Shown here: piece by piece, positions 1 to 37,599 of the stretch
Layout: each line of letters starts with the position of its first letter
Position numbering within the stretch: the first letter of the stretch is position 1
NCBI GenBank assembly: GCA_016182385.1
Contig: JACPGV010000010.1
Location: 1 to 37,599, forward strand
Origin: Candidatus Moraniibacteriota bacterium
GTDB lineage: Bacteria > Patescibacteriota > Minisyncoccia > Moranbacterales > UBA1568
Direction: 5' to 3'
DNA length: 37,599 nt
Position numbers and translations under genes: made by a program
The notes under the pieces: generated by a model
What the model saw: the letters and a program-made list of their open reading frames with translations, nothing else
Databases searched by the model: none
What the model was told of the DNA's origin: nothing

Positions 1-94
1 AAGCCCGGCCTATCTTTCGAAAAGAGTAACCTTTTTCCAAAAGAATAGCTATCTCTAGGCGTTCTACTCGCTTCAATTTTTGTTTCTTTTTCAT
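1..94 (-). CDS. IS30-family transposase, N-terminal fragment (partial)
   Basis: Partial gene that starts at the ATG complementary to 92-94 and runs off the left window edge after 31 codons. The peptide is Lys-rich at its start and then reads ERLEIAILLEKGYSFRKIGRA, the N-terminal helix-turn-helix of IS30-family transposases, which binds the element's inverted repeats. The DDE catalytic domain would lie outside the window. Too short to show whether this copy is intact. It could belong to the same IS type as the C-terminal fragment at 37477-37599. Confidence 0.75.
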   Translation of the reverse strand, partial: MKKKQKLKRVERLEIAILLEKGYSFRKIGRA

Positions 95-124
95 ACTGAC
101 ACTCTACCTCAGAGTGTCCTAATT
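1..124 (-). mobile_element. IS30-family insertion sequence, 5' end, cut by the window edge
   Basis: Left-edge fragment of an insertion sequence on the minus strand. It holds the first codons of an IS30-type transposase (94 down to 1) and, outside them, a 12-bp terminal sequence (113-124). On the minus strand this reads AATTAGGACACT, identical to the terminal sequence of the right-edge element (37475-37486). The two together look like the left and right inverted repeats of one IS type. Between the repeat and the start codon is a small hairpin (arms about 99-105 and 111-117). The element boundary is inferred from the shared repeat only. Confidence 0.75.
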
Positions 125-160
125 CAGAACGGAATGAATGTAGCAATTGATCCACAGGGG

Positions 161-183
161 GAATGAGATGTTTTTTCTCATTC
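161..183 (+). terminator. Hairpin followed by a T-rich run, leader of the 215-457 gene
   Basis: Eight-base arms GAATGAGA (161-168) and TCTCATTC (176-183) are perfect inverted repeats around a T-rich loop. A pyrimidine/T-rich stretch to about 198 follows. It looks like a weak intrinsic terminator. Lying between the IS end and the SD of the next gene, it could insulate that gene from read-through or act as an attenuator. Confidence 0.4.
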
Positions 184-214
184 TGTTCTTTTTTCTCACG
201 AAGGAGATTACATC

Positions 215-457
215 ATGTATTTCCCAAGCTATGAAGCCAAAAGAAATGGCTTGCGTGGCGCGCGCGTGAGATGCGTTCATTGTACGATGTTTCTCTTCGG
301 CAGTGACGCGATCGAGGATGATGGAAAGTACTATCATCCCAGTTGTTTCAGGCGCAATCAAAACGAAAAAAAAGAAAATGCTGCTCGTACGATTATTCGA
401 TTGGTTCATTCCGCGGAAATCGTTTCCGGCCCCGTTCCAAAACGGGAGGCAGCGTAA
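215..457 (+). CDS. Small Cys-rich (zinc-ribbon/LIM-like) protein, 80 aa
   Basis: Unrecognised small protein. It has a CVHC pair near residues 20-23 and a YYHPSC motif near 39-44, so CxxC followed by HxxC about 18 residues later, a pattern that could hold one zinc ion. The rest is basic, with no signal peptide or membrane segment. The start is well supported: AAGGAG at 201-206 lies 8 nt before the ATG, one of the few strong SD sequences here. The gene stands alone, between an IS end and an intrinsic terminator (480-509). Zinc binding is inferred from residue spacing; function unknown. Confidence 0.65.
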   Translation: MYFPSYEAKRNGLRGARVRCVHCTMFLFGSDAIEDDGKYYHPSCFRRNQNEKKENAARTIIRLVHSAEIVSGPVPKREAA

Positions 458-479
458 GCATGTGCCAGCAAATTAAGCG

Positions 480-509
480 CGGGAGGCGGATGTTTCGGCC
501 TCCCGTTTT
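480..509 (+). terminator. Intrinsic terminator
   Basis: Perfect 8-bp stem CGGGAGGC (480-487) with GCCTCCCG (498-505) followed by TTTTCTTTT. It ends transcription of the 215-457 gene. Confidence 0.85.
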
Positions 510-524
510 CTTTTGTTTTGGTGG

Positions 525-530
525 TATACT
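525..530 (+). promoter_or_regulatory. Candidate -10 box (TATACT) of the 558-755 gene
   Basis: TATACT at 525-530 lies just after the terminator and about 28 nt before the ATG at 558. No convincing -35 box lies at the usual distance, so the call is weak. Confidence 0.3.
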
Positions 531-557
531 ATAAAAGGTAAGAGGTAATTTTTTTGT

Positions 558-755
558 ATGGACGAAGAAACAATAAAAAAATTGGAAATATGCGAAAAGA
601 AAATTGATGCGGTCTATGTATCGGTTGAAAAGACAAGGAGATATTTTCTTTGGACGCTTGTGCTGACGCTCGTGATGTTTTTTCTTCCCTTGGTCGGTCT
701 TATATTTGTCATACCGTTTTTCTTGAATATTTTCTCGGGTCTTCTCGGTATGTAG
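558..755 (+). CDS. Small membrane protein, 65 aa
   Basis: A short acidic/basic N-terminal helix (residues 1-28) is followed by two close hydrophobic stretches (about 30-48 and 50-64) that would form a membrane hairpin. I recognise the layout as a small conserved hypothetical protein common in Patescibacteria, but no function is known to me. The ATG has no good SD. It lies between the terminator at 480-509 and hpf, 49 nt upstream of hpf, and may have its own promoter. Confidence 0.7.
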   Translation: MDEETIKKLEICEKKIDAVYVSVEKTRRYFLWTLVLTLVMFFLPLVGLIFVIPFFLNIFSGLLGM

Positions 756-766
756 AAGTCGTGGTG

Positions 767-772
767 TATAAT
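767..772 (+). promoter_or_regulatory. Candidate -10 box (TATAAT) of hpf
   Basis: A perfect TATAAT at 767-772, preceded by GTG, lies 32 nt before the hpf ATG. The region 17 nt upstream does not resemble TTGACA. This could be a promoter that relies mostly on its -10 box. Confidence 0.4.
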
Positions 773-804
773 GAAGAAGAAATAATCAGTAAATCAGAAA
801 AATT

Positions 805-1155
805 ATGAATACGCGGTTTTTATCGAAAGGGATGGAGATTGATGAACAAACAAAAGAATATATCTTGAAACGGTTGGAGCGAGTCGCTAAATTGGTAGAC
901 GAAGTCAGCGAGTTTGAGGTAGAAGTGGATCGTGATAAAAAAGGAAAGATTCGTGTTGAAATAATGATCAAAACTCCTCATAATTTGTACCGCGCCGAAG
1001 AGGTATCGGTGAGTGTCGCGGGCTCGACGGATATGGTAATTGATAAGTTGGAAAAAGAAATTGATAAGAAAAAAAATAAAAATCGTGATTTGAAACTTCG
1101 CGGCAAGCGTTCGATCAAGAAGAAACTTGTTGTTGACGCATCAGCTCGATTTTGA
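805..1155 (+). CDS. hpf: Ribosome hibernation-promoting factor, short HPF/RaiA type (116 aa)
   Basis: Member of the HPF/RaiA family, which binds the 30S decoding region in starved or stationary cells and silences ribosomes. The N-terminal part has the family layout: a short beta strand, then the helix MEIDEQTKEYILKRLERV (residues 10-27), a strand rich in Glu/Val/Asp, and a second helix from about residue 75 to 90. The basic tail KKKNKNRDLKLRGKRSIKKK suits rRNA contact. At 116 aa it is the short form, without the dimerisation domain of long HPF. It sits directly upstream of secA, a common bacterial arrangement. No SD before the ATG. An intrinsic terminator follows at 1171-1199. Confidence 0.88.
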   Translation: MNTRFLSKGMEIDEQTKEYILKRLERVAKLVDEVSEFEVEVDRDKKGKIRVEIMIKTPHNLYRAEEVSVSVAGSTDMVIDKLEKEIDKKKNKNRDLKLRGKRSIKKKLVVDASARF

Positions 1156-1170
1156 TTGTTTTTCTTTGAG

Positions 1171-1199
1171 AAAGCCGGCCTTTGACGGTCGGCTTTTTG
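1171..1199 (+). terminator. Intrinsic terminator after hpf
   Basis: Arms AAAGCCGGCC (1171-1180) and GGTCGGCTTT (1187-1196) pair with one G.T wobble, followed by TTTGT. It separates hpf from secA. Confidence 0.8.
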
Positions 1200-1281
1200 T
1201 TTGATAAAATTGTTTTATTCAAGCCATATTTTTTCGGTTAAGGGTGAGGTAAATATTTTTGAATTTTGATACTTTTATTTT

Positions 1282-3927
1282 ATGGGATTTTTGGAAAAAT
1301 TATTTGGTTCCAATGAACGCGTAGTGGAGAAAGTACGACCGATAGCGGAAGAAGTGAATTCATTCGAAGAGACTGTGCGTGCGTTGTCTGATGATGACAT
1401 ACGCAAAAAAACGACGGAGTTGAAACAGCGTGTCGCCAGTGGTGTGGCTATTGATTCGGTATTACCGGAAGCGTACGCGGTAGTGCGGGAAGCGGCGCGG
1501 CGCGTTATCGGTGAACGACATTATGATGTACAGCTTTTGGGTGGCATCATGCTTCATCAGGGGAAAATTGCCGAGATGAAAACCGGTGAAGGAAAGACGC
1601 TTACTTCGACGTTACCGATTTACTTGAACGCGCTTACCGGCAAAGGAGTGCATGTCGTGACCGTGAATGATTATCTTGCCAAACGTGACTGCAATTGGAT
1701 GGGACGGGTGTTTGAATTTTTGGGGGTATCGACGGCGTGCATTGTCGGACAAGGTGTTTCTTATCGGTATACATCCAATGTCGAGGATGATGACGTGGTG
1801 AGTGTTGAGATGGAAAATCTGATTCCCGTGACGCGACGTGAGGCGTATGCCGCGGATATTACATACGGCACCAATAATGAATTCGGTTTTGATTATTTGC
1901 GCGATAATATGGTGTCATCGACAAGAGAGATGGTGCAGAGAGGATTGTACTTTGCCATTGTCGATGAAGTGGATTCCATTTTGATTGATGAGGCTCGTAC
2001 GCCGCTCATCATTTCCGCTCCTGATAGTGAGTCGACCGCATTGTATGAAAAGTTTGCCAAGATTATTCCTCGTTTGGTCGCGGAGAAGGACTATGTGGTT
2101 GATGAAAAAATGCGGGTGGTGACATTGACGGACGAAGGAATGAACCGTGTAGAGGAACTATTGGGAATGGGAAATATTTATGCGTCTGGTAATGTGCAGT
2201 ACGTGCATCACCTGGAACAATCGCTTAAGGCGCATATTATTTTTCGATTGGATCGGGATTACGTTGTCAAAGACGGACAGGTGATTATTGTCGATGATTT
2301 TACCGGACGTTTGCAACCGGGGCGACGATACAGCGAGGGATTGCATCAAGCGATTGAGGCAAAAGAAGGTGTTGCAGTGCAACGTGAATCACGTACCCTT
2401 GCTACGATCACGTTTCAGAACTATTTTCGTTTGTATGAGAAACTTTCCGGTATGACCGGTACGGCCACGACATCCGCGGAGGAGTTGGCCAAGGTCTATA
2501 AGCTTGATGTGGTGGAAATTCCGACCAACAAGACCATGGTGCGGCGTGATTTACCGGATATCGTTTATAAAACAGAAGAGGCAAAATTTCACGCTATCGT
2601 AGAAAAAGTAAAAGAAACAAACACGGCGGGACAGCCGATTCTTATCGGGACGGTAGCAATTGAAAAATCAGAATATTTGCACGAGCTTCTTTCGCGAGAA
2701 GGCGTCGTTCACGAGGTTTTGAACGCGAAAAATCATGAAAAAGAAGCGGCTATTATCGCCAAGGCCGGGCAGAAGGGGGCTGTGACGATCGCGACCAACA
2801 TGGCTGGCCGTGGAACGGATATTAAACTGGGTGATGGTGTGCGTGAATTGGGCGGACTTATGATTATTGGTACCGAACGTCATGAAGCGCGGCGTATCGA
2901 TAATCAGCTTCGCGGTCGCGCCGGGCGTCAGGGTGATCCGGGCGTGTCGCAGTTTTATGTGTCGCTTGAGGATGAGCTCATGCGACGATTCGGTGGTGAC
3001 AAAATGAAAAGCATGATGACCTCTCTCGGATTGCCTGAGAACGAACCGATTCAAAATGCTCTTATTTCCAAAACTATTGAAAGCGCGCAATCCAAGATTG
3101 AGGGATTTAATTTTGATATTCGTAAACACGTGCTCGAATATGATGACGTAATGAATAAACAGCGTGAGGTTGTCTATCGTAAACGTCGCGCGATACTTGA
3201 GTTTTCTCAGTTTCGTGATGAAACCATGCGATTGATTGAAGAAGAATTTGATCACGTGATCAGCTTTCATACAGCAACCGAAGAGGCGGAATGGAATATG
3301 AAGAGTATTGCCGCGGAAGTCAATATGATGTTTCCGAGTCTTAATGAACAAGAAGCAGAGAAACGATTAGAGGTGATCCGTGATGATCGCTCCAAGGATG
3401 AAGTGGAGAAAAAGGGATTGATATTGGGATATATTATTGACGAAGCGAAAAAAGTCTATAGTGAAAAAGAAACTCTTTTTGGAAAAGAGACGTGGAATGC
3501 GTTGCAGAAGGCTGTGTATATGCGTTCACTTGATCAATTATGGATGAATCATCTTGATGAGATTGATTATTTGCGTCAGGGTATCGGACTTCGCGGTTAT
3601 GGACAGCGTGATCCGCTTATTGAATACAAACGAGAAGCGTATGATCTCTTTCTCGGTCTTATGGATACGGTGCGGAAGACGTATCTTATGACGATTCTCA
3701 AAATTAATCCGACAAGTAAAACAGAAGAAAAAGAAACTCCTCGGGTGATGGAGTTTCGTGGCGCGGATGAGAATATGGAACAGTTTCGTGGTGTGCAGGA
3801 AAGCGGCGGGGCAAATACGGGTGATGTGCCGGTCCAGAAACCGATTGTAAATCAAAACGTCATCGGCCGCAACGATCCGTGTCCGTGCGGCAGCGGCAAG
3901 AAGTATAAGAAGTGTCATGGGAAGTAG
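1282..3927 (+). CDS. secA: Preprotein translocase ATPase SecA (881 aa)
   Basis: Motor ATPase of the Sec pathway; it pushes unfolded secretory proteins through SecYEG. Walker A GEGKT lies at residues 102-106 and the DEVDSILIDEARTP helicase motif begins near 228. NMAGRGTDIKLG marks the second nucleotide-binding domain. The C-terminus has the zinc-binding motif CPCGSGKKYKKCH, which contacts SecB or the ribosome in other bacteria. An acidic insert of about 25 residues lies near 160-187, before the YAADITYGTNNEFGFDYLRDNM region; such inserts occur in other SecA proteins. Length is normal. The ATG has no SD. Because hpf ends in a terminator, secA probably has its own promoter; TTGATA at 1201-1206 is a possible -35 but no clear -10 follows. 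Confidence 0.98.
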   Translation: MGFLEKLFGSNERVVEKVRPIAEEVNSFEETVRALSDDDIRKKTTELKQRVASGVAIDSVLPEAYAVVREAARRVIGERHYDVQLLGGIMLHQGKIAEMKTGEGKTLTSTLPIYLNALTGKGVHVVTVNDYLAKRDCNWMGRVFEFLGVSTACIVGQGVSYRYTSNVEDDDVVSVEMENLIPVTRREAYAADITYGTNNEFGFDYLRDNMVSSTREMVQRGLYFAIVDEVDSILIDEARTPLIISAPDSESTALYEKFAKIIPRLVAEKDYVVDEKMRVVTLTDEGMNRVEELLGMGNIYASGNVQYVHHLEQSLKAHIIFRLDRDYVVKDGQVIIVDDFTGRLQPGRRYSEGLHQAIEAKEGVAVQRESRTLATITFQNYFRLYEKLSGMTGTATTSAEELAKVYKLDVVEIPTNKTMVRRDLPDIVYKTEEAKFHAIVEKVKETNTAGQPILIGTVAIEKSEYLHELLSREGVVHEVLNAKNHEKEAAIIAKAGQKGAVTIATNMAGRGTDIKLGDGVRELGGLMIIGTERHEARRIDNQLRGRAGRQGDPGVSQFYVSLEDELMRRFGGDKMKSMMTSLGLPENEPIQNALISKTIESAQSKIEGFNFDIRKHVLEYDDVMNKQREVVYRKRRAILEFSQFRDETMRLIEEEFDHVISFHTATEEAEWNMKSIAAEVNMMFPSLNEQEAEKRLEVIRDDRSKDEVEKKGLILGYIIDEAKKVYSEKETLFGKETWNALQKAVYMRSLDQLWMNHLDEIDYLRQGIGLRGYGQRDPLIEYKREAYDLFLGLMDTVRKTYLMTILKINPTSKTEEKETPRVMEFRGADENMEQFRGVQESGGANTGDVPVQKPIVNQNVIGRNDPCPCGSGKKYKKCHGK

Positions 3928-3931
3928 ACAT

Positions 3932-4411
3932 ATGGAATATCTAAAGGAACAACAGGAAAAAGAAGCAATTTTGTGGATGGATAAAGCAGCTATGGTTGCC
4001 AAAAGAGCTCTTTGTCTTAAGTCAAAGTGTGGTACGGTAATCGTAAAAGATGGAGAAATAATTGGAGAAGGATATAACGCGCCTCCATTGGATCAAGAAG
4101 AGAACAGGGTGTGTAATAAGGAAGTTAGTTTTGGAAAACCAAAATACGATAGGACGTGTTGTATGCATGCCGAATGGCGAGCAATTATTGATGCCCTGAG
4201 AAGAAACCCGGAGAGAGTGAAAGGATCAAAACTTTATTTTATTCGGGTTGATGAGAATGGAGAGGGTAAAAAATCAGGTAAACCATATTGCACGGTATGT
4301 AGTCGCATGGCCCTAGATGTCGGGATTGCATATTTTCTTTTGTGGCACGAGATGGGGGTCTGTGAATACCCAACAGATGAGTATAACCAACTATCATACG
4401 CACCTGAATAA
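3932..4411 (+). CDS. dCMP/cytidine deaminase-family protein (159 aa)
   Basis: Zinc-dependent nucleotide deaminase, probably acting on dCMP or a related cytosine nucleotide. With the start at 3932, the catalytic HAE motif is at residues 79-81 (His zinc ligand, Glu proton shuttle) and the zinc-binding pair PYCTVC has Cys120 and Cys123. Further cysteines at 61, 76 and 77 lie before HAE, as in dCMP deaminases with a second zinc site. The reading frame is open from an ATG at 3917 inside secA, but 3932, 4 nt after the secA stop with a GGAAG stretch before it, is the more likely start. It is probably co-transcribed with secA. Substrate is inferred from the family. Confidence 0.8.
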   Translation: MEYLKEQQEKEAILWMDKAAMVAKRALCLKSKCGTVIVKDGEIIGEGYNAPPLDQEENRVCNKEVSFGKPKYDRTCCMHAEWRAIIDALRRNPERVKGSKLYFIRVDENGEGKKSGKPYCTVCSRMALDVGIAYFLLWHEMGVCEYPTDEYNQLSYAPE

Positions 4412-4421
4412 ACTTCTTAGA

Positions 4422-4447
4422 TACTTAGAGGCTAAACCTCCAAGTAA
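4422..4447. repeat. Perfect 26-bp inverted repeat, left copy
   Basis: The exact reverse complement of these 26 bases occurs at 5417-5442. Each copy is itself a hairpin (8-bp stem with one G.T pair, 5-nt loop TTTAG/CTAAA). The copies bracket the HD and DUF1653 genes. They may be bidirectional terminators, a REP-like element or cassette ends. Confidence 0.85.
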
Positions 4448-4510
4448 AATTCGAATAAAAATGAAAAGGTGCTTTTGATTTCTTTCTTAAGGGTAATTAT
4501 AAAAAGTTCC

Positions 4511-5176
4511 ATGGTATTTGAAAAAAATCATCAAGAGAGTATTGACGCGACAAAGGCGTTTATGGAAGAGACTTTGGCGGGTGCGGAGGGGAGTCATGAT
4601 GTTTGGCATATCCGGCGCGTCCACACGATGGCCAAGCGCATCGCGGCCGAAGAGGGCGCGGACAGACTCGTCGTCGAGTTGGGCGCGCTTCTCCATGATA
4701 TCGCTGATGCGAAGTTTCATAATGGCGACGACGAGATCGGACCGCGGAAGGCGAAAGAGTTTCTTGAGAGCATCGGTGTTGAAGAATCGGTTGTCGAGCA
4801 CGTCGAGAATATCATCCGGAACATCTCGTTTCGGAAAAGTCTTGAAGGTCAGGAGTTCCGGTCGCTTGAGCTCGATGTCGTGCAGGACGCGGATCGTCTC
4901 GATGCGCTCGGCGCTATCGGCATCGCGCGGACATTCGCCTATAATGGTGCCAAAGGTCGGCAACTCTACGATCCGGCGATCAAACCGAATCTCCATATGA
5001 CGAAGGAGGAGTACAAGGCAAGCACCGCCCCGACCGTCAATCATTTCTACGAGAAACTTTTGCTTTTGAAGGATCGGATGAATACGGCTACGGGTCGGCG
5101 ACTCGCTGAGGGGCGGCACGTGTTTATGGAACAATATCTCGAAGAGTTCTATGATGAATGGGAAGGAAAAATATGA
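4511..5176 (+). CDS. HD-domain phosphohydrolase, YedJ-like (221 aa)
   Basis: Metal-dependent HD-superfamily phosphohydrolase of unknown substrate. With the start at 4511 the conserved residues are HDVWHIRRV (His29, His33), the LLHD pair (His62-Asp63) and VVQDADRLDALGAIGIAR in the second half, together the signature of the YedJ-type subfamily. The frame is open from 4469, but the segment before 4511 has no family similarity. No SD is visible at either start. The gene overlaps the next one by ATGA (5173-5176), so the two are translationally coupled. It looks more GC-rich and codon-biased than the deaminase gene upstream, and the pair is bracketed by inverted repeats, which suggests possible acquisition as a unit. 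Confidence 0.82.
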   Translation: MVFEKNHQESIDATKAFMEETLAGAEGSHDVWHIRRVHTMAKRIAAEEGADRLVVELGALLHDIADAKFHNGDDEIGPRKAKEFLESIGVEESVVEHVENIIRNISFRKSLEGQEFRSLELDVVQDADRLDALGAIGIARTFAYNGAKGRQLYDPAIKPNLHMTKEEYKASTAPTVNHFYEKLLLLKDRMNTATGRRLAEGRHVFMEQYLEEFYDEWEGKI

Positions 5177-5394
5177 AATTTGGTATCTATGAACACTACA
5201 AGAAGAAACGTTACCGGGCGATCGGGGTGGCTCGACACAGTGAGACCATGGAAGAGATGGTAGTGTATCAAGCACTTTATGATTCTAAAGAATTTGGCGA
5301 TCAAGCATTTTGGGTTCGTCCGAAGGCGCTGTTTCTTGAAGAGATCGAGATAGATGGTAGGCGCGTTCCGCGTTTCCGATATATTGGCGAGTAG
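5173..5394 (+). CDS. DUF1653 family protein (73 aa)
   Basis: Small protein with the DUF1653 layout: YEHYKKKRYRAIGVARHSET at the N-terminus, then VVYQALY, WVRP and a C-terminal RVPRFRYIGE. The family is a small beta-rich fold often found beside or fused to other enzymes; its function is not established. The start at 5173 overlaps the HD gene's stop as ATGA; an ATG at 5158 in the same frame lies inside that gene and is less likely. The coupling to a phosphohydrolase suggests a shared task. Confidence 0.82.
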   Translation: MKFGIYEHYKKKRYRAIGVARHSETMEEMVVYQALYDSKEFGDQAFWVRPKALFLEEIEIDGRRVPRFRYIGE

Positions 5395-5416
5395 AGCATA
5401 AAAATCCTTAGGATAA

Positions 5417-5442
5417 TTACTTGGAGGTTTAGCCTCTAAGTA
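5417..5442. repeat. Perfect 26-bp inverted repeat, right copy
   Basis: Exact reverse complement of 4422-4447. It follows the DUF1653 stop by 22 nt and directly abuts the T-run of the minus-strand terminator at 5441-5478. Confidence 0.85.
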
Positions 5443-5478
5443 AAAATAAATAAAAACCTTTAGCGTGGCGCTAAAGGT
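5441..5478 (-). terminator. Intrinsic terminator, minus strand
   Basis: A perfect 10-bp stem (5456-5465 with 5469-5478, 3-nt loop). On the minus strand it is followed by TTTTATTTATTTTTA, a classic T-run. On the plus strand it is followed by no T-run. No minus-strand protein gene lies upstream, so it most likely ends the RNA called at 5441-5613. Confidence 0.8.
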
Positions 5479-5613
5479 AAATGATCCTTATGATGACAGA
5501 AGGGAGAGCGAGGAGGGGAAGAAAGAGGGAATGAATTGAAAGCGTTGTTTCATGGTGAATGGTATCCGAAGCGGAATACCAGCGCACCCTTCTTCTTTTT
5601 CCCCAAACCTCGC
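5441..5613 (-). ncRNA. Candidate structured non-coding RNA, about 165-170 nt
   Basis: The gene-free stretch 5395-5650 folds as one unit on the minus strand. Outer arms GCGAGG (5508-5513) and CCTCGC (5608-5613) pair, then GGGGAA (5515-5520) with TTCCCC (5599-5604), then a bulged helix that closes at 5527-5529 with 5587-5589. Inside are two hairpins: TGAAA/TTTCA (5537-5552) and an 8-bp stem with one bulge (5561-5580). On the minus strand an extended -10 box (5620-5628) lies 7 nt before the first paired base, and the intrinsic terminator at 5441-5478 follows. The size and rod-like outer helix recall 6S RNA, but I cannot assign a family. A palindromic DNA region is the alternative. Confidence 0.55.
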
Positions 5614-5614
5614 A

Positions 5615-5642
5615 TTGGCAGTATAGCAGAAAATGCGATAAA
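5615..5642 (+). promoter_or_regulatory. Candidate promoter of the L,D-transpeptidase gene
   Basis: TTGGCA (5615-5620), a 16-nt spacer and GATAAA (5637-5642). The start would fall at or next to the ATG (5651), giving a leaderless mRNA. It overlaps the minus-strand promoter at 5620-5628, so the two could compete. Confidence 0.35.
5620..5628 (-). promoter_or_regulatory. Extended -10 promoter of the candidate ncRNA
   Basis: On the minus strand the sequence reads TGCTATACT, a TGn extended -10 box. The -35 region is weak (TTCTAA at 17 nt). The predicted start falls near 5613, the first base of the outer stem. Confidence 0.5.
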
Positions 5643-5650
5643 TTAGAAAT

Positions 5651-6553
5651 ATGAAAAAAATACTCTATTTTTTCGTTGTTTCGCTTTCGCTTTTTTTCGC
5701 TTCGATATTGTTGTGGCGTTCTCTTTCTTTTGAGAAAACGTTTTCGCAATCGGTAACTGTACAATCAGAGGTTACCAATCAGGATATGGCACTTCTTTTG
5801 CCACCACGGGTAGTATCTATTACTCCGGAAGATGGTACGCAAGATGTCGTCCTTGATATTGAAGATCCTCTAACGGTAGTTTTTGCGTCTTCAGTGAAGC
5901 AATGGTTTATTGATTTTCGCCTTGATCCGCCGGTGGAATTAGCATTTGAAAATAATGAGGAAAAAAATGTTTTTCGTGTTATTCCCAAAGAACCATTGCG
6001 TGATGGCACCACGTACACTCTTTCTTTGTCATATCGGCCACGGAAGATTGATCGAAGCGAGGAAGGAACAAAGTTTTTTGAACAACGCTTCACAACACTA
6101 CCGGCGCCGCCAACACAGTGGAGTGCCGATTTCGCACTTCGTTTAGCAGAAGCGAAACGTTTGACGCGACCAAAATACGTAGCAGGAAAATATATCGATA
6201 TCAATGTGAGTAGTCAGGTGATGACCATTTTTGAAAATGGTAAAGTACTGGAGAGCTACCTGATTTCTTCCGGTAAACCAGGAATGGATACGCCCAAAGG
6301 GGAGTATCATATTTACAATAAGGCCCCTCGTCCATGGTCAAAAAAATACGGTTTGTATATGCCGTATTGGATGGCACTCGTGGCGGATGGAAAATTTGGT
6401 ATACATGAATTACCCGAATGGCCTGGAGGATATAAAGAGGGGGTATCACATTTGGGTCGACCGGTTTCTCACGGATGTGTCCGTTTGGGTGTGGGAGCAG
6501 CCAAGAAAGTGTATGAATGGGCAGATCAAGGAACCGCGGTTTTTGTCTATTAA
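5651..6553 (+). CDS. L,D-transpeptidase (YkuD domain) with an Ig-like domain (300 aa)
   Basis: Envelope enzyme that cross-links peptidoglycan stem peptides or attaches proteins to them. An N-terminal membrane segment (residues 5-23) acts as signal or anchor. An Ig-like domain follows (about 50-150, opening PRVVSITPEDGTQDV, of the bacterial Big_5 type), then the YkuD domain (about 182-300). Its catalytic motif SHGCVRL has the nucleophile at Cys276 and His274, preceded by the conserved GIHELPEWPGG segment. It is complete and of normal size. Being leaderless or nearly so, it has no SD. It may form a unit with the small membrane gene 32 nt downstream. Confidence 0.93.
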   Translation: MKKILYFFVVSLSLFFASILLWRSLSFEKTFSQSVTVQSEVTNQDMALLLPPRVVSITPEDGTQDVVLDIEDPLTVVFASSVKQWFIDFRLDPPVELAFENNEEKNVFRVIPKEPLRDGTTYTLSLSYRPRKIDRSEEGTKFFEQRFTTLPAPPTQWSADFALRLAEAKRLTRPKYVAGKYIDINVSSQVMTIFENGKVLESYLISSGKPGMDTPKGEYHIYNKAPRPWSKKYGLYMPYWMALVADGKFGIHELPEWPGGYKEGVSHLGRPVSHGCVRLGVGAAKKVYEWADQGTAVFVY

Positions 6554-6585
6554 AAATATTTTAAATTGATTAAATCAAAGACAAT

Positions 6586-6792
6586 ATGCCATCAGATGCA
6601 TTTCTCTCGGCTTTTTGGCCACAGTTTTGGGCGAGTGTTGCCGCGACATTTTTTATCGCGACGGTTTCTATCGTTTTTGCCTATGCTATTCGTCTTCGCA
6701 TAGCGCGTATTTTTTGGCGTGCTGTGACATCAATAAAGAAAGGTGTTCTCGCGGAAGAAAACGCTCTGCGAGATCATTTGGAGAAAAAATAA
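6586..6792 (+). CDS. Small membrane protein, 68 aa
   Basis: Unrecognised. One hydrophobic segment (about residues 12-35) is followed by an amphipathic, basic and acidic C-terminal tail, so it is probably a single-pass inner-membrane protein with a cytoplasmic tail. It starts 32 nt after the L,D-transpeptidase stop and is probably co-transcribed with it. No clear SD. Confidence 0.55.
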   Translation: MPSDAFLSAFWPQFWASVAATFFIATVSIVFAYAIRLRIARIFWRAVTSIKKGVLAEENALRDHLEKK

Positions 6793-6842
6793 AATAGTGA
6801 CACGAATTGATGATCATGAGTTCGGGTAGCATTTTGGGATTA

Positions 6843-6871
6843 TTGATTTTTCTTTGGTTTGAGCCTATAAT
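6843..6871 (+). promoter_or_regulatory. Promoter of tRNA-Ala
   Basis: TTGATT (6843-6848), a 17-nt spacer and a perfect TATAAT (6866-6871). The predicted start is about 12 nt before the mature tRNA. Confidence 0.75.
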
Positions 6872-6889
6872 CGATTTCGTATATTATAT

Positions 6890-6963
6890 GGGCCTGTAGT
6901 TAAGTGGTACAACGCTGCATTCGCATTGCAGAGGCAGGAGTTCGATTCTCCTCAGGTCCACCA
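6890..6963 (+). tRNA. tRNA-Ala, anticodon CGC
   Basis: Cloverleaf: acceptor stem GGGCCTG with CAGGTCC, D-arm, anticodon stem CTGCA/TGCAG with loop TTCGCAT (anticodon CGC at 6922-6924, reading GCG), 4-nt variable loop, T-arm AGGAG/CTCCT with loop TTCGATT. The third acceptor pair is G3.U70, the hallmark identity element of alanine tRNA. The discriminator is A and CCA is encoded (6961-6963). Its own promoter lies at 6843 and a terminator follows. Confidence 0.96.
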
Positions 6964-6973
6964 AACACAAATT

Positions 6974-6998
6974 GAGGCTTTACAGAGCCTCTCTTTTG
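6974..6998 (+). terminator. Intrinsic terminator after tRNA-Ala
   Basis: Stem GAGGCT (6974-6979) with AGCCTC (6986-6991), 6-nt loop, then TCTTTTG. Confidence 0.75.
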
Positions 6999-7000
6999 TA

Positions 7001-7029
7001 TTGACACCAATCATAAAAAGGTGTATAAT
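7001..7029 (+). promoter_or_regulatory. Consensus sigma70-type promoter of the DGR target gene
   Basis: Perfect TTGACA (7001-7006), 17-nt spacer, perfect TATAAT (7024-7029). This is the best promoter in the window, predicting strong constitutive expression with a leader of about 120 nt from a start near 7036. Confidence 0.9.
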
Positions 7030-7059
7030 AGCATGTTGAACCTTAAAAATCACAGATTC

Positions 7060-7110
7060 TTTGCCATAGCAGAAAGTGGCTTTAATGAGGCCTTTCTCTG
7101 CTATGGCAAA
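7060..7110 (+). promoter_or_regulatory. Long hairpin in the 5' leader of the DGR target gene
   Basis: A perfect 14-bp stem (7060-7073 with 7097-7110), extended by an inner AAG/CTT and a GGC/GCC pairing. A second short hairpin, CTCGA/TCGAG, follows at 7111-7124. It lies within the mRNA leader, about 30 nt before the SD. It may stabilise the mRNA or regulate it; no T-run follows, so it is not a terminator. No riboswitch class is recognised. Confidence 0.6.
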
Positions 7111-7155
7111 CTCGATTTCTCGAGAGCCCACTAGCGCCTGCAAAGGAGATAGACC

Positions 7156-7779
7156 ATGTCCAAAAATGACATGCTCGCCCCCATCGTTCGTGCTCTCGTG
7201 GGTGTGCCGCAAGAGCGACTGGGAGTTCTGTTCGACGCTATCAACAAGGTCGGCAGTGCCGATGGCGAACTCTGGCGGACACGTTTCGCTGAAGTGCTTC
7301 GCGAAGGAGTGAAGCCGGTGACTCTGTCACCTGAAGCACCGCTTGACACCCTCATCCGTGTCGACCGTTCCGTCCCACTCGTCTATCCCAACTGGGTGAA
7401 GACAGTGATGCACCCGGAACTGGAGCTCACCGGCCCGGTCGAATATGACCTCGGCACCATCGACCCCTGGCTCCACGACGGGCAGAAGAATGGCCGTTAC
7501 ATGGAAGGCCACAAGCTTTACGAGTATCTCAAAAACAAGAAGATGCTCGAGAGCTGCCTGTCGCTGCGCGATGGCGAGGAAATCCAAAAGAAAGGCCTAG
7601 CCGTTTTCCGGAAGTTCTTCCACGGCAAAGCGGTCTTTCTCTGGAAATCGGTCGTGCGGAGCCGCCACGGTAACCTCTTCGTCCCGTCTCTCTACGGGGA
7701 CGACGAGGTGGTGGTGCACTGGCACTGTCTCGACAACGGCTGGAACGACGGCCACCCCGCTCTGCGCTTCGCAAGTTAG
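7156..7779 (+). CDS. DGR target (variable) protein, 207 aa
   Basis: Protein diversified by the adjacent retroelement. Its last 41 residues (about 166-206) are encoded by the variable repeat; only two codons, AGT and TAG, lie past it. The C-terminus (WKSVV, then VVVHWHCLDNGWND and PALRFAS) has the Trp/Gly-rich character of the C-type-lectin fold of known DGR variable proteins, which present variable residues on a ligand-binding face. Residues 1-165 are not recognised beyond likely relatives in other CPR DGR targets. No signal peptide or membrane segment is seen, so how it would reach the surface is unclear. It has a strong SD (AAGGAG 7143-7148), a consensus promoter and its own terminator. The ligand is unknown. 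Confidence 0.9.
   Translation: MSKNDMLAPIVRALVGVPQERLGVLFDAINKVGSADGELWRTRFAEVLREGVKPVTLSPEAPLDTLIRVDRSVPLVYPNWVKTVMHPELELTGPVEYDLGTIDPWLHDGQKNGRYMEGHKLYEYLKNKKMLESCLSLRDGEEIQKKGLAVFRKFFHGKAVFLWKSVVRSRHGNLFVPSLYGDDEVVVHWHCLDNGWNDGHPALRFAS
7652..7772 (+). repeat. DGR variable repeat (VR)
   Basis: 121-nt stretch aligned without gaps to TR (VR position = TR position minus 477). It differs at 15 positions, each an A in TR; 106 positions are identical. Eleven codons within the core change, most of them AAC in TR (read here as Ser, His, Phe or Gly). The last A-free 18 nt (7755-7772) match TR exactly and would be the site where cDNA integration begins (IMH-like). Confidence 0.93.
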
Positions 7780-7792
7780 CACTTCGGACTCT

Positions 7793-7821
7793 GTATCTTG
7801 GGTCTCTTAGACCCTTGATAC
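7793..7821 (+). other. Hairpin/cruciform 21 bp downstream of VR
   Basis: GTATC (7793-7797) pairs with GATAC (7817-7821) and GGGTCT (7800-7805) with AGACCC (7809-7814); a TT/TT mismatch separates the two stems and the loop is CTT. It has no T-run of its own. In the Bordetella phage DGR a DNA hairpin just downstream of VR promotes retrohoming; this one is similarly placed, though further away. The role is inferred. Confidence 0.55.
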
Positions 7822-7834
7822 TTAGTCCTTTGAC

Positions 7835-7869
7835 CCCGCATTTTACCGAACGGTAGTGCGGGATTTTCA
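7835..7869 (+). terminator. Intrinsic terminator of the DGR target gene
   Basis: CCCGCA (7835-7840) pairs with TGCGGG (7857-7862), with an inner ACC/GGT pairing, followed by ATTTTCATTTT. Confidence 0.65.
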
Positions 7870-7890
7870 TTTTCTCAATTTTTTATCTTT

Positions 7891-7899
7891 TGATATACT
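7891..7899 (+). promoter_or_regulatory. Extended -10 promoter upstream of TR
   Basis: TGATATACT fits the TGn-TATACT extended -10 pattern; the -35 region is weak. Transcription would start near 7906 and run through TR to the terminator at 8264-8297. Confidence 0.45.
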
Positions 7900-8128
7900 G
7901 AAATTGGTAGTAGGTGAATCTTGCAGGCGACTACGGTTGCCAGCGGCCGAATCCAGTATCCATACATCGAGAGTATCTGCGGTTACGGCTTCAGATAGAG
8001 TGGTGTATGTAGACACTTCACTAAAAATGAAGATACTTGGTATAAGATGCTAAGGCATTTAAGATGCCGGATTCGATACAGCCCTGAGAGTATTCAAAGG
8101 GTAGTGGCACAGGTGGCATTTTATACGT

Positions 8129-8249
8129 ACGTGCAGAACCGCAACGGTAACCTCAACGTCCCGTATCTCTACGAGGACGACGAGGTGGTGGTGAACTGGA
8201 ACTGTCTCGACAACAACTGGAACGACAACAACCCCGCTCTGCGCTTCGC
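8129..8249 (+). repeat. DGR template repeat (TR)
   Basis: Template for diversification. It contains 32 adenines, 15 of which are replaced in VR (8129, 8135, 8138, 8143, 8155, 8156, 8165, 8174, 8194, 8200, 8215, 8216, 8227, 8228, 8230). Replacements are to G, C and T. No C, G or T position differs. Position 8129 is at the edge of homology and may be chance. AAC codons are heavily used, which maximises the amino acids reachable by changes at A. Confidence 0.95.
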
Positions 8250-8263
8250 CATTCTCTTCTTTT

Positions 8264-8297
8264 CTCCTCTCACTGGTTAGAGGAGTTTTGTTTTTTT
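8264..8297 (+). terminator. Intrinsic terminator right after TR
   Basis: Perfect 7-bp stem CTCCTCT (8264-8270) with AGAGGAG (8279-8285), 8-nt loop, then TTTTGTTTTTTT. On the minus strand the hairpin overlaps the end of avd but has no T-run. Confidence 0.85.
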
Positions 8298-8659
8298 AAG
8301 AGTTGCCCCTGCCAACCCCCGAGCATCCGGCCGATTTCATCAAGCCTTACTGAAAGTGCCAGATACTTTTTATTATCCAGCGACTTTAATTCCCACAGAA
8401 TCATCAAGAGAAGTTTCAGGGTATCCATCTTTTTGATAGCGTGGCGTATGTAGGGAAGTTTGTCCGTGCCTGAAGAAAAACTGGCCGCAGCGACGGCTTC
8501 AATAGTTTCTACAAAGAGACTATCAATTTTTTGTCCGAGAGAATGCCGATGAATTTTTGTCAAAGTAAAAAGATAGCTATACCACAATGTATATCCTTCC
8601 TTCAATTTCTGCAAAAGAGGTAAGAGCCTCGGGGGGGGGGTGTTCAAAGAAGAGTTCAT
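8270..8659 (-). CDS. avd: DGR accessory variability determinant, Avd family (129 aa)
   Basis: Avd proteins form a barrel of four-helix bundles that binds the reverse transcriptase and TR RNA; they are required for mutagenic homing in well-studied DGRs. This protein has the family pattern: a PLLQKLKEGYTLWYSYL first helix, a HRHSLGQKIDSLFVETIEA segment, a helix with KKMDTLKLLLMILWELKSL, and the closing RLDEIGRMLGGWQGQL. It is encoded opposite to TR and RT; in many DGRs avd shares the strand of RT. Its first codons include a run of ten C (G on the plus strand, 8631-8640) read as Pro-Pro-Pro. The ATG at 8659 lies inside the open frame of RT. No SD is visible. Confidence 0.88.
   Translation of the reverse strand: MNSSLNTPPPRLLPLLQKLKEGYTLWYSYLFTLTKIHRHSLGQKIDSLFVETIEAVAAASFSSGTDKLPYIRHAIKKMDTLKLLLMILWELKSLDNKKYLALSVRLDEIGRMLGGWQGQLLKKQNSSNQ
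8557..8583 (+). promoter_or_regulatory. Candidate RT promoter
   Basis: TTGTCA (8557-8562) matches the -35 consensus at five of six bases; TATACC (8578-8583) follows at a short 15-nt spacer. Transcription would start around 8590, past the first ATG of the RT frame. This would favour a later RT start codon. Confidence 0.3.
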
Positions 8660-9654
8660 ATGTAAAGAAAAAATGTGCCGCCACTTATGATAATATCATC
8701 TCTCTCGATAATTTGCTTCTCGCCTGGAAAGAGTTCTTGCAAAGAAAGCAGAAGAGAAAAGATGTCCAGGAGTTCGAACTGCATTTGATGGATAATATCC
8801 TCGCACTGCACCGAGACCTCGTAGCTAAAACCTATCGCCACTCCCACTATGAAGCTTTCAATATCTCCGACCCGAAGCCAAGAAATATCCATAAGGCAAG
8901 GGTGAGGGATAGAGTAGTGCACCGAGCCATTTACCGCATCCTTTATCCTTTTTTCGACCGGCTATTCATTGCCGACTCTTATTCTTGCCGAAATGATAAA
9001 GGAATCCATAAGGCTCTCAATCGCTTCCGCAGCTTCGCTCGCAAGGTTTCTTGCAACCATACACAGACTGTGTGGGCACTCAAATGCGATGTGAGAAAGT
9101 TCTTTGCTTCTATCGATCAGAGCATCCTCCTTAGTATTCTTGAAAAACATATTCCTGACCAAGATATTCTTAAGCTTCTTTCAGAAATCATTGGGAGTTT
9201 CCATACAGAGGAAGGGAAGGGCTTGCCACTTGGCAACCTTACTTCTCAACTTCTGGTCAATGTCTATATGAACGAGTTTGACCAATTTATGAAACATCAG
9301 GCAAAAGCCAAATACTATATCCGCTATGCTGATGACTTTGTGATTTTCTCGGATAACAAGAAACAGTTAAAAACAACTCTTTTGCAGATAAGTGCTTTCC
9401 TTGAGTTTCGTCTTGGTCTCAAGCTTCATCCTGATAAAGTGTTCATCAAAACAGTGGCTTCCGGCGTGGACTTCCTGGGTTGGGTGCATTTCCCACGCCA
9501 TCGGGTGTTACGCACAGTTACCAAAAACAGAGCCTTTCGGAATATCCGTGAGAAGGAAAGGAAGCAGGAAACGGTGGAGTCGTATCTCAAGCTTATAAAA
9601 CACGGGAATGCTTATAAGTTACGAAAGAGAATTGAGGCTACGTTGGTTGATTGA
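8587..9654 (+). CDS. DGR reverse transcriptase (up to 355 aa)
   Basis: Copies TR RNA into cDNA with frequent errors at adenines. Reverse-transcriptase motifs are in order: ALKCDVRKFFASID (catalytic Asp about 168), LPLGNLTSQ (215-221), where LGxxxSQ is the DGR-type replacement of the QG of group II introns, YIRYADD (catalytic Asp pair 249-250) and GVDFLGW. There is no maturase, X or endonuclease domain, as expected for a DGR RT. The domain similarity begins near residue 29 (KKCAATYDNIISLDNLLLAW). The first 25 residues, including a Gly-Gly-Gly from the G run, have no family resemblance, so the true start is uncertain: either ATG 8587, without SD, or a non-ATG codon after the run. Confidence 0.93.
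   Translation: MYILPSISAKEVRASGGGCSKKSSYVKKKCAATYDNIISLDNLLLAWKEFLQRKQKRKDVQEFELHLMDNILALHRDLVAKTYRHSHYEAFNISDPKPRNIHKARVRDRVVHRAIYRILYPFFDRLFIADSYSCRNDKGIHKALNRFRSFARKVSCNHTQTVWALKCDVRKFFASIDQSILLSILEKHIPDQDILKLLSEIIGSFHTEEGKGLPLGNLTSQLLVNVYMNEFDQFMKHQAKAKYYIRYADDFVIFSDNKKQLKTTLLQISAFLEFRLGLKLHPDKVFIKTVASGVDFLGWVHFPRHRVLRTVTKNRAFRNIREKERKQETVESYLKLIKHGNAYKLRKRIEATLVD
8631..8640. repeat. Homopolymer of ten G (ten C on the avd strand)
   Basis: An uninterrupted G10 run inside the overlap of the first codons of avd (minus) and the 5' part of the RT frame (plus). Runs of this length slip readily in replication and are also prone to sequencing error. A change of one or two bases would shift both frames. 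Confidence 0.9.
8690..8698 (-). promoter_or_regulatory. Candidate avd promoter (extended -10)
   Basis: On the minus strand it reads TGATATTAT, the TGn-TATTAT pattern, about 24 nt before the avd start if transcription begins near 8683. It lies inside the RT coding frame. No clear -35 box. Confidence 0.35.
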
Positions 9655-9661
9655 GACCAAC

Positions 9662-9802
9662 TTATATTATCCGAGCCTGCTCAATAGCCATCCCAAGCTC
9701 CTGCCAAGACCGCAGTTCTGCTATGATAGAGTTCCAATTGAGTAGGATGTAGTCCACCAAATTGATTTGCGGGTTTGGGTGGGGTGGGTTAAAATAGAGA
9801 GG
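9662..9802 (-). pseudogene. Possible gene remnant, about 46 codons without a start
   Basis: Between RT and the next gene the minus strand carries an open stretch from a TGA (9803-9805) to a TAA (9662-9664). It reads NPPHPNPQINLVDYILLNW and then a helix with SWQELGMAIEQARII. The peptide looks protein-like but I do not recognise it. There is no ATG near its start, and upstream in-frame sequence is blocked. It may be the 3' end of a lost gene, perhaps part of an old mobile element, or chance. Confidence 0.25.
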
Positions 9803-9821
9803 TCAACAATAATGCTTTATT

Positions 9822-10763
9822 ATGACTGAATATCAGCCCTATTTGTCGATTGTCGTGCCTTTGTATAACGAAGAGGGGAATGTGAGAGAGCTTCACCGAA
9901 GAATACACGAAGCGCTCCAAAAAATTGGTAAACCATTTGAGATTATTTTTGTCGATGATGGGTCGAAAGATAAGACCGTAGAGGAAACAAACGGATTGTC
10001 GCCATTGACACTTGTGAGGTTTCGGAAAAATTTCGGACAAACGGCTGCGTTTGATGCCGGAATCAAGGCCGCCAAAGGGGAAATCCTTATTACGCTTGAT
10101 GGTGACTTGCAGAATGATCCGGCTGACATTCCACTCCTTCTTGCCAAGATTGATGAAGGATATGATGTGGTGTCCGGTTGGCGTTTTAATAGGAAGGATA
10201 CTTTGATGAAGCGGTTTTTTTCACGAGGTGCCAATATGCTTCGAAAAATTCTTGTGAAAGACGGTATTCATGATTCTGGATGTAGCTTGAAAGCGTATCG
10301 TACTGAATGTTTTCGTGAAGTGGATCTTTTTGGCGAGATGCATCGTTTTATGCCGGCCCTGCTTGCGCTCGACGGTTTTCGCGTGGCAGAAGTCAAAGTA
10401 TCTCATCATCCGCGTATTCATGGCACGACGAAATATAATTGGAAGCGTGCCGTCAAAGGGTTTGTTGACATGATTGCCATTTGGTTTTGGCGAAAATATT
10501 CTTATCGGCCGATTCATTTGTTCGGTGGCAGTGGTCTTTTTCTCTCGCTTCTTGGTACCGGCGTTCTCGTCTGGATGCTTATCGAAAAATTTTATTTTGG
10601 CGCTTCGCTTTCCGAGCGCCTCTGGCCGCTGGTAGGTATCTTTTTTGTGCTTATCGGCGTACAGCTCTTCATCTACGGATTGCTGGCTGATATCGTCGTG
10701 CGTAATTATTATCATTCTCGCGGAAGAATGAATTATTCCATTCGTGAAGTACGAAAACAATGA
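9822..10763 (+). CDS. Family 2 glycosyltransferase, polyprenyl-phosphate type (GtrB/DPM1-like), 313 aa
   Basis: Predicted to transfer a sugar from a nucleotide donor to undecaprenyl phosphate on the cytoplasmic face, making lipid-linked sugar for GT-C enzymes. The GT-A domain (residues 7-230) starts with LSIVVPLYNEEGN. It has the donor-binding FVDDGSKD, the DxD-like LDGDLQNDP and an HGTTKYNWKRA segment typical of the GtrB/DPM1 group. Two C-terminal membrane helices (about 236-258 and 270-292) anchor it. No SD; a weak TAAAAT -10 box lies at 9790-9795. It heads the plus-strand glycan block that continues with the UDP-glucose dehydrogenase. The sugar is unknown. Confidence 0.92.
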   Translation: MTEYQPYLSIVVPLYNEEGNVRELHRRIHEALQKIGKPFEIIFVDDGSKDKTVEETNGLSPLTLVRFRKNFGQTAAFDAGIKAAKGEILITLDGDLQNDPADIPLLLAKIDEGYDVVSGWRFNRKDTLMKRFFSRGANMLRKILVKDGIHDSGCSLKAYRTECFREVDLFGEMHRFMPALLALDGFRVAEVKVSHHPRIHGTTKYNWKRAVKGFVDMIAIWFWRKYSYRPIHLFGGSGLFLSLLGTGVLVWMLIEKFYFGASLSERLWPLVGIFFVLIGVQLFIYGLLADIVVRNYYHSRGRMNYSIREVRKQ

Positions 10764-10791
10764 GGTATTTATTGTTAATGGCTGATTGAAT

Positions 10792-12135
10792 ATGAAATTG
10801 ACTTTTATTGGTACAGGATACGTGGGGCTGGTGACGGGTACATGTATGGCGGAGCTTGGGCATACGGTTATCTGTGCTGATGTTGATAAAAAAAAGATTG
10901 CCAAACTGAAACGTGGCGTGATGCCGATTTATGAGCTCGGTCTTGAAGAATTGGTAGAGAAAAACGTCAAAGAAGGCAGGCTGTCGTTTACAACATCTAT
11001 TGGAAAGGCTATCAAAGAAGCGGAGGTGGTTTTTAATGCTGTTGGTACACCTGAGGATAAGAAAACCGGTAAGGCTGATATGCGGTATGTGTACGCGGTA
11101 GCGGAAACGTTTGGAAAGAATCTAAACGGATATAAAATTCTGGTCAACAAATCGACAGTGCCGGTGGGAACGGCGGATAAGTGTCGCGATATTGTTTTGC
11201 ACGTAGGTAAAGGAAAACTCGCCCGAAACGTTTCACGTAACAATGCTGGTGGACTGGAGTTTGATATTGTTTCCAATCCGGAGTTTCTTCGCGAAGGAGC
11301 AGCTATCAAAGATTTTCTCAATCCGGACCGTGTTGTTGTCGGCGTATCGTCAGATCGCGCCAAAGAAGTGATGGAAAAAATTTATCGTCCGATTGCGCGC
11401 GCGGGGCGTCCCGTCATGGTGACGGATATACGCAGTGCTGAGCTTATCAAGTATGCCTCGAATGCTTTTTTGGCGACCAAGATCGCTTTTATCAATGAGA
11501 TCGCGAATTTTTGTGAGAAGGCTGGCGCCAATGTGAAAGAAGTAGCGAGAGGAATGGGGGCTGATAATCGTATCGGATCACGGTTTCTTTATGCTGGTAT
11601 CGGGTATGGTGGATCGTGTTTCCCCAAAGATGTGCAAGCGCTTATCGAAACCGGAAAAGAGTATGAACACTGTTTTAGTATCATCGAGGCGGCCGATACG
11701 ATGAATGATGTGCAGAAATTACGTCCGATAGAATTTTTGAAAAAACAATTTGAAAATCTCAAAGGAAAAACAATTGCGATATGGGGACTGTCGTTCAAGC
11801 CGCGGACAGATGATGTACGTGAGGCACCAGCTTTGTACGTGATCGAAGCGCTTTTGAAAGCGGGGGCTAGAGTACGGGTATTTGATCCGGTGGCCATGGA
11901 AAATTTTCAAAAAGCGTTTCCCGATCGACGAATACAATACGTAACGCATGCGTACGAGGCAGTGGAAGACGCTCACGCGCTTGTTGTGATGACAGAATGG
12001 GACGAGTTTCGCACGGTAGAATATCCTGAGCTTGCTTCGCGTATGAAACACCGTGTTATCGTCGATGGGCGTAATATTTTCGAGCGTCGCGAAGCTGAAA
12101 AAGAAGGGTTTGTTTATTTTGGTATAGGCGTGTAA
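10792..12135 (+). CDS. UDP-glucose 6-dehydrogenase (447 aa)
   Basis: Oxidises UDP-glucose to UDP-glucuronate with two NAD+, supplying acidic sugar for surface polysaccharide. The N-terminal Rossmann motif is GTGYVGLVTG and the central helix carries NPEFLREG. The catalytic cysteine is in GIGYGGSCFPKD (Cys276), and the C-terminal domain has GLSFKPRTDDVREAPA. Length fits the family (ugd/tuaD type). The ATG at 10792 gives the standard N-terminus; an in-frame TTG at 10786 is less likely. No SD. It lies 28 nt after the GT2 gene. A short insert near residues 139-155 (KGKLARNVSRNNAGG) precedes the FDIVSNPEF strand. Confidence 0.94.
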   Translation: MKLTFIGTGYVGLVTGTCMAELGHTVICADVDKKKIAKLKRGVMPIYELGLEELVEKNVKEGRLSFTTSIGKAIKEAEVVFNAVGTPEDKKTGKADMRYVYAVAETFGKNLNGYKILVNKSTVPVGTADKCRDIVLHVGKGKLARNVSRNNAGGLEFDIVSNPEFLREGAAIKDFLNPDRVVVGVSSDRAKEVMEKIYRPIARAGRPVMVTDIRSAELIKYASNAFLATKIAFINEIANFCEKAGANVKEVARGMGADNRIGSRFLYAGIGYGGSCFPKDVQALIETGKEYEHCFSIIEAADTMNDVQKLRPIEFLKKQFENLKGKTIAIWGLSFKPRTDDVREAPALYVIEALLKAGARVRVFDPVAMENFQKAFPDRRIQYVTHAYEAVEDAHALVVMTEWDEFRTVEYPELASRMKHRVIVDGRNIFERREAEKEGFVYFGIGV

Positions 12136-12146
12136 TTTTTTTCTAT

Positions 12147-12446
12147 ATGAACGTTGAAGTGTCTCCGAGAATTGGAGAAGGAAAAAAAGAGCAAGAGGGG
12201 GGAGAGAATTTTTTTGATTCTGTTCAAAGTTTCGGGGAACTTTTCATAGAAATAAGCAGGTTAAAAAAAGGACTGCGTGGCTCGGGGAAGGTGTATATGC
12301 CCGGAGAGCTTTTGGAGATCATTCAAGAGGTGCGAAAAGGAAAAAAGACGGTTGACTATATTACCAATACTGGGGGATTACGAAAAAAGGTAATAGAATT
12401 ATTAGCCAAAATCGATGATGAAAAAAATGAAAGTTCTGTTTCTTAA
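12147..12446 (+). CDS. Hypothetical protein, 99 aa
   Basis: Not recognised. It is soluble and highly charged, with no membrane segment. The second half has two probable helices (about 44-66 and 72-92) separated by a TNTGG turn. It starts 12 nt after the UDP-glucose dehydrogenase and its 3' end overlaps the next glycosyltransferase by up to 32 nt, so it is in the same operon and probably translationally coupled. The overlap and collinearity suggest a real gene. Confidence 0.55.
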   Translation: MNVEVSPRIGEGKKEQEGGENFFDSVQSFGELFIEISRLKKGLRGSGKVYMPGELLEIIQEVRKGKKTVDYITNTGGLRKKVIELLAKIDDEKNESSVS

Positions 12447-13575
12447 TTATGAATACCCACCGCTTGGTGGAGGGGCTGGTAACGCGACGGCATACATACT
12501 TCGTGAATACGCGCAGCGGAGTGATATGGAGGTGCATTTAGTGACTTCTTCTTGTGATGAATATCAAGAAACGTCTTTAAGTAAAAACGTAAAAATATTT
12601 TTTGTTCCCATTGGAAAAAAAGGAGGGAATCTTCATCATCAGTCATTGTGGGATATTCTTGCGTACGCGTGGCAGGGGTATCGTTTTGCTGACAGATTAC
12701 TTGCTCAAGAAAAGTATGATGTCATACATGCTTTTTTTTCCGTGCCGTGTGGTTATATGGCGATGTGTTTAGGAAAGAAATATCATGTACCGTATCTCGT
12801 TTCGCTTCGCGGTGCCGATGTTCCCGGATATAGTGAGCGTTTTACTTTTATTTATTTTTTCTTGCGCGCCCTTATTCGGCGTATATGGCGTAAAGCGGCG
12901 TTTGTTGTCGCCAATAGTTCGGGTCTCCGCACGCTTGCTCTTGAGACAAACCAAACGCAAGAGATTTCTGTTGTTCAAAACGGTGTTAACGTGGACGAGT
13001 TTTATCCTGACCCACAAAGAGAAATCGACGGTTATATGCGTATTCTTTGTGTTTCACGTTTGACGCCACGCAAGGGTATCCGATATCTCATTCATGCGAT
13101 CAAGATTCTTCTTGTGAAAGATACTTCTCGGAAACTGGAACTTTGGATTGCCGGTGAAGGAGATGAGATGACTGCTTTAAAAAATCTTGCCGTTGAGCTT
13201 GGCATCAAGGACAAAGTGAAATTTTTTGGTAGAGTAGAACATGAAAAACTTGTTGCCTACTATCAGATAGCGGATATATTTTGTCTGCCATCACACAATG
13301 AGGGAATGAGTAATACCATGCTTGAGGCGCTGGCTGCCGGCATGCCAATCGTTGCAACGATAACGGGCGGAACGGAAGAACTGGTAACAGACGGGGAAAA
13401 TGGCTTTTTTGTGAAACAACAATCTGCCGATGATCTTGCTGAGAAACTGGAGAAACTGATGAGTGATGAGACGATGAGGGTGGCTTTTGGTAAGATGAGT
13501 CGTCGTCGTGCTGAAGCGATGAGTTGGCAGAAAGTATCAGGGCAATACGTCGATCTTTATCGCGCGGCACAGTAA
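12415..13575 (+). CDS. Family 4 glycosyltransferase (GT-B fold), 386 aa
   Basis: Retaining glycosyltransferase of the GT4 type, acting in the cytoplasm on lipid-linked glycan intermediates. The N-terminal Rossmann half opens with VLFLNYEYPPLGGGAGN (acceptor side). The C-terminal half has SRLTPRKGI, the donor-binding GEGDEM, and EGMSNTMLEALAAGMPIVAT, which contains the conserved E-x7-E pair. ATGs lie at 12415, 12418 and 12427; the last gives the tightest family N-terminus (MKVLFLNYEYPP) and I cannot choose firmly. It overlaps the preceding gene and is followed after 1 nt by the flippase-like gene. Confidence 0.92.
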   Translation: MMKKMKVLFLNYEYPPLGGGAGNATAYILREYAQRSDMEVHLVTSSCDEYQETSLSKNVKIFFVPIGKKGGNLHHQSLWDILAYAWQGYRFADRLLAQEKYDVIHAFFSVPCGYMAMCLGKKYHVPYLVSLRGADVPGYSERFTFIYFFLRALIRRIWRKAAFVVANSSGLRTLALETNQTQEISVVQNGVNVDEFYPDPQREIDGYMRILCVSRLTPRKGIRYLIHAIKILLVKDTSRKLELWIAGEGDEMTALKNLAVELGIKDKVKFFGRVEHEKLVAYYQIADIFCLPSHNEGMSNTMLEALAAGMPIVATITGGTEELVTDGENGFFVKQQSADDLAEKLEKLMSDETMRVAFGKMSRRRAEAMSWQKVSGQYVDLYRAAQ

Positions 13576-13576
13576 T

Positions 13577-14503
13577 ATGAAAAAGATTATTTTTTTATTA
13601 GTTAAAATTGCCGTAAGTGTCGGACTCGTTATTTGGCTCATCGAACGTGTTGATTGGCAGGTAGTGAGAAGTCATCTTTATGATGCTTCGATTCCATTTT
13701 TGTTTCTCTATATGGTGTTGCAATTGACGGGAAACATAATCTCGACAAAGAAGTGGCAAATTATTGCCGGTTTTAAAGGTTTGCACTTTACTTTGAAGGA
13801 AGGATTTTTTGCTTATTTGACGGGTGCCTTTATTAATAATTTTTTACCGTCGACTATCGGTGGTGATGCGTATCGAAGTTTGTGGTTAGCGAGGCGCTCT
13901 GGTGCCAAGGCGGCGTCGCTCTCCACGGTTCTTTTTGATCGTTTTATCGGCCTCTGGACGATAGCGCTTCTCGCTCTTCTCTCGAGTGTTTCTTTATGGA
14001 AGTTTTTTTCGGTGAGTACCGCGCTTTCGATCGTCTTGATTGCGCTCGTTGCTTTTTTTATCGTTGATTTGCTTATCACGTATTTTTATTGTTGTTCGTG
14101 GTTTATTCGTTTTGTGGCGCGTATTCCTTTTTTGCAAGTTCGACGTTTTTTTGAAGAAATTATTTTCTATACCAAAAAACATATCTGGTGGAAAACGTGC
14201 CTGTGGTCGACATTTTTTATTTTTGTTGGTATTGTTTTTTCTAATTTTACCTTGTTTCATGCCTTGGGAAGCACGATTGATTTCTTCAGTTTTTTGAGTG
14301 TTATTTTTTTGGTAACGATCATTTCCGCGGTACCGCTTTCTATCAATAATATTGGTATCAAAGAGTGGGCGTATGTGACATTTTTTTCTTTTGTTGGTGT
14401 AAATGCTGAAATAGCTATAACCGTTGCGCTGCTTTCCCGTTTTTTGCAAATGATTATTTCTTTTATCGCTTTACCAAAGTATCTTTCCGATCGGGAAAAA
14501 TAA
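13577..14503 (+). CDS. Lysylphosphatidylglycerol synthase/AglD-type integral membrane protein (308 aa)
   Basis: Polytopic membrane protein with about seven or eight hydrophobic helices, of the MprF/UPF0104 (LPG synthase transmembrane region) family. Diagnostic stretches are a conserved FINNFLPSTIGGDAYR near residues 85-100 and the late SINNIGIKEWAY segment. In MprF the homologous domain flips lipids; stand-alone members are common in polysaccharide loci, where a lipid or lipid-linked sugar flippase role is suspected but not proven. The start is 1 nt after the GT4 stop, without SD. It is the last gene of the 9822-14503 block. Confidence 0.82.
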   Translation: MKKIIFLLVKIAVSVGLVIWLIERVDWQVVRSHLYDASIPFLFLYMVLQLTGNIISTKKWQIIAGFKGLHFTLKEGFFAYLTGAFINNFLPSTIGGDAYRSLWLARRSGAKAASLSTVLFDRFIGLWTIALLALLSSVSLWKFFSVSTALSIVLIALVAFFIVDLLITYFYCCSWFIRFVARIPFLQVRRFFEEIIFYTKKHIWWKTCLWSTFFIFVGIVFSNFTLFHALGSTIDFFSFLSVIFLVTIISAVPLSINNIGIKEWAYVTFFSFVGVNAEIAITVALLSRFLQMIISFIALPKYLSDREK

Positions 14504-14510
14504 TTTTTTC

Positions 14511-14545
14511 AAAAAGAAAACCCGCAGAGAGAAAACATCTGCGGG
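14511..14545 (-). terminator. Intrinsic terminator of the 14566-15024 gene
   Basis: Stem CCCGCAGA (14521-14528) with TCTGCGGG (14538-14545). On the minus strand TTTTCTTTTTG follows. It may also slow plus-strand transcription from the block ending at 14503. Confidence 0.8.
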
Positions 14546-14565
14546 TACAGGACGGAAACATGGCT

Positions 14566-15024
14566 TTATGCTGCTACGGATTGCTCACCGATCGTCATAG
14601 CGACGAGAGCATGCGGCAGCCGAGGACGAATGACATATTCTCCCCGTTCCATCGAAAAAAGAAATTTCTCACCGACCACGAGACCGTGAATGGCCACGGG
14701 TTTTAGTTCTTCGTACAGCCTCTCGAGGACTTTTTGTCTGTGATGATGTCCGATTTCCAATGCCGCAAGAAACTTGAAGGCAAAGGAATCGATAAATTTT
14801 CCGTCTTGGGAAAGTGTGATACGCGAAGCGCCACTTCTTTCCATGAGAAAAATCTTGGCACGGATGGCACCAATAATTCCCTCTTTCATTTTGGCGCGGT
14901 AAGTTTCATGATGCCGTGCCCGTATTTCTTGTACGGTGATCCGATCATGGAGAAGATCATTCTCCGTGATAAGATCAAGAAGCCGGTCGCTGGGAAAACT
15001 ACCCAGTACTTCGAAAGCGGTCAT
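14566..15024 (-). CDS. Hypothetical protein, 152 aa
   Basis: Not recognised. It is soluble, predicted alpha/beta, with no signal or membrane segment, and has a His-rich stretch GHHHRQKV around residue 92. The start at 15024 (MTAFEVLGSFPSDRL) is well supported by a full SD (AAAAGGAGG on the minus strand, 15030-15038) at good spacing. The frame is open to 15075 but that part would lie upstream of the SD. It has its own promoter (15066-15094) and terminator, so it is an autonomous single-gene unit inside the glycan region, probably with an unrelated job. Confidence 0.75.
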   Translation of the reverse strand: MTAFEVLGSFPSDRLLDLITENDLLHDRITVQEIRARHHETYRAKMKEGIIGAIRAKIFLMERSGASRITLSQDGKFIDSFAFKFLAALEIGHHHRQKVLERLYEELKPVAIHGLVVGEKFLFSMERGEYVIRPRLPHALVAMTIGEQSVAA

Positions 15025-15065
15025 GCGAACCTCCTTTTGTAGATAGAAAAGAACTAAAGGCTCAA

Positions 15066-15094
15066 AGCGTATCACGATGAAAATATCTTGTCAA
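15066..15094 (-). promoter_or_regulatory. Promoter of the 14566-15024 gene
   Basis: On the minus strand: TTGACA (15089-15094), 17-nt spacer, TACGCT (15066-15071). The -35 box is perfect; the -10 matches the three most conserved bases. Confidence 0.65.
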
Positions 15095-15106
15095 CTTCGA
15101 GAATAA

Positions 15107-17377
15107 TCAGAGCTCGAATTTAAAAATTTTAACGAAGTGAGATGGGCGTTTATTTATTTCGATCACGTGTTTGGTATCGGTACGCTTGTAGTATTCATCA
15201 AAACGGATAATGCCCGGTTTGTTATTTTGTATAGCGCCACCCATCATACCGGTCGTTCTTTTTTCTCGACCGGCGGAAACAACAATATAATCGAGTCCCT
15301 CGCTTCTTAATTTTTGATAATCGAGTCCGCGTTTACAACGGCCGACAAAAAATTTACAGACACCGTCTTTGTCTGTCCAGATAAGCATATCTTTGGCCTT
15401 GGGGAGACTGTTGAGATATTGCGCCGCCTCAAAACTTCCAGCTCCCATATCTTTTACATCAATATGATATTTGGCAGGTAACAGGGAGGAGGCATACGAA
15501 AGAGGGAAGGGCGTGAAGAGAAGAATGGTTATTCCTATACCAAGAAACAAAGAAGCGCTTATGACCGGGGAAGGCATATTTTTGAAAGCGAATTTTTTGT
15601 GGAGTAAAACACAAAGGTGTTCGAGCGCAACGCCACCGATGATGGCTCCCAGCGGGAAGAGGATGATTTGATAACGAACAATGGCGGCAACATCGTTCAC
15701 GGTCGTACCGAAATAATACAGGAGAATGAAGATGACAAAATAAAAAGAGGTACGTAGAGCCACTGATTCGGTAAATGATCGACGAAAAAAGAAAAATGGT
15801 GTAATAAGAAGGCCAAAGAAAACAAGTGGTGTTACACCAAAAATAAACGGATAAAAATTGGTAAAAAAAGCACCAAGAAAATCACTTTTTGTGGCGATGG
15901 TTTTTGGTGAAGCGAGAAGCTCCATAAAATGATAGGGTTGCATACCCGAAATGACATCGACCACCACGACGAGTATTGATCCCAAAAAGATAAGGCCAAT
16001 GCTTATGGGAAGTAAGCGACGACCTTTTTCCAAGATAGAGAAGAGAGCAGTGGTGAGACGAGTTTTATTGAACCATTGATCAAAGAGGATAGTGAGGATA
16101 AGTATAAGGAAAAGCGGTGCTACTTTTTCAAAAGCCTGACTGAAAATTGTTCCCTCTAAGAGCTTTTCGGGCTTGACCCAAACCGCTGGAAAAAGCACAT
16201 AAAAGGTTGTAAGGGCGGTGAAAGAAAGAAGGGCGATATATTGAAGGGATTTTTTTAGGTAATCAACGAAAGCGATGTTTTCATTCTTGTGATGAAAAAG
16301 ATACTCAAGAAAAATAAGACCGAGAAAGAAGATGAAAAGAATATTCGCGACGTATTTGGTGAGAAGGGCGAGGCCAAGAAAAATACCGGAGAAAATGAGA
16401 TAGCGAAAAGATTTTCGTTGCAAAAAAACAAGATAAGTGATGAGAGAGAGCGGGGCAAAAATCCATAAGAGCGAATCAGGATTGATAATTTTGGATATGC
16501 CGAGAAGTACTGGTGAAGTGGCAAGCAAAACATAACTGAAGAGAGCATTCCGTCTGCCGACAAGGCGTTCGAGAAAAAAGTAAAAAAGAGGTAGAAGAAG
16601 CGTAATGACGATAAGAAGCGGTAAGCGGTACGCCAGATAAAAGGCCTCGACATCATTTTTTAGGTTGTATACTTCGCCTTGATGATGGACGGTGCGATAT
16701 TCTTTGGTTGATTTGAACCATAGTCCGGGACCGGCGGCTAAAGCGATGGTAATACCCGGTTTGTCGCTTATACTGGTTCCGCCCCAATCGAGTTCCCCGA
16801 CATTTTTCCAATATTTGGCGATGCGCCCATCAAACCAAAGGGGTTCGTCTACGGCGGCGTACTCGGTGAGGCGATATGCGCCAAAAGAGAAAAAAAGCGC
16901 GGTAGAAAAAATAACAAGGAGGAGTGTCGGTAGTCCTTGGGTGCGAAACCATTTCTTGCAAGGAAGTGCCTCCGAATCGATTTTTTGATGAGGTCGTTCT
17001 TTCTCTATAAAATGAAAAGACGCGAGAAGTCCGGCGAGTATAACATATCCTCCAATGGCAATAAGAAAAACAGCGTGGAAATTTTTTGATTCGGAAAATC
17101 CATATACAAGGATGATAATCGTCGGGAGCCACACGACGAGTATTTTGGCAAGCCACGACCAAAAAAAGAATTTTTCGGAAAAATAAGCGACTATTCCAAT
17201 GGTGCCTATGGCACCAGCTACAAAACAGAAATAAAAGAGGGTGTTTTCGGTAAGCGGTAATCGTAGCAGGGTGAGTGATTCTACCTGTAAAGCAACGAAA
17301 AAAAGAGTATTACCGGCAATAAATATGGAAAGAAAGGCCAAAATTCTATTTTCTAAGCTTTCAAAAAATGTGTGCAT
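15107..17377 (-). CDS. GT39/PMT-like membrane glycosyltransferase (756 aa)
   Basis: Large polytopic protein with a dozen or more hydrophobic helices and a soluble C-terminal part, of the GT-C (ArnT/PMT) type. These enzymes take sugar from a polyprenyl-phosphate carrier and attach it to lipid or protein outside the membrane. The family's acidic first-loop motif is present as VDEPLWFDGRIAKYW (Asp177-Glu178). The start at 17377 (MHTFFESLENR) gives a sensible N-terminus; the frame stays open to 17500 but that extension would overlap the divergent gene. No SD. Its carrier sugar may come from one of the two GtrB/DPM1-type transferases in the window. Acceptor unknown. Confidence 0.8.
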   Translation of the reverse strand: MHTFFESLENRILAFLSIFIAGNTLFFVALQVESLTLLRLPLTENTLFYFCFVAGAIGTIGIVAYFSEKFFFWSWLAKILVVWLPTIIILVYGFSESKNFHAVFLIAIGGYVILAGLLASFHFIEKERPHQKIDSEALPCKKWFRTQGLPTLLLVIFSTALFFSFGAYRLTEYAAVDEPLWFDGRIAKYWKNVGELDWGGTSISDKPGITIALAAGPGLWFKSTKEYRTVHHQGEVYNLKNDVEAFYLAYRLPLLIVITLLLPLFYFFLERLVGRRNALFSYVLLATSPVLLGISKIINPDSLLWIFAPLSLITYLVFLQRKSFRYLIFSGIFLGLALLTKYVANILFIFFLGLIFLEYLFHHKNENIAFVDYLKKSLQYIALLSFTALTTFYVLFPAVWVKPEKLLEGTIFSQAFEKVAPLFLILILTILFDQWFNKTRLTTALFSILEKGRRLLPISIGLIFLGSILVVVVDVISGMQPYHFMELLASPKTIATKSDFLGAFFTNFYPFIFGVTPLVFFGLLITPFFFFRRSFTESVALRTSFYFVIFILLYYFGTTVNDVAAIVRYQIILFPLGAIIGGVALEHLCVLLHKKFAFKNMPSPVISASLFLGIGITILLFTPFPLSYASSLLPAKYHIDVKDMGAGSFEAAQYLNSLPKAKDMLIWTDKDGVCKFFVGRCKRGLDYQKLRSEGLDYIVVSAGREKRTTGMMGGAIQNNKPGIIRFDEYYKRTDTKHVIEINKRPSHFVKIFKFEL

Positions 17378-17400
17378 AGGACGGAGAATGTGATAAAATA

Positions 17401-17409
17401 AAAATAGCA
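17401..17409 (-). promoter_or_regulatory. Extended -10 promoter of the 15107-17377 gene
   Basis: Minus-strand TGCTATTTT fits TGn plus a TATTTT -10 box, about 24 nt upstream of the ATG at 17377. No good -35 box. Confidence 0.4.
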
Positions 17410-17418
17410 CTGCCCCTG

Positions 17419-17424
17419 TATATT
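17419..17424 (+). promoter_or_regulatory. Candidate -10 box of the 17454-21827 block
   Basis: TATATT at 17419-17424, 30 nt before the ATG at 17454. The -35 region is poor. It lies back to back with the minus-strand promoter at 17401-17409. Confidence 0.3.
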
Positions 17425-17453
17425 TTAGCTCAATTAAAGGAAAAAAGAAAGTA

Positions 17454-19223
17454 ATGCGATTTTCGGCGCAACAGTTTCTCGTTTTTGCTCTTCTTGTCAT
17501 TTTGGCAGGTGGTTTTTTCTTACGAAGTTATCATTTTTCTGATTGGTTGCATTTTGAACTGGATCAGGCACGCGATGCTCGCGTGGTGGATGATGGACTG
17601 CGTGGAGATTTTTTTGATTTACCGCTTCTTGGTCCCAAAGCGGGGGGAACAGCACTTCGTTTACCGCCGGGATTTTATTATCTTGAATATGGAAGCGCTC
17701 TTCTTTTTGGTGGTACTCCGCAAGGTATGGCGATGTTTGTGATGATTCTTTCAACAATGGTTATTTTTCTTTCGTATGTATTTTTTCGAAGATATTTTTC
17801 GCGAAGCTTTTCTTTGGTGTTGACTCTTCTTGTTGCTGTTTCGGAATATCTTGTTTTGTATGGTCGTTTTGCTTGGAATCCCAACCTCATTCCCTTTTTC
17901 ACGCTTTTGGGATTTTATGCTCTTCTTCGCTCTGTTGAACATGAGGAATCAAAAAAAGGATATTGGTTCGTACTTGCCATCGGAGCGCTTGGGTTGGCAA
18001 TGCAATTTCATTTTTTAGCGTTTCTTTCTCTGCCAACCATCGTCTTTCTTTTTCTTCTTATCAAAAGGCCAAAGTTTTCTTTTCGTGTTTGGGTTTGTTC
18101 TTTTTTGACAGTCTCTTTGTTGTATTTCCCGATGATGCTCAATGAATGGGAAACCGGCGGTGCCAATACACGAGAGTTTTTTCAGGCTGTCACGAAAAAA
18201 TCGGGAAAAGAACAGCATTCGTTATTGGAAAAAGTGGCGCGGAATGTTTCCGAACACGCACTGTACGGTCTTGTGGTGACTACCGGTTTTGAAAAAGCGA
18301 CTTTTCCAGCTATAAGTTTTGGTGATGGTCCGCTGTGGAAGTGTGACGAGCGTTGCGATAAAGGAAAGTGGTATGGTCTGACGAGTGTGTTTGTTTTTCT
18401 TTTGGCATGCGTCGGGTTTCTCTTTTTGTGGCGGCAAGAAAACGAGCGAAAAAAATTAGATTTTTTGCTCTTGTGTGCCTTGTGGTTTTCAGTGACATTT
18501 ATATTGTTTATTCCGCTCTCTTATGATATCGCCCCGCGTTTTTTTCTTCTTTCGGCACCGATTTTTTTCACTTTTTTAGGTATTGTTCTTCTTTTTACCA
18601 AAAAGATTTTTGGCGAGCGATCGCTCGGGAAATACGTCCTGAGTATTCTCGTTTCTGGTATCGTTTTTTTGAATCTTTCCGGCATACATGAGCGTTTTGA
18701 TGAGTGGTCACGCGCCGATACGGAAATGATCAAAAGCGCGCCGGACAGAATTCTTAAGGAGCATATTCGCGTGACGCTTACGCAACAAAGAAATATTGTT
18801 GATTTTTTGAAAGGACGTTCGCAAGAAACCGGTTATCCGGTGTATATGTGGAGCGAACCGCAACATCGTCGAGCGCTGAAATATCTTTTGGAACGACAAG
18901 GGGTTGAAAACGCCGTTTTGGGGTTTGATGGTATTTATGCGGAAGGAGTTTATTATCTTGTTTTGCGCGCTCAGTCGAATCGAGAAGACGCTCTCAAAAA
19001 ATATCGCGTGAATTATATGGTCGGTGAAACAACATCGTTTGGTACGCTTATTGTGATCGAGCTTTTTCCAAAAACAGAGGCGATTATTGGGAAACGACAG
19101 GATTTTTCCATGCCAAAACCTCCGGAAGCCAAATCATCACCGCGCTATACTTGGCGAGAGTTTTTTTCCGATCAACAAGCTATCGATGATGAGGATGTGG
19201 CTGATGATGAACAGGGTGTATAA
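17454..19223 (+). CDS. GT39-like membrane glycosyltransferase (589 aa)
   Basis: GT-C type membrane protein with about ten or more helices. The first extracytoplasmic loop has FELDQARDARVVDDGL (residues about 38-53), matching the acidic motif of ArnT/PMT-like enzymes. The C-terminal soluble part (from about 415) contains a YMWSEPQHRRALKYLL segment and ends in an acidic tail. It probably uses a polyprenyl-phosphate sugar donor. A weak AAAGGA precedes the ATG. It is first in a three-gene plus-strand block (GT39, phosphoesterase, GT39) and is divergent from another GT39-like gene. Acceptor unknown. Confidence 0.8.
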   Translation: MRFSAQQFLVFALLVILAGGFFLRSYHFSDWLHFELDQARDARVVDDGLRGDFFDLPLLGPKAGGTALRLPPGFYYLEYGSALLFGGTPQGMAMFVMILSTMVIFLSYVFFRRYFSRSFSLVLTLLVAVSEYLVLYGRFAWNPNLIPFFTLLGFYALLRSVEHEESKKGYWFVLAIGALGLAMQFHFLAFLSLPTIVFLFLLIKRPKFSFRVWVCSFLTVSLLYFPMMLNEWETGGANTREFFQAVTKKSGKEQHSLLEKVARNVSEHALYGLVVTTGFEKATFPAISFGDGPLWKCDERCDKGKWYGLTSVFVFLLACVGFLFLWRQENERKKLDFLLLCALWFSVTFILFIPLSYDIAPRFFLLSAPIFFTFLGIVLLFTKKIFGERSLGKYVLSILVSGIVFLNLSGIHERFDEWSRADTEMIKSAPDRILKEHIRVTLTQQRNIVDFLKGRSQETGYPVYMWSEPQHRRALKYLLERQGVENAVLGFDGIYAEGVYYLVLRAQSNREDALKKYRVNYMVGETTSFGTLIVIELFPKTEAIIGKRQDFSMPKPPEAKSSPRYTWREFFSDQQAIDDEDVADDEQGV

Positions 19224-19238
19224 ATAAGGTGATGATAT

Positions 19239-20282
19239 ATGAGAAAAGCAAGATGGGGACTGATTGTTGTGGGAGTTGTTGTCATAGCTGGCGTGGCATG
19301 GTGGTGTTTTGATGTTTTTTTCATGGATAAATATTTTCCGGCAACACCAACACTTTTTAAAATCGGTTTTGTAAATGATTGGGAATATGATGAAAGAAAG
19401 AGAATGAAACACAAACTCACCAATCGCGCTCCGGTAGAATTGCGTACGGCTGTTGATTTTCTCAACAAAGAATTTCAACCAGATGTGGTAGTGGGGGGTG
19501 GTGATTATATTGAAAGCTCCAACGTAAAAAAAGAAAAAGCCAAGCGGTATCTGCGAGAAATAAACACCATTTTTCGTGATATACAAGCAGAACGTTTCTA
19601 TGCTTTGGGCAATCATGATATGCGTTCTTTAACGAAGAGTGAAGTGAGAGAAATTTTGGGAATGGAGGAAAATCATATCATGAGGGATATTGGTGATTGG
19701 CGGATTATTGTCTTGGATACCAATTTTAATAAGGAGGACGATTCTGATCGAGCGGAAAAAAATTATGTCGTGGGATATGTCGCTCGGAGTGAACTGGAGT
19801 GGTTGCGGAAGAATCTTGATACGGATCGTCCGGTGATAGTATTCAGTCATCACGCGCCGGTTTCTTTTATTGGCGAAAAAGGACAGTTGGTGCAAAATAT
19901 TTTGAATGAAGAAAGTGTGCGCACTGTTCTTGAGGAGCGTGGCAATGTCGTGGCGGTTGTTTCCGGACATAGCCCACTCAGTTATCATGAGCGGCGAAAC
20001 GGTATTCATTACTTTATTGTGGATACATTGGTCAATGAACCTGCGTTAGGAAGTTTTGCTACGATTGAACTTACCTATATGCCGTCGACGTCAAAATTTC
20101 GTCCAATATCATGCGCCTCTATTGCTCTTTCTCAAAAAGGTATTCACCCGCAAGAATATGAAAAAAGGTGGTGTTTTAATGAGCGAGACAATGAAGAACC
20201 CCGTACTTCTTTTGCTTCTGTATCGATAGAGGCGGCCGAAGCAGGAGAAGAGGAAAATGAAGAAAGCGCTCCTCAAAAATAA
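19239..20282 (+). CDS. Membrane-anchored metallophosphoesterase, calcineurin-like (347 aa)
   Basis: Binuclear-metal phosphoesterase fold with an N-terminal membrane anchor (residues 7-27), so the domain probably faces outward. Motifs: GGGDY (Asp89), GNHD (124-127), FSHHAP (His203-204) and GHSP (243-244). The first family motif, usually DxH, is replaced by NDWEYD near residues 46-51, so metal site one may be altered. An acidic C-terminal tail follows residue 320. AAGGTGA, 8 nt before the ATG, gives a fair SD. Lying between two GT39-like genes, it may recycle polyprenyl phosphate or trim a phosphorylated glycan; substrate unknown. Confidence 0.83.
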   Translation: MRKARWGLIVVGVVVIAGVAWWCFDVFFMDKYFPATPTLFKIGFVNDWEYDERKRMKHKLTNRAPVELRTAVDFLNKEFQPDVVVGGGDYIESSNVKKEKAKRYLREINTIFRDIQAERFYALGNHDMRSLTKSEVREILGMEENHIMRDIGDWRIIVLDTNFNKEDDSDRAEKNYVVGYVARSELEWLRKNLDTDRPVIVFSHHAPVSFIGEKGQLVQNILNEESVRTVLEERGNVVAVVSGHSPLSYHERRNGIHYFIVDTLVNEPALGSFATIELTYMPSTSKFRPISCASIALSQKGIHPQEYEKRWCFNERDNEEPRTSFASVSIEAAEAGEEENEESAPQK

Positions 20283-20300
20283 TTAGTAAATTTCTTTCTT

Positions 20301-21827
20301 ATGAATATTTCATGGAAACAAACGTGGTTCTTCCTTGTGGTTATCATATTTCTTGCTTTGGGGATTCGTTTTTTTGCTCTGGGAAATAACTCTTTCGTAG
20401 CGGATGAGTTTCTCGATATCAATTCAAGCTACGGTTATTTTAAAACAGGGGAATGGCGAGCGTGGGATTTCAACTTTAACAAACCGTCTGAAGTCAATCT
20501 CAATGCTCCGCGCGATGAACGGGCCGGAGTATACAAGTGGCAAGTGGCGCAACTCTTCTATATTTTGCCGCCAACGGAAACGACTGCTCGACTGGTAAGT
20601 GTCATTTGGGGAGTGATTTCCGTAGGTATTATTTTTTGGGCAGCGTTTGTTTTTACCAAACGAAAAGAAATTGCTCTTCTTGCCGCGTTTTTATTTGCCA
20701 TCTCGGTTAGCGGTATTATCTTTGATCGCACGTTGCGTATGTATGCGATGTTTTTTCCGCTTTATTTGGCGGCTTCCACAATGACTTTCTTGGCTCTGGA
20801 GCACGCGTATCGTGGAAGAATTTCGTTTTTAAGGCGTTTTTCAGAGAAAACAGGTATTCATCTGCCGTACGCTTTTTTTGCCGGCGCATTGTTTATTTTT
20901 TCACTTTTGACTCATCAGTTGACTGGTACGCTCGTTTTTTCCGTAGGTGTGTATCTTTTGGTGCGTTTGATACAGGAATATCGTCTAAAAAAGACACTCA
21001 AAAATAAATATAGCGGTATAGCGCTTGTAGGTGTTTTGGGGATAAGCATTATCGCGTTTTTCTTTCCTCGTTTTTTCAAGTCTTTTTCTGGTGGACTTAT
21101 CTTTTTTGATAATCATTATGGATATATAAGTTACGTTCTTCGTGATTATGCTCATCCGCTTTTAGCTGTCCTCTCCTTGTGTTTCGGTATTTTTTGGATA
21201 GCTCGACGGGAAAAATTACCAAACGCCTCCCTTTTTCTTTTTCTTTCGTTTTTTGTACCGCTTTTGATGGCGATATGGTTGTGGCGACGCAATATTGGAG
21301 TACAATACATTTTTTTCGTTCAGTCGTTTGGTATGGTATTGGTATCGGCTGGTATTTTTGGCGCGTGGAAAATAGTTTGTGAAATGTTTCATCTCACCGA
21401 AACAAAAAAGATGCTTGTTGTTTTTGGATTACTCGTTGTTCTGTTGCCAAATTTGGGTTATTTTTTTGAAGAAAACAACACGTACCACGAAACATCTTCG
21501 GGGAGTAATCCCAATTATCGAAAAGTATTCACGTATTTCAAGAAAGAGCATAAGGATACCGACGTTCTTGTAACGCGTAATGTCCGTAATTATTATTTTG
21601 CTGGCATAGCGGTACCGGTCTATGATCTTGGTGATGAAATTTCTCGTACACGATTATCGGTTTCCGATCTTGAACAGTTGATGCGTGATTATGAGAGTGG
21701 CTGGATTATTCTTTCGGATAACGATTATGATTATGTCGGTAAAGGAGTGAAGGATTTTATGAATAAACACTTGATACGCGTCAGTAATGATCAGGTGCGT
21801 GGCGCGATTGATGTCTATCGTTGGTAG
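20301..21827 (+). CDS. GT39-like membrane glycosyltransferase (508 aa)
   Basis: Third GT-C type protein in the window, with about ten membrane helices. The first loop carries the acidic motif FVADEFLDINSSYGYFKTGEW (Asp35-Glu36), and helix two follows TETTARLVSVIWG, typical of GT39. The soluble C-terminus (from about residue 400) has the DVLVTRNVRNYYFAG and GWIILSDNDYDY segments. No SD. It follows the phosphoesterase by 18 nt and ends the block at the terminator 21855-21890. Donor and acceptor unknown. Confidence 0.8.
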   Translation: MNISWKQTWFFLVVIIFLALGIRFFALGNNSFVADEFLDINSSYGYFKTGEWRAWDFNFNKPSEVNLNAPRDERAGVYKWQVAQLFYILPPTETTARLVSVIWGVISVGIIFWAAFVFTKRKEIALLAAFLFAISVSGIIFDRTLRMYAMFFPLYLAASTMTFLALEHAYRGRISFLRRFSEKTGIHLPYAFFAGALFIFSLLTHQLTGTLVFSVGVYLLVRLIQEYRLKKTLKNKYSGIALVGVLGISIIAFFFPRFFKSFSGGLIFFDNHYGYISYVLRDYAHPLLAVLSLCFGIFWIARREKLPNASLFLFLSFFVPLLMAIWLWRRNIGVQYIFFVQSFGMVLVSAGIFGAWKIVCEMFHLTETKKMLVVFGLLVVLLPNLGYFFEENNTYHETSSGSNPNYRKVFTYFKKEHKDTDVLVTRNVRNYYFAGIAVPVYDLGDEISRTRLSVSDLEQLMRDYESGWIILSDNDYDYVGKGVKDFMNKHLIRVSNDQVRGAIDVYRW

Positions 21828-21854
21828 TAAAAGAGTTTTTCGCACAAAAGAAAA

Positions 21855-21890
21855 ACGCCCAAAGACCTGTTTGTCTTGGGCGTTTTTTAC
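21855..21890. terminator. Bidirectional intrinsic terminator
   Basis: CGCCCAAAGAC and GTCTTGGGCG form a 10-bp stem with one bulged A. TTTTTT follows on the plus strand and TTTTTCTTTT on the minus strand. It serves the plus block ending at 21827 and the convergent gene at 21899-22510. Confidence 0.9.
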
Positions 21891-21898
21891 CTCGCCTG

Positions 21899-22510
21899 TT
21901 ACTTCGCCTTCATGCTTTGGTGAGGCGAGGGTTGAGGAAAAGTTTCCGCATGAAATTTTTCGGTTATCAGGCGAATATCTTCCCCGCGATAGTTAGGAGT
22001 ATTTTTTCCTTCAAGAATCTCTCCCTCCGAGATGAGGCAATCTTTTGCTATTTTTTTGAAGATCTCTCCTTCGGAAAGAGTTGGTTGTTCTTTTTTGAGC
22101 TTGAAGTAAAGCTCTTTCGCAAACCGTCTCCTTATGGTTTGCGAAATATCGTTTGGAACAAGGTTCCAAAGAGTAAGAGTGAGAAACGCTTCCAGTCCCT
22201 TCTGGGTGTGTTTGTACGATTGCCAAAAGGATACAGGAAATGTGATTAAATAGAGATCGATCAGCACGATAAGATGTGCTTTAAAATGTTTTTCAGCATG
22301 CTCGGCATTTTTAAAACCGAGCTCTTCCCATGACATGAGTCCTTTTTTTACCACCGTTGCCAATATGTCGGTGGTCTTGTAACGGCTAAAACCACGATAA
22401 AAGGAGTCTTGAAAATTTTGCACGGATGGCATCCCACGAAGCCGGCCGGCTATTTCCAGTGCGATCACCCTTTGTTTTTTCCAAAAAAACCTTAAAAAAA
22501 ATCCAAACAT
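21899..22510 (-). CDS. Hypothetical protein, 203 aa
   Basis: Not recognised. Mostly helical by composition, with a hydrophobic segment around residues 80-97 (LIVLIDLYLITFPVSFW) and a basic Phe-rich N-terminus (FGFFLRFFWKKQR), so membrane association is possible. It has a full SD (AAAGGAG on the minus strand, 6 nt before the ATG), a promoter at 22551-22579 and a terminator, making it an autonomous single-gene unit like the 14566-15024 gene. No functional clue in its neighbours. Confidence 0.7.
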   Translation of the reverse strand: MFGFFLRFFWKKQRVIALEIAGRLRGMPSVQNFQDSFYRGFSRYKTTDILATVVKKGLMSWEELGFKNAEHAEKHFKAHLIVLIDLYLITFPVSFWQSYKHTQKGLEAFLTLTLWNLVPNDISQTIRRRFAKELYFKLKKEQPTLSEGEIFKKIAKDCLISEGEILEGKNTPNYRGEDIRLITEKFHAETFPQPSPHQSMKAK

Positions 22511-22550
22511 TTGATTTCTCCTTTGTTAACGAACAAAAAAACCACATTAA

Positions 22551-22579
22551 AAAATATCCTATTTTCTTTAAAAAGTCAA
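22551..22579 (-). promoter_or_regulatory. Promoter of the 21899-22510 gene
   Basis: Minus strand TTGACT (22574-22579), 17-nt spacer, TATTTT (22551-22556); start near 22544. Confidence 0.7.
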
Positions 22580-22595
22580 AACATTTAGGGTAATT

Positions 22596-24083
22596 TTATT
22601 TTTGATCTTTTTTGGAGAAAAGTGGTAAAAACTTTTTGAAAGGAAAGATATCATCGTCACGTAGTTCGCCGATGAGACGGAGAATGCCGAAGTAGCCGAT
22701 GAAAAGCACCGCTCCGGAAAAAAGAAAGCTTAGAGTGCCGCCCGGCAAAAAACGAGCGATAAAAGCGATGATGAGTGAAACTATGAAGGCTGAAATAATG
22801 GTACGAGAAGGCAAATGAACGTGAAAATATTTTTTAGTAAAGAAAAGAATAGTACTCATGAGAACAAAAGCGGTCAGGGTGGCAGAAAGCGCCGCGCCAA
22901 CGATGCCAAAACGAGGGATAAGAATGAAGTTGAATATCACCATCAAAAGAAAACCAAAAAACGAAAGTCTCATGGGGATTTTCACCAATCCCGCGCCGTT
23001 TAAGGCAAAGGAGAGGACATAAAAAACAGTGAGACCGCCGACACCTAAAGAAAAAACACCCATCGCGTTTGCCGCTTGATCGTAGCGTGTACCGTAGAAA
23101 AAATGTAGTAGCGGAAGAGCATAGGTAATAAGGAGAGTAATCATCGGAAAGAGGAGAAGGGTCATGAGACGAAGAGACTTGCTAACGAGGGCTGTGGTTT
23201 CTTCTTGGCTTCGCTCAGCGGTCGTTTTGGAAATGGCTGGAAGAATTATCATGGCGAGTGCCGCGAAAAGATAATAGGGGATACGTCCAACGGTAATAGC
23301 GGCATTGTAGAGACCAGTCAGATGATCATCCTTGAGAAGCGCTTTGACAAAATAAAGATCAATGGTCAGGAGAAGTTCGTAAAAAACAAGAAAGAGCGTG
23401 AGTGGGCCCGCATAGGCAAGAATGGTTTTGGTGGGAAAATCAAAATCGTGACCGTTCTTTTTCACGCCAAAACCAAGTTTTCGTTTGATGTAGAATTCAT
23501 CAATGAGAAGAGCAATACCGAACGTGAAAAGTGGCGCGAGAATATAGCCGCCCACCGCTCCTTCGAGACCAAAAAAAACAGCCGCGAGCGCGATGAATCC
23601 GACGCGAGCAAAGGAACGGACAATCTTGACGATAGCTTGCAGTTTGAAGAGATGAAGGCCAGTAAGGTAGTGATGATAGAAGGATGCCGCGGCGAAGGCA
23701 GGAATAACAACGGCGGACAACTGAAAAAGCGGTAGAAGCGTCGGATCTTTGAGAAGCCAAGCGATAAAGGGTGCCGAGAGGAAAAAAATGACGGTAACCG
23801 TACCAATGAGAAATGTTTGGAGAAAAGCCGCTTTTTTCTTGATAGCGAGAATATTTTCTGGATTATTTTCCCAGAGTTCACTAAGGTATTTGGACATCGC
23901 CGTCGGAATACCATTACCAATGAGGACGATAACCATGGTAGTGAGCGTGATGACAAGGCCATAGCGTCCATAGTCTGCCGGTCCTAGGATACGACCGACA
24001 ACGGAGTGGACAATATAAGCGGCGATGTTAAAAATGATTTCAGAAGCGGTAAGCCACAAGAGTGCGTTGGAAAATTTTTTCAT
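22596..24083 (-). CDS. Wzx-type polysaccharide flippase, MOP superfamily (495 aa)
   Basis: Polytopic protein with 12-14 helices that would flip undecaprenyl-linked glycan units across the membrane. The N-terminus has the family pattern: NALLWLTASEIIF, then VVGRILGPADYGRYGLVIT and GNGIPTAMSKYLSE. A late GIVGAALSATLTAFVLM helix is also typical of the PST/Wzx clan. It overlaps the preceding kinase-like gene by ATGA, so the two are coupled. It is complete and of normal length. Together with the GT4 and GT2 genes it supports an O-antigen- or capsule-like assembly route. Confidence 0.9.
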   Translation of the reverse strand: MKKFSNALLWLTASEIIFNIAAYIVHSVVGRILGPADYGRYGLVITLTTMVIVLIGNGIPTAMSKYLSELWENNPENILAIKKKAAFLQTFLIGTVTVIFFLSAPFIAWLLKDPTLLPLFQLSAVVIPAFAAASFYHHYLTGLHLFKLQAIVKIVRSFARVGFIALAAVFFGLEGAVGGYILAPLFTFGIALLIDEFYIKRKLGFGVKKNGHDFDFPTKTILAYAGPLTLFLVFYELLLTIDLYFVKALLKDDHLTGLYNAAITVGRIPYYLFAALAMIILPAISKTTAERSQEETTALVSKSLRLMTLLLFPMITLLITYALPLLHFFYGTRYDQAANAMGVFSLGVGGLTVFYVLSFALNGAGLVKIPMRLSFFGFLLMVIFNFILIPRFGIVGAALSATLTAFVLMSTILFFTKKYFHVHLPSRTIISAFIVSLIIAFIARFLPGGTLSFLFSGAVLFIGYFGILRLIGELRDDDIFPFKKFLPLFSKKDQK

Positions 24084-24697
24084 ATTTTTTTCAAAATATC
24101 TTGAAAAATCTCTTCTTTGTTTCGCGAAGCGTCAAGGACGGTCATATTCCAATCGGCACATTTTTGTTTGAAAAGAGTCTGTTTTTTATTGAGATAGTCG
24201 ATACCTTGTTCGGGTATTCGCTCGCGCGTCATGATCATTTCTGGCGGAAGGTCAAAATAAAAAGCGACATCGGGGAGCGGAAGGATGTTTTCGATGAGTC
24301 TCGCGCGAAGATTCCAAAAAACGAAACGGGGCGGTTTATCATGACAAAGATATTCGATGTTCACGATGGAATCAAAAAAATAACGATCTGAGAGGAGATA
24401 GTCACAATGCTCTTTTTTGAGCGTACGAAGGAAACGACGGAAACGAAGGATGTCGAGAAGCAGGAATTTCTGTCGCGCGAGAAGCGAAAGTAAGGAGGCT
24501 TTGGTAACCGCTTTTTCTTTCCCTGGCTCGAAAGTTTTTTGTCTTTTGAAAAAGCGAATGATTTTGTTAGCAAGTGAAAACTCAATCGCGTGAAAGTACG
24601 CGACATTCCAATTTCCCCGTTCCAAATGTTCTCGGAGAAGTTTGAGTTGTGTCGATTTTCCCGAGCCGTCCACGCCGGAAAAAGTGATGAATTTCAT
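24080..24697 (-). CDS. Thymidylate kinase-like P-loop protein (205 aa)
   Basis: P-loop nucleotide-kinase fold. Walker A is FSGVDGSGKST (residues 5-15), the DR-type switch is SDRYFFDSIVNIEY, and a FYFDLPPEMIMTR segment precedes the lid region, as in thymidylate kinases. It would phosphorylate dTMP or a related substrate. Its coupling by ATGA overlap to a glycan flippase is unusual for a housekeeping tmk, so a role in the glycan pathway (phosphorylated sugar or lipid) is possible. The start at 24697 (MKFITFSG) is set by the promoter 8 nt upstream; the frame is open to 24733 but would lie upstream of the -10. Confidence 0.75.
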   Translation of the reverse strand: MKFITFSGVDGSGKSTQLKLLREHLERGNWNVAYFHAIEFSLANKIIRFFKRQKTFEPGKEKAVTKASLLSLLARQKFLLLDILRFRRFLRTLKKEHCDYLLSDRYFFDSIVNIEYLCHDKPPRFVFWNLRARLIENILPLPDVAFYFDLPPEMIMTRERIPEQGIDYLNKKQTLFKQKCADWNMTVLDASRNKEEIFQDILKKI

Positions 24698-24704
24698 AAA
24701 CTTA

Positions 24705-24733
24705 AGGGTAGCAAAAAGTATTCGTATAGGCAA
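24705..24733 (-). promoter_or_regulatory. Promoter of the kinase-flippase unit (leaderless)
   Basis: Minus strand TTGCCT (24728-24733), 17-nt spacer, TACCCT (24705-24710). The start would fall within one or two bases of the ATG at 24697. Confidence 0.45.
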
Positions 24734-24738
24734 TGAAG

Positions 24739-24765
24739 AAAAAACCCCAGCACGCAGGGTTTTTT
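24739..24765. terminator. Bidirectional intrinsic terminator after the large minus operon
   Basis: AAAAAACCC (24739-24747) with GGGTTTTTT (24757-24765), a 9-bp stem with T-runs on both strands. It separates the RtcB-like gene from the kinase-flippase unit. Confidence 0.85.
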
Positions 24766-24799
24766 GATCGATGAACTATTTTTGTTTGATATTATATTT

Positions 24800-26308
24800 T
24801 TAGTACATGATCACCGACACCGGCTGCATCGAGGCTACAGGTTTCACAATCTGGTTTTCCTCGACGCTTTCGATGACGTCTTCGGCTCGTTTGTAGTGGG
24901 AAGAATCCTGCTCGATGACTTTGGAGGATCGGCCGTTGTAGAGCTTGACACCCTTCGCTTCGAGTTTCGTATCGAGCTCCTGCTTATTCTCCGGTATGAC
25001 TGATTCCGTCTTTTGGGCGGATTTTCCAGCGCCGTGGTTGCAGGAGAAGAACGTGGAATCGTTGCCGTCTTGGCCGACACAGAGAAAGGCTTCTGTCGAC
25101 ATCGATGTCGGGATAAATGCCGGTTCGCCGGTCTGACTGAAAAGTGGGTGATTCTGCATACGCGATGGACCGTAAGCGCGGCTAGTGCCGTTCCGGTGTA
25201 CCCAGACTTTTTTCCCAAAATGTTCTTCCTGCGAGACAAGGATGTGCGGCATATCATAGAATAGCTCAAGTGCCGGATCGCGACCAAGTACGGACTTGAT
25301 CGTTTCTGAAACGTTGTGCGTGATGACGGCACGATTCGCGTGGGCGAAGTTGGAGCAAGCATTCCTGGCGGCCATATAAAGCTTGCCGTCTTCACCGTTA
25401 CCATCAAAAGAAATAAGGGATTCTGCTTTACCAAAATGAGATGCGCGGATTTTTTTGGCTATATCGTTTACAATTTCTTTGTATGGTGTTTTCCAAAAGA
25501 AGCGGCCGAGATTCATAAGGATCGCCGTCGAGAGATGCTCGCGTTTCTTGGCGGTATACATATACATCGTGTATTGACCAAGGATGCCCGAACCACAATG
25601 TACCATAAAAACATATTGGCCTTTCTTGAGACCGAATTTCTCGGCAAGATTTGGATCGACGATATCAGTGATCTTCATCAGGTCGAGAAAATGATTGCCG
25701 GCCGCACCCAAAATGCCGGAACGAAACTGGGCGAAAAAAAGAAAGAGTTTTGGGAGGATATCGAAAATGTATTGTTTCGGTTTTTCCTCGCCGAAGAAAT
25801 TGCCACGATCGATGGAATTCTCCGCCTCGTATTTCGTCTTGATGCCGAGGTGATCGATGAGTGGTCGGATGCCGTTTCGGCAGATGTCAACGATGATGCG
25901 AAAGGGGAGATATGTCCCCAGATAGGCTTTTGTCGGAACGTGTTTTTCGAGCGCGCGGAACACCTTATCGAGTTCTTCTTTCGTGATATTGTCTTCGGTG
26001 AGGTTCGTTTTGACGAGACGCATTCCACAGGCCGGATCGCTGTCGTTCAATTGCGGGAGGATATGATGTTCAGAAACGATGGTTGTACCGGTAGCGTTCT
26101 TGCGACCGGGCTTGGAGTGGACGTCGGCCATCGCGGCAATATGATGGAAGACTTCCTGGTTCGAAGCGACGCTTTCGAGCTGGACAAGTGTTGATTCGTT
26201 CGGCAGGAGCTCGTCTTGCACGTGAAAAACGACCGGCGTGTTCATTATATCCGTTTTCATTTCTGAACGAAAAGATGATATTTTTTTGATTGAATTCTGA
26301 TAATTCAT
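24800..26308 (-). CDS. Divergent RtcB-family RNA ligase (502 aa)
   Basis: RtcB enzymes join RNA 2',3'-cyclic phosphate or 3'-phosphate ends to 5'-OH ends using GTP and Mn2+. Aligned from memory, all key positions are kept: ADVH (62-64), the metal cysteine in DPACGMR (Cys94), GNHF (His206), VHCGSG (His237), THNVSE (His331), VHRNGTSRA and CNHGAG, whose histidine (about 425) would take GMP. Around them the sequence is divergent. It is the last gene of the glycan operon, coupled by ATGA to the upstream GT4. It looks more GC-rich than its neighbours, suggesting later arrival. RNA repair is the default inference; why it sits here is unclear. A long antisense frame (25316-26194) is a shadow. Confidence 0.87.
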   Translation of the reverse strand: MNYQNSIKKISSFRSEMKTDIMNTPVVFHVQDELLPNESTLVQLESVASNQEVFHHIAAMADVHSKPGRKNATGTTIVSEHHILPQLNDSDPACGMRLVKTNLTEDNITKEELDKVFRALEKHVPTKAYLGTYLPFRIIVDICRNGIRPLIDHLGIKTKYEAENSIDRGNFFGEEKPKQYIFDILPKLFLFFAQFRSGILGAAGNHFLDLMKITDIVDPNLAEKFGLKKGQYVFMVHCGSGILGQYTMYMYTAKKREHLSTAILMNLGRFFWKTPYKEIVNDIAKKIRASHFGKAESLISFDGNGEDGKLYMAARNACSNFAHANRAVITHNVSETIKSVLGRDPALELFYDMPHILVSQEEHFGKKVWVHRNGTSRAYGPSRMQNHPLFSQTGEPAFIPTSMSTEAFLCVGQDGNDSTFFSCNHGAGKSAQKTESVIPENKQELDTKLEAKGVKLYNGRSSKVIEQDSSHYKRAEDVIESVEENQIVKPVASMQPVSVIMY

Positions 26309-27420
26309 AAAGAGGAATAGATGTTTTCGTATTGTTTTGCTGTGTTTTTAAGATCAAAATGTTGTTCCATGAAATGTCGTGCTTGTTCACCAAGAGACAC
26401 GCGTTTTTCCGGATTATCTTTTAGATAAAGTATTTTTTCGATACATTGTTCTTTTGAACCTCTGGGGATGGTAACACAAATGGCATCATTTGAAAACTCA
26501 CGAAATTGTTCCAAGTCAGAAAGAATAACTGGTTTGCCACAGGCGTAGGCTTCAATGATAACCAGAGGAACATCAAATTTTCCTTGAAGGTCATGTACGG
26601 GGAAAATAATTAAATCAGCGGTATTGTAGAGTGCCGCCATATCGGTAATGGTATCGGAAAAAGAAATATATTTGAGAACATTCGCTCTTTGAAAACGTTT
26701 TCGCACCTCTTCTTTTTTTGCGGCATCGGCATCATTTTTGATACGACAGGCAAAAATAAAGCGGATATTCGTGCTTGGATGTTTCTGAAAAAAATCGATC
26801 CATGCTTCAACAAGCATATCGGTCGCGCCGAGGCGGACATATTCACCGGGATAGATGACGATAAAATGCTCATTCGTACAATGAAGTTTCGTGAGAACGT
26901 CCGGATTTTTCGATTGTGGTTGATAACGATTGAGATCAATGCCCGGATAAATACGGGTAACGTTCGTTAAACCAAGTTTGTTTAATTTTTCTTTGGAACG
27001 ATCGGTGTAAACGACAAGATGATCGGCAAAAAACATTTTTTTGAGTTCGGTGGGGGTATAGAGATCATCGCGAAGCGTGGCGATAGTTTGGATAGTTTTT
27101 CCACGAGTTGGTTTGGCAAAATAATTAATGATTGCAGCGTTTTGTTTGGTTGGCGTAAAAAGATAATGCGTTATATCAAAAGCATCACGATTTTTTCGCA
27201 AATAACAAAATAGCTCGAGCTTCGTTCGCAAATTAAAATGTCCGGTAGAAAAAATCGCTTCTTCAGAGACTGTTTGGGGTAATCCGGCGAGCTTTTCTTT
27301 GGTGGTAAGAAGCGTAAGCTCGTTGTTACGCACTTCGCGACCAAGAAAATAAGCAAAATTTTTGGAGGCCTCATCCCATGGTGGGACAAGTGGTCGGGTA
27401 ACGAGAAGAATCTTTTTCAT
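26305..27420 (-). CDS. Family 4 glycosyltransferase (371 aa)
   Basis: GT-B fold enzyme. The N-terminus KKILLVTRPLVPPWDEASKNF starts the acceptor half; the linker RIYPGIDLNRYQP is typical of GT4. The donor half has a short ADLIIFPVHDLQGKFDVPLVIIEAYACGKPVILSD stretch with the family's E-x-x-A pattern, though the first Glu of the usual E-x7-E pair is replaced (near FDVPLVIIE). The C-terminus (LKNTAKQYENIY) is standard. No SD. It overlaps the RtcB-like gene and follows a small membrane gene by 12 nt. It adds one sugar in surface glycan synthesis; donor unknown. Confidence 0.87.
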   Translation of the reverse strand: MKKILLVTRPLVPPWDEASKNFAYFLGREVRNNELTLLTTKEKLAGLPQTVSEEAIFSTGHFNLRTKLELFCYLRKNRDAFDITHYLFTPTKQNAAIINYFAKPTRGKTIQTIATLRDDLYTPTELKKMFFADHLVVYTDRSKEKLNKLGLTNVTRIYPGIDLNRYQPQSKNPDVLTKLHCTNEHFIVIYPGEYVRLGATDMLVEAWIDFFQKHPSTNIRFIFACRIKNDADAAKKEEVRKRFQRANVLKYISFSDTITDMAALYNTADLIIFPVHDLQGKFDVPLVIIEAYACGKPVILSDLEQFREFSNDAICVTIPRGSKEQCIEKILYLKDNPEKRVSLGEQARHFMEQHFDLKNTAKQYENIYSSL

Positions 27421-27432
27421 AATGACGAAAAA

Positions 27433-27795
27433 TTATCGATAAATTTCTTTTTTTTCTTTCCCGTTTCTCACCATGACGGAAGTACGAGAAGAAACATCAT
27501 TGCGAATGGAGAGGGAAATATTTTTTCTCTCGCCACGTTTGAGAGTAAAAGATTTTTTTTCAAGAACTTGTTTATCGCGAACGACTTCATAAGAAAAATC
27601 CGCATTATCAGTGTAATTTTCCACAACAAAAGAAAGGTCGGTTATGTTTTGTGGCTCCGCAAAAGCGAGTGTCCACCAATTTTTTTCATAATTCGGATCA
27701 AGTTCACGCTCATTTTGCCAAAAAAGAAACATGGTGCTAAAAACAAGTAAAAAAACAATAAAGATGATAGAAGATTTTTGTTCCATAAAAATCAT
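27433..27795 (-). CDS. Small membrane-anchored protein with an extracytoplasmic beta domain (120 aa)
   Basis: Not assigned. One N-terminal membrane helix (about residues 9-27) is followed by a domain of alternating polar and hydrophobic residues (DLSFVVENYT, FSYEVV, KSFTLKRGERKNISL) that looks like a small Ig-like beta sandwich outside the membrane. It overlaps the end of the large membrane gene by ATGA (27792-27795), so the two are coupled and may form a complex. Confidence 0.7.
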   Translation of the reverse strand: MIFMEQKSSIIFIVFLLVFSTMFLFWQNERELDPNYEKNWWTLAFAEPQNITDLSFVVENYTDNADFSYEVVRDKQVLEKKSFTLKRGERKNISLSIRNDVSSRTSVMVRNGKEKKEIYR

Positions 27796-29762
27796 TTCTT
27801 TTTATATATATGGACGGTATCGTTGGCATAAACGCGGGAGAATTTTGATGATTTTTCGAATTGTGCGGTATCAAAATGCGGATTGACAACGACATAATCT
27901 ACGCCAAGATCAGAAAAACATTTTTCACCACGTGTTGTATTGGGTACGGCAATCATAAGAAGGGTGCATTGCTCGCGATGGGGATTGTCTTCGTAGCGTT
28001 TGAAAAATCCTCGGGAAAGAGGGTAGGCATAATCACGCAAAAAAAAGAGTTTCATCCATGCGTCGGCAACGATGTAGTTGTGATCTTTGAGGACAAGATC
28101 GTTTGGAGAAAGATGTTTCGAGAGATACTTTGTGGCGGCAAACGTTTCCAGAGCGGGGAGGGCCTTGCTTTGCGGTAAAAGGGTCTGGCTATTGTCGAAG
28201 GAACCGCTACCGAGGGAAAAAATCAATAGGGAAAAAATAATTACCAAGGTTACCGCTTGTGGTAAACGTAATGTAGAAGGACGCGCGAAGAGTAGCGCTA
28301 TCAAGCCGACCAGTGTTCCTGCTGCCACAAGTCCTAGAGGAAATGAGAGATAGGTGCCGATACGATTGGAAGGAATATTGATAAAAAGAAGTCCCGGTTT
28401 TAGAGTCATCACCAAAAGAATAGCACTCCAACCGAAAAGAAACGCTCCTGCATAAGAACGACGCAATCGTTTAATGAAAGCGACAAGCACGAGACCGACG
28501 AGACCAAGGGCGACACGAGCCTCACCGGAAGAAAACGTGATTTGATAAAAGGAAAGACCTGTGCGAGTTGTTTTGGTAGGAGTACCAAGAGCTGTTCCGA
28601 CCGCTTGTGTTTCGATATATGTTGGCATGGCAACAAGAAAAAAGAACAGAGTAGCAAAAACAAAGGTAAATAATGGCGCCGGTTTCAAAAAAATTTTTAA
28701 CCAAGCACGTACAATCGGAAGAATCGTTCGTGCGTGAAAAAAAAGATATGTCGCTATGACGCCAAAACCGACAAACAGCAAAATAAGCATGCTCAAATGA
28801 TGTGTATAGGCAAGTGTCAATGTGAGAAAAAAACCTAAAGATAGAAAACCGGAATGTTGTTTTTGAAAAGCGCGGTAAAAACAAAGGAGAATGAGCGGGA
28901 GAAAAAGATTGCCAAACGTATTGCCGACGACGCCGCCAGAAACGAACTTCATCTGAGGAGAAGCAAGCGTGTAAAGTGGACCGAAGAAAAAAAGCGTTGC
29001 CAGAGCAACATATTCTTGAGTAAAGATTTTTGTGTCGGGGAAAAGAGGTTGAATTTCAGAAGCGAAACGTGCACTCAGCGCCACAAGCGCCAATAAACAC
29101 AATATATTGACAAAAAGAAGTGTTGTCGCAGGAAAGGCAGAGAAAAAATCCGCACCGGAAAAAATATGAAGAAGAGCAAAGGGGATATGCTCACCAACAA
29201 TAAAATCGGCAATCGGTTGAGGATCACTGAGTGTGTAAGAATGATCCGATTCGGTAATAATTTCCTGTTTGGTATACAGGGGAAGACGTTTTGTTTCGGT
29301 AATGAGCTTTGCCCAATACATATGGTGTCCAAGATCGGTCGCCGTCGGCAAAACAGCGTCTCCCATATAAACGATTTTGATAAGCACGGTCATGCCGAGA
29401 AGAATCATGAACAACCATTTTTGTGATTGGGAAAAATGCGTTGTCGTCTCAACGATTTCATCAGATGTGTTTTTCTCGAAAAAGGGGAGGTATTGATAGA
29501 GTTTTTTTATGCCATACAAGAAAAAAAGAACGGCTATACCACCAAGGAAGAGGGACGTTGTATGGAGTCGGACATTGATTGCCTCCATGAAAAGCGCTAA
29601 AAAATCAAAAAGTCCCACGCTTACAGCGAAAGAGAAAAGAAGTCTTTCCAAACGGGAAAAAAGATGTCGTTTGAAAAATAATCGCAAAACAAAAAAACCG
29701 GGCAAGAAAAGAAATATGCCGAAAACAAAAAGAAAAGAGAATGAAGCAAAAAATGAGTGCAT
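27792..29762 (-). CDS. Polytopic membrane protein, GT-C-like (656 aa)
   Basis: Large protein with about 13-15 hydrophobic helices and a short soluble C-terminus. The first-loop region around residues 130-185 (GDAVLPTATDLGHHMYWAKLITET) holds an Asp-x-x-His-His, comparable to acidic loop motifs of membrane glycosyltransferases. The C-terminus (NIPSNRIGTYLSFPLGLVAAG, DYVVVNPHFDTAQF) resembles other large hypothetical membrane proteins in CPR glycan loci. Probably a polyprenyl-sugar-dependent transferase or a polymerase; not proven. Coupled to the next small gene by ATGA overlap and 11 nt after a GT4 gene. No SD. Confidence 0.72.
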   Translation of the reverse strand: MHSFFASFSFLFVFGIFLFLPGFFVLRLFFKRHLFSRLERLLFSFAVSVGLFDFLALFMEAINVRLHTTSLFLGGIAVLFFLYGIKKLYQYLPFFEKNTSDEIVETTTHFSQSQKWLFMILLGMTVLIKIVYMGDAVLPTATDLGHHMYWAKLITETKRLPLYTKQEIITESDHSYTLSDPQPIADFIVGEHIPFALLHIFSGADFFSAFPATTLLFVNILCLLALVALSARFASEIQPLFPDTKIFTQEYVALATLFFFGPLYTLASPQMKFVSGGVVGNTFGNLFLPLILLCFYRAFQKQHSGFLSLGFFLTLTLAYTHHLSMLILLFVGFGVIATYLFFHARTILPIVRAWLKIFLKPAPLFTFVFATLFFFLVAMPTYIETQAVGTALGTPTKTTRTGLSFYQITFSSGEARVALGLVGLVLVAFIKRLRRSYAGAFLFGWSAILLVMTLKPGLLFINIPSNRIGTYLSFPLGLVAAGTLVGLIALLFARPSTLRLPQAVTLVIIFSLLIFSLGSGSFDNSQTLLPQSKALPALETFAATKYLSKHLSPNDLVLKDHNYIVADAWMKLFFLRDYAYPLSRGFFKRYEDNPHREQCTLLMIAVPNTTRGEKCFSDLGVDYVVVNPHFDTAQFEKSSKFSRVYANDTVHIYKKK

Positions 29763-29772
29763 ACGTTTCAGT

Positions 29773-30852
29773 TCAATTATGACCCTTTTTTGCTATTTTT
29801 TCCAGTTCTAACACGTATTCTTTGGCAATAGTTTCCCAAGCGTAGTGGGAGACAACATAACGTCTTGCTTTTTGACCAAAAATCTTTATTTGTGTCATGT
29901 CACTCAAAAGATCGGTGATAACTTTCACGTAATGATCGGCATTTCCCGTTTCCACAAGCCGACCATTTTCATTATCTTTGATGGCGTCTTTGAGGCCTTC
30001 GAGGGCTGAAGCGACAACCGGAAGTTCGCAAGAGGCCGCTTCAATAACCGAGATGCCAAAACCCTCCATATCGCCTTCTATCTTGATATTGGGCTGGACA
30101 AAGAGATCGGCGGTATTGAAAAGTATGTTACGTGTTTCATCAGAAACATAACCAAGGAGCTTTACGCGATCGGAAACGCGAGCTTCTTCTACGGCGCGCC
30201 CGATGTTTTCACGATCAGCGCCGTCACCAGCGACGATATAAAGAATATCGTGGGAAAGTTTTGGAATGACATGACGAATAAGCCACGCGACTCCTTTACG
30301 TCTGGCGAGGCGACCAGAGGTAAGAAGAATTTTTTTGTTCTCAACGGAACATCCGAGAAGAGGTTCCAATTCTTTTTTTTCATGAGGAGCAAAAAATTTT
30401 TCTGTATCGACGCCATTGGGAATAAAAACGAATTTTTCTTGTGGAATACCGCGAGCGACGCCTTGACGAATCGTTTCATTGCCGACAGCGATAAGTTTGT
30501 CAAGCGTGGGAATGAATTTTTTCACCCAAAATTTTTGATACCAGGCATTTTTATATGTGAGATCAAGGCCATGCGCCACGGAAACAACGGGTTTTTTAGT
30601 AAGTTTTTTTATAGTCCATCCCACGATACCCAAAAGACAACTCCCGAGAAGAACAACATCATAATTTTTCGCCAAAAAAAGAGCCTTCAAAGTGGCGTAT
30701 GGCAAGAATAAAGGAATAAGATATCTTCGTCTGTTGGCAATGAGCGTGAATTTTTCCGCATGATTCTTTAAATGCACGGAAAGTTCGTAGTTTTGTGTTT
30801 CTACACCGCCAACGATAGGGGGGAAGGTGTGCGAAATGAAGAGAATCTTCAT
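29773..30852 (-). CDS. Family 4 glycosyltransferase (359 aa)
   Basis: GT-B enzyme. It starts ILFISHTFPPIVGGVETQNYEL, a textbook GT4 N-terminus with the glycine loop. The linker has FIPNGVDTEKFF. The donor half carries TSGRLARRKGV, VAGDGADREN and IEGDMEGFGISVIEAASCELPVVAS with the E-x7-E pair. Length is normal. It begins 1 nt after the GT2 gene stop, so the pair is tightly coupled. No SD. Donor sugar unknown. Confidence 0.93.
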   Translation of the reverse strand: MKILFISHTFPPIVGGVETQNYELSVHLKNHAEKFTLIANRRRYLIPLFLPYATLKALFLAKNYDVVLLGSCLLGIVGWTIKKLTKKPVVSVAHGLDLTYKNAWYQKFWVKKFIPTLDKLIAVGNETIRQGVARGIPQEKFVFIPNGVDTEKFFAPHEKKELEPLLGCSVENKKILLTSGRLARRKGVAWLIRHVIPKLSHDILYIVAGDGADRENIGRAVEEARVSDRVKLLGYVSDETRNILFNTADLFVQPNIKIEGDMEGFGISVIEAASCELPVVASALEGLKDAIKDNENGRLVETGNADHYVKVITDLLSDMTQIKIFGQKARRYVVSHYAWETIAKEYVLELEKIAKKGHN

Positions 30853-30853
30853 A

Positions 30854-31807
30854 TTACTTCTTGTACTTTTCCTTTTTCATTTGATACATGAGGTCCTCTG
30901 TGAGTTTACGGTTGGATTTGATCATATCGGCGATAAAAGCGAAAATAAGCAGTTGGATGCCGATAATAAAGGCGACACTGGAAGTCAGGAGATAATTAAG
31001 GTAAGGAGTAACTTTGAAACCGCTGACAAAATAATTGATAAAAAATATAATAAAACCAAGAAACGCCAAAAGGACAAGTATGGTTGCCGGTACACCGAAA
31101 AATTTCATCGGCCGAACATCACGTACCGCTTTCAGAATGATACGACCGCTGTTGCCGACATAATTCATAATACTCTTGACCACGCGTGATTTTCGGCCTT
31201 CAAAATACGTGACCTCGACGGGCATCCAAACAATTTTCAGATCCTTACCCAAGGCGTCAATAATGGTTTCCTGTGTGTAGGTAAAATCACCGGGGAGATT
31301 GAGTTTGAGAAGAGTTTCACGGCTGTATACTCGAAAACCACACGTGAGATCCTTGATATTGACATTCATGAAGCTCCCGATAATTTTCGCAGCAAAGCGA
31401 TTGAGAACATCTTTCACAAAAGGAATATTTTTTGCCTTGAGGTGATCAAAACGATCGGCGCTTACCATATCGGCCTCATTTTTGAGAATCGGCTGAATGA
31501 GTTTTTTGATATCTTCCGGATCAAATTGTCCATCAGCATCAATATTGGCCATGATGTCCGCGCCATTTTCCAGAGCGCGAAAAGCGGCGTGACGAAAAGT
31601 CTTGCCGATACCGCGATTGACACCGTTCGTATAGACAAAATCCGCCCCAGCTTCTTTGGCTATCTGAAACGTGCGATCTTTCGAGCCATCATCAATGACT
31701 TGAACAAAAACTTCATCAATACCATCGATGATGCGGGGAACGCGTTTGATGGTACTGGCGATTTTCTCTTCTTCATTATAAGCCGGTAGATTGACGATGA
31801 GACGCAT
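30854..31807 (-). CDS. Family 2 glycosyltransferase, DPM1/GtrB-like with two C-terminal helices (317 aa)
   Basis: GT-A fold polyprenyl-phosphate sugar synthase-type enzyme. It opens RLIVNLPAYNEEEKI. The donor motif is QVIDDGSKDRT, the metal motif NIDADGQFDPED, and acceptor-side segments are DLTCGFRVYSRE and the QETIIDALGK region. Two C-terminal helices (about 240-262 and 275-297) anchor it. It is the second GT2 of this type in the window, so two different lipid-linked sugars may feed the three GT39-like enzymes. The start is 11 nt downstream of the small Cys-containing membrane protein. No SD. Confidence 0.92.
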   Translation of the reverse strand: MRLIVNLPAYNEEEKIASTIKRVPRIIDGIDEVFVQVIDDGSKDRTFQIAKEAGADFVYTNGVNRGIGKTFRHAAFRALENGADIMANIDADGQFDPEDIKKLIQPILKNEADMVSADRFDHLKAKNIPFVKDVLNRFAAKIIGSFMNVNIKDLTCGFRVYSRETLLKLNLPGDFTYTQETIIDALGKDLKIVWMPVEVTYFEGRKSRVVKSIMNYVGNSGRIILKAVRDVRPMKFFGVPATILVLLAFLGFIIFFINYFVSGFKVTPYLNYLLTSSVAFIIGIQLLIFAFIADMIKSNRKLTEDLMYQMKKEKYKK

Positions 31808-31818
31808 AATAAATAAGA

Positions 31819-32061
31819 TTATTCTTCTTTTTTTATAAGTATCTTTGGATCAAGACACTGAAAATCGCATGTTTCCTTCGCTCCATCCAAGCCGCTTTTA
31901 ATAAGATTATTTTGACACTGCGTGAGTTTTTCTTGGCAAGAATCCTTACTTTCATGAAAATAGTCGGTATTCACAGTATACCCGAAATAGGGCAAAACAA
32001 AATAGGCAATTGCGGCAACACCGGCCATCCATACAATAAGCTTGATTATTCCAAAAATCAT
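31819..32061 (-). CDS. Small membrane protein with paired cysteines (80 aa)
   Basis: A membrane helix (about residues 5-27) leads into a polar domain with four cysteines (DSCQEKLTQC and ETCDFQC), which on the outside could form two disulfides. I recognise the type as a small hypothetical protein seen beside nucleotide-sugar dehydrogenases in CPR genomes, but know no function. It lies 15 nt after the dehydrogenase stop, within the same operon. No SD. Confidence 0.68.
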   Translation of the reverse strand: MIFGIIKLIVWMAGVAAIAYFVLPYFGYTVNTDYFHESKDSCQEKLTQCQNNLIKSGLDGAKETCDFQCLDPKILIKKEE

Positions 32062-32076
32062 AGAGCGAGTGGTAGC

Positions 32077-33369
32077 TTATCGGCCGATACCGCGATAAAT
32101 AAAGGACTTTTCTTTGGAAAAAAGTTCCTTGTCGAGACAATTTTTCCCATCAATGATTGCTTTGATATCATATTTTTTGAGCAAAGCAGGCGTAAGTGCG
32201 TCTTTGAATTCTTTATGATCGGTAGCAAGGATAAGCGCTTGGGATTTTTTGAGAATCGCCTCGAGTGATTTCATCGTGGATTGTCTCTTTACGTGCGGAT
32301 CAAATGTTTCCACTTTACACTTGTGTTCCTTGAGATGCTCGATAATTTTAAATGAGGGGGATTCACGCAAATCGTCGATGTTGGCTTTATAGGAAAGCCC
32401 GAGTACGCCGACAACCGTATCCTTCATGGCTATACGCTTTTCATTGAGGGCGTCTTGCAGGCGTTCTACGGTATAGGCAGGCATGCCTTCGTTGGTTTCC
32501 ATGGCGTACTTAAGGAAGCCATGATTGAATCCTGATTCTTTGGCGCGTTCCACAAGGTAGTGTGGATCGACTGGAATACAGTGCCCGCCGACACCGCAGG
32601 AGGGGTAGTGTTTCATGAAGGCAAACGGCTTGGTCGCGGCACCATCGATAACATCTTTGACATCAATGCCGAGCGCATCAAATGACATGGCAATTTCATT
32701 GACGAACGCAATATTGATATTGCGAAACGAATTTTCAAGGATTTTGGTCGCTTCCGCCTCACGAATAGAACGCATCGGGCGAATTTCCGCGTCAATGATG
32801 GAGCGATAAAATTGTAAGGACATCTCGAGACCTTTCTTGTCGAACGAGCCGACAACACGAGGAATATTGGTAACGTCCCATTTCGGATCTCCGGGATTGA
32901 TGCGTTCAGGACAATGAGAAATAAAAATGTTTTTTCCAACCACAAACCCATGCTTTTCAAAAATCGGGCGCACCACTTCTTCAGAAACATAGGGATTGAC
33001 GGTGGACTCAAGAACAATAAGCGCGCCTTTTTTACAATGAGTGGCAACGGTTTCTGACGCACCGATCACTGGTCCGAGATCGGGATGGTGTAGGTGATCA
33101 ACCGGTGTCGGAACACAAATGATATGAATATCGGCTTGAGCAATATCAGAAGCGTTATTCGTCGCCTTGAAAGGATACTTGAGAAGATTTTCTTTCAGGA
33201 ATGTATCTTTTTTAAAAAGATTTTGTCCTTTTTTCAACAACTTAATTTTTTCTTCATCGATATCGAAACCAATAACCTCATAACCTTTTTCTTTGGCACG
33301 TACGGCAAGCGGCAGGCCGACATAACCAAGCCCGATAACCGCGACCGTTTTCAAATCATATTTTGCCAT
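32077..33369 (-). CDS. Nucleotide-sugar dehydrogenase, UDP-ManNAc/GlcNAc dehydrogenase type (430 aa)
   Basis: NAD-dependent dehydrogenase that makes UDP-N-acetyl-hexosaminuronic acid (WecC/WbpA group). Rossmann motif IGLGYVGLPLA (residues 12-22); middle helix SHCPERINPGDP; catalytic cysteine in PSCGVGGHCIPVDPHYL (Cys264). The GGHCIPVDPHYL motif separates this group from UDP-glucose dehydrogenases. The C-terminal domain has LGLSYKANIDDLRESPS. First gene of an eight-gene minus-strand operon running to 24800, driven by the promoter at 33399-33427. No SD. Exact sugar is not determined by sequence alone. Confidence 0.93.
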   Translation of the reverse strand: MAKYDLKTVAVIGLGYVGLPLAVRAKEKGYEVIGFDIDEEKIKLLKKGQNLFKKDTFLKENLLKYPFKATNNASDIAQADIHIICVPTPVDHLHHPDLGPVIGASETVATHCKKGALIVLESTVNPYVSEEVVRPIFEKHGFVVGKNIFISHCPERINPGDPKWDVTNIPRVVGSFDKKGLEMSLQFYRSIIDAEIRPMRSIREAEATKILENSFRNINIAFVNEIAMSFDALGIDVKDVIDGAATKPFAFMKHYPSCGVGGHCIPVDPHYLVERAKESGFNHGFLKYAMETNEGMPAYTVERLQDALNEKRIAMKDTVVGVLGLSYKANIDDLRESPSFKIIEHLKEHKCKVETFDPHVKRQSTMKSLEAILKKSQALILATDHKEFKDALTPALLKKYDIKAIIDGKNCLDKELFSKEKSFIYRGIGR

Positions 33370-33398
33370 AATAAAGCTTTAGGAATAACAATATGCTC

Positions 33399-33427
33399 AT
33401 TGTAGAAAAAAAGAGTGATATTGGCAA
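33399..33427 (-). promoter_or_regulatory. Promoter of the large minus-strand glycan operon
   Basis: Minus strand TTGCCA (33422-33427), 17-nt spacer, TACAAT (33399-33404), a start near 33392 and a leader of about 22 nt. Both boxes match consensus at five of six. Confidence 0.78.
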
Positions 33428-33436
33428 CCCGAACCA

Positions 33437-33464
33437 TTGACTTTTTCAAAAAAGAACATACACT
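33437..33464 (+). promoter_or_regulatory. Promoter of the 33518-33964 gene
   Basis: TTGACT (33437-33442), 16-nt spacer, TACACT (33459-33464). A 5-bp CGACA/TGTCG hairpin lies in the leader (about 33479-33493). It is divergent from the operon promoter at 33399-33427, 10 nt away. Confidence 0.6.
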
Positions 33465-33517
33465 TGAGCCTATGTGGTCGACACCTATTGTCGGGAGTTT
33501 TTTAAAAGGAGAGAAAG

Positions 33518-33964
33518 ATGGAACATGATGTTGTCGTTGTTGGTATCGGACCAATGGGAGCCACAATGGTTACGTGGCTTACGCGGATAGTTCCGGCGGA
33601 AAGAATCGTGGTAGTGGACGCGTTTGATCAAAAAAAATCCGGCAAAGAACATCTCGAAAGAATTTTACCTGGTCTTACGCAAAACGGCGGGGTTATTTAT
33701 TTGCAAGAGATGGGTGATCACATTGAAAACACCCATAAAAAAGAGGTGTATGCGCCCGTAAGTGAATGCGGGATCGCAATCATCGTTTCTCCCTGCGACG
33801 AGGATGCTCCCATTTCATGGGAACGGACCGGAGAGCAAATTCGTTTGCTCATACGCCAAAGTATTGATACACATATCGTTCTTCGTCAACACACGGAGAA
33901 ACGAATGTTGGAAGTTACCATGCTTGTGGAGGCGTTTCTCATTCTTTCTCTCGAATCTCCTTAA
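33518..33964 (+). CDS. Small Rossmann-like protein, 148 aa
   Basis: The N-terminus VVVVGIGPMGATMVTWLTRI followed by ERIVVVDAFDQ is a beta-alpha-beta unit with a GxGxxG-like loop (GIGPMG) and an acidic end of strand two, so NAD(H) or FAD binding is likely. The remainder (GIAIIVSPCDEDAPISWERTG) is unrecognised. It is much shorter than full dehydrogenases, so it may be a stand-alone Rossmann domain, a regulator or a decayed enzyme. It has a good SD (AAAAGGAG before the ATG), its own promoter and a terminator. It is divergent from the nucleotide-sugar dehydrogenase operon. Confidence 0.65.
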   Translation: MEHDVVVVGIGPMGATMVTWLTRIVPAERIVVVDAFDQKKSGKEHLERILPGLTQNGGVIYLQEMGDHIENTHKKEVYAPVSECGIAIIVSPCDEDAPISWERTGEQIRLLIRQSIDTHIVLRQHTEKRMLEVTMLVEAFLILSLESP

Positions 33965-33971
33965 AACAAAA

Positions 33972-34009
33972 CCGGGGGTGGAACGTAACTTCCTCCCTGG
34001 CTTTTTCTT
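33972..34009 (+). terminator. Intrinsic terminator of the 33518-33964 gene
   Basis: GC-rich arms 33972-33982 and 33991-34000 pair with two wobbles and one bulge, then CTTTTTCTT. The rest of the gap to 34229 is AT-rich; apart from the promoter at 34165-34194 I see nothing firm in it. Confidence 0.7.
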
Positions 34010-34164
34010 GACTTTTTTATGAAAAATTTATCAAGTAAAAATCGCGGTGGTTAAGGAAAAGTTTTCCGATATTACTATGGCACTCGAAAATTTGTGTGTG
34101 GCGACATCGGCCTTTTTAACTGACTAAGAAAAGTTGTAAAGTACCAAGAAAATAAAATTTCAAC

Positions 34165-34194
34165 TTGTTATTATTTAGAAGAAAGAGATATACT
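34165..34194 (+). promoter_or_regulatory. Promoter of the hydrolase gene
   Basis: TTGTTA (34165-34170), 18-nt spacer, TATACT (34189-34194), leader of about 29 nt. Confidence 0.6.
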
Positions 34195-34229
34195 GTTTTT
34201 AGGGTTTTTCAGAAAATTATCAGGAATAT

Positions 34230-34994
34230 ATGATAATCAAGAATCGGAAAAAAGAAAATATAGCAGTCACTCTTGATAAAAATAATAAGGCCTGCGGGCT
34301 GGTGTTTGTTATGCATGGACTTGGCGGATTTAAAGAGCAGTCGCATATACAAATGCTCATAGATATTTTTAAAAAAAAGAATTACACAGTCGTGAGTTTT
34401 GATACGACTAATTCCTTCGGAGAAAGCGGTGGAAACTATTCGGACGCGACTGCGACAAATTATTATGAAGATTTGGAAGATGTAATTGCTTGGGCAAAAA
34501 ATAATTCTTGGTATGAGGAGCCATTCGTTTTAACCGGGCACAGTCTTGGTGGGTTGTCCGTAGCGCTTTTTGCGGAAAAATATCCAAATAGAGTCAAGGC
34601 GCTAGCGCCGCTATCTGCTGTTGTTTCTGGAAAATTATGGAAGCAGATTCAAGATAAAAAAGTATTGGAAAATTGGAAAAAAGATGGGACTTGGAAAAGA
34701 GGAGAGAACGTTTCGAAACCAGGAACAATAAAGATTCTGAAGTGGGCTTTTGCTGAAGACATCATGAAGTATGATCTGCTAGAAAATGTAGAGAAACTAA
34801 CAATGCCCGTACTCATGATTGTCGGAAGGGATGATTCTACTGTACCTGTTTTTCATCAGAAGATTCTCTTTGAAAAATTATCGGGTAAAAAAGAGTTACA
34901 CGTAATTGAGAATGCTGGTCATACCTTTAGAGAGAAGAACCATTTAAGTGAAATTGAAAAGATCCTGGCAGGATGGCTAGATTCTCTCGATTAG
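34230..34994 (+). CDS. Alpha/beta hydrolase (254 aa)
   Basis: Serine hydrolase of the alpha/beta fold, esterase or peptidase-like. Oxyanion loop MHGLGG (28-33). Nucleophile elbow GHSLGG with Ser105. Acid residue in VGRDDSTVPV (Asp201/202). Catalytic His231 in NAGHTF. The SFDTTNSFGESGGNYSDAT segment resembles feruloyl-esterase-like and S9-like hydrolases. No signal peptide, so it is cytoplasmic. The leader has only a weak AGGA. The acyltransferase-like gene follows after 32 nt; together they may act on lipids or acyl esters. Substrate unknown. Confidence 0.88.
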   Translation: MIIKNRKKENIAVTLDKNNKACGLVFVMHGLGGFKEQSHIQMLIDIFKKKNYTVVSFDTTNSFGESGGNYSDATATNYYEDLEDVIAWAKNNSWYEEPFVLTGHSLGGLSVALFAEKYPNRVKALAPLSAVVSGKLWKQIQDKKVLENWKKDGTWKRGENVSKPGTIKILKWAFAEDIMKYDLLENVEKLTMPVLMIVGRDDSTVPVFHQKILFEKLSGKKELHVIENAGHTFREKNHLSEIEKILAGWLDSLD

Positions 34995-35026
34995 TGAAAC
35001 GATGATAGTTATATCGTGCTATTTTT

Positions 35027-35752
35027 ATGAAAGGATTTTTTGAGCGACCAATACTTGAGAATAGAGAGGAAACCGAAAGAAAATACCGACTCTCGGTAGA
35101 GGAGTATTTTTTAGGATTAAAAGAATTTAACGTGCTAGTGGAAGAAGTTGAAAAAATGATTATTGTTTCTGTTACTGATAGAGAAAATATTCTTTCCAAA
35201 ATAAAAGATCCTATCATTTTTGTTTCGAATCATCCGAAAATCGATAGGTCTCTCTGTATTCCGGCAGACAAAATCCAGAATATGAAGGGTGGAAATATCT
35301 TTGGTTTTGATCGATTTAACTATCCTATTGTTCGCCAACTAATGCTAAGAAATCTTTTAAAAAGACCTTTTTCGACAGTTTCTCTCGACAATGGATGGCG
35401 AGAGGCAATGGAGGATTGTTGGCATACGATAATAACAAGAGGAGGAAGTAATAGGATTATTGAGATAGTTAAAAAGCACGTAACTGGTCAATCGCTCGTC
35501 ATCTACCCGGAGGGAAAGTCAACCGCAAAAACAGAGATGTTTTCTTTTCATTCTGGGTTTCTCCATTTGGCACGTTTATTAGATTTTAAAAAAATTGTAC
35601 TCGGTATTTCATCGCCGATTTTGTCCATCGGGGGAGAAAACAAAATGAGCGTTATTGATGTTGCAGAAATACCTCATAGTGATGAGGATGCACAAAAATT
35701 TATTGAGCACATCTATGAAAAAATAGCTACAGAATTAAAGATGTACGGATAA
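35027..35752 (+). CDS. PlsC-like acyltransferase (241 aa)
   Basis: Resembles the lysophospholipid acyltransferase superfamily. FVSNHPKIDRS (about residues 64-74) occupies the place of the catalytic NHxxxxD motif but has only three residues between His and Asp, and VIYPEGKSTAKTEMFSFHSGFLHLA (about 163-187) matches the FPEGTRS...G...A motif. There is no obvious membrane helix beyond weak amphipathic segments. Either the acidic partner is shifted or the protein is a non-canonical member. It follows the hydrolase by 32 nt, probably in one transcript. No SD. Confidence 0.6.
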   Translation: MKGFFERPILENREETERKYRLSVEEYFLGLKEFNVLVEEVEKMIIVSVTDRENILSKIKDPIIFVSNHPKIDRSLCIPADKIQNMKGGNIFGFDRFNYPIVRQLMLRNLLKRPFSTVSLDNGWREAMEDCWHTIITRGGSNRIIEIVKKHVTGQSLVIYPEGKSTAKTEMFSFHSGFLHLARLLDFKKIVLGISSPILSIGGENKMSVIDVAEIPHSDEDAQKFIEHIYEKIATELKMYG

Positions 35753-35810
35753 AATGATTCAAAAAATGACCTTTATTTCAATTATGTAACTTAACAAAAG
35801 GAGAAAATTT

Positions 35811-36692
35811 ATGGATTGGATATTTCTTTCATTCCTGGCGGCTTTTGGACAGGCGTTTGGATGGGCACTCAAGAAGAAGACGCTTGAGAATAAAGGCGTG
35901 AATAACACGCTTGGGGCGGTGTCATTTTTTTCAGCCGGTATCATCCTCGTAATCATGTGGGGTGTACAAAGTGATTGGATTGTGCCGGCGATGACGGAGC
36001 GATTCATACTTGCAACGATGATTGTTATCGTGTTGAACATTGTCGCGGCGTGGGCGGGATATCGTGCCCTCAATAAAGCCGCACTTTCGACACTTATGCC
36101 GTTCATCGCACTCACTTCGCTCGCAATAGTTCCGGTGGAATACCTTCTTCGTGGTATTCTTCCCAGCCCTTTACAGATAGTCGGCATGGTAGTCGTTATC
36201 GCGGGGGCAATCCTTTTTGCCGCAAAAAAACTACCAGGGAAGGAAGCGCTTGCGGCAGCCGGATATTTTGCAGTAACACTTCTCTGTTATTCCGTTACCG
36301 CACCTTTTATGGCAGTAGCGGTCGAGGAATCGGGCAGTGGACTTTTCTCAGCAACGGTTTTTCATCTTGGTATTGCGGTAGGGTTTATTCCACTCATGGT
36401 GCGAGCTAAAGAAAGTGGTGTCGTCAGCATGCTTCGAACAAATGGCGAATGGAAAAAAATTCTTTGGCTTATGATCGCGACCGGAGGAGTAATCGCGCTT
36501 CTTGAGAACGGGCCGGCAACAATAGCCCTTGAGACCGCGAAGGCAAGTGAAGTATTCGCCATCAAACGTGTCATGCCGTTTTTTGCTCTTATTCTCGGTA
36601 TCATAATGTTCGGAGAAAAAGTGACTCGGCGGCATATCGCCGGCACAGCGCTCCTTGTTTTGGGATCGATGTGTATTATTTGGTTTCGTTAA
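35811..36692 (+). CDS. EamA/DMT-family transporter (293 aa)
   Basis: Ten predicted membrane helices arranged as two EamA repeats of five, as in drug/metabolite exporters. Helices include WIFLSFLAAFGQAFGWAL (1), IVGMVVVIAGAILFA (5) and the closing HIAGTALLVLGSMCIIWF (10); the late PFFALILGIIMFGEKVTRRH is typical of the family. It has a strong SD (AAAAGGAG) before the ATG. The terminator at 36703-36737 follows. It is a single-gene unit; substrate unknown. Confidence 0.88.
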   Translation: MDWIFLSFLAAFGQAFGWALKKKTLENKGVNNTLGAVSFFSAGIILVIMWGVQSDWIVPAMTERFILATMIVIVLNIVAAWAGYRALNKAALSTLMPFIALTSLAIVPVEYLLRGILPSPLQIVGMVVVIAGAILFAAKKLPGKEALAAAGYFAVTLLCYSVTAPFMAVAVEESGSGLFSATVFHLGIAVGFIPLMVRAKESGVVSMLRTNGEWKKILWLMIATGGVIALLENGPATIALETAKASEVFAIKRVMPFFALILGIIMFGEKVTRRHIAGTALLVLGSMCIIWFR

Positions 36693-36702
36693 CACGTGAA
36701 TG

Positions 36703-36737
36703 AAACAGGATTTCGAAGGGAGTCCTGTTTTTCTTTT
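36703..36737 (+). terminator. Intrinsic terminator after the EamA gene
   Basis: Stem AAACAGGA (36703-36710) with TCCTGTTT (36723-36730), then TTCTTTTG. Confidence 0.82.
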
Positions 36738-36752
36738 GTTTTTGCAAAGAGG

Positions 36753-36758
36753 TATACT
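36753..36758 (+). promoter_or_regulatory. Candidate -10 box of the 36794 gene
   Basis: TATACT at 36753-36758 in the context GGTATACTTGG, like the one at 525-530. No good -35; leader of about 30 nt. Confidence 0.35.
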
Positions 36759-36793
36759 TGGAATAAATACTGTATTATTTGATTTTTATTGTT

Positions 36794-37402
36794 ATGTTTC
36801 TCACCCCGAAAATTGAAAGGGCGATTGTTCGAGCCACACTTCTCCATGAGCATCAACGACGGAAAGTAAATCGAGTGCCGTATATTGTGCATCCGTACGC
36901 GGTAGCGTTTCTTCTTGCGCACTATGTTGATGATGAAGACGTGATTATTGCCGGACTCCTTCACGACGTCCTCGAGGACGTGCCGCATTATGCGGAAGAA
37001 AATTTGCGTGAAGAATTTGGCGAACGAGCTTTTCGAATCGTCAAAGAAGTGACGGAAGATATGACACAGGCGGAAAAGAAGAATCACGACCAGCGATCAG
37101 CGCGTTGGCTTGAACGAAAGAAAAAGTATCTTCTAAATCTTTCTGATGACAGTGAAGAGGCACTTTTGGTTGTTGCCGCTGACAAAATTCATAACCTCCG
37201 CTCCTTTCTTGAGGATTACACACGTCATGGTGAAGTCATTTGGTCACAACTTAACACCAAAAAAGAGGGAATGCTGTGGTTTTATGGTGAAGTAGTAAAA
37301 ATCATTACTCGTCGTTTACATCATCCGCTCGCCGATGAGCTCAAAAAAACCTTTATTGAAGCAAAAAATAGAGTATCTGGCGAGGATATTTTTTCGCAAT
37401 AA
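36794..37402 (+). CDS. SpoT/MESH1-like HD phosphohydrolase (202 aa)
   Basis: HD-domain hydrolase resembling the (p)ppGpp-hydrolase half of RelA/SpoT. Motifs: HEHQRRKVNRVPYIVHPYAVAF (His33), LLHDVLEDV (His57-Asp58, Glu61-Asp62) and VVAADKIHNLRS (Asp130), the expected order of metal ligands. The synthetase, TGS and ACT domains are absent, so it is a small alarmone hydrolase-type protein or a related nucleotide phosphohydrolase. The start at ATG 36794; the frame extends five codons further to a TTG. No SD. Confidence 0.85.
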   Translation: MFLTPKIERAIVRATLLHEHQRRKVNRVPYIVHPYAVAFLLAHYVDDEDVIIAGLLHDVLEDVPHYAEENLREEFGERAFRIVKEVTEDMTQAEKKNHDQRSARWLERKKKYLLNLSDDSEEALLVVAADKIHNLRSFLEDYTRHGEVIWSQLNTKKEGMLWFYGEVVKIITRRLHHPLADELKKTFIEAKNRVSGEDIFSQ

Positions 37403-37413
37403 CTATCCACTTA

Positions 37414-37442
37414 TTGACAAAATAAAAGGAATCTGCTACAAT
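37414..37442 (+). promoter_or_regulatory. Strong promoter facing the right-edge IS30 element
   Basis: Perfect TTGACA (37414-37419), 17-nt spacer, TACAAT (37437-37442). Predicted start near 37449. No plus-strand gene follows before the IS end at 37475, so its natural target has apparently been separated by the insertion. Confidence 0.8.
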
Positions 37443-37474
37443 TGGTCGCATAAGGTTCCCTAAATTCACCCCTC

Positions 37475-37599
37475 AATTAGGACACTTGAGAAAAACAAAG
37501 ATTACTTTTCTCTAACAATACACCATTTTCCCGTGCCACTTCCAGTGCCGAGCGATACCCGAGGATTTTCCTCGGTTTTTCGTTGATTAATTGTACTGC
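37475..37599 (-). mobile_element. IS30-family insertion sequence, 3' end, cut by the window edge
   Basis: Right-edge IS fragment on the minus strand. AATTAGGACACT at 37475-37486 matches the terminal repeat of the left element (113-124) in inverted orientation, and the transposase stop codon lies inside it. Target-site duplication cannot be judged because each element shows only one end. Confidence 0.75.
37477..37599 (-). CDS. IS30-family transposase, C-terminal fragment (partial)
   Basis: Last 40 codons of a transposase entering from the right edge and ending at TAA (37479-37477). The segment LINEKPRKILGYRSALEVA is the conserved end of the IS30 DDE domain (normally LN-xRPRK-LG-xTP-E). The C-terminal ENGVLLEKSNLCFSQVS tail runs into the terminal repeat. 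The N-terminus is outside the window. Same strand as the left-edge fragment, so the two cannot be one continuous copy within this window. Confidence 0.82.
   Translation of the reverse strand, partial: AVQLINEKPRKILGYRSALEVARENGVLLEKSNLCFSQVS

Follow-up and report, generated by a model that had tools for sequence, protein, structure and literature searches.

The window analysed here, a 37,599-nucleotide stretch from a Candidatus Moraniibacteriota-related CPR genome, contains a genuine and complete diversity-generating retroelement (DGR). We consider it probable that this is an active DGR belonging to a Patescibacteria-wide lineage, whose template RNA possesses a folded 5' leader and whose accessory gene avd is phase-variable. 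The more specific reading, which we favor as the likely one, is that the hypermutation machinery of these Patescibacteria constitutes a contingency locus, in which slippage of the repeat at the avd start would enable mutagenic retrohoming in a small share of cells while the others keep their selected variable repeat (VR) locked, and that the template RNA is a permuted version of the Bordetella phage BPP-1 RNA, with the RT-binding and priming domain located before the template. The features discussed below are listed in Table 1.

Table 1. Features of the DGR and its flanks, in window coordinates.
Feature	Position	Strand	Basis
Sigma-70-like promoter TTGACA-17-TATAAT, upstream of target gene	7001-7029	+	12/12 consensus bases
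Target gene, 207 aa; VR in C-terminal domain (residues about 65-207)	7156-7779	+	ORF
Variable repeat (VR)	7652-7772	+	15 mismatches to TR, all at TR A
IMH-like GC-rich 3' end common to VR and TR	7754-7772	+	19 identical bases ACCCCGCTCTGCGCTTCGC in alignment
16-bp interrupted inverted repeat, 14 bp past VR	7786-7828		Single-strand DNA fold of 7773-7870
Terminator-like hairpin of target gene	7835-7862	+	Single-strand DNA fold
Putative template-RNA -10 element (TATACT)	7894-7899	+	TATAAT-like element at same position in related loci
Structured 5' leader of template RNA	7906-8128	+	RNAalifold and covariation over 44, 41 and 32 loci; model R1
Leader hairpin P2, YA(C/A)GG loop	7974-7997	+	Covarying helix; weak match to Rfam RT-7
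P6 5' strand (AAATGAAGA), partner 8255-8263 just downstream of TR	8025-8033	+	Permutation and covariation
Near-invariant unpaired A, candidate primer nucleotide	8035	+	40/44 loci; analogy with A56 of BPP-1 spacer
Helix P3 (8040-8051 paired to 8115-8126), closing helix of the P4/P5 multiloop, adjoining TR on its 5' side	8040-8126	+	Covariation
Template repeat (TR)	8129-8249	+	VR/TR alignment
P6 3' strand	8255-8263	+	Permutation and covariation
Putative rho-independent terminator of template RNA	8264-8285	+	Aligned with related tails
avd (accessory variability determinant), ATG at 8657-8659	8270-8659	-	bAvd PF22296 above cut-off; PHROG 3206
DGR reverse transcriptase (RT), 355 aa	8587-9654	+	ORF, Pfam RVT_1, PHROG 1423
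G10 tract (poly-C in avd sense), in frame (ON); predicted phase-variation switch	8631-8640		Comparison of loci

A complete DGR that has been active

VR and TR align without gaps over 121 positions at an offset of 477, and their mismatches fall on 15 of the 32 TR adenines (seven A>G, five A>C and three A>T) and on none of the 89 other positions (TR composition A32 C38 G31 T20), a pattern with a hypergeometric probability of 1e-10. A preliminary description of this DNA had reported the same alignment, which is exactly reproduced here, and its proposal of a complete DGR with a pure adenine-mutation signature in a CPR genome is well supported. As it had also stated, VR lies close to the stop of the target gene, ending within the second-last codon (stop TAG, 7777-7779), and an RT lies downstream, with matches to the PHROG 1423 reverse transcriptase (E 5e-109) and Pfam RVT_1 as well as YADD and LGNLTSQ motifs. 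Its placement of an Avd-type protein in between was correct as to identity (PF22296 and PHROG 3206, with a further match to NCBIfam DivGenRetAVD below the cut-off), but the gene runs antisense to all of target, TR and RT, with a 5' end that extends into the RT ORF. This orientation was overlooked at the time, together with the folded leader that precedes TR in the template RNA and the poly-G tract with which avd begins. The A-only TR/VR pair, the DGR-type RT and the Avd accessory protein by which DGRs are recognized are all present. A search of the 775,714-bp genome for further VRs of the window TR found none, leaving this TR with one VR only; the same genome encodes two more complete DGRs.

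The changed VR had been taken to indicate activity of the system in its lineage, and comparison with relatives bears this out. In the sister locus L069, with a target 3.8% diverged, the VRs differ at 23 of 31 shared TR-A sites and at 0 of 88 other sites, and each VR matches its own TR at a non-A T/G difference and a 3-nt insertion. Further comparisons involving relatives gave differences at 21/29 shared A versus 0/77 non-A sites and at 12/29 versus 2/79. Judging from these sister loci, which point to mutagenic retrohoming, the DGR has been active.

A repeat tract at the start of avd

Among 69 related loci, a tract of at least seven G is located at the avd start in 45 and one of at least nine in 37, whereas the background, 928,089 nt from these loci, contains no G/C run of nine or more. 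The 776-kb genome contains exactly three tracts of at least nine G, each situated at one of its three avd starts. Elsewhere in the family, poly-G tracts also occur without avd or RT in the surrounding 1-2 kb examined, so that beyond this genome they are not confined to DGRs. All 45 loci have an upstream ATG from which one or more frames stay open as far as the tract (19.2 expected), and in 38 of them this holds for exactly one frame. The tract is in frame with avd in 12 of the 45 loci and out of frame in 33, which fits one third (p 0.43), with individual ON/OFF calls being unsure because homopolymer lengths in metagenomes can be off by one base. At the same site, tract-less relatives encode (AACC)10, (ACGA)9, (CAGC)6, (CT)11 or (AG)12, and the first 29 loci added via the leader model R1 exhibit the same pattern, with C8-C12, CA, CT, GA and CAAT repeats. 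The avd gene is antisense in every related locus in which Avd was found, and the RTs of the present loci group together in a clade (support 99/97) in which Avd is antisense. Sense-Avd and phage DGRs had an avd-start tract in 0 of 11 cases.

These are sequence hallmarks of SSR phase variation, as in the contingency loci exemplified by the poly-G/C genes of Campylobacter and Neisseria, in which the switched genes mostly make surface structures. Both share frameshifting 1-, 2- or 4-nt repeats at the gene 5' end and an in-frame share of roughly one third, and in the present loci the repeat lies between the start codon and the conserved domain, with in-frame and out-of-frame alleles both occurring among relatives. 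Unlike classical examples, the switched gene here would be part of a mutator, and the switch is a prediction from sequence. We conclude that avd is probably phase-variable, in which case hypermutation would switch on and off with it. Avd is essential in BPP-1, and it is known to be essential only in DGRs other than the present ones. A non-exhaustive search of the DGR literature found no description of an avd repeat as an on/off switch, and in the main text of PMC8144416 the terms Avd, antisense, phase variation and homopolymer do not appear.

Conceivably, the repeat could act upon RT rather than Avd, since it would be positioned within the RT 5' leader, where it could alter promoter or ribosome-site spacing. 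In most loci the tract does sit immediately before the RT start, and in the window RT has its sole in-frame ATG (8587) ahead of the tract. However, the RT of most loci starts downstream of the tract with its frame unaffected, whereas the avd start is always upstream of the tract, and we regard a role in RT expression as unlikely. A similarly doubtful scenario is that the repeats are programmed slippage sites, at which RNA polymerase or the ribosome slips, such that an in-frame Avd fraction is always made and its dose is tuned rather than heritably switched. This would accommodate the 33 of 45 assembled loci that are out of frame although they have apparently intact DGRs and retain the repeat. 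Known programmed slippage uses homopolymers or special heptamers, whereas replication slippage acts on mono-, di- and tetranucleotide repeats, and the tetranucleotide (AACC, ACGA, CAGC, CAAT) and dinucleotide repeats at the same site argue against a programmed mechanism, as does an ON fraction near one third. It is quite improbable that the avd frameshifts reflect decay of a gene being lost or homopolymer errors breaking a normal one. While the genomes are metagenome-assembled and some RTs in the set carry frameshifts or stops (L076, L031), the avd frameshifts are confined to one repeat site, out-of-frame loci show conservation of about 110 codons in the rest of the gene, all 45 loci retain a suitably spaced ATG, and the repeat type varies at a constant position.

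A structured leader upstream of the template repeat

The leader alignment has 95.9% of cells paired versus 72.6 shuffled, double changes in 26 of 30 pairs, and covariation of 0.805 versus 0.309, with slid controls at 0.12-0.21. Within it, the 12 pairs of P3 are paired in 98.2% of cells and 10 show double changes. For P6, 0 of 20000 permutations reach the observed mean duplex energy, and double-changed cells number 54 versus 20.7 shuffled; P6b is nearly invariant and exhibits no covariation. The minimum-energy structure of the window RNA taken by itself contains neither P3 nor P6. A pairing of the P5 GAGAGU loop with ACUCUC after TR was without permutation support (1373/2000), and the scan that dismissed it pointed to the P6 strand, which held. 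The loops had also raised suspicion of the Rfam TwoAYGGAY RNA, of which the leader gave no match.

The covariance model R1 matches in 73 of 380 Patescibacteria genomes, 69 of which also have an RT match (hypergeometric 1.7e-47), and of 95 matches, 76 are followed 450-590 nt downstream by a DGR RT in the same orientation. Divergent DGR loci kept out of R1 were still matched, with the match ending near the independently found TR; in the CPR loci compared, this gap is 0-13 nt. R1 can find DGRs and template RNAs that have no adjacent RT. Some RT-less matches (L149, L151, L156, L160, L161, L163) are not cassettes but either weak matches or located at contig ends. The structured leader itself may have been described earlier in the literature.

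The BPP-1 DGR (avd-TR-Sp-brt; Rfam Phage_DGR RF03022) resembles that of the window in its A-specific VR/TR differences, RT, Avd, IMH-like end and hairpin after VR, and in both cases an RNA strand pairs with the TR 3' end and is followed two bases on by an unpaired A. However, BPP-1 avd is sense and upstream of TR, whereas window avd is antisense and downstream, and the structured RNA of BPP-1 is 3' of TR, whereas that of the window is 5'. The BPP-1 spacer and the window leader present the same element order on opposite sides of TR, and it is this order and the pairing, rather than a score, that suggest homology by permutation. In the window, a terminator located 15 nt past TR leaves no room for a 3' spacer RNA, and the BPP-1 layout of a sense avd upstream plus a 3' structured spacer is absent. 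That the window simply encodes an ordinary, constitutive BPP-1-type DGR (avd-TR-spacer-RT, priming RNA 3' of TR), with a chance tract and a plain intergenic spacer, is hardly credible, as this would explain the RT, Avd, TR, VR, IMH-like end and VR hairpin, but not the antisense avd, the position of the terminator, the covarying leader 5' of TR, a tract enrichment far above chance, or the reproduction of both leader and tract results in held-out loci.

Of the Rfam RNAs placed on phage DGRs, Phage_DGR, RT-14, RT-17 and RT-9 are 3' of TR and RT-15 is 5'. RT-15 (RF03018) resembles the window leader in that it immediately precedes TR in two phage DGRs, and for L111 the UGAAUCUGG strand of RT-15 forms a pairing across the TR 3' end. 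The RT-15 phages encode avd in sense. No RT-15 match was reported in the window up to E 10. The P2 hairpin shares a motif with RT-7 (RF03028), to which the leader scores 23.0 bits, far below the gathering threshold of 116.8; RT-7 had no match above cut-off over the 380 Patescibacteria genomes, and R1 had none to phage spacers. The present loci also resemble CPR DGR clade 2 of Roux et al. 2021 (PMC8144416), which is restricted to Patescibacteria and has targets without known domains.

Proposed mechanism and significance

Comparison of loci gives good support to a dedicated template RNA (about 7906-8290) that has its own -10 element and terminator and comprises the leader, TR and a very short 3' end. 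P3 closes right before TR and the P6 strand pairs right after it, an arrangement that makes TR a loop anchored at its 3' end. Also well supported is the copying of TR by RT with errors at adenines, followed by replacement of the target VR by the cDNA, each VR agreeing with its own TR. RT and Avd presumably bind the leader, and A8035 may prime cDNA synthesis in the manner of the spacer adenine of BPP-1. The sequence hallmarks of avd suggest that slippage of the repeat separating its start codon from its domain, be it mono-, di- or tetranucleotide, would shift the frame and give cells a heritable ON/OFF switch of Avd and thereby of hypermutation.

Whenever a DGR acts, useful VR alleles are overwritten, and PMC8867640 suggests that hypermutation may be held back while conditions are stable. 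A heritable Avd switch, if true, would answer this problem for a large lineage, with most cells of a population frozen and a few diversifying, and would create two tiers of variation, a random switch placed over a random mutator. Comparison of the leader with the BPP-1 RNA further predicts the cDNA-priming nucleotide and the helices that bind RT and Avd.

Target gene and flanking elements

The target protein yielded no usable match among Pfam, PHROG, NCBIfam or PDB sequences, and its relatives are present in 15 related loci at E<=1e-4. Its structure model has a pLDDT of 80 overall and about 90 in the C-terminal domain, for which the top Foldseek and VIA matches are mostly C-type lectins, albeit weak ones (E 0.57; Z no higher than 4.6, with CarF at rank 1); VIA-align and Foldseek matches to non-lectin folds were set aside as weak. 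Past VR, the single-stranded DNA of 7773-7870 folds at -20.7 kcal/mol, with a z of -6.9 that applies to this entire segment and so takes in the terminator hairpin. The inverted repeat within it occupies the position of the BPP-1 hairpin/cruciform target element and, by analogy (PMC3240598), may play the same role.

The DGR of the window and its activity in the lineage

A mutation signature restricted to adenines had been described for this diversity-generating retroelement (DGR), and recalculation yielded the same result. The template repeat (TR) and variable repeat (VR) align without gaps over 121 positions at an offset of 477, and all 15 differing positions fall among the 32 adenines of the TR (7 changed to G, 5 to C, and 3 to T), for which the chance under random placement is 1e-10. 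Profile searches also bore out the reverse transcriptase (RT) and the identity of the Avd-type protein (accessory variability determinant), except that avd must be assigned to the minus strand. The GC content of the VR is 67% and that of the target gene 58.5%, vs. 43% for the window.

Features of the window cassette and its surroundings
Feature	Position	Strand	Remark
tRNA-Ala (CGC)	6890-6963		just upstream of cassette
Terminator-like hairpin	6974		after tRNA
Inverted repeat	7060-7110		between target promoter and target start
Target gene	7156-7779
VR	7652-7772
Leader RNA	7906-8128		5' of TR
Region modeled by R1	7967-8128		covariance model
P6, 5' strand	8025-8033		follows leader A-run
Candidate primer adenine	8035		two bases past P6 5' strand
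TR	8129-8249
P6, 3' strand	8255-8263		directly 3' of TR
avd	8659 to 8270	-	profile searches
G10 tract	8631-8640		within avd
RT start region	8587-8690		ATG at 8587

The preliminary description also considered the system to have been active in its lineage, which is supported by comparison with related loci. L069 (Ca. Moraniibacteriota Gw_Eff_bin_331) is the closest relative that carries the locus: its target differs from that of the window by 3.8% outside the VR, and the TRs differ by one base (T/G) plus a 3-nt insertion. Between the two VRs, 23 of 31 shared TR-adenine positions are changed vs. 0 of 88 shared non-A positions. For both loci, the T/G state and the insertion state of the VR match its own TR. 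Two further relatives exhibit 21/29 adenine vs. 0/77 non-A differences (L026) and 12/29 vs. 2/79 (L076). These comparisons indicate that the VR was rewritten from the TR after these lineages separated. Over positions 1-3653, the L069 contig itself begins with a C-terminal RT fragment of 89% identity to the window RT, followed by a second cassette whose RT match stops at residue 181, an arrangement suggestive of a tandem or broken DGR copy.

The C-terminal domain of the target was modeled with a pLDDT of about 90. Its best matches among solved structures are mostly C-type lectin domains, albeit weak (Foldseek E 0.57), and VIA Z values of 3-4.6 are weak as well, with CarF at rank 1. Together with the C-terminal VR, the predicted fold is consistent with the lectin scaffold typical of DGR targets, though it falls short of proof. 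The inverted repeat ahead of the target (TTTGCCATAGCAGAAAG...CTTTCTCTGCTATGGCAAA) is possibly an attenuator or RNA hairpin; on both strands, Rfam returned weak microRNA-like matches only. The upstream tRNA-Ala is a possible insertion site.

Genomic setting and distribution

The window genome (775,714 bp, 98.6% complete) encodes three DGR RTs, the other two of which are both located on contig C2 and share 62-66% identity with the window RT. Both belong to complete DGRs (L021 and L022, near 15,000 and 207,000) with a leader, antisense avd, and poly-G tract. All three DGRs have their own TR/VR pair and one leader RNA apiece. The targets of L021 and L022, 234 and 612 aa long, did not match that of the window in profile searches. 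Relatives of the RT were identified in 11 of the 28 family genomes and in 97 of the 380 genomes of the phylum. Wherever Avd was detectable beside the RT of a related locus, its gene runs antisense and occupies the interval between TR and RT. In the RT tree, these antisense-Avd DGRs form one clade (support 99/97) that includes neither the phage DGRs nor three Patescibacteria DGRs with sense Avd; the long phage branches are not placed securely. L170, L171, and L174, Patescibacteria DGRs with a sense avd upstream of the TR, fall outside this clade.

A structured leader RNA precedes the TR

A conserved stretch between VR and TR begins behind a -10 element and runs up to the TR. Across 32 loci, 95.9% of cells at its 30 predicted pairs show pairing vs. 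72.6% after shuffling, changes on both sides are found in 26 of the 30, and the covariation score is 0.805 vs. 0.309 shuffled and 0.12-0.21 with slid partners. R1, the covariance model of this leader, finds divergent loci excluded from its construction, and each of these matches ends near an independently located TR, at a distance of 0-13 nt in the Patescibacteria (CPR) loci compared. Of the 380 genomes of the phylum, 73 contain a match, and 69 of these also have an RT; for 76 of 95 matches, an RT on the same strand follows 450-590 nt downstream.

Some leader-TR-VR cassettes lack an RT in the stretch examined, with differences at A of 14/15 (L154), 21/21 (L158), 25/26 (L153), and 26/35 (L150); an avd-like sequence follows the TR of L153. 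As their genomes have a DGR RT elsewhere, this suggests that solo-cassette templates are probably served in trans. In L152 (genome G284), a complete DGR is followed 5 kb downstream by a second leader-TR (7475-7597), which pairs with a VR (1097-1219) near the first cassette.

The P6 helix joins the leader to the TR 3' flank. Over 44 loci, its mean duplex energy is -9.2 vs. -7.7 (sd 0.3) for mispaired loci (0/20000 permutations), and double-changed cells number 54 vs. 20.7 (0/2000). A8035 is near-invariant (A in 40/44 loci), and the UUG following it faces CAA/GAA at the TR end. In the Bordetella phage BPP-1, base pairing joins the TR end AUCACCU to the spacer strand AGGUGGU; the second base beyond this strand is an A at spacer position 56, which we take to be the priming adenine. 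According to PMC12875486, cDNA is primed at the 3' junction of the TR by an adenine within the spacer. By analogy, A8035 is a candidate cDNA primer.

The order of hairpin, anchor strand, unpaired A, and 3' domain is common to BPP-1 and the Patescibacteria leader, whereas the TR precedes the structured domain in BPP-1 and follows it in Patescibacteria. Based upon element order and pairing, we infer that the leader is likely a permuted BPP-1-type RNA. An R1 search of phage spacers returned no match. Among Rfam families, Phage_DGR, RT-14, RT-17, and RT-9 sit 3' of the TR on phage DGRs; RT-15 sits 5' of the TR in two phages, and in L111 a strand of it forms pairs across the 3' end of the TR. The best Rfam match for the Patescibacteria leader is RT-7, whose cut-off of 116.8 bits lies far above the 23 bits reached; the leader represents a third, Rfam-unmatched member of the class located 5' of the TR.

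A simple repeat at the start of avd

The G10 tract lies past the avd ATG and ahead of the conserved domain. Tracts of at least 7 G occur at this site in 45 of 69 related loci and of at least 9 in 37; other G or C runs of at least 9 are absent from these loci (928,089 nt), and the only three G runs of at least 9 in the window genome lie one at each avd start. In all tract loci (45/45 vs. 19.2 expected), at least one frame offers an ATG from which reading stays open up to the tract, and in 38 exactly one frame does. At the assembled tract lengths, avd is in frame in 12 of 45 loci, fitting one in three (p 0.43); it is in frame in the window, and the ATG is out of frame in the sister locus L069. 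Related loci without a G tract carry (AACC)10, (ACGA)9, (CAGC)6, (CT)11, or (AG)12 at the same site, and the first 29 R1-recruited loci carry C8-C12, (CA)9, (CA)14, (CT)9, (GA)10, or (CAAT)7. All repeat units are 1, 2, or 4 nt. Repeats were found at the avd start in 0 of 11 sense-Avd or phage DGRs, and antisense-Avd loci with more divergent RTs mostly lack one, with avd opening straight with ATG.

The simplest reading of these sequences is that avd is probably a phase-variable gene switched by a simple repeat. Alternatively, the repeat could be a programmed slippage site, or it might act on the RT. Phase variation of avd is not mentioned in the DGR papers surveyed. Since the window RT has an ATG before the tract and no in-frame ATG/GTG/TTG start downstream of it, RT and avd may be phase-coupled in the window. 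Further G or C runs of at least 9 occur in family genomes with neither avd nor an RT in their vicinity (L185-L199), several apparently outside coding frames, and these are possibly additional phase-variable genes or promoters.
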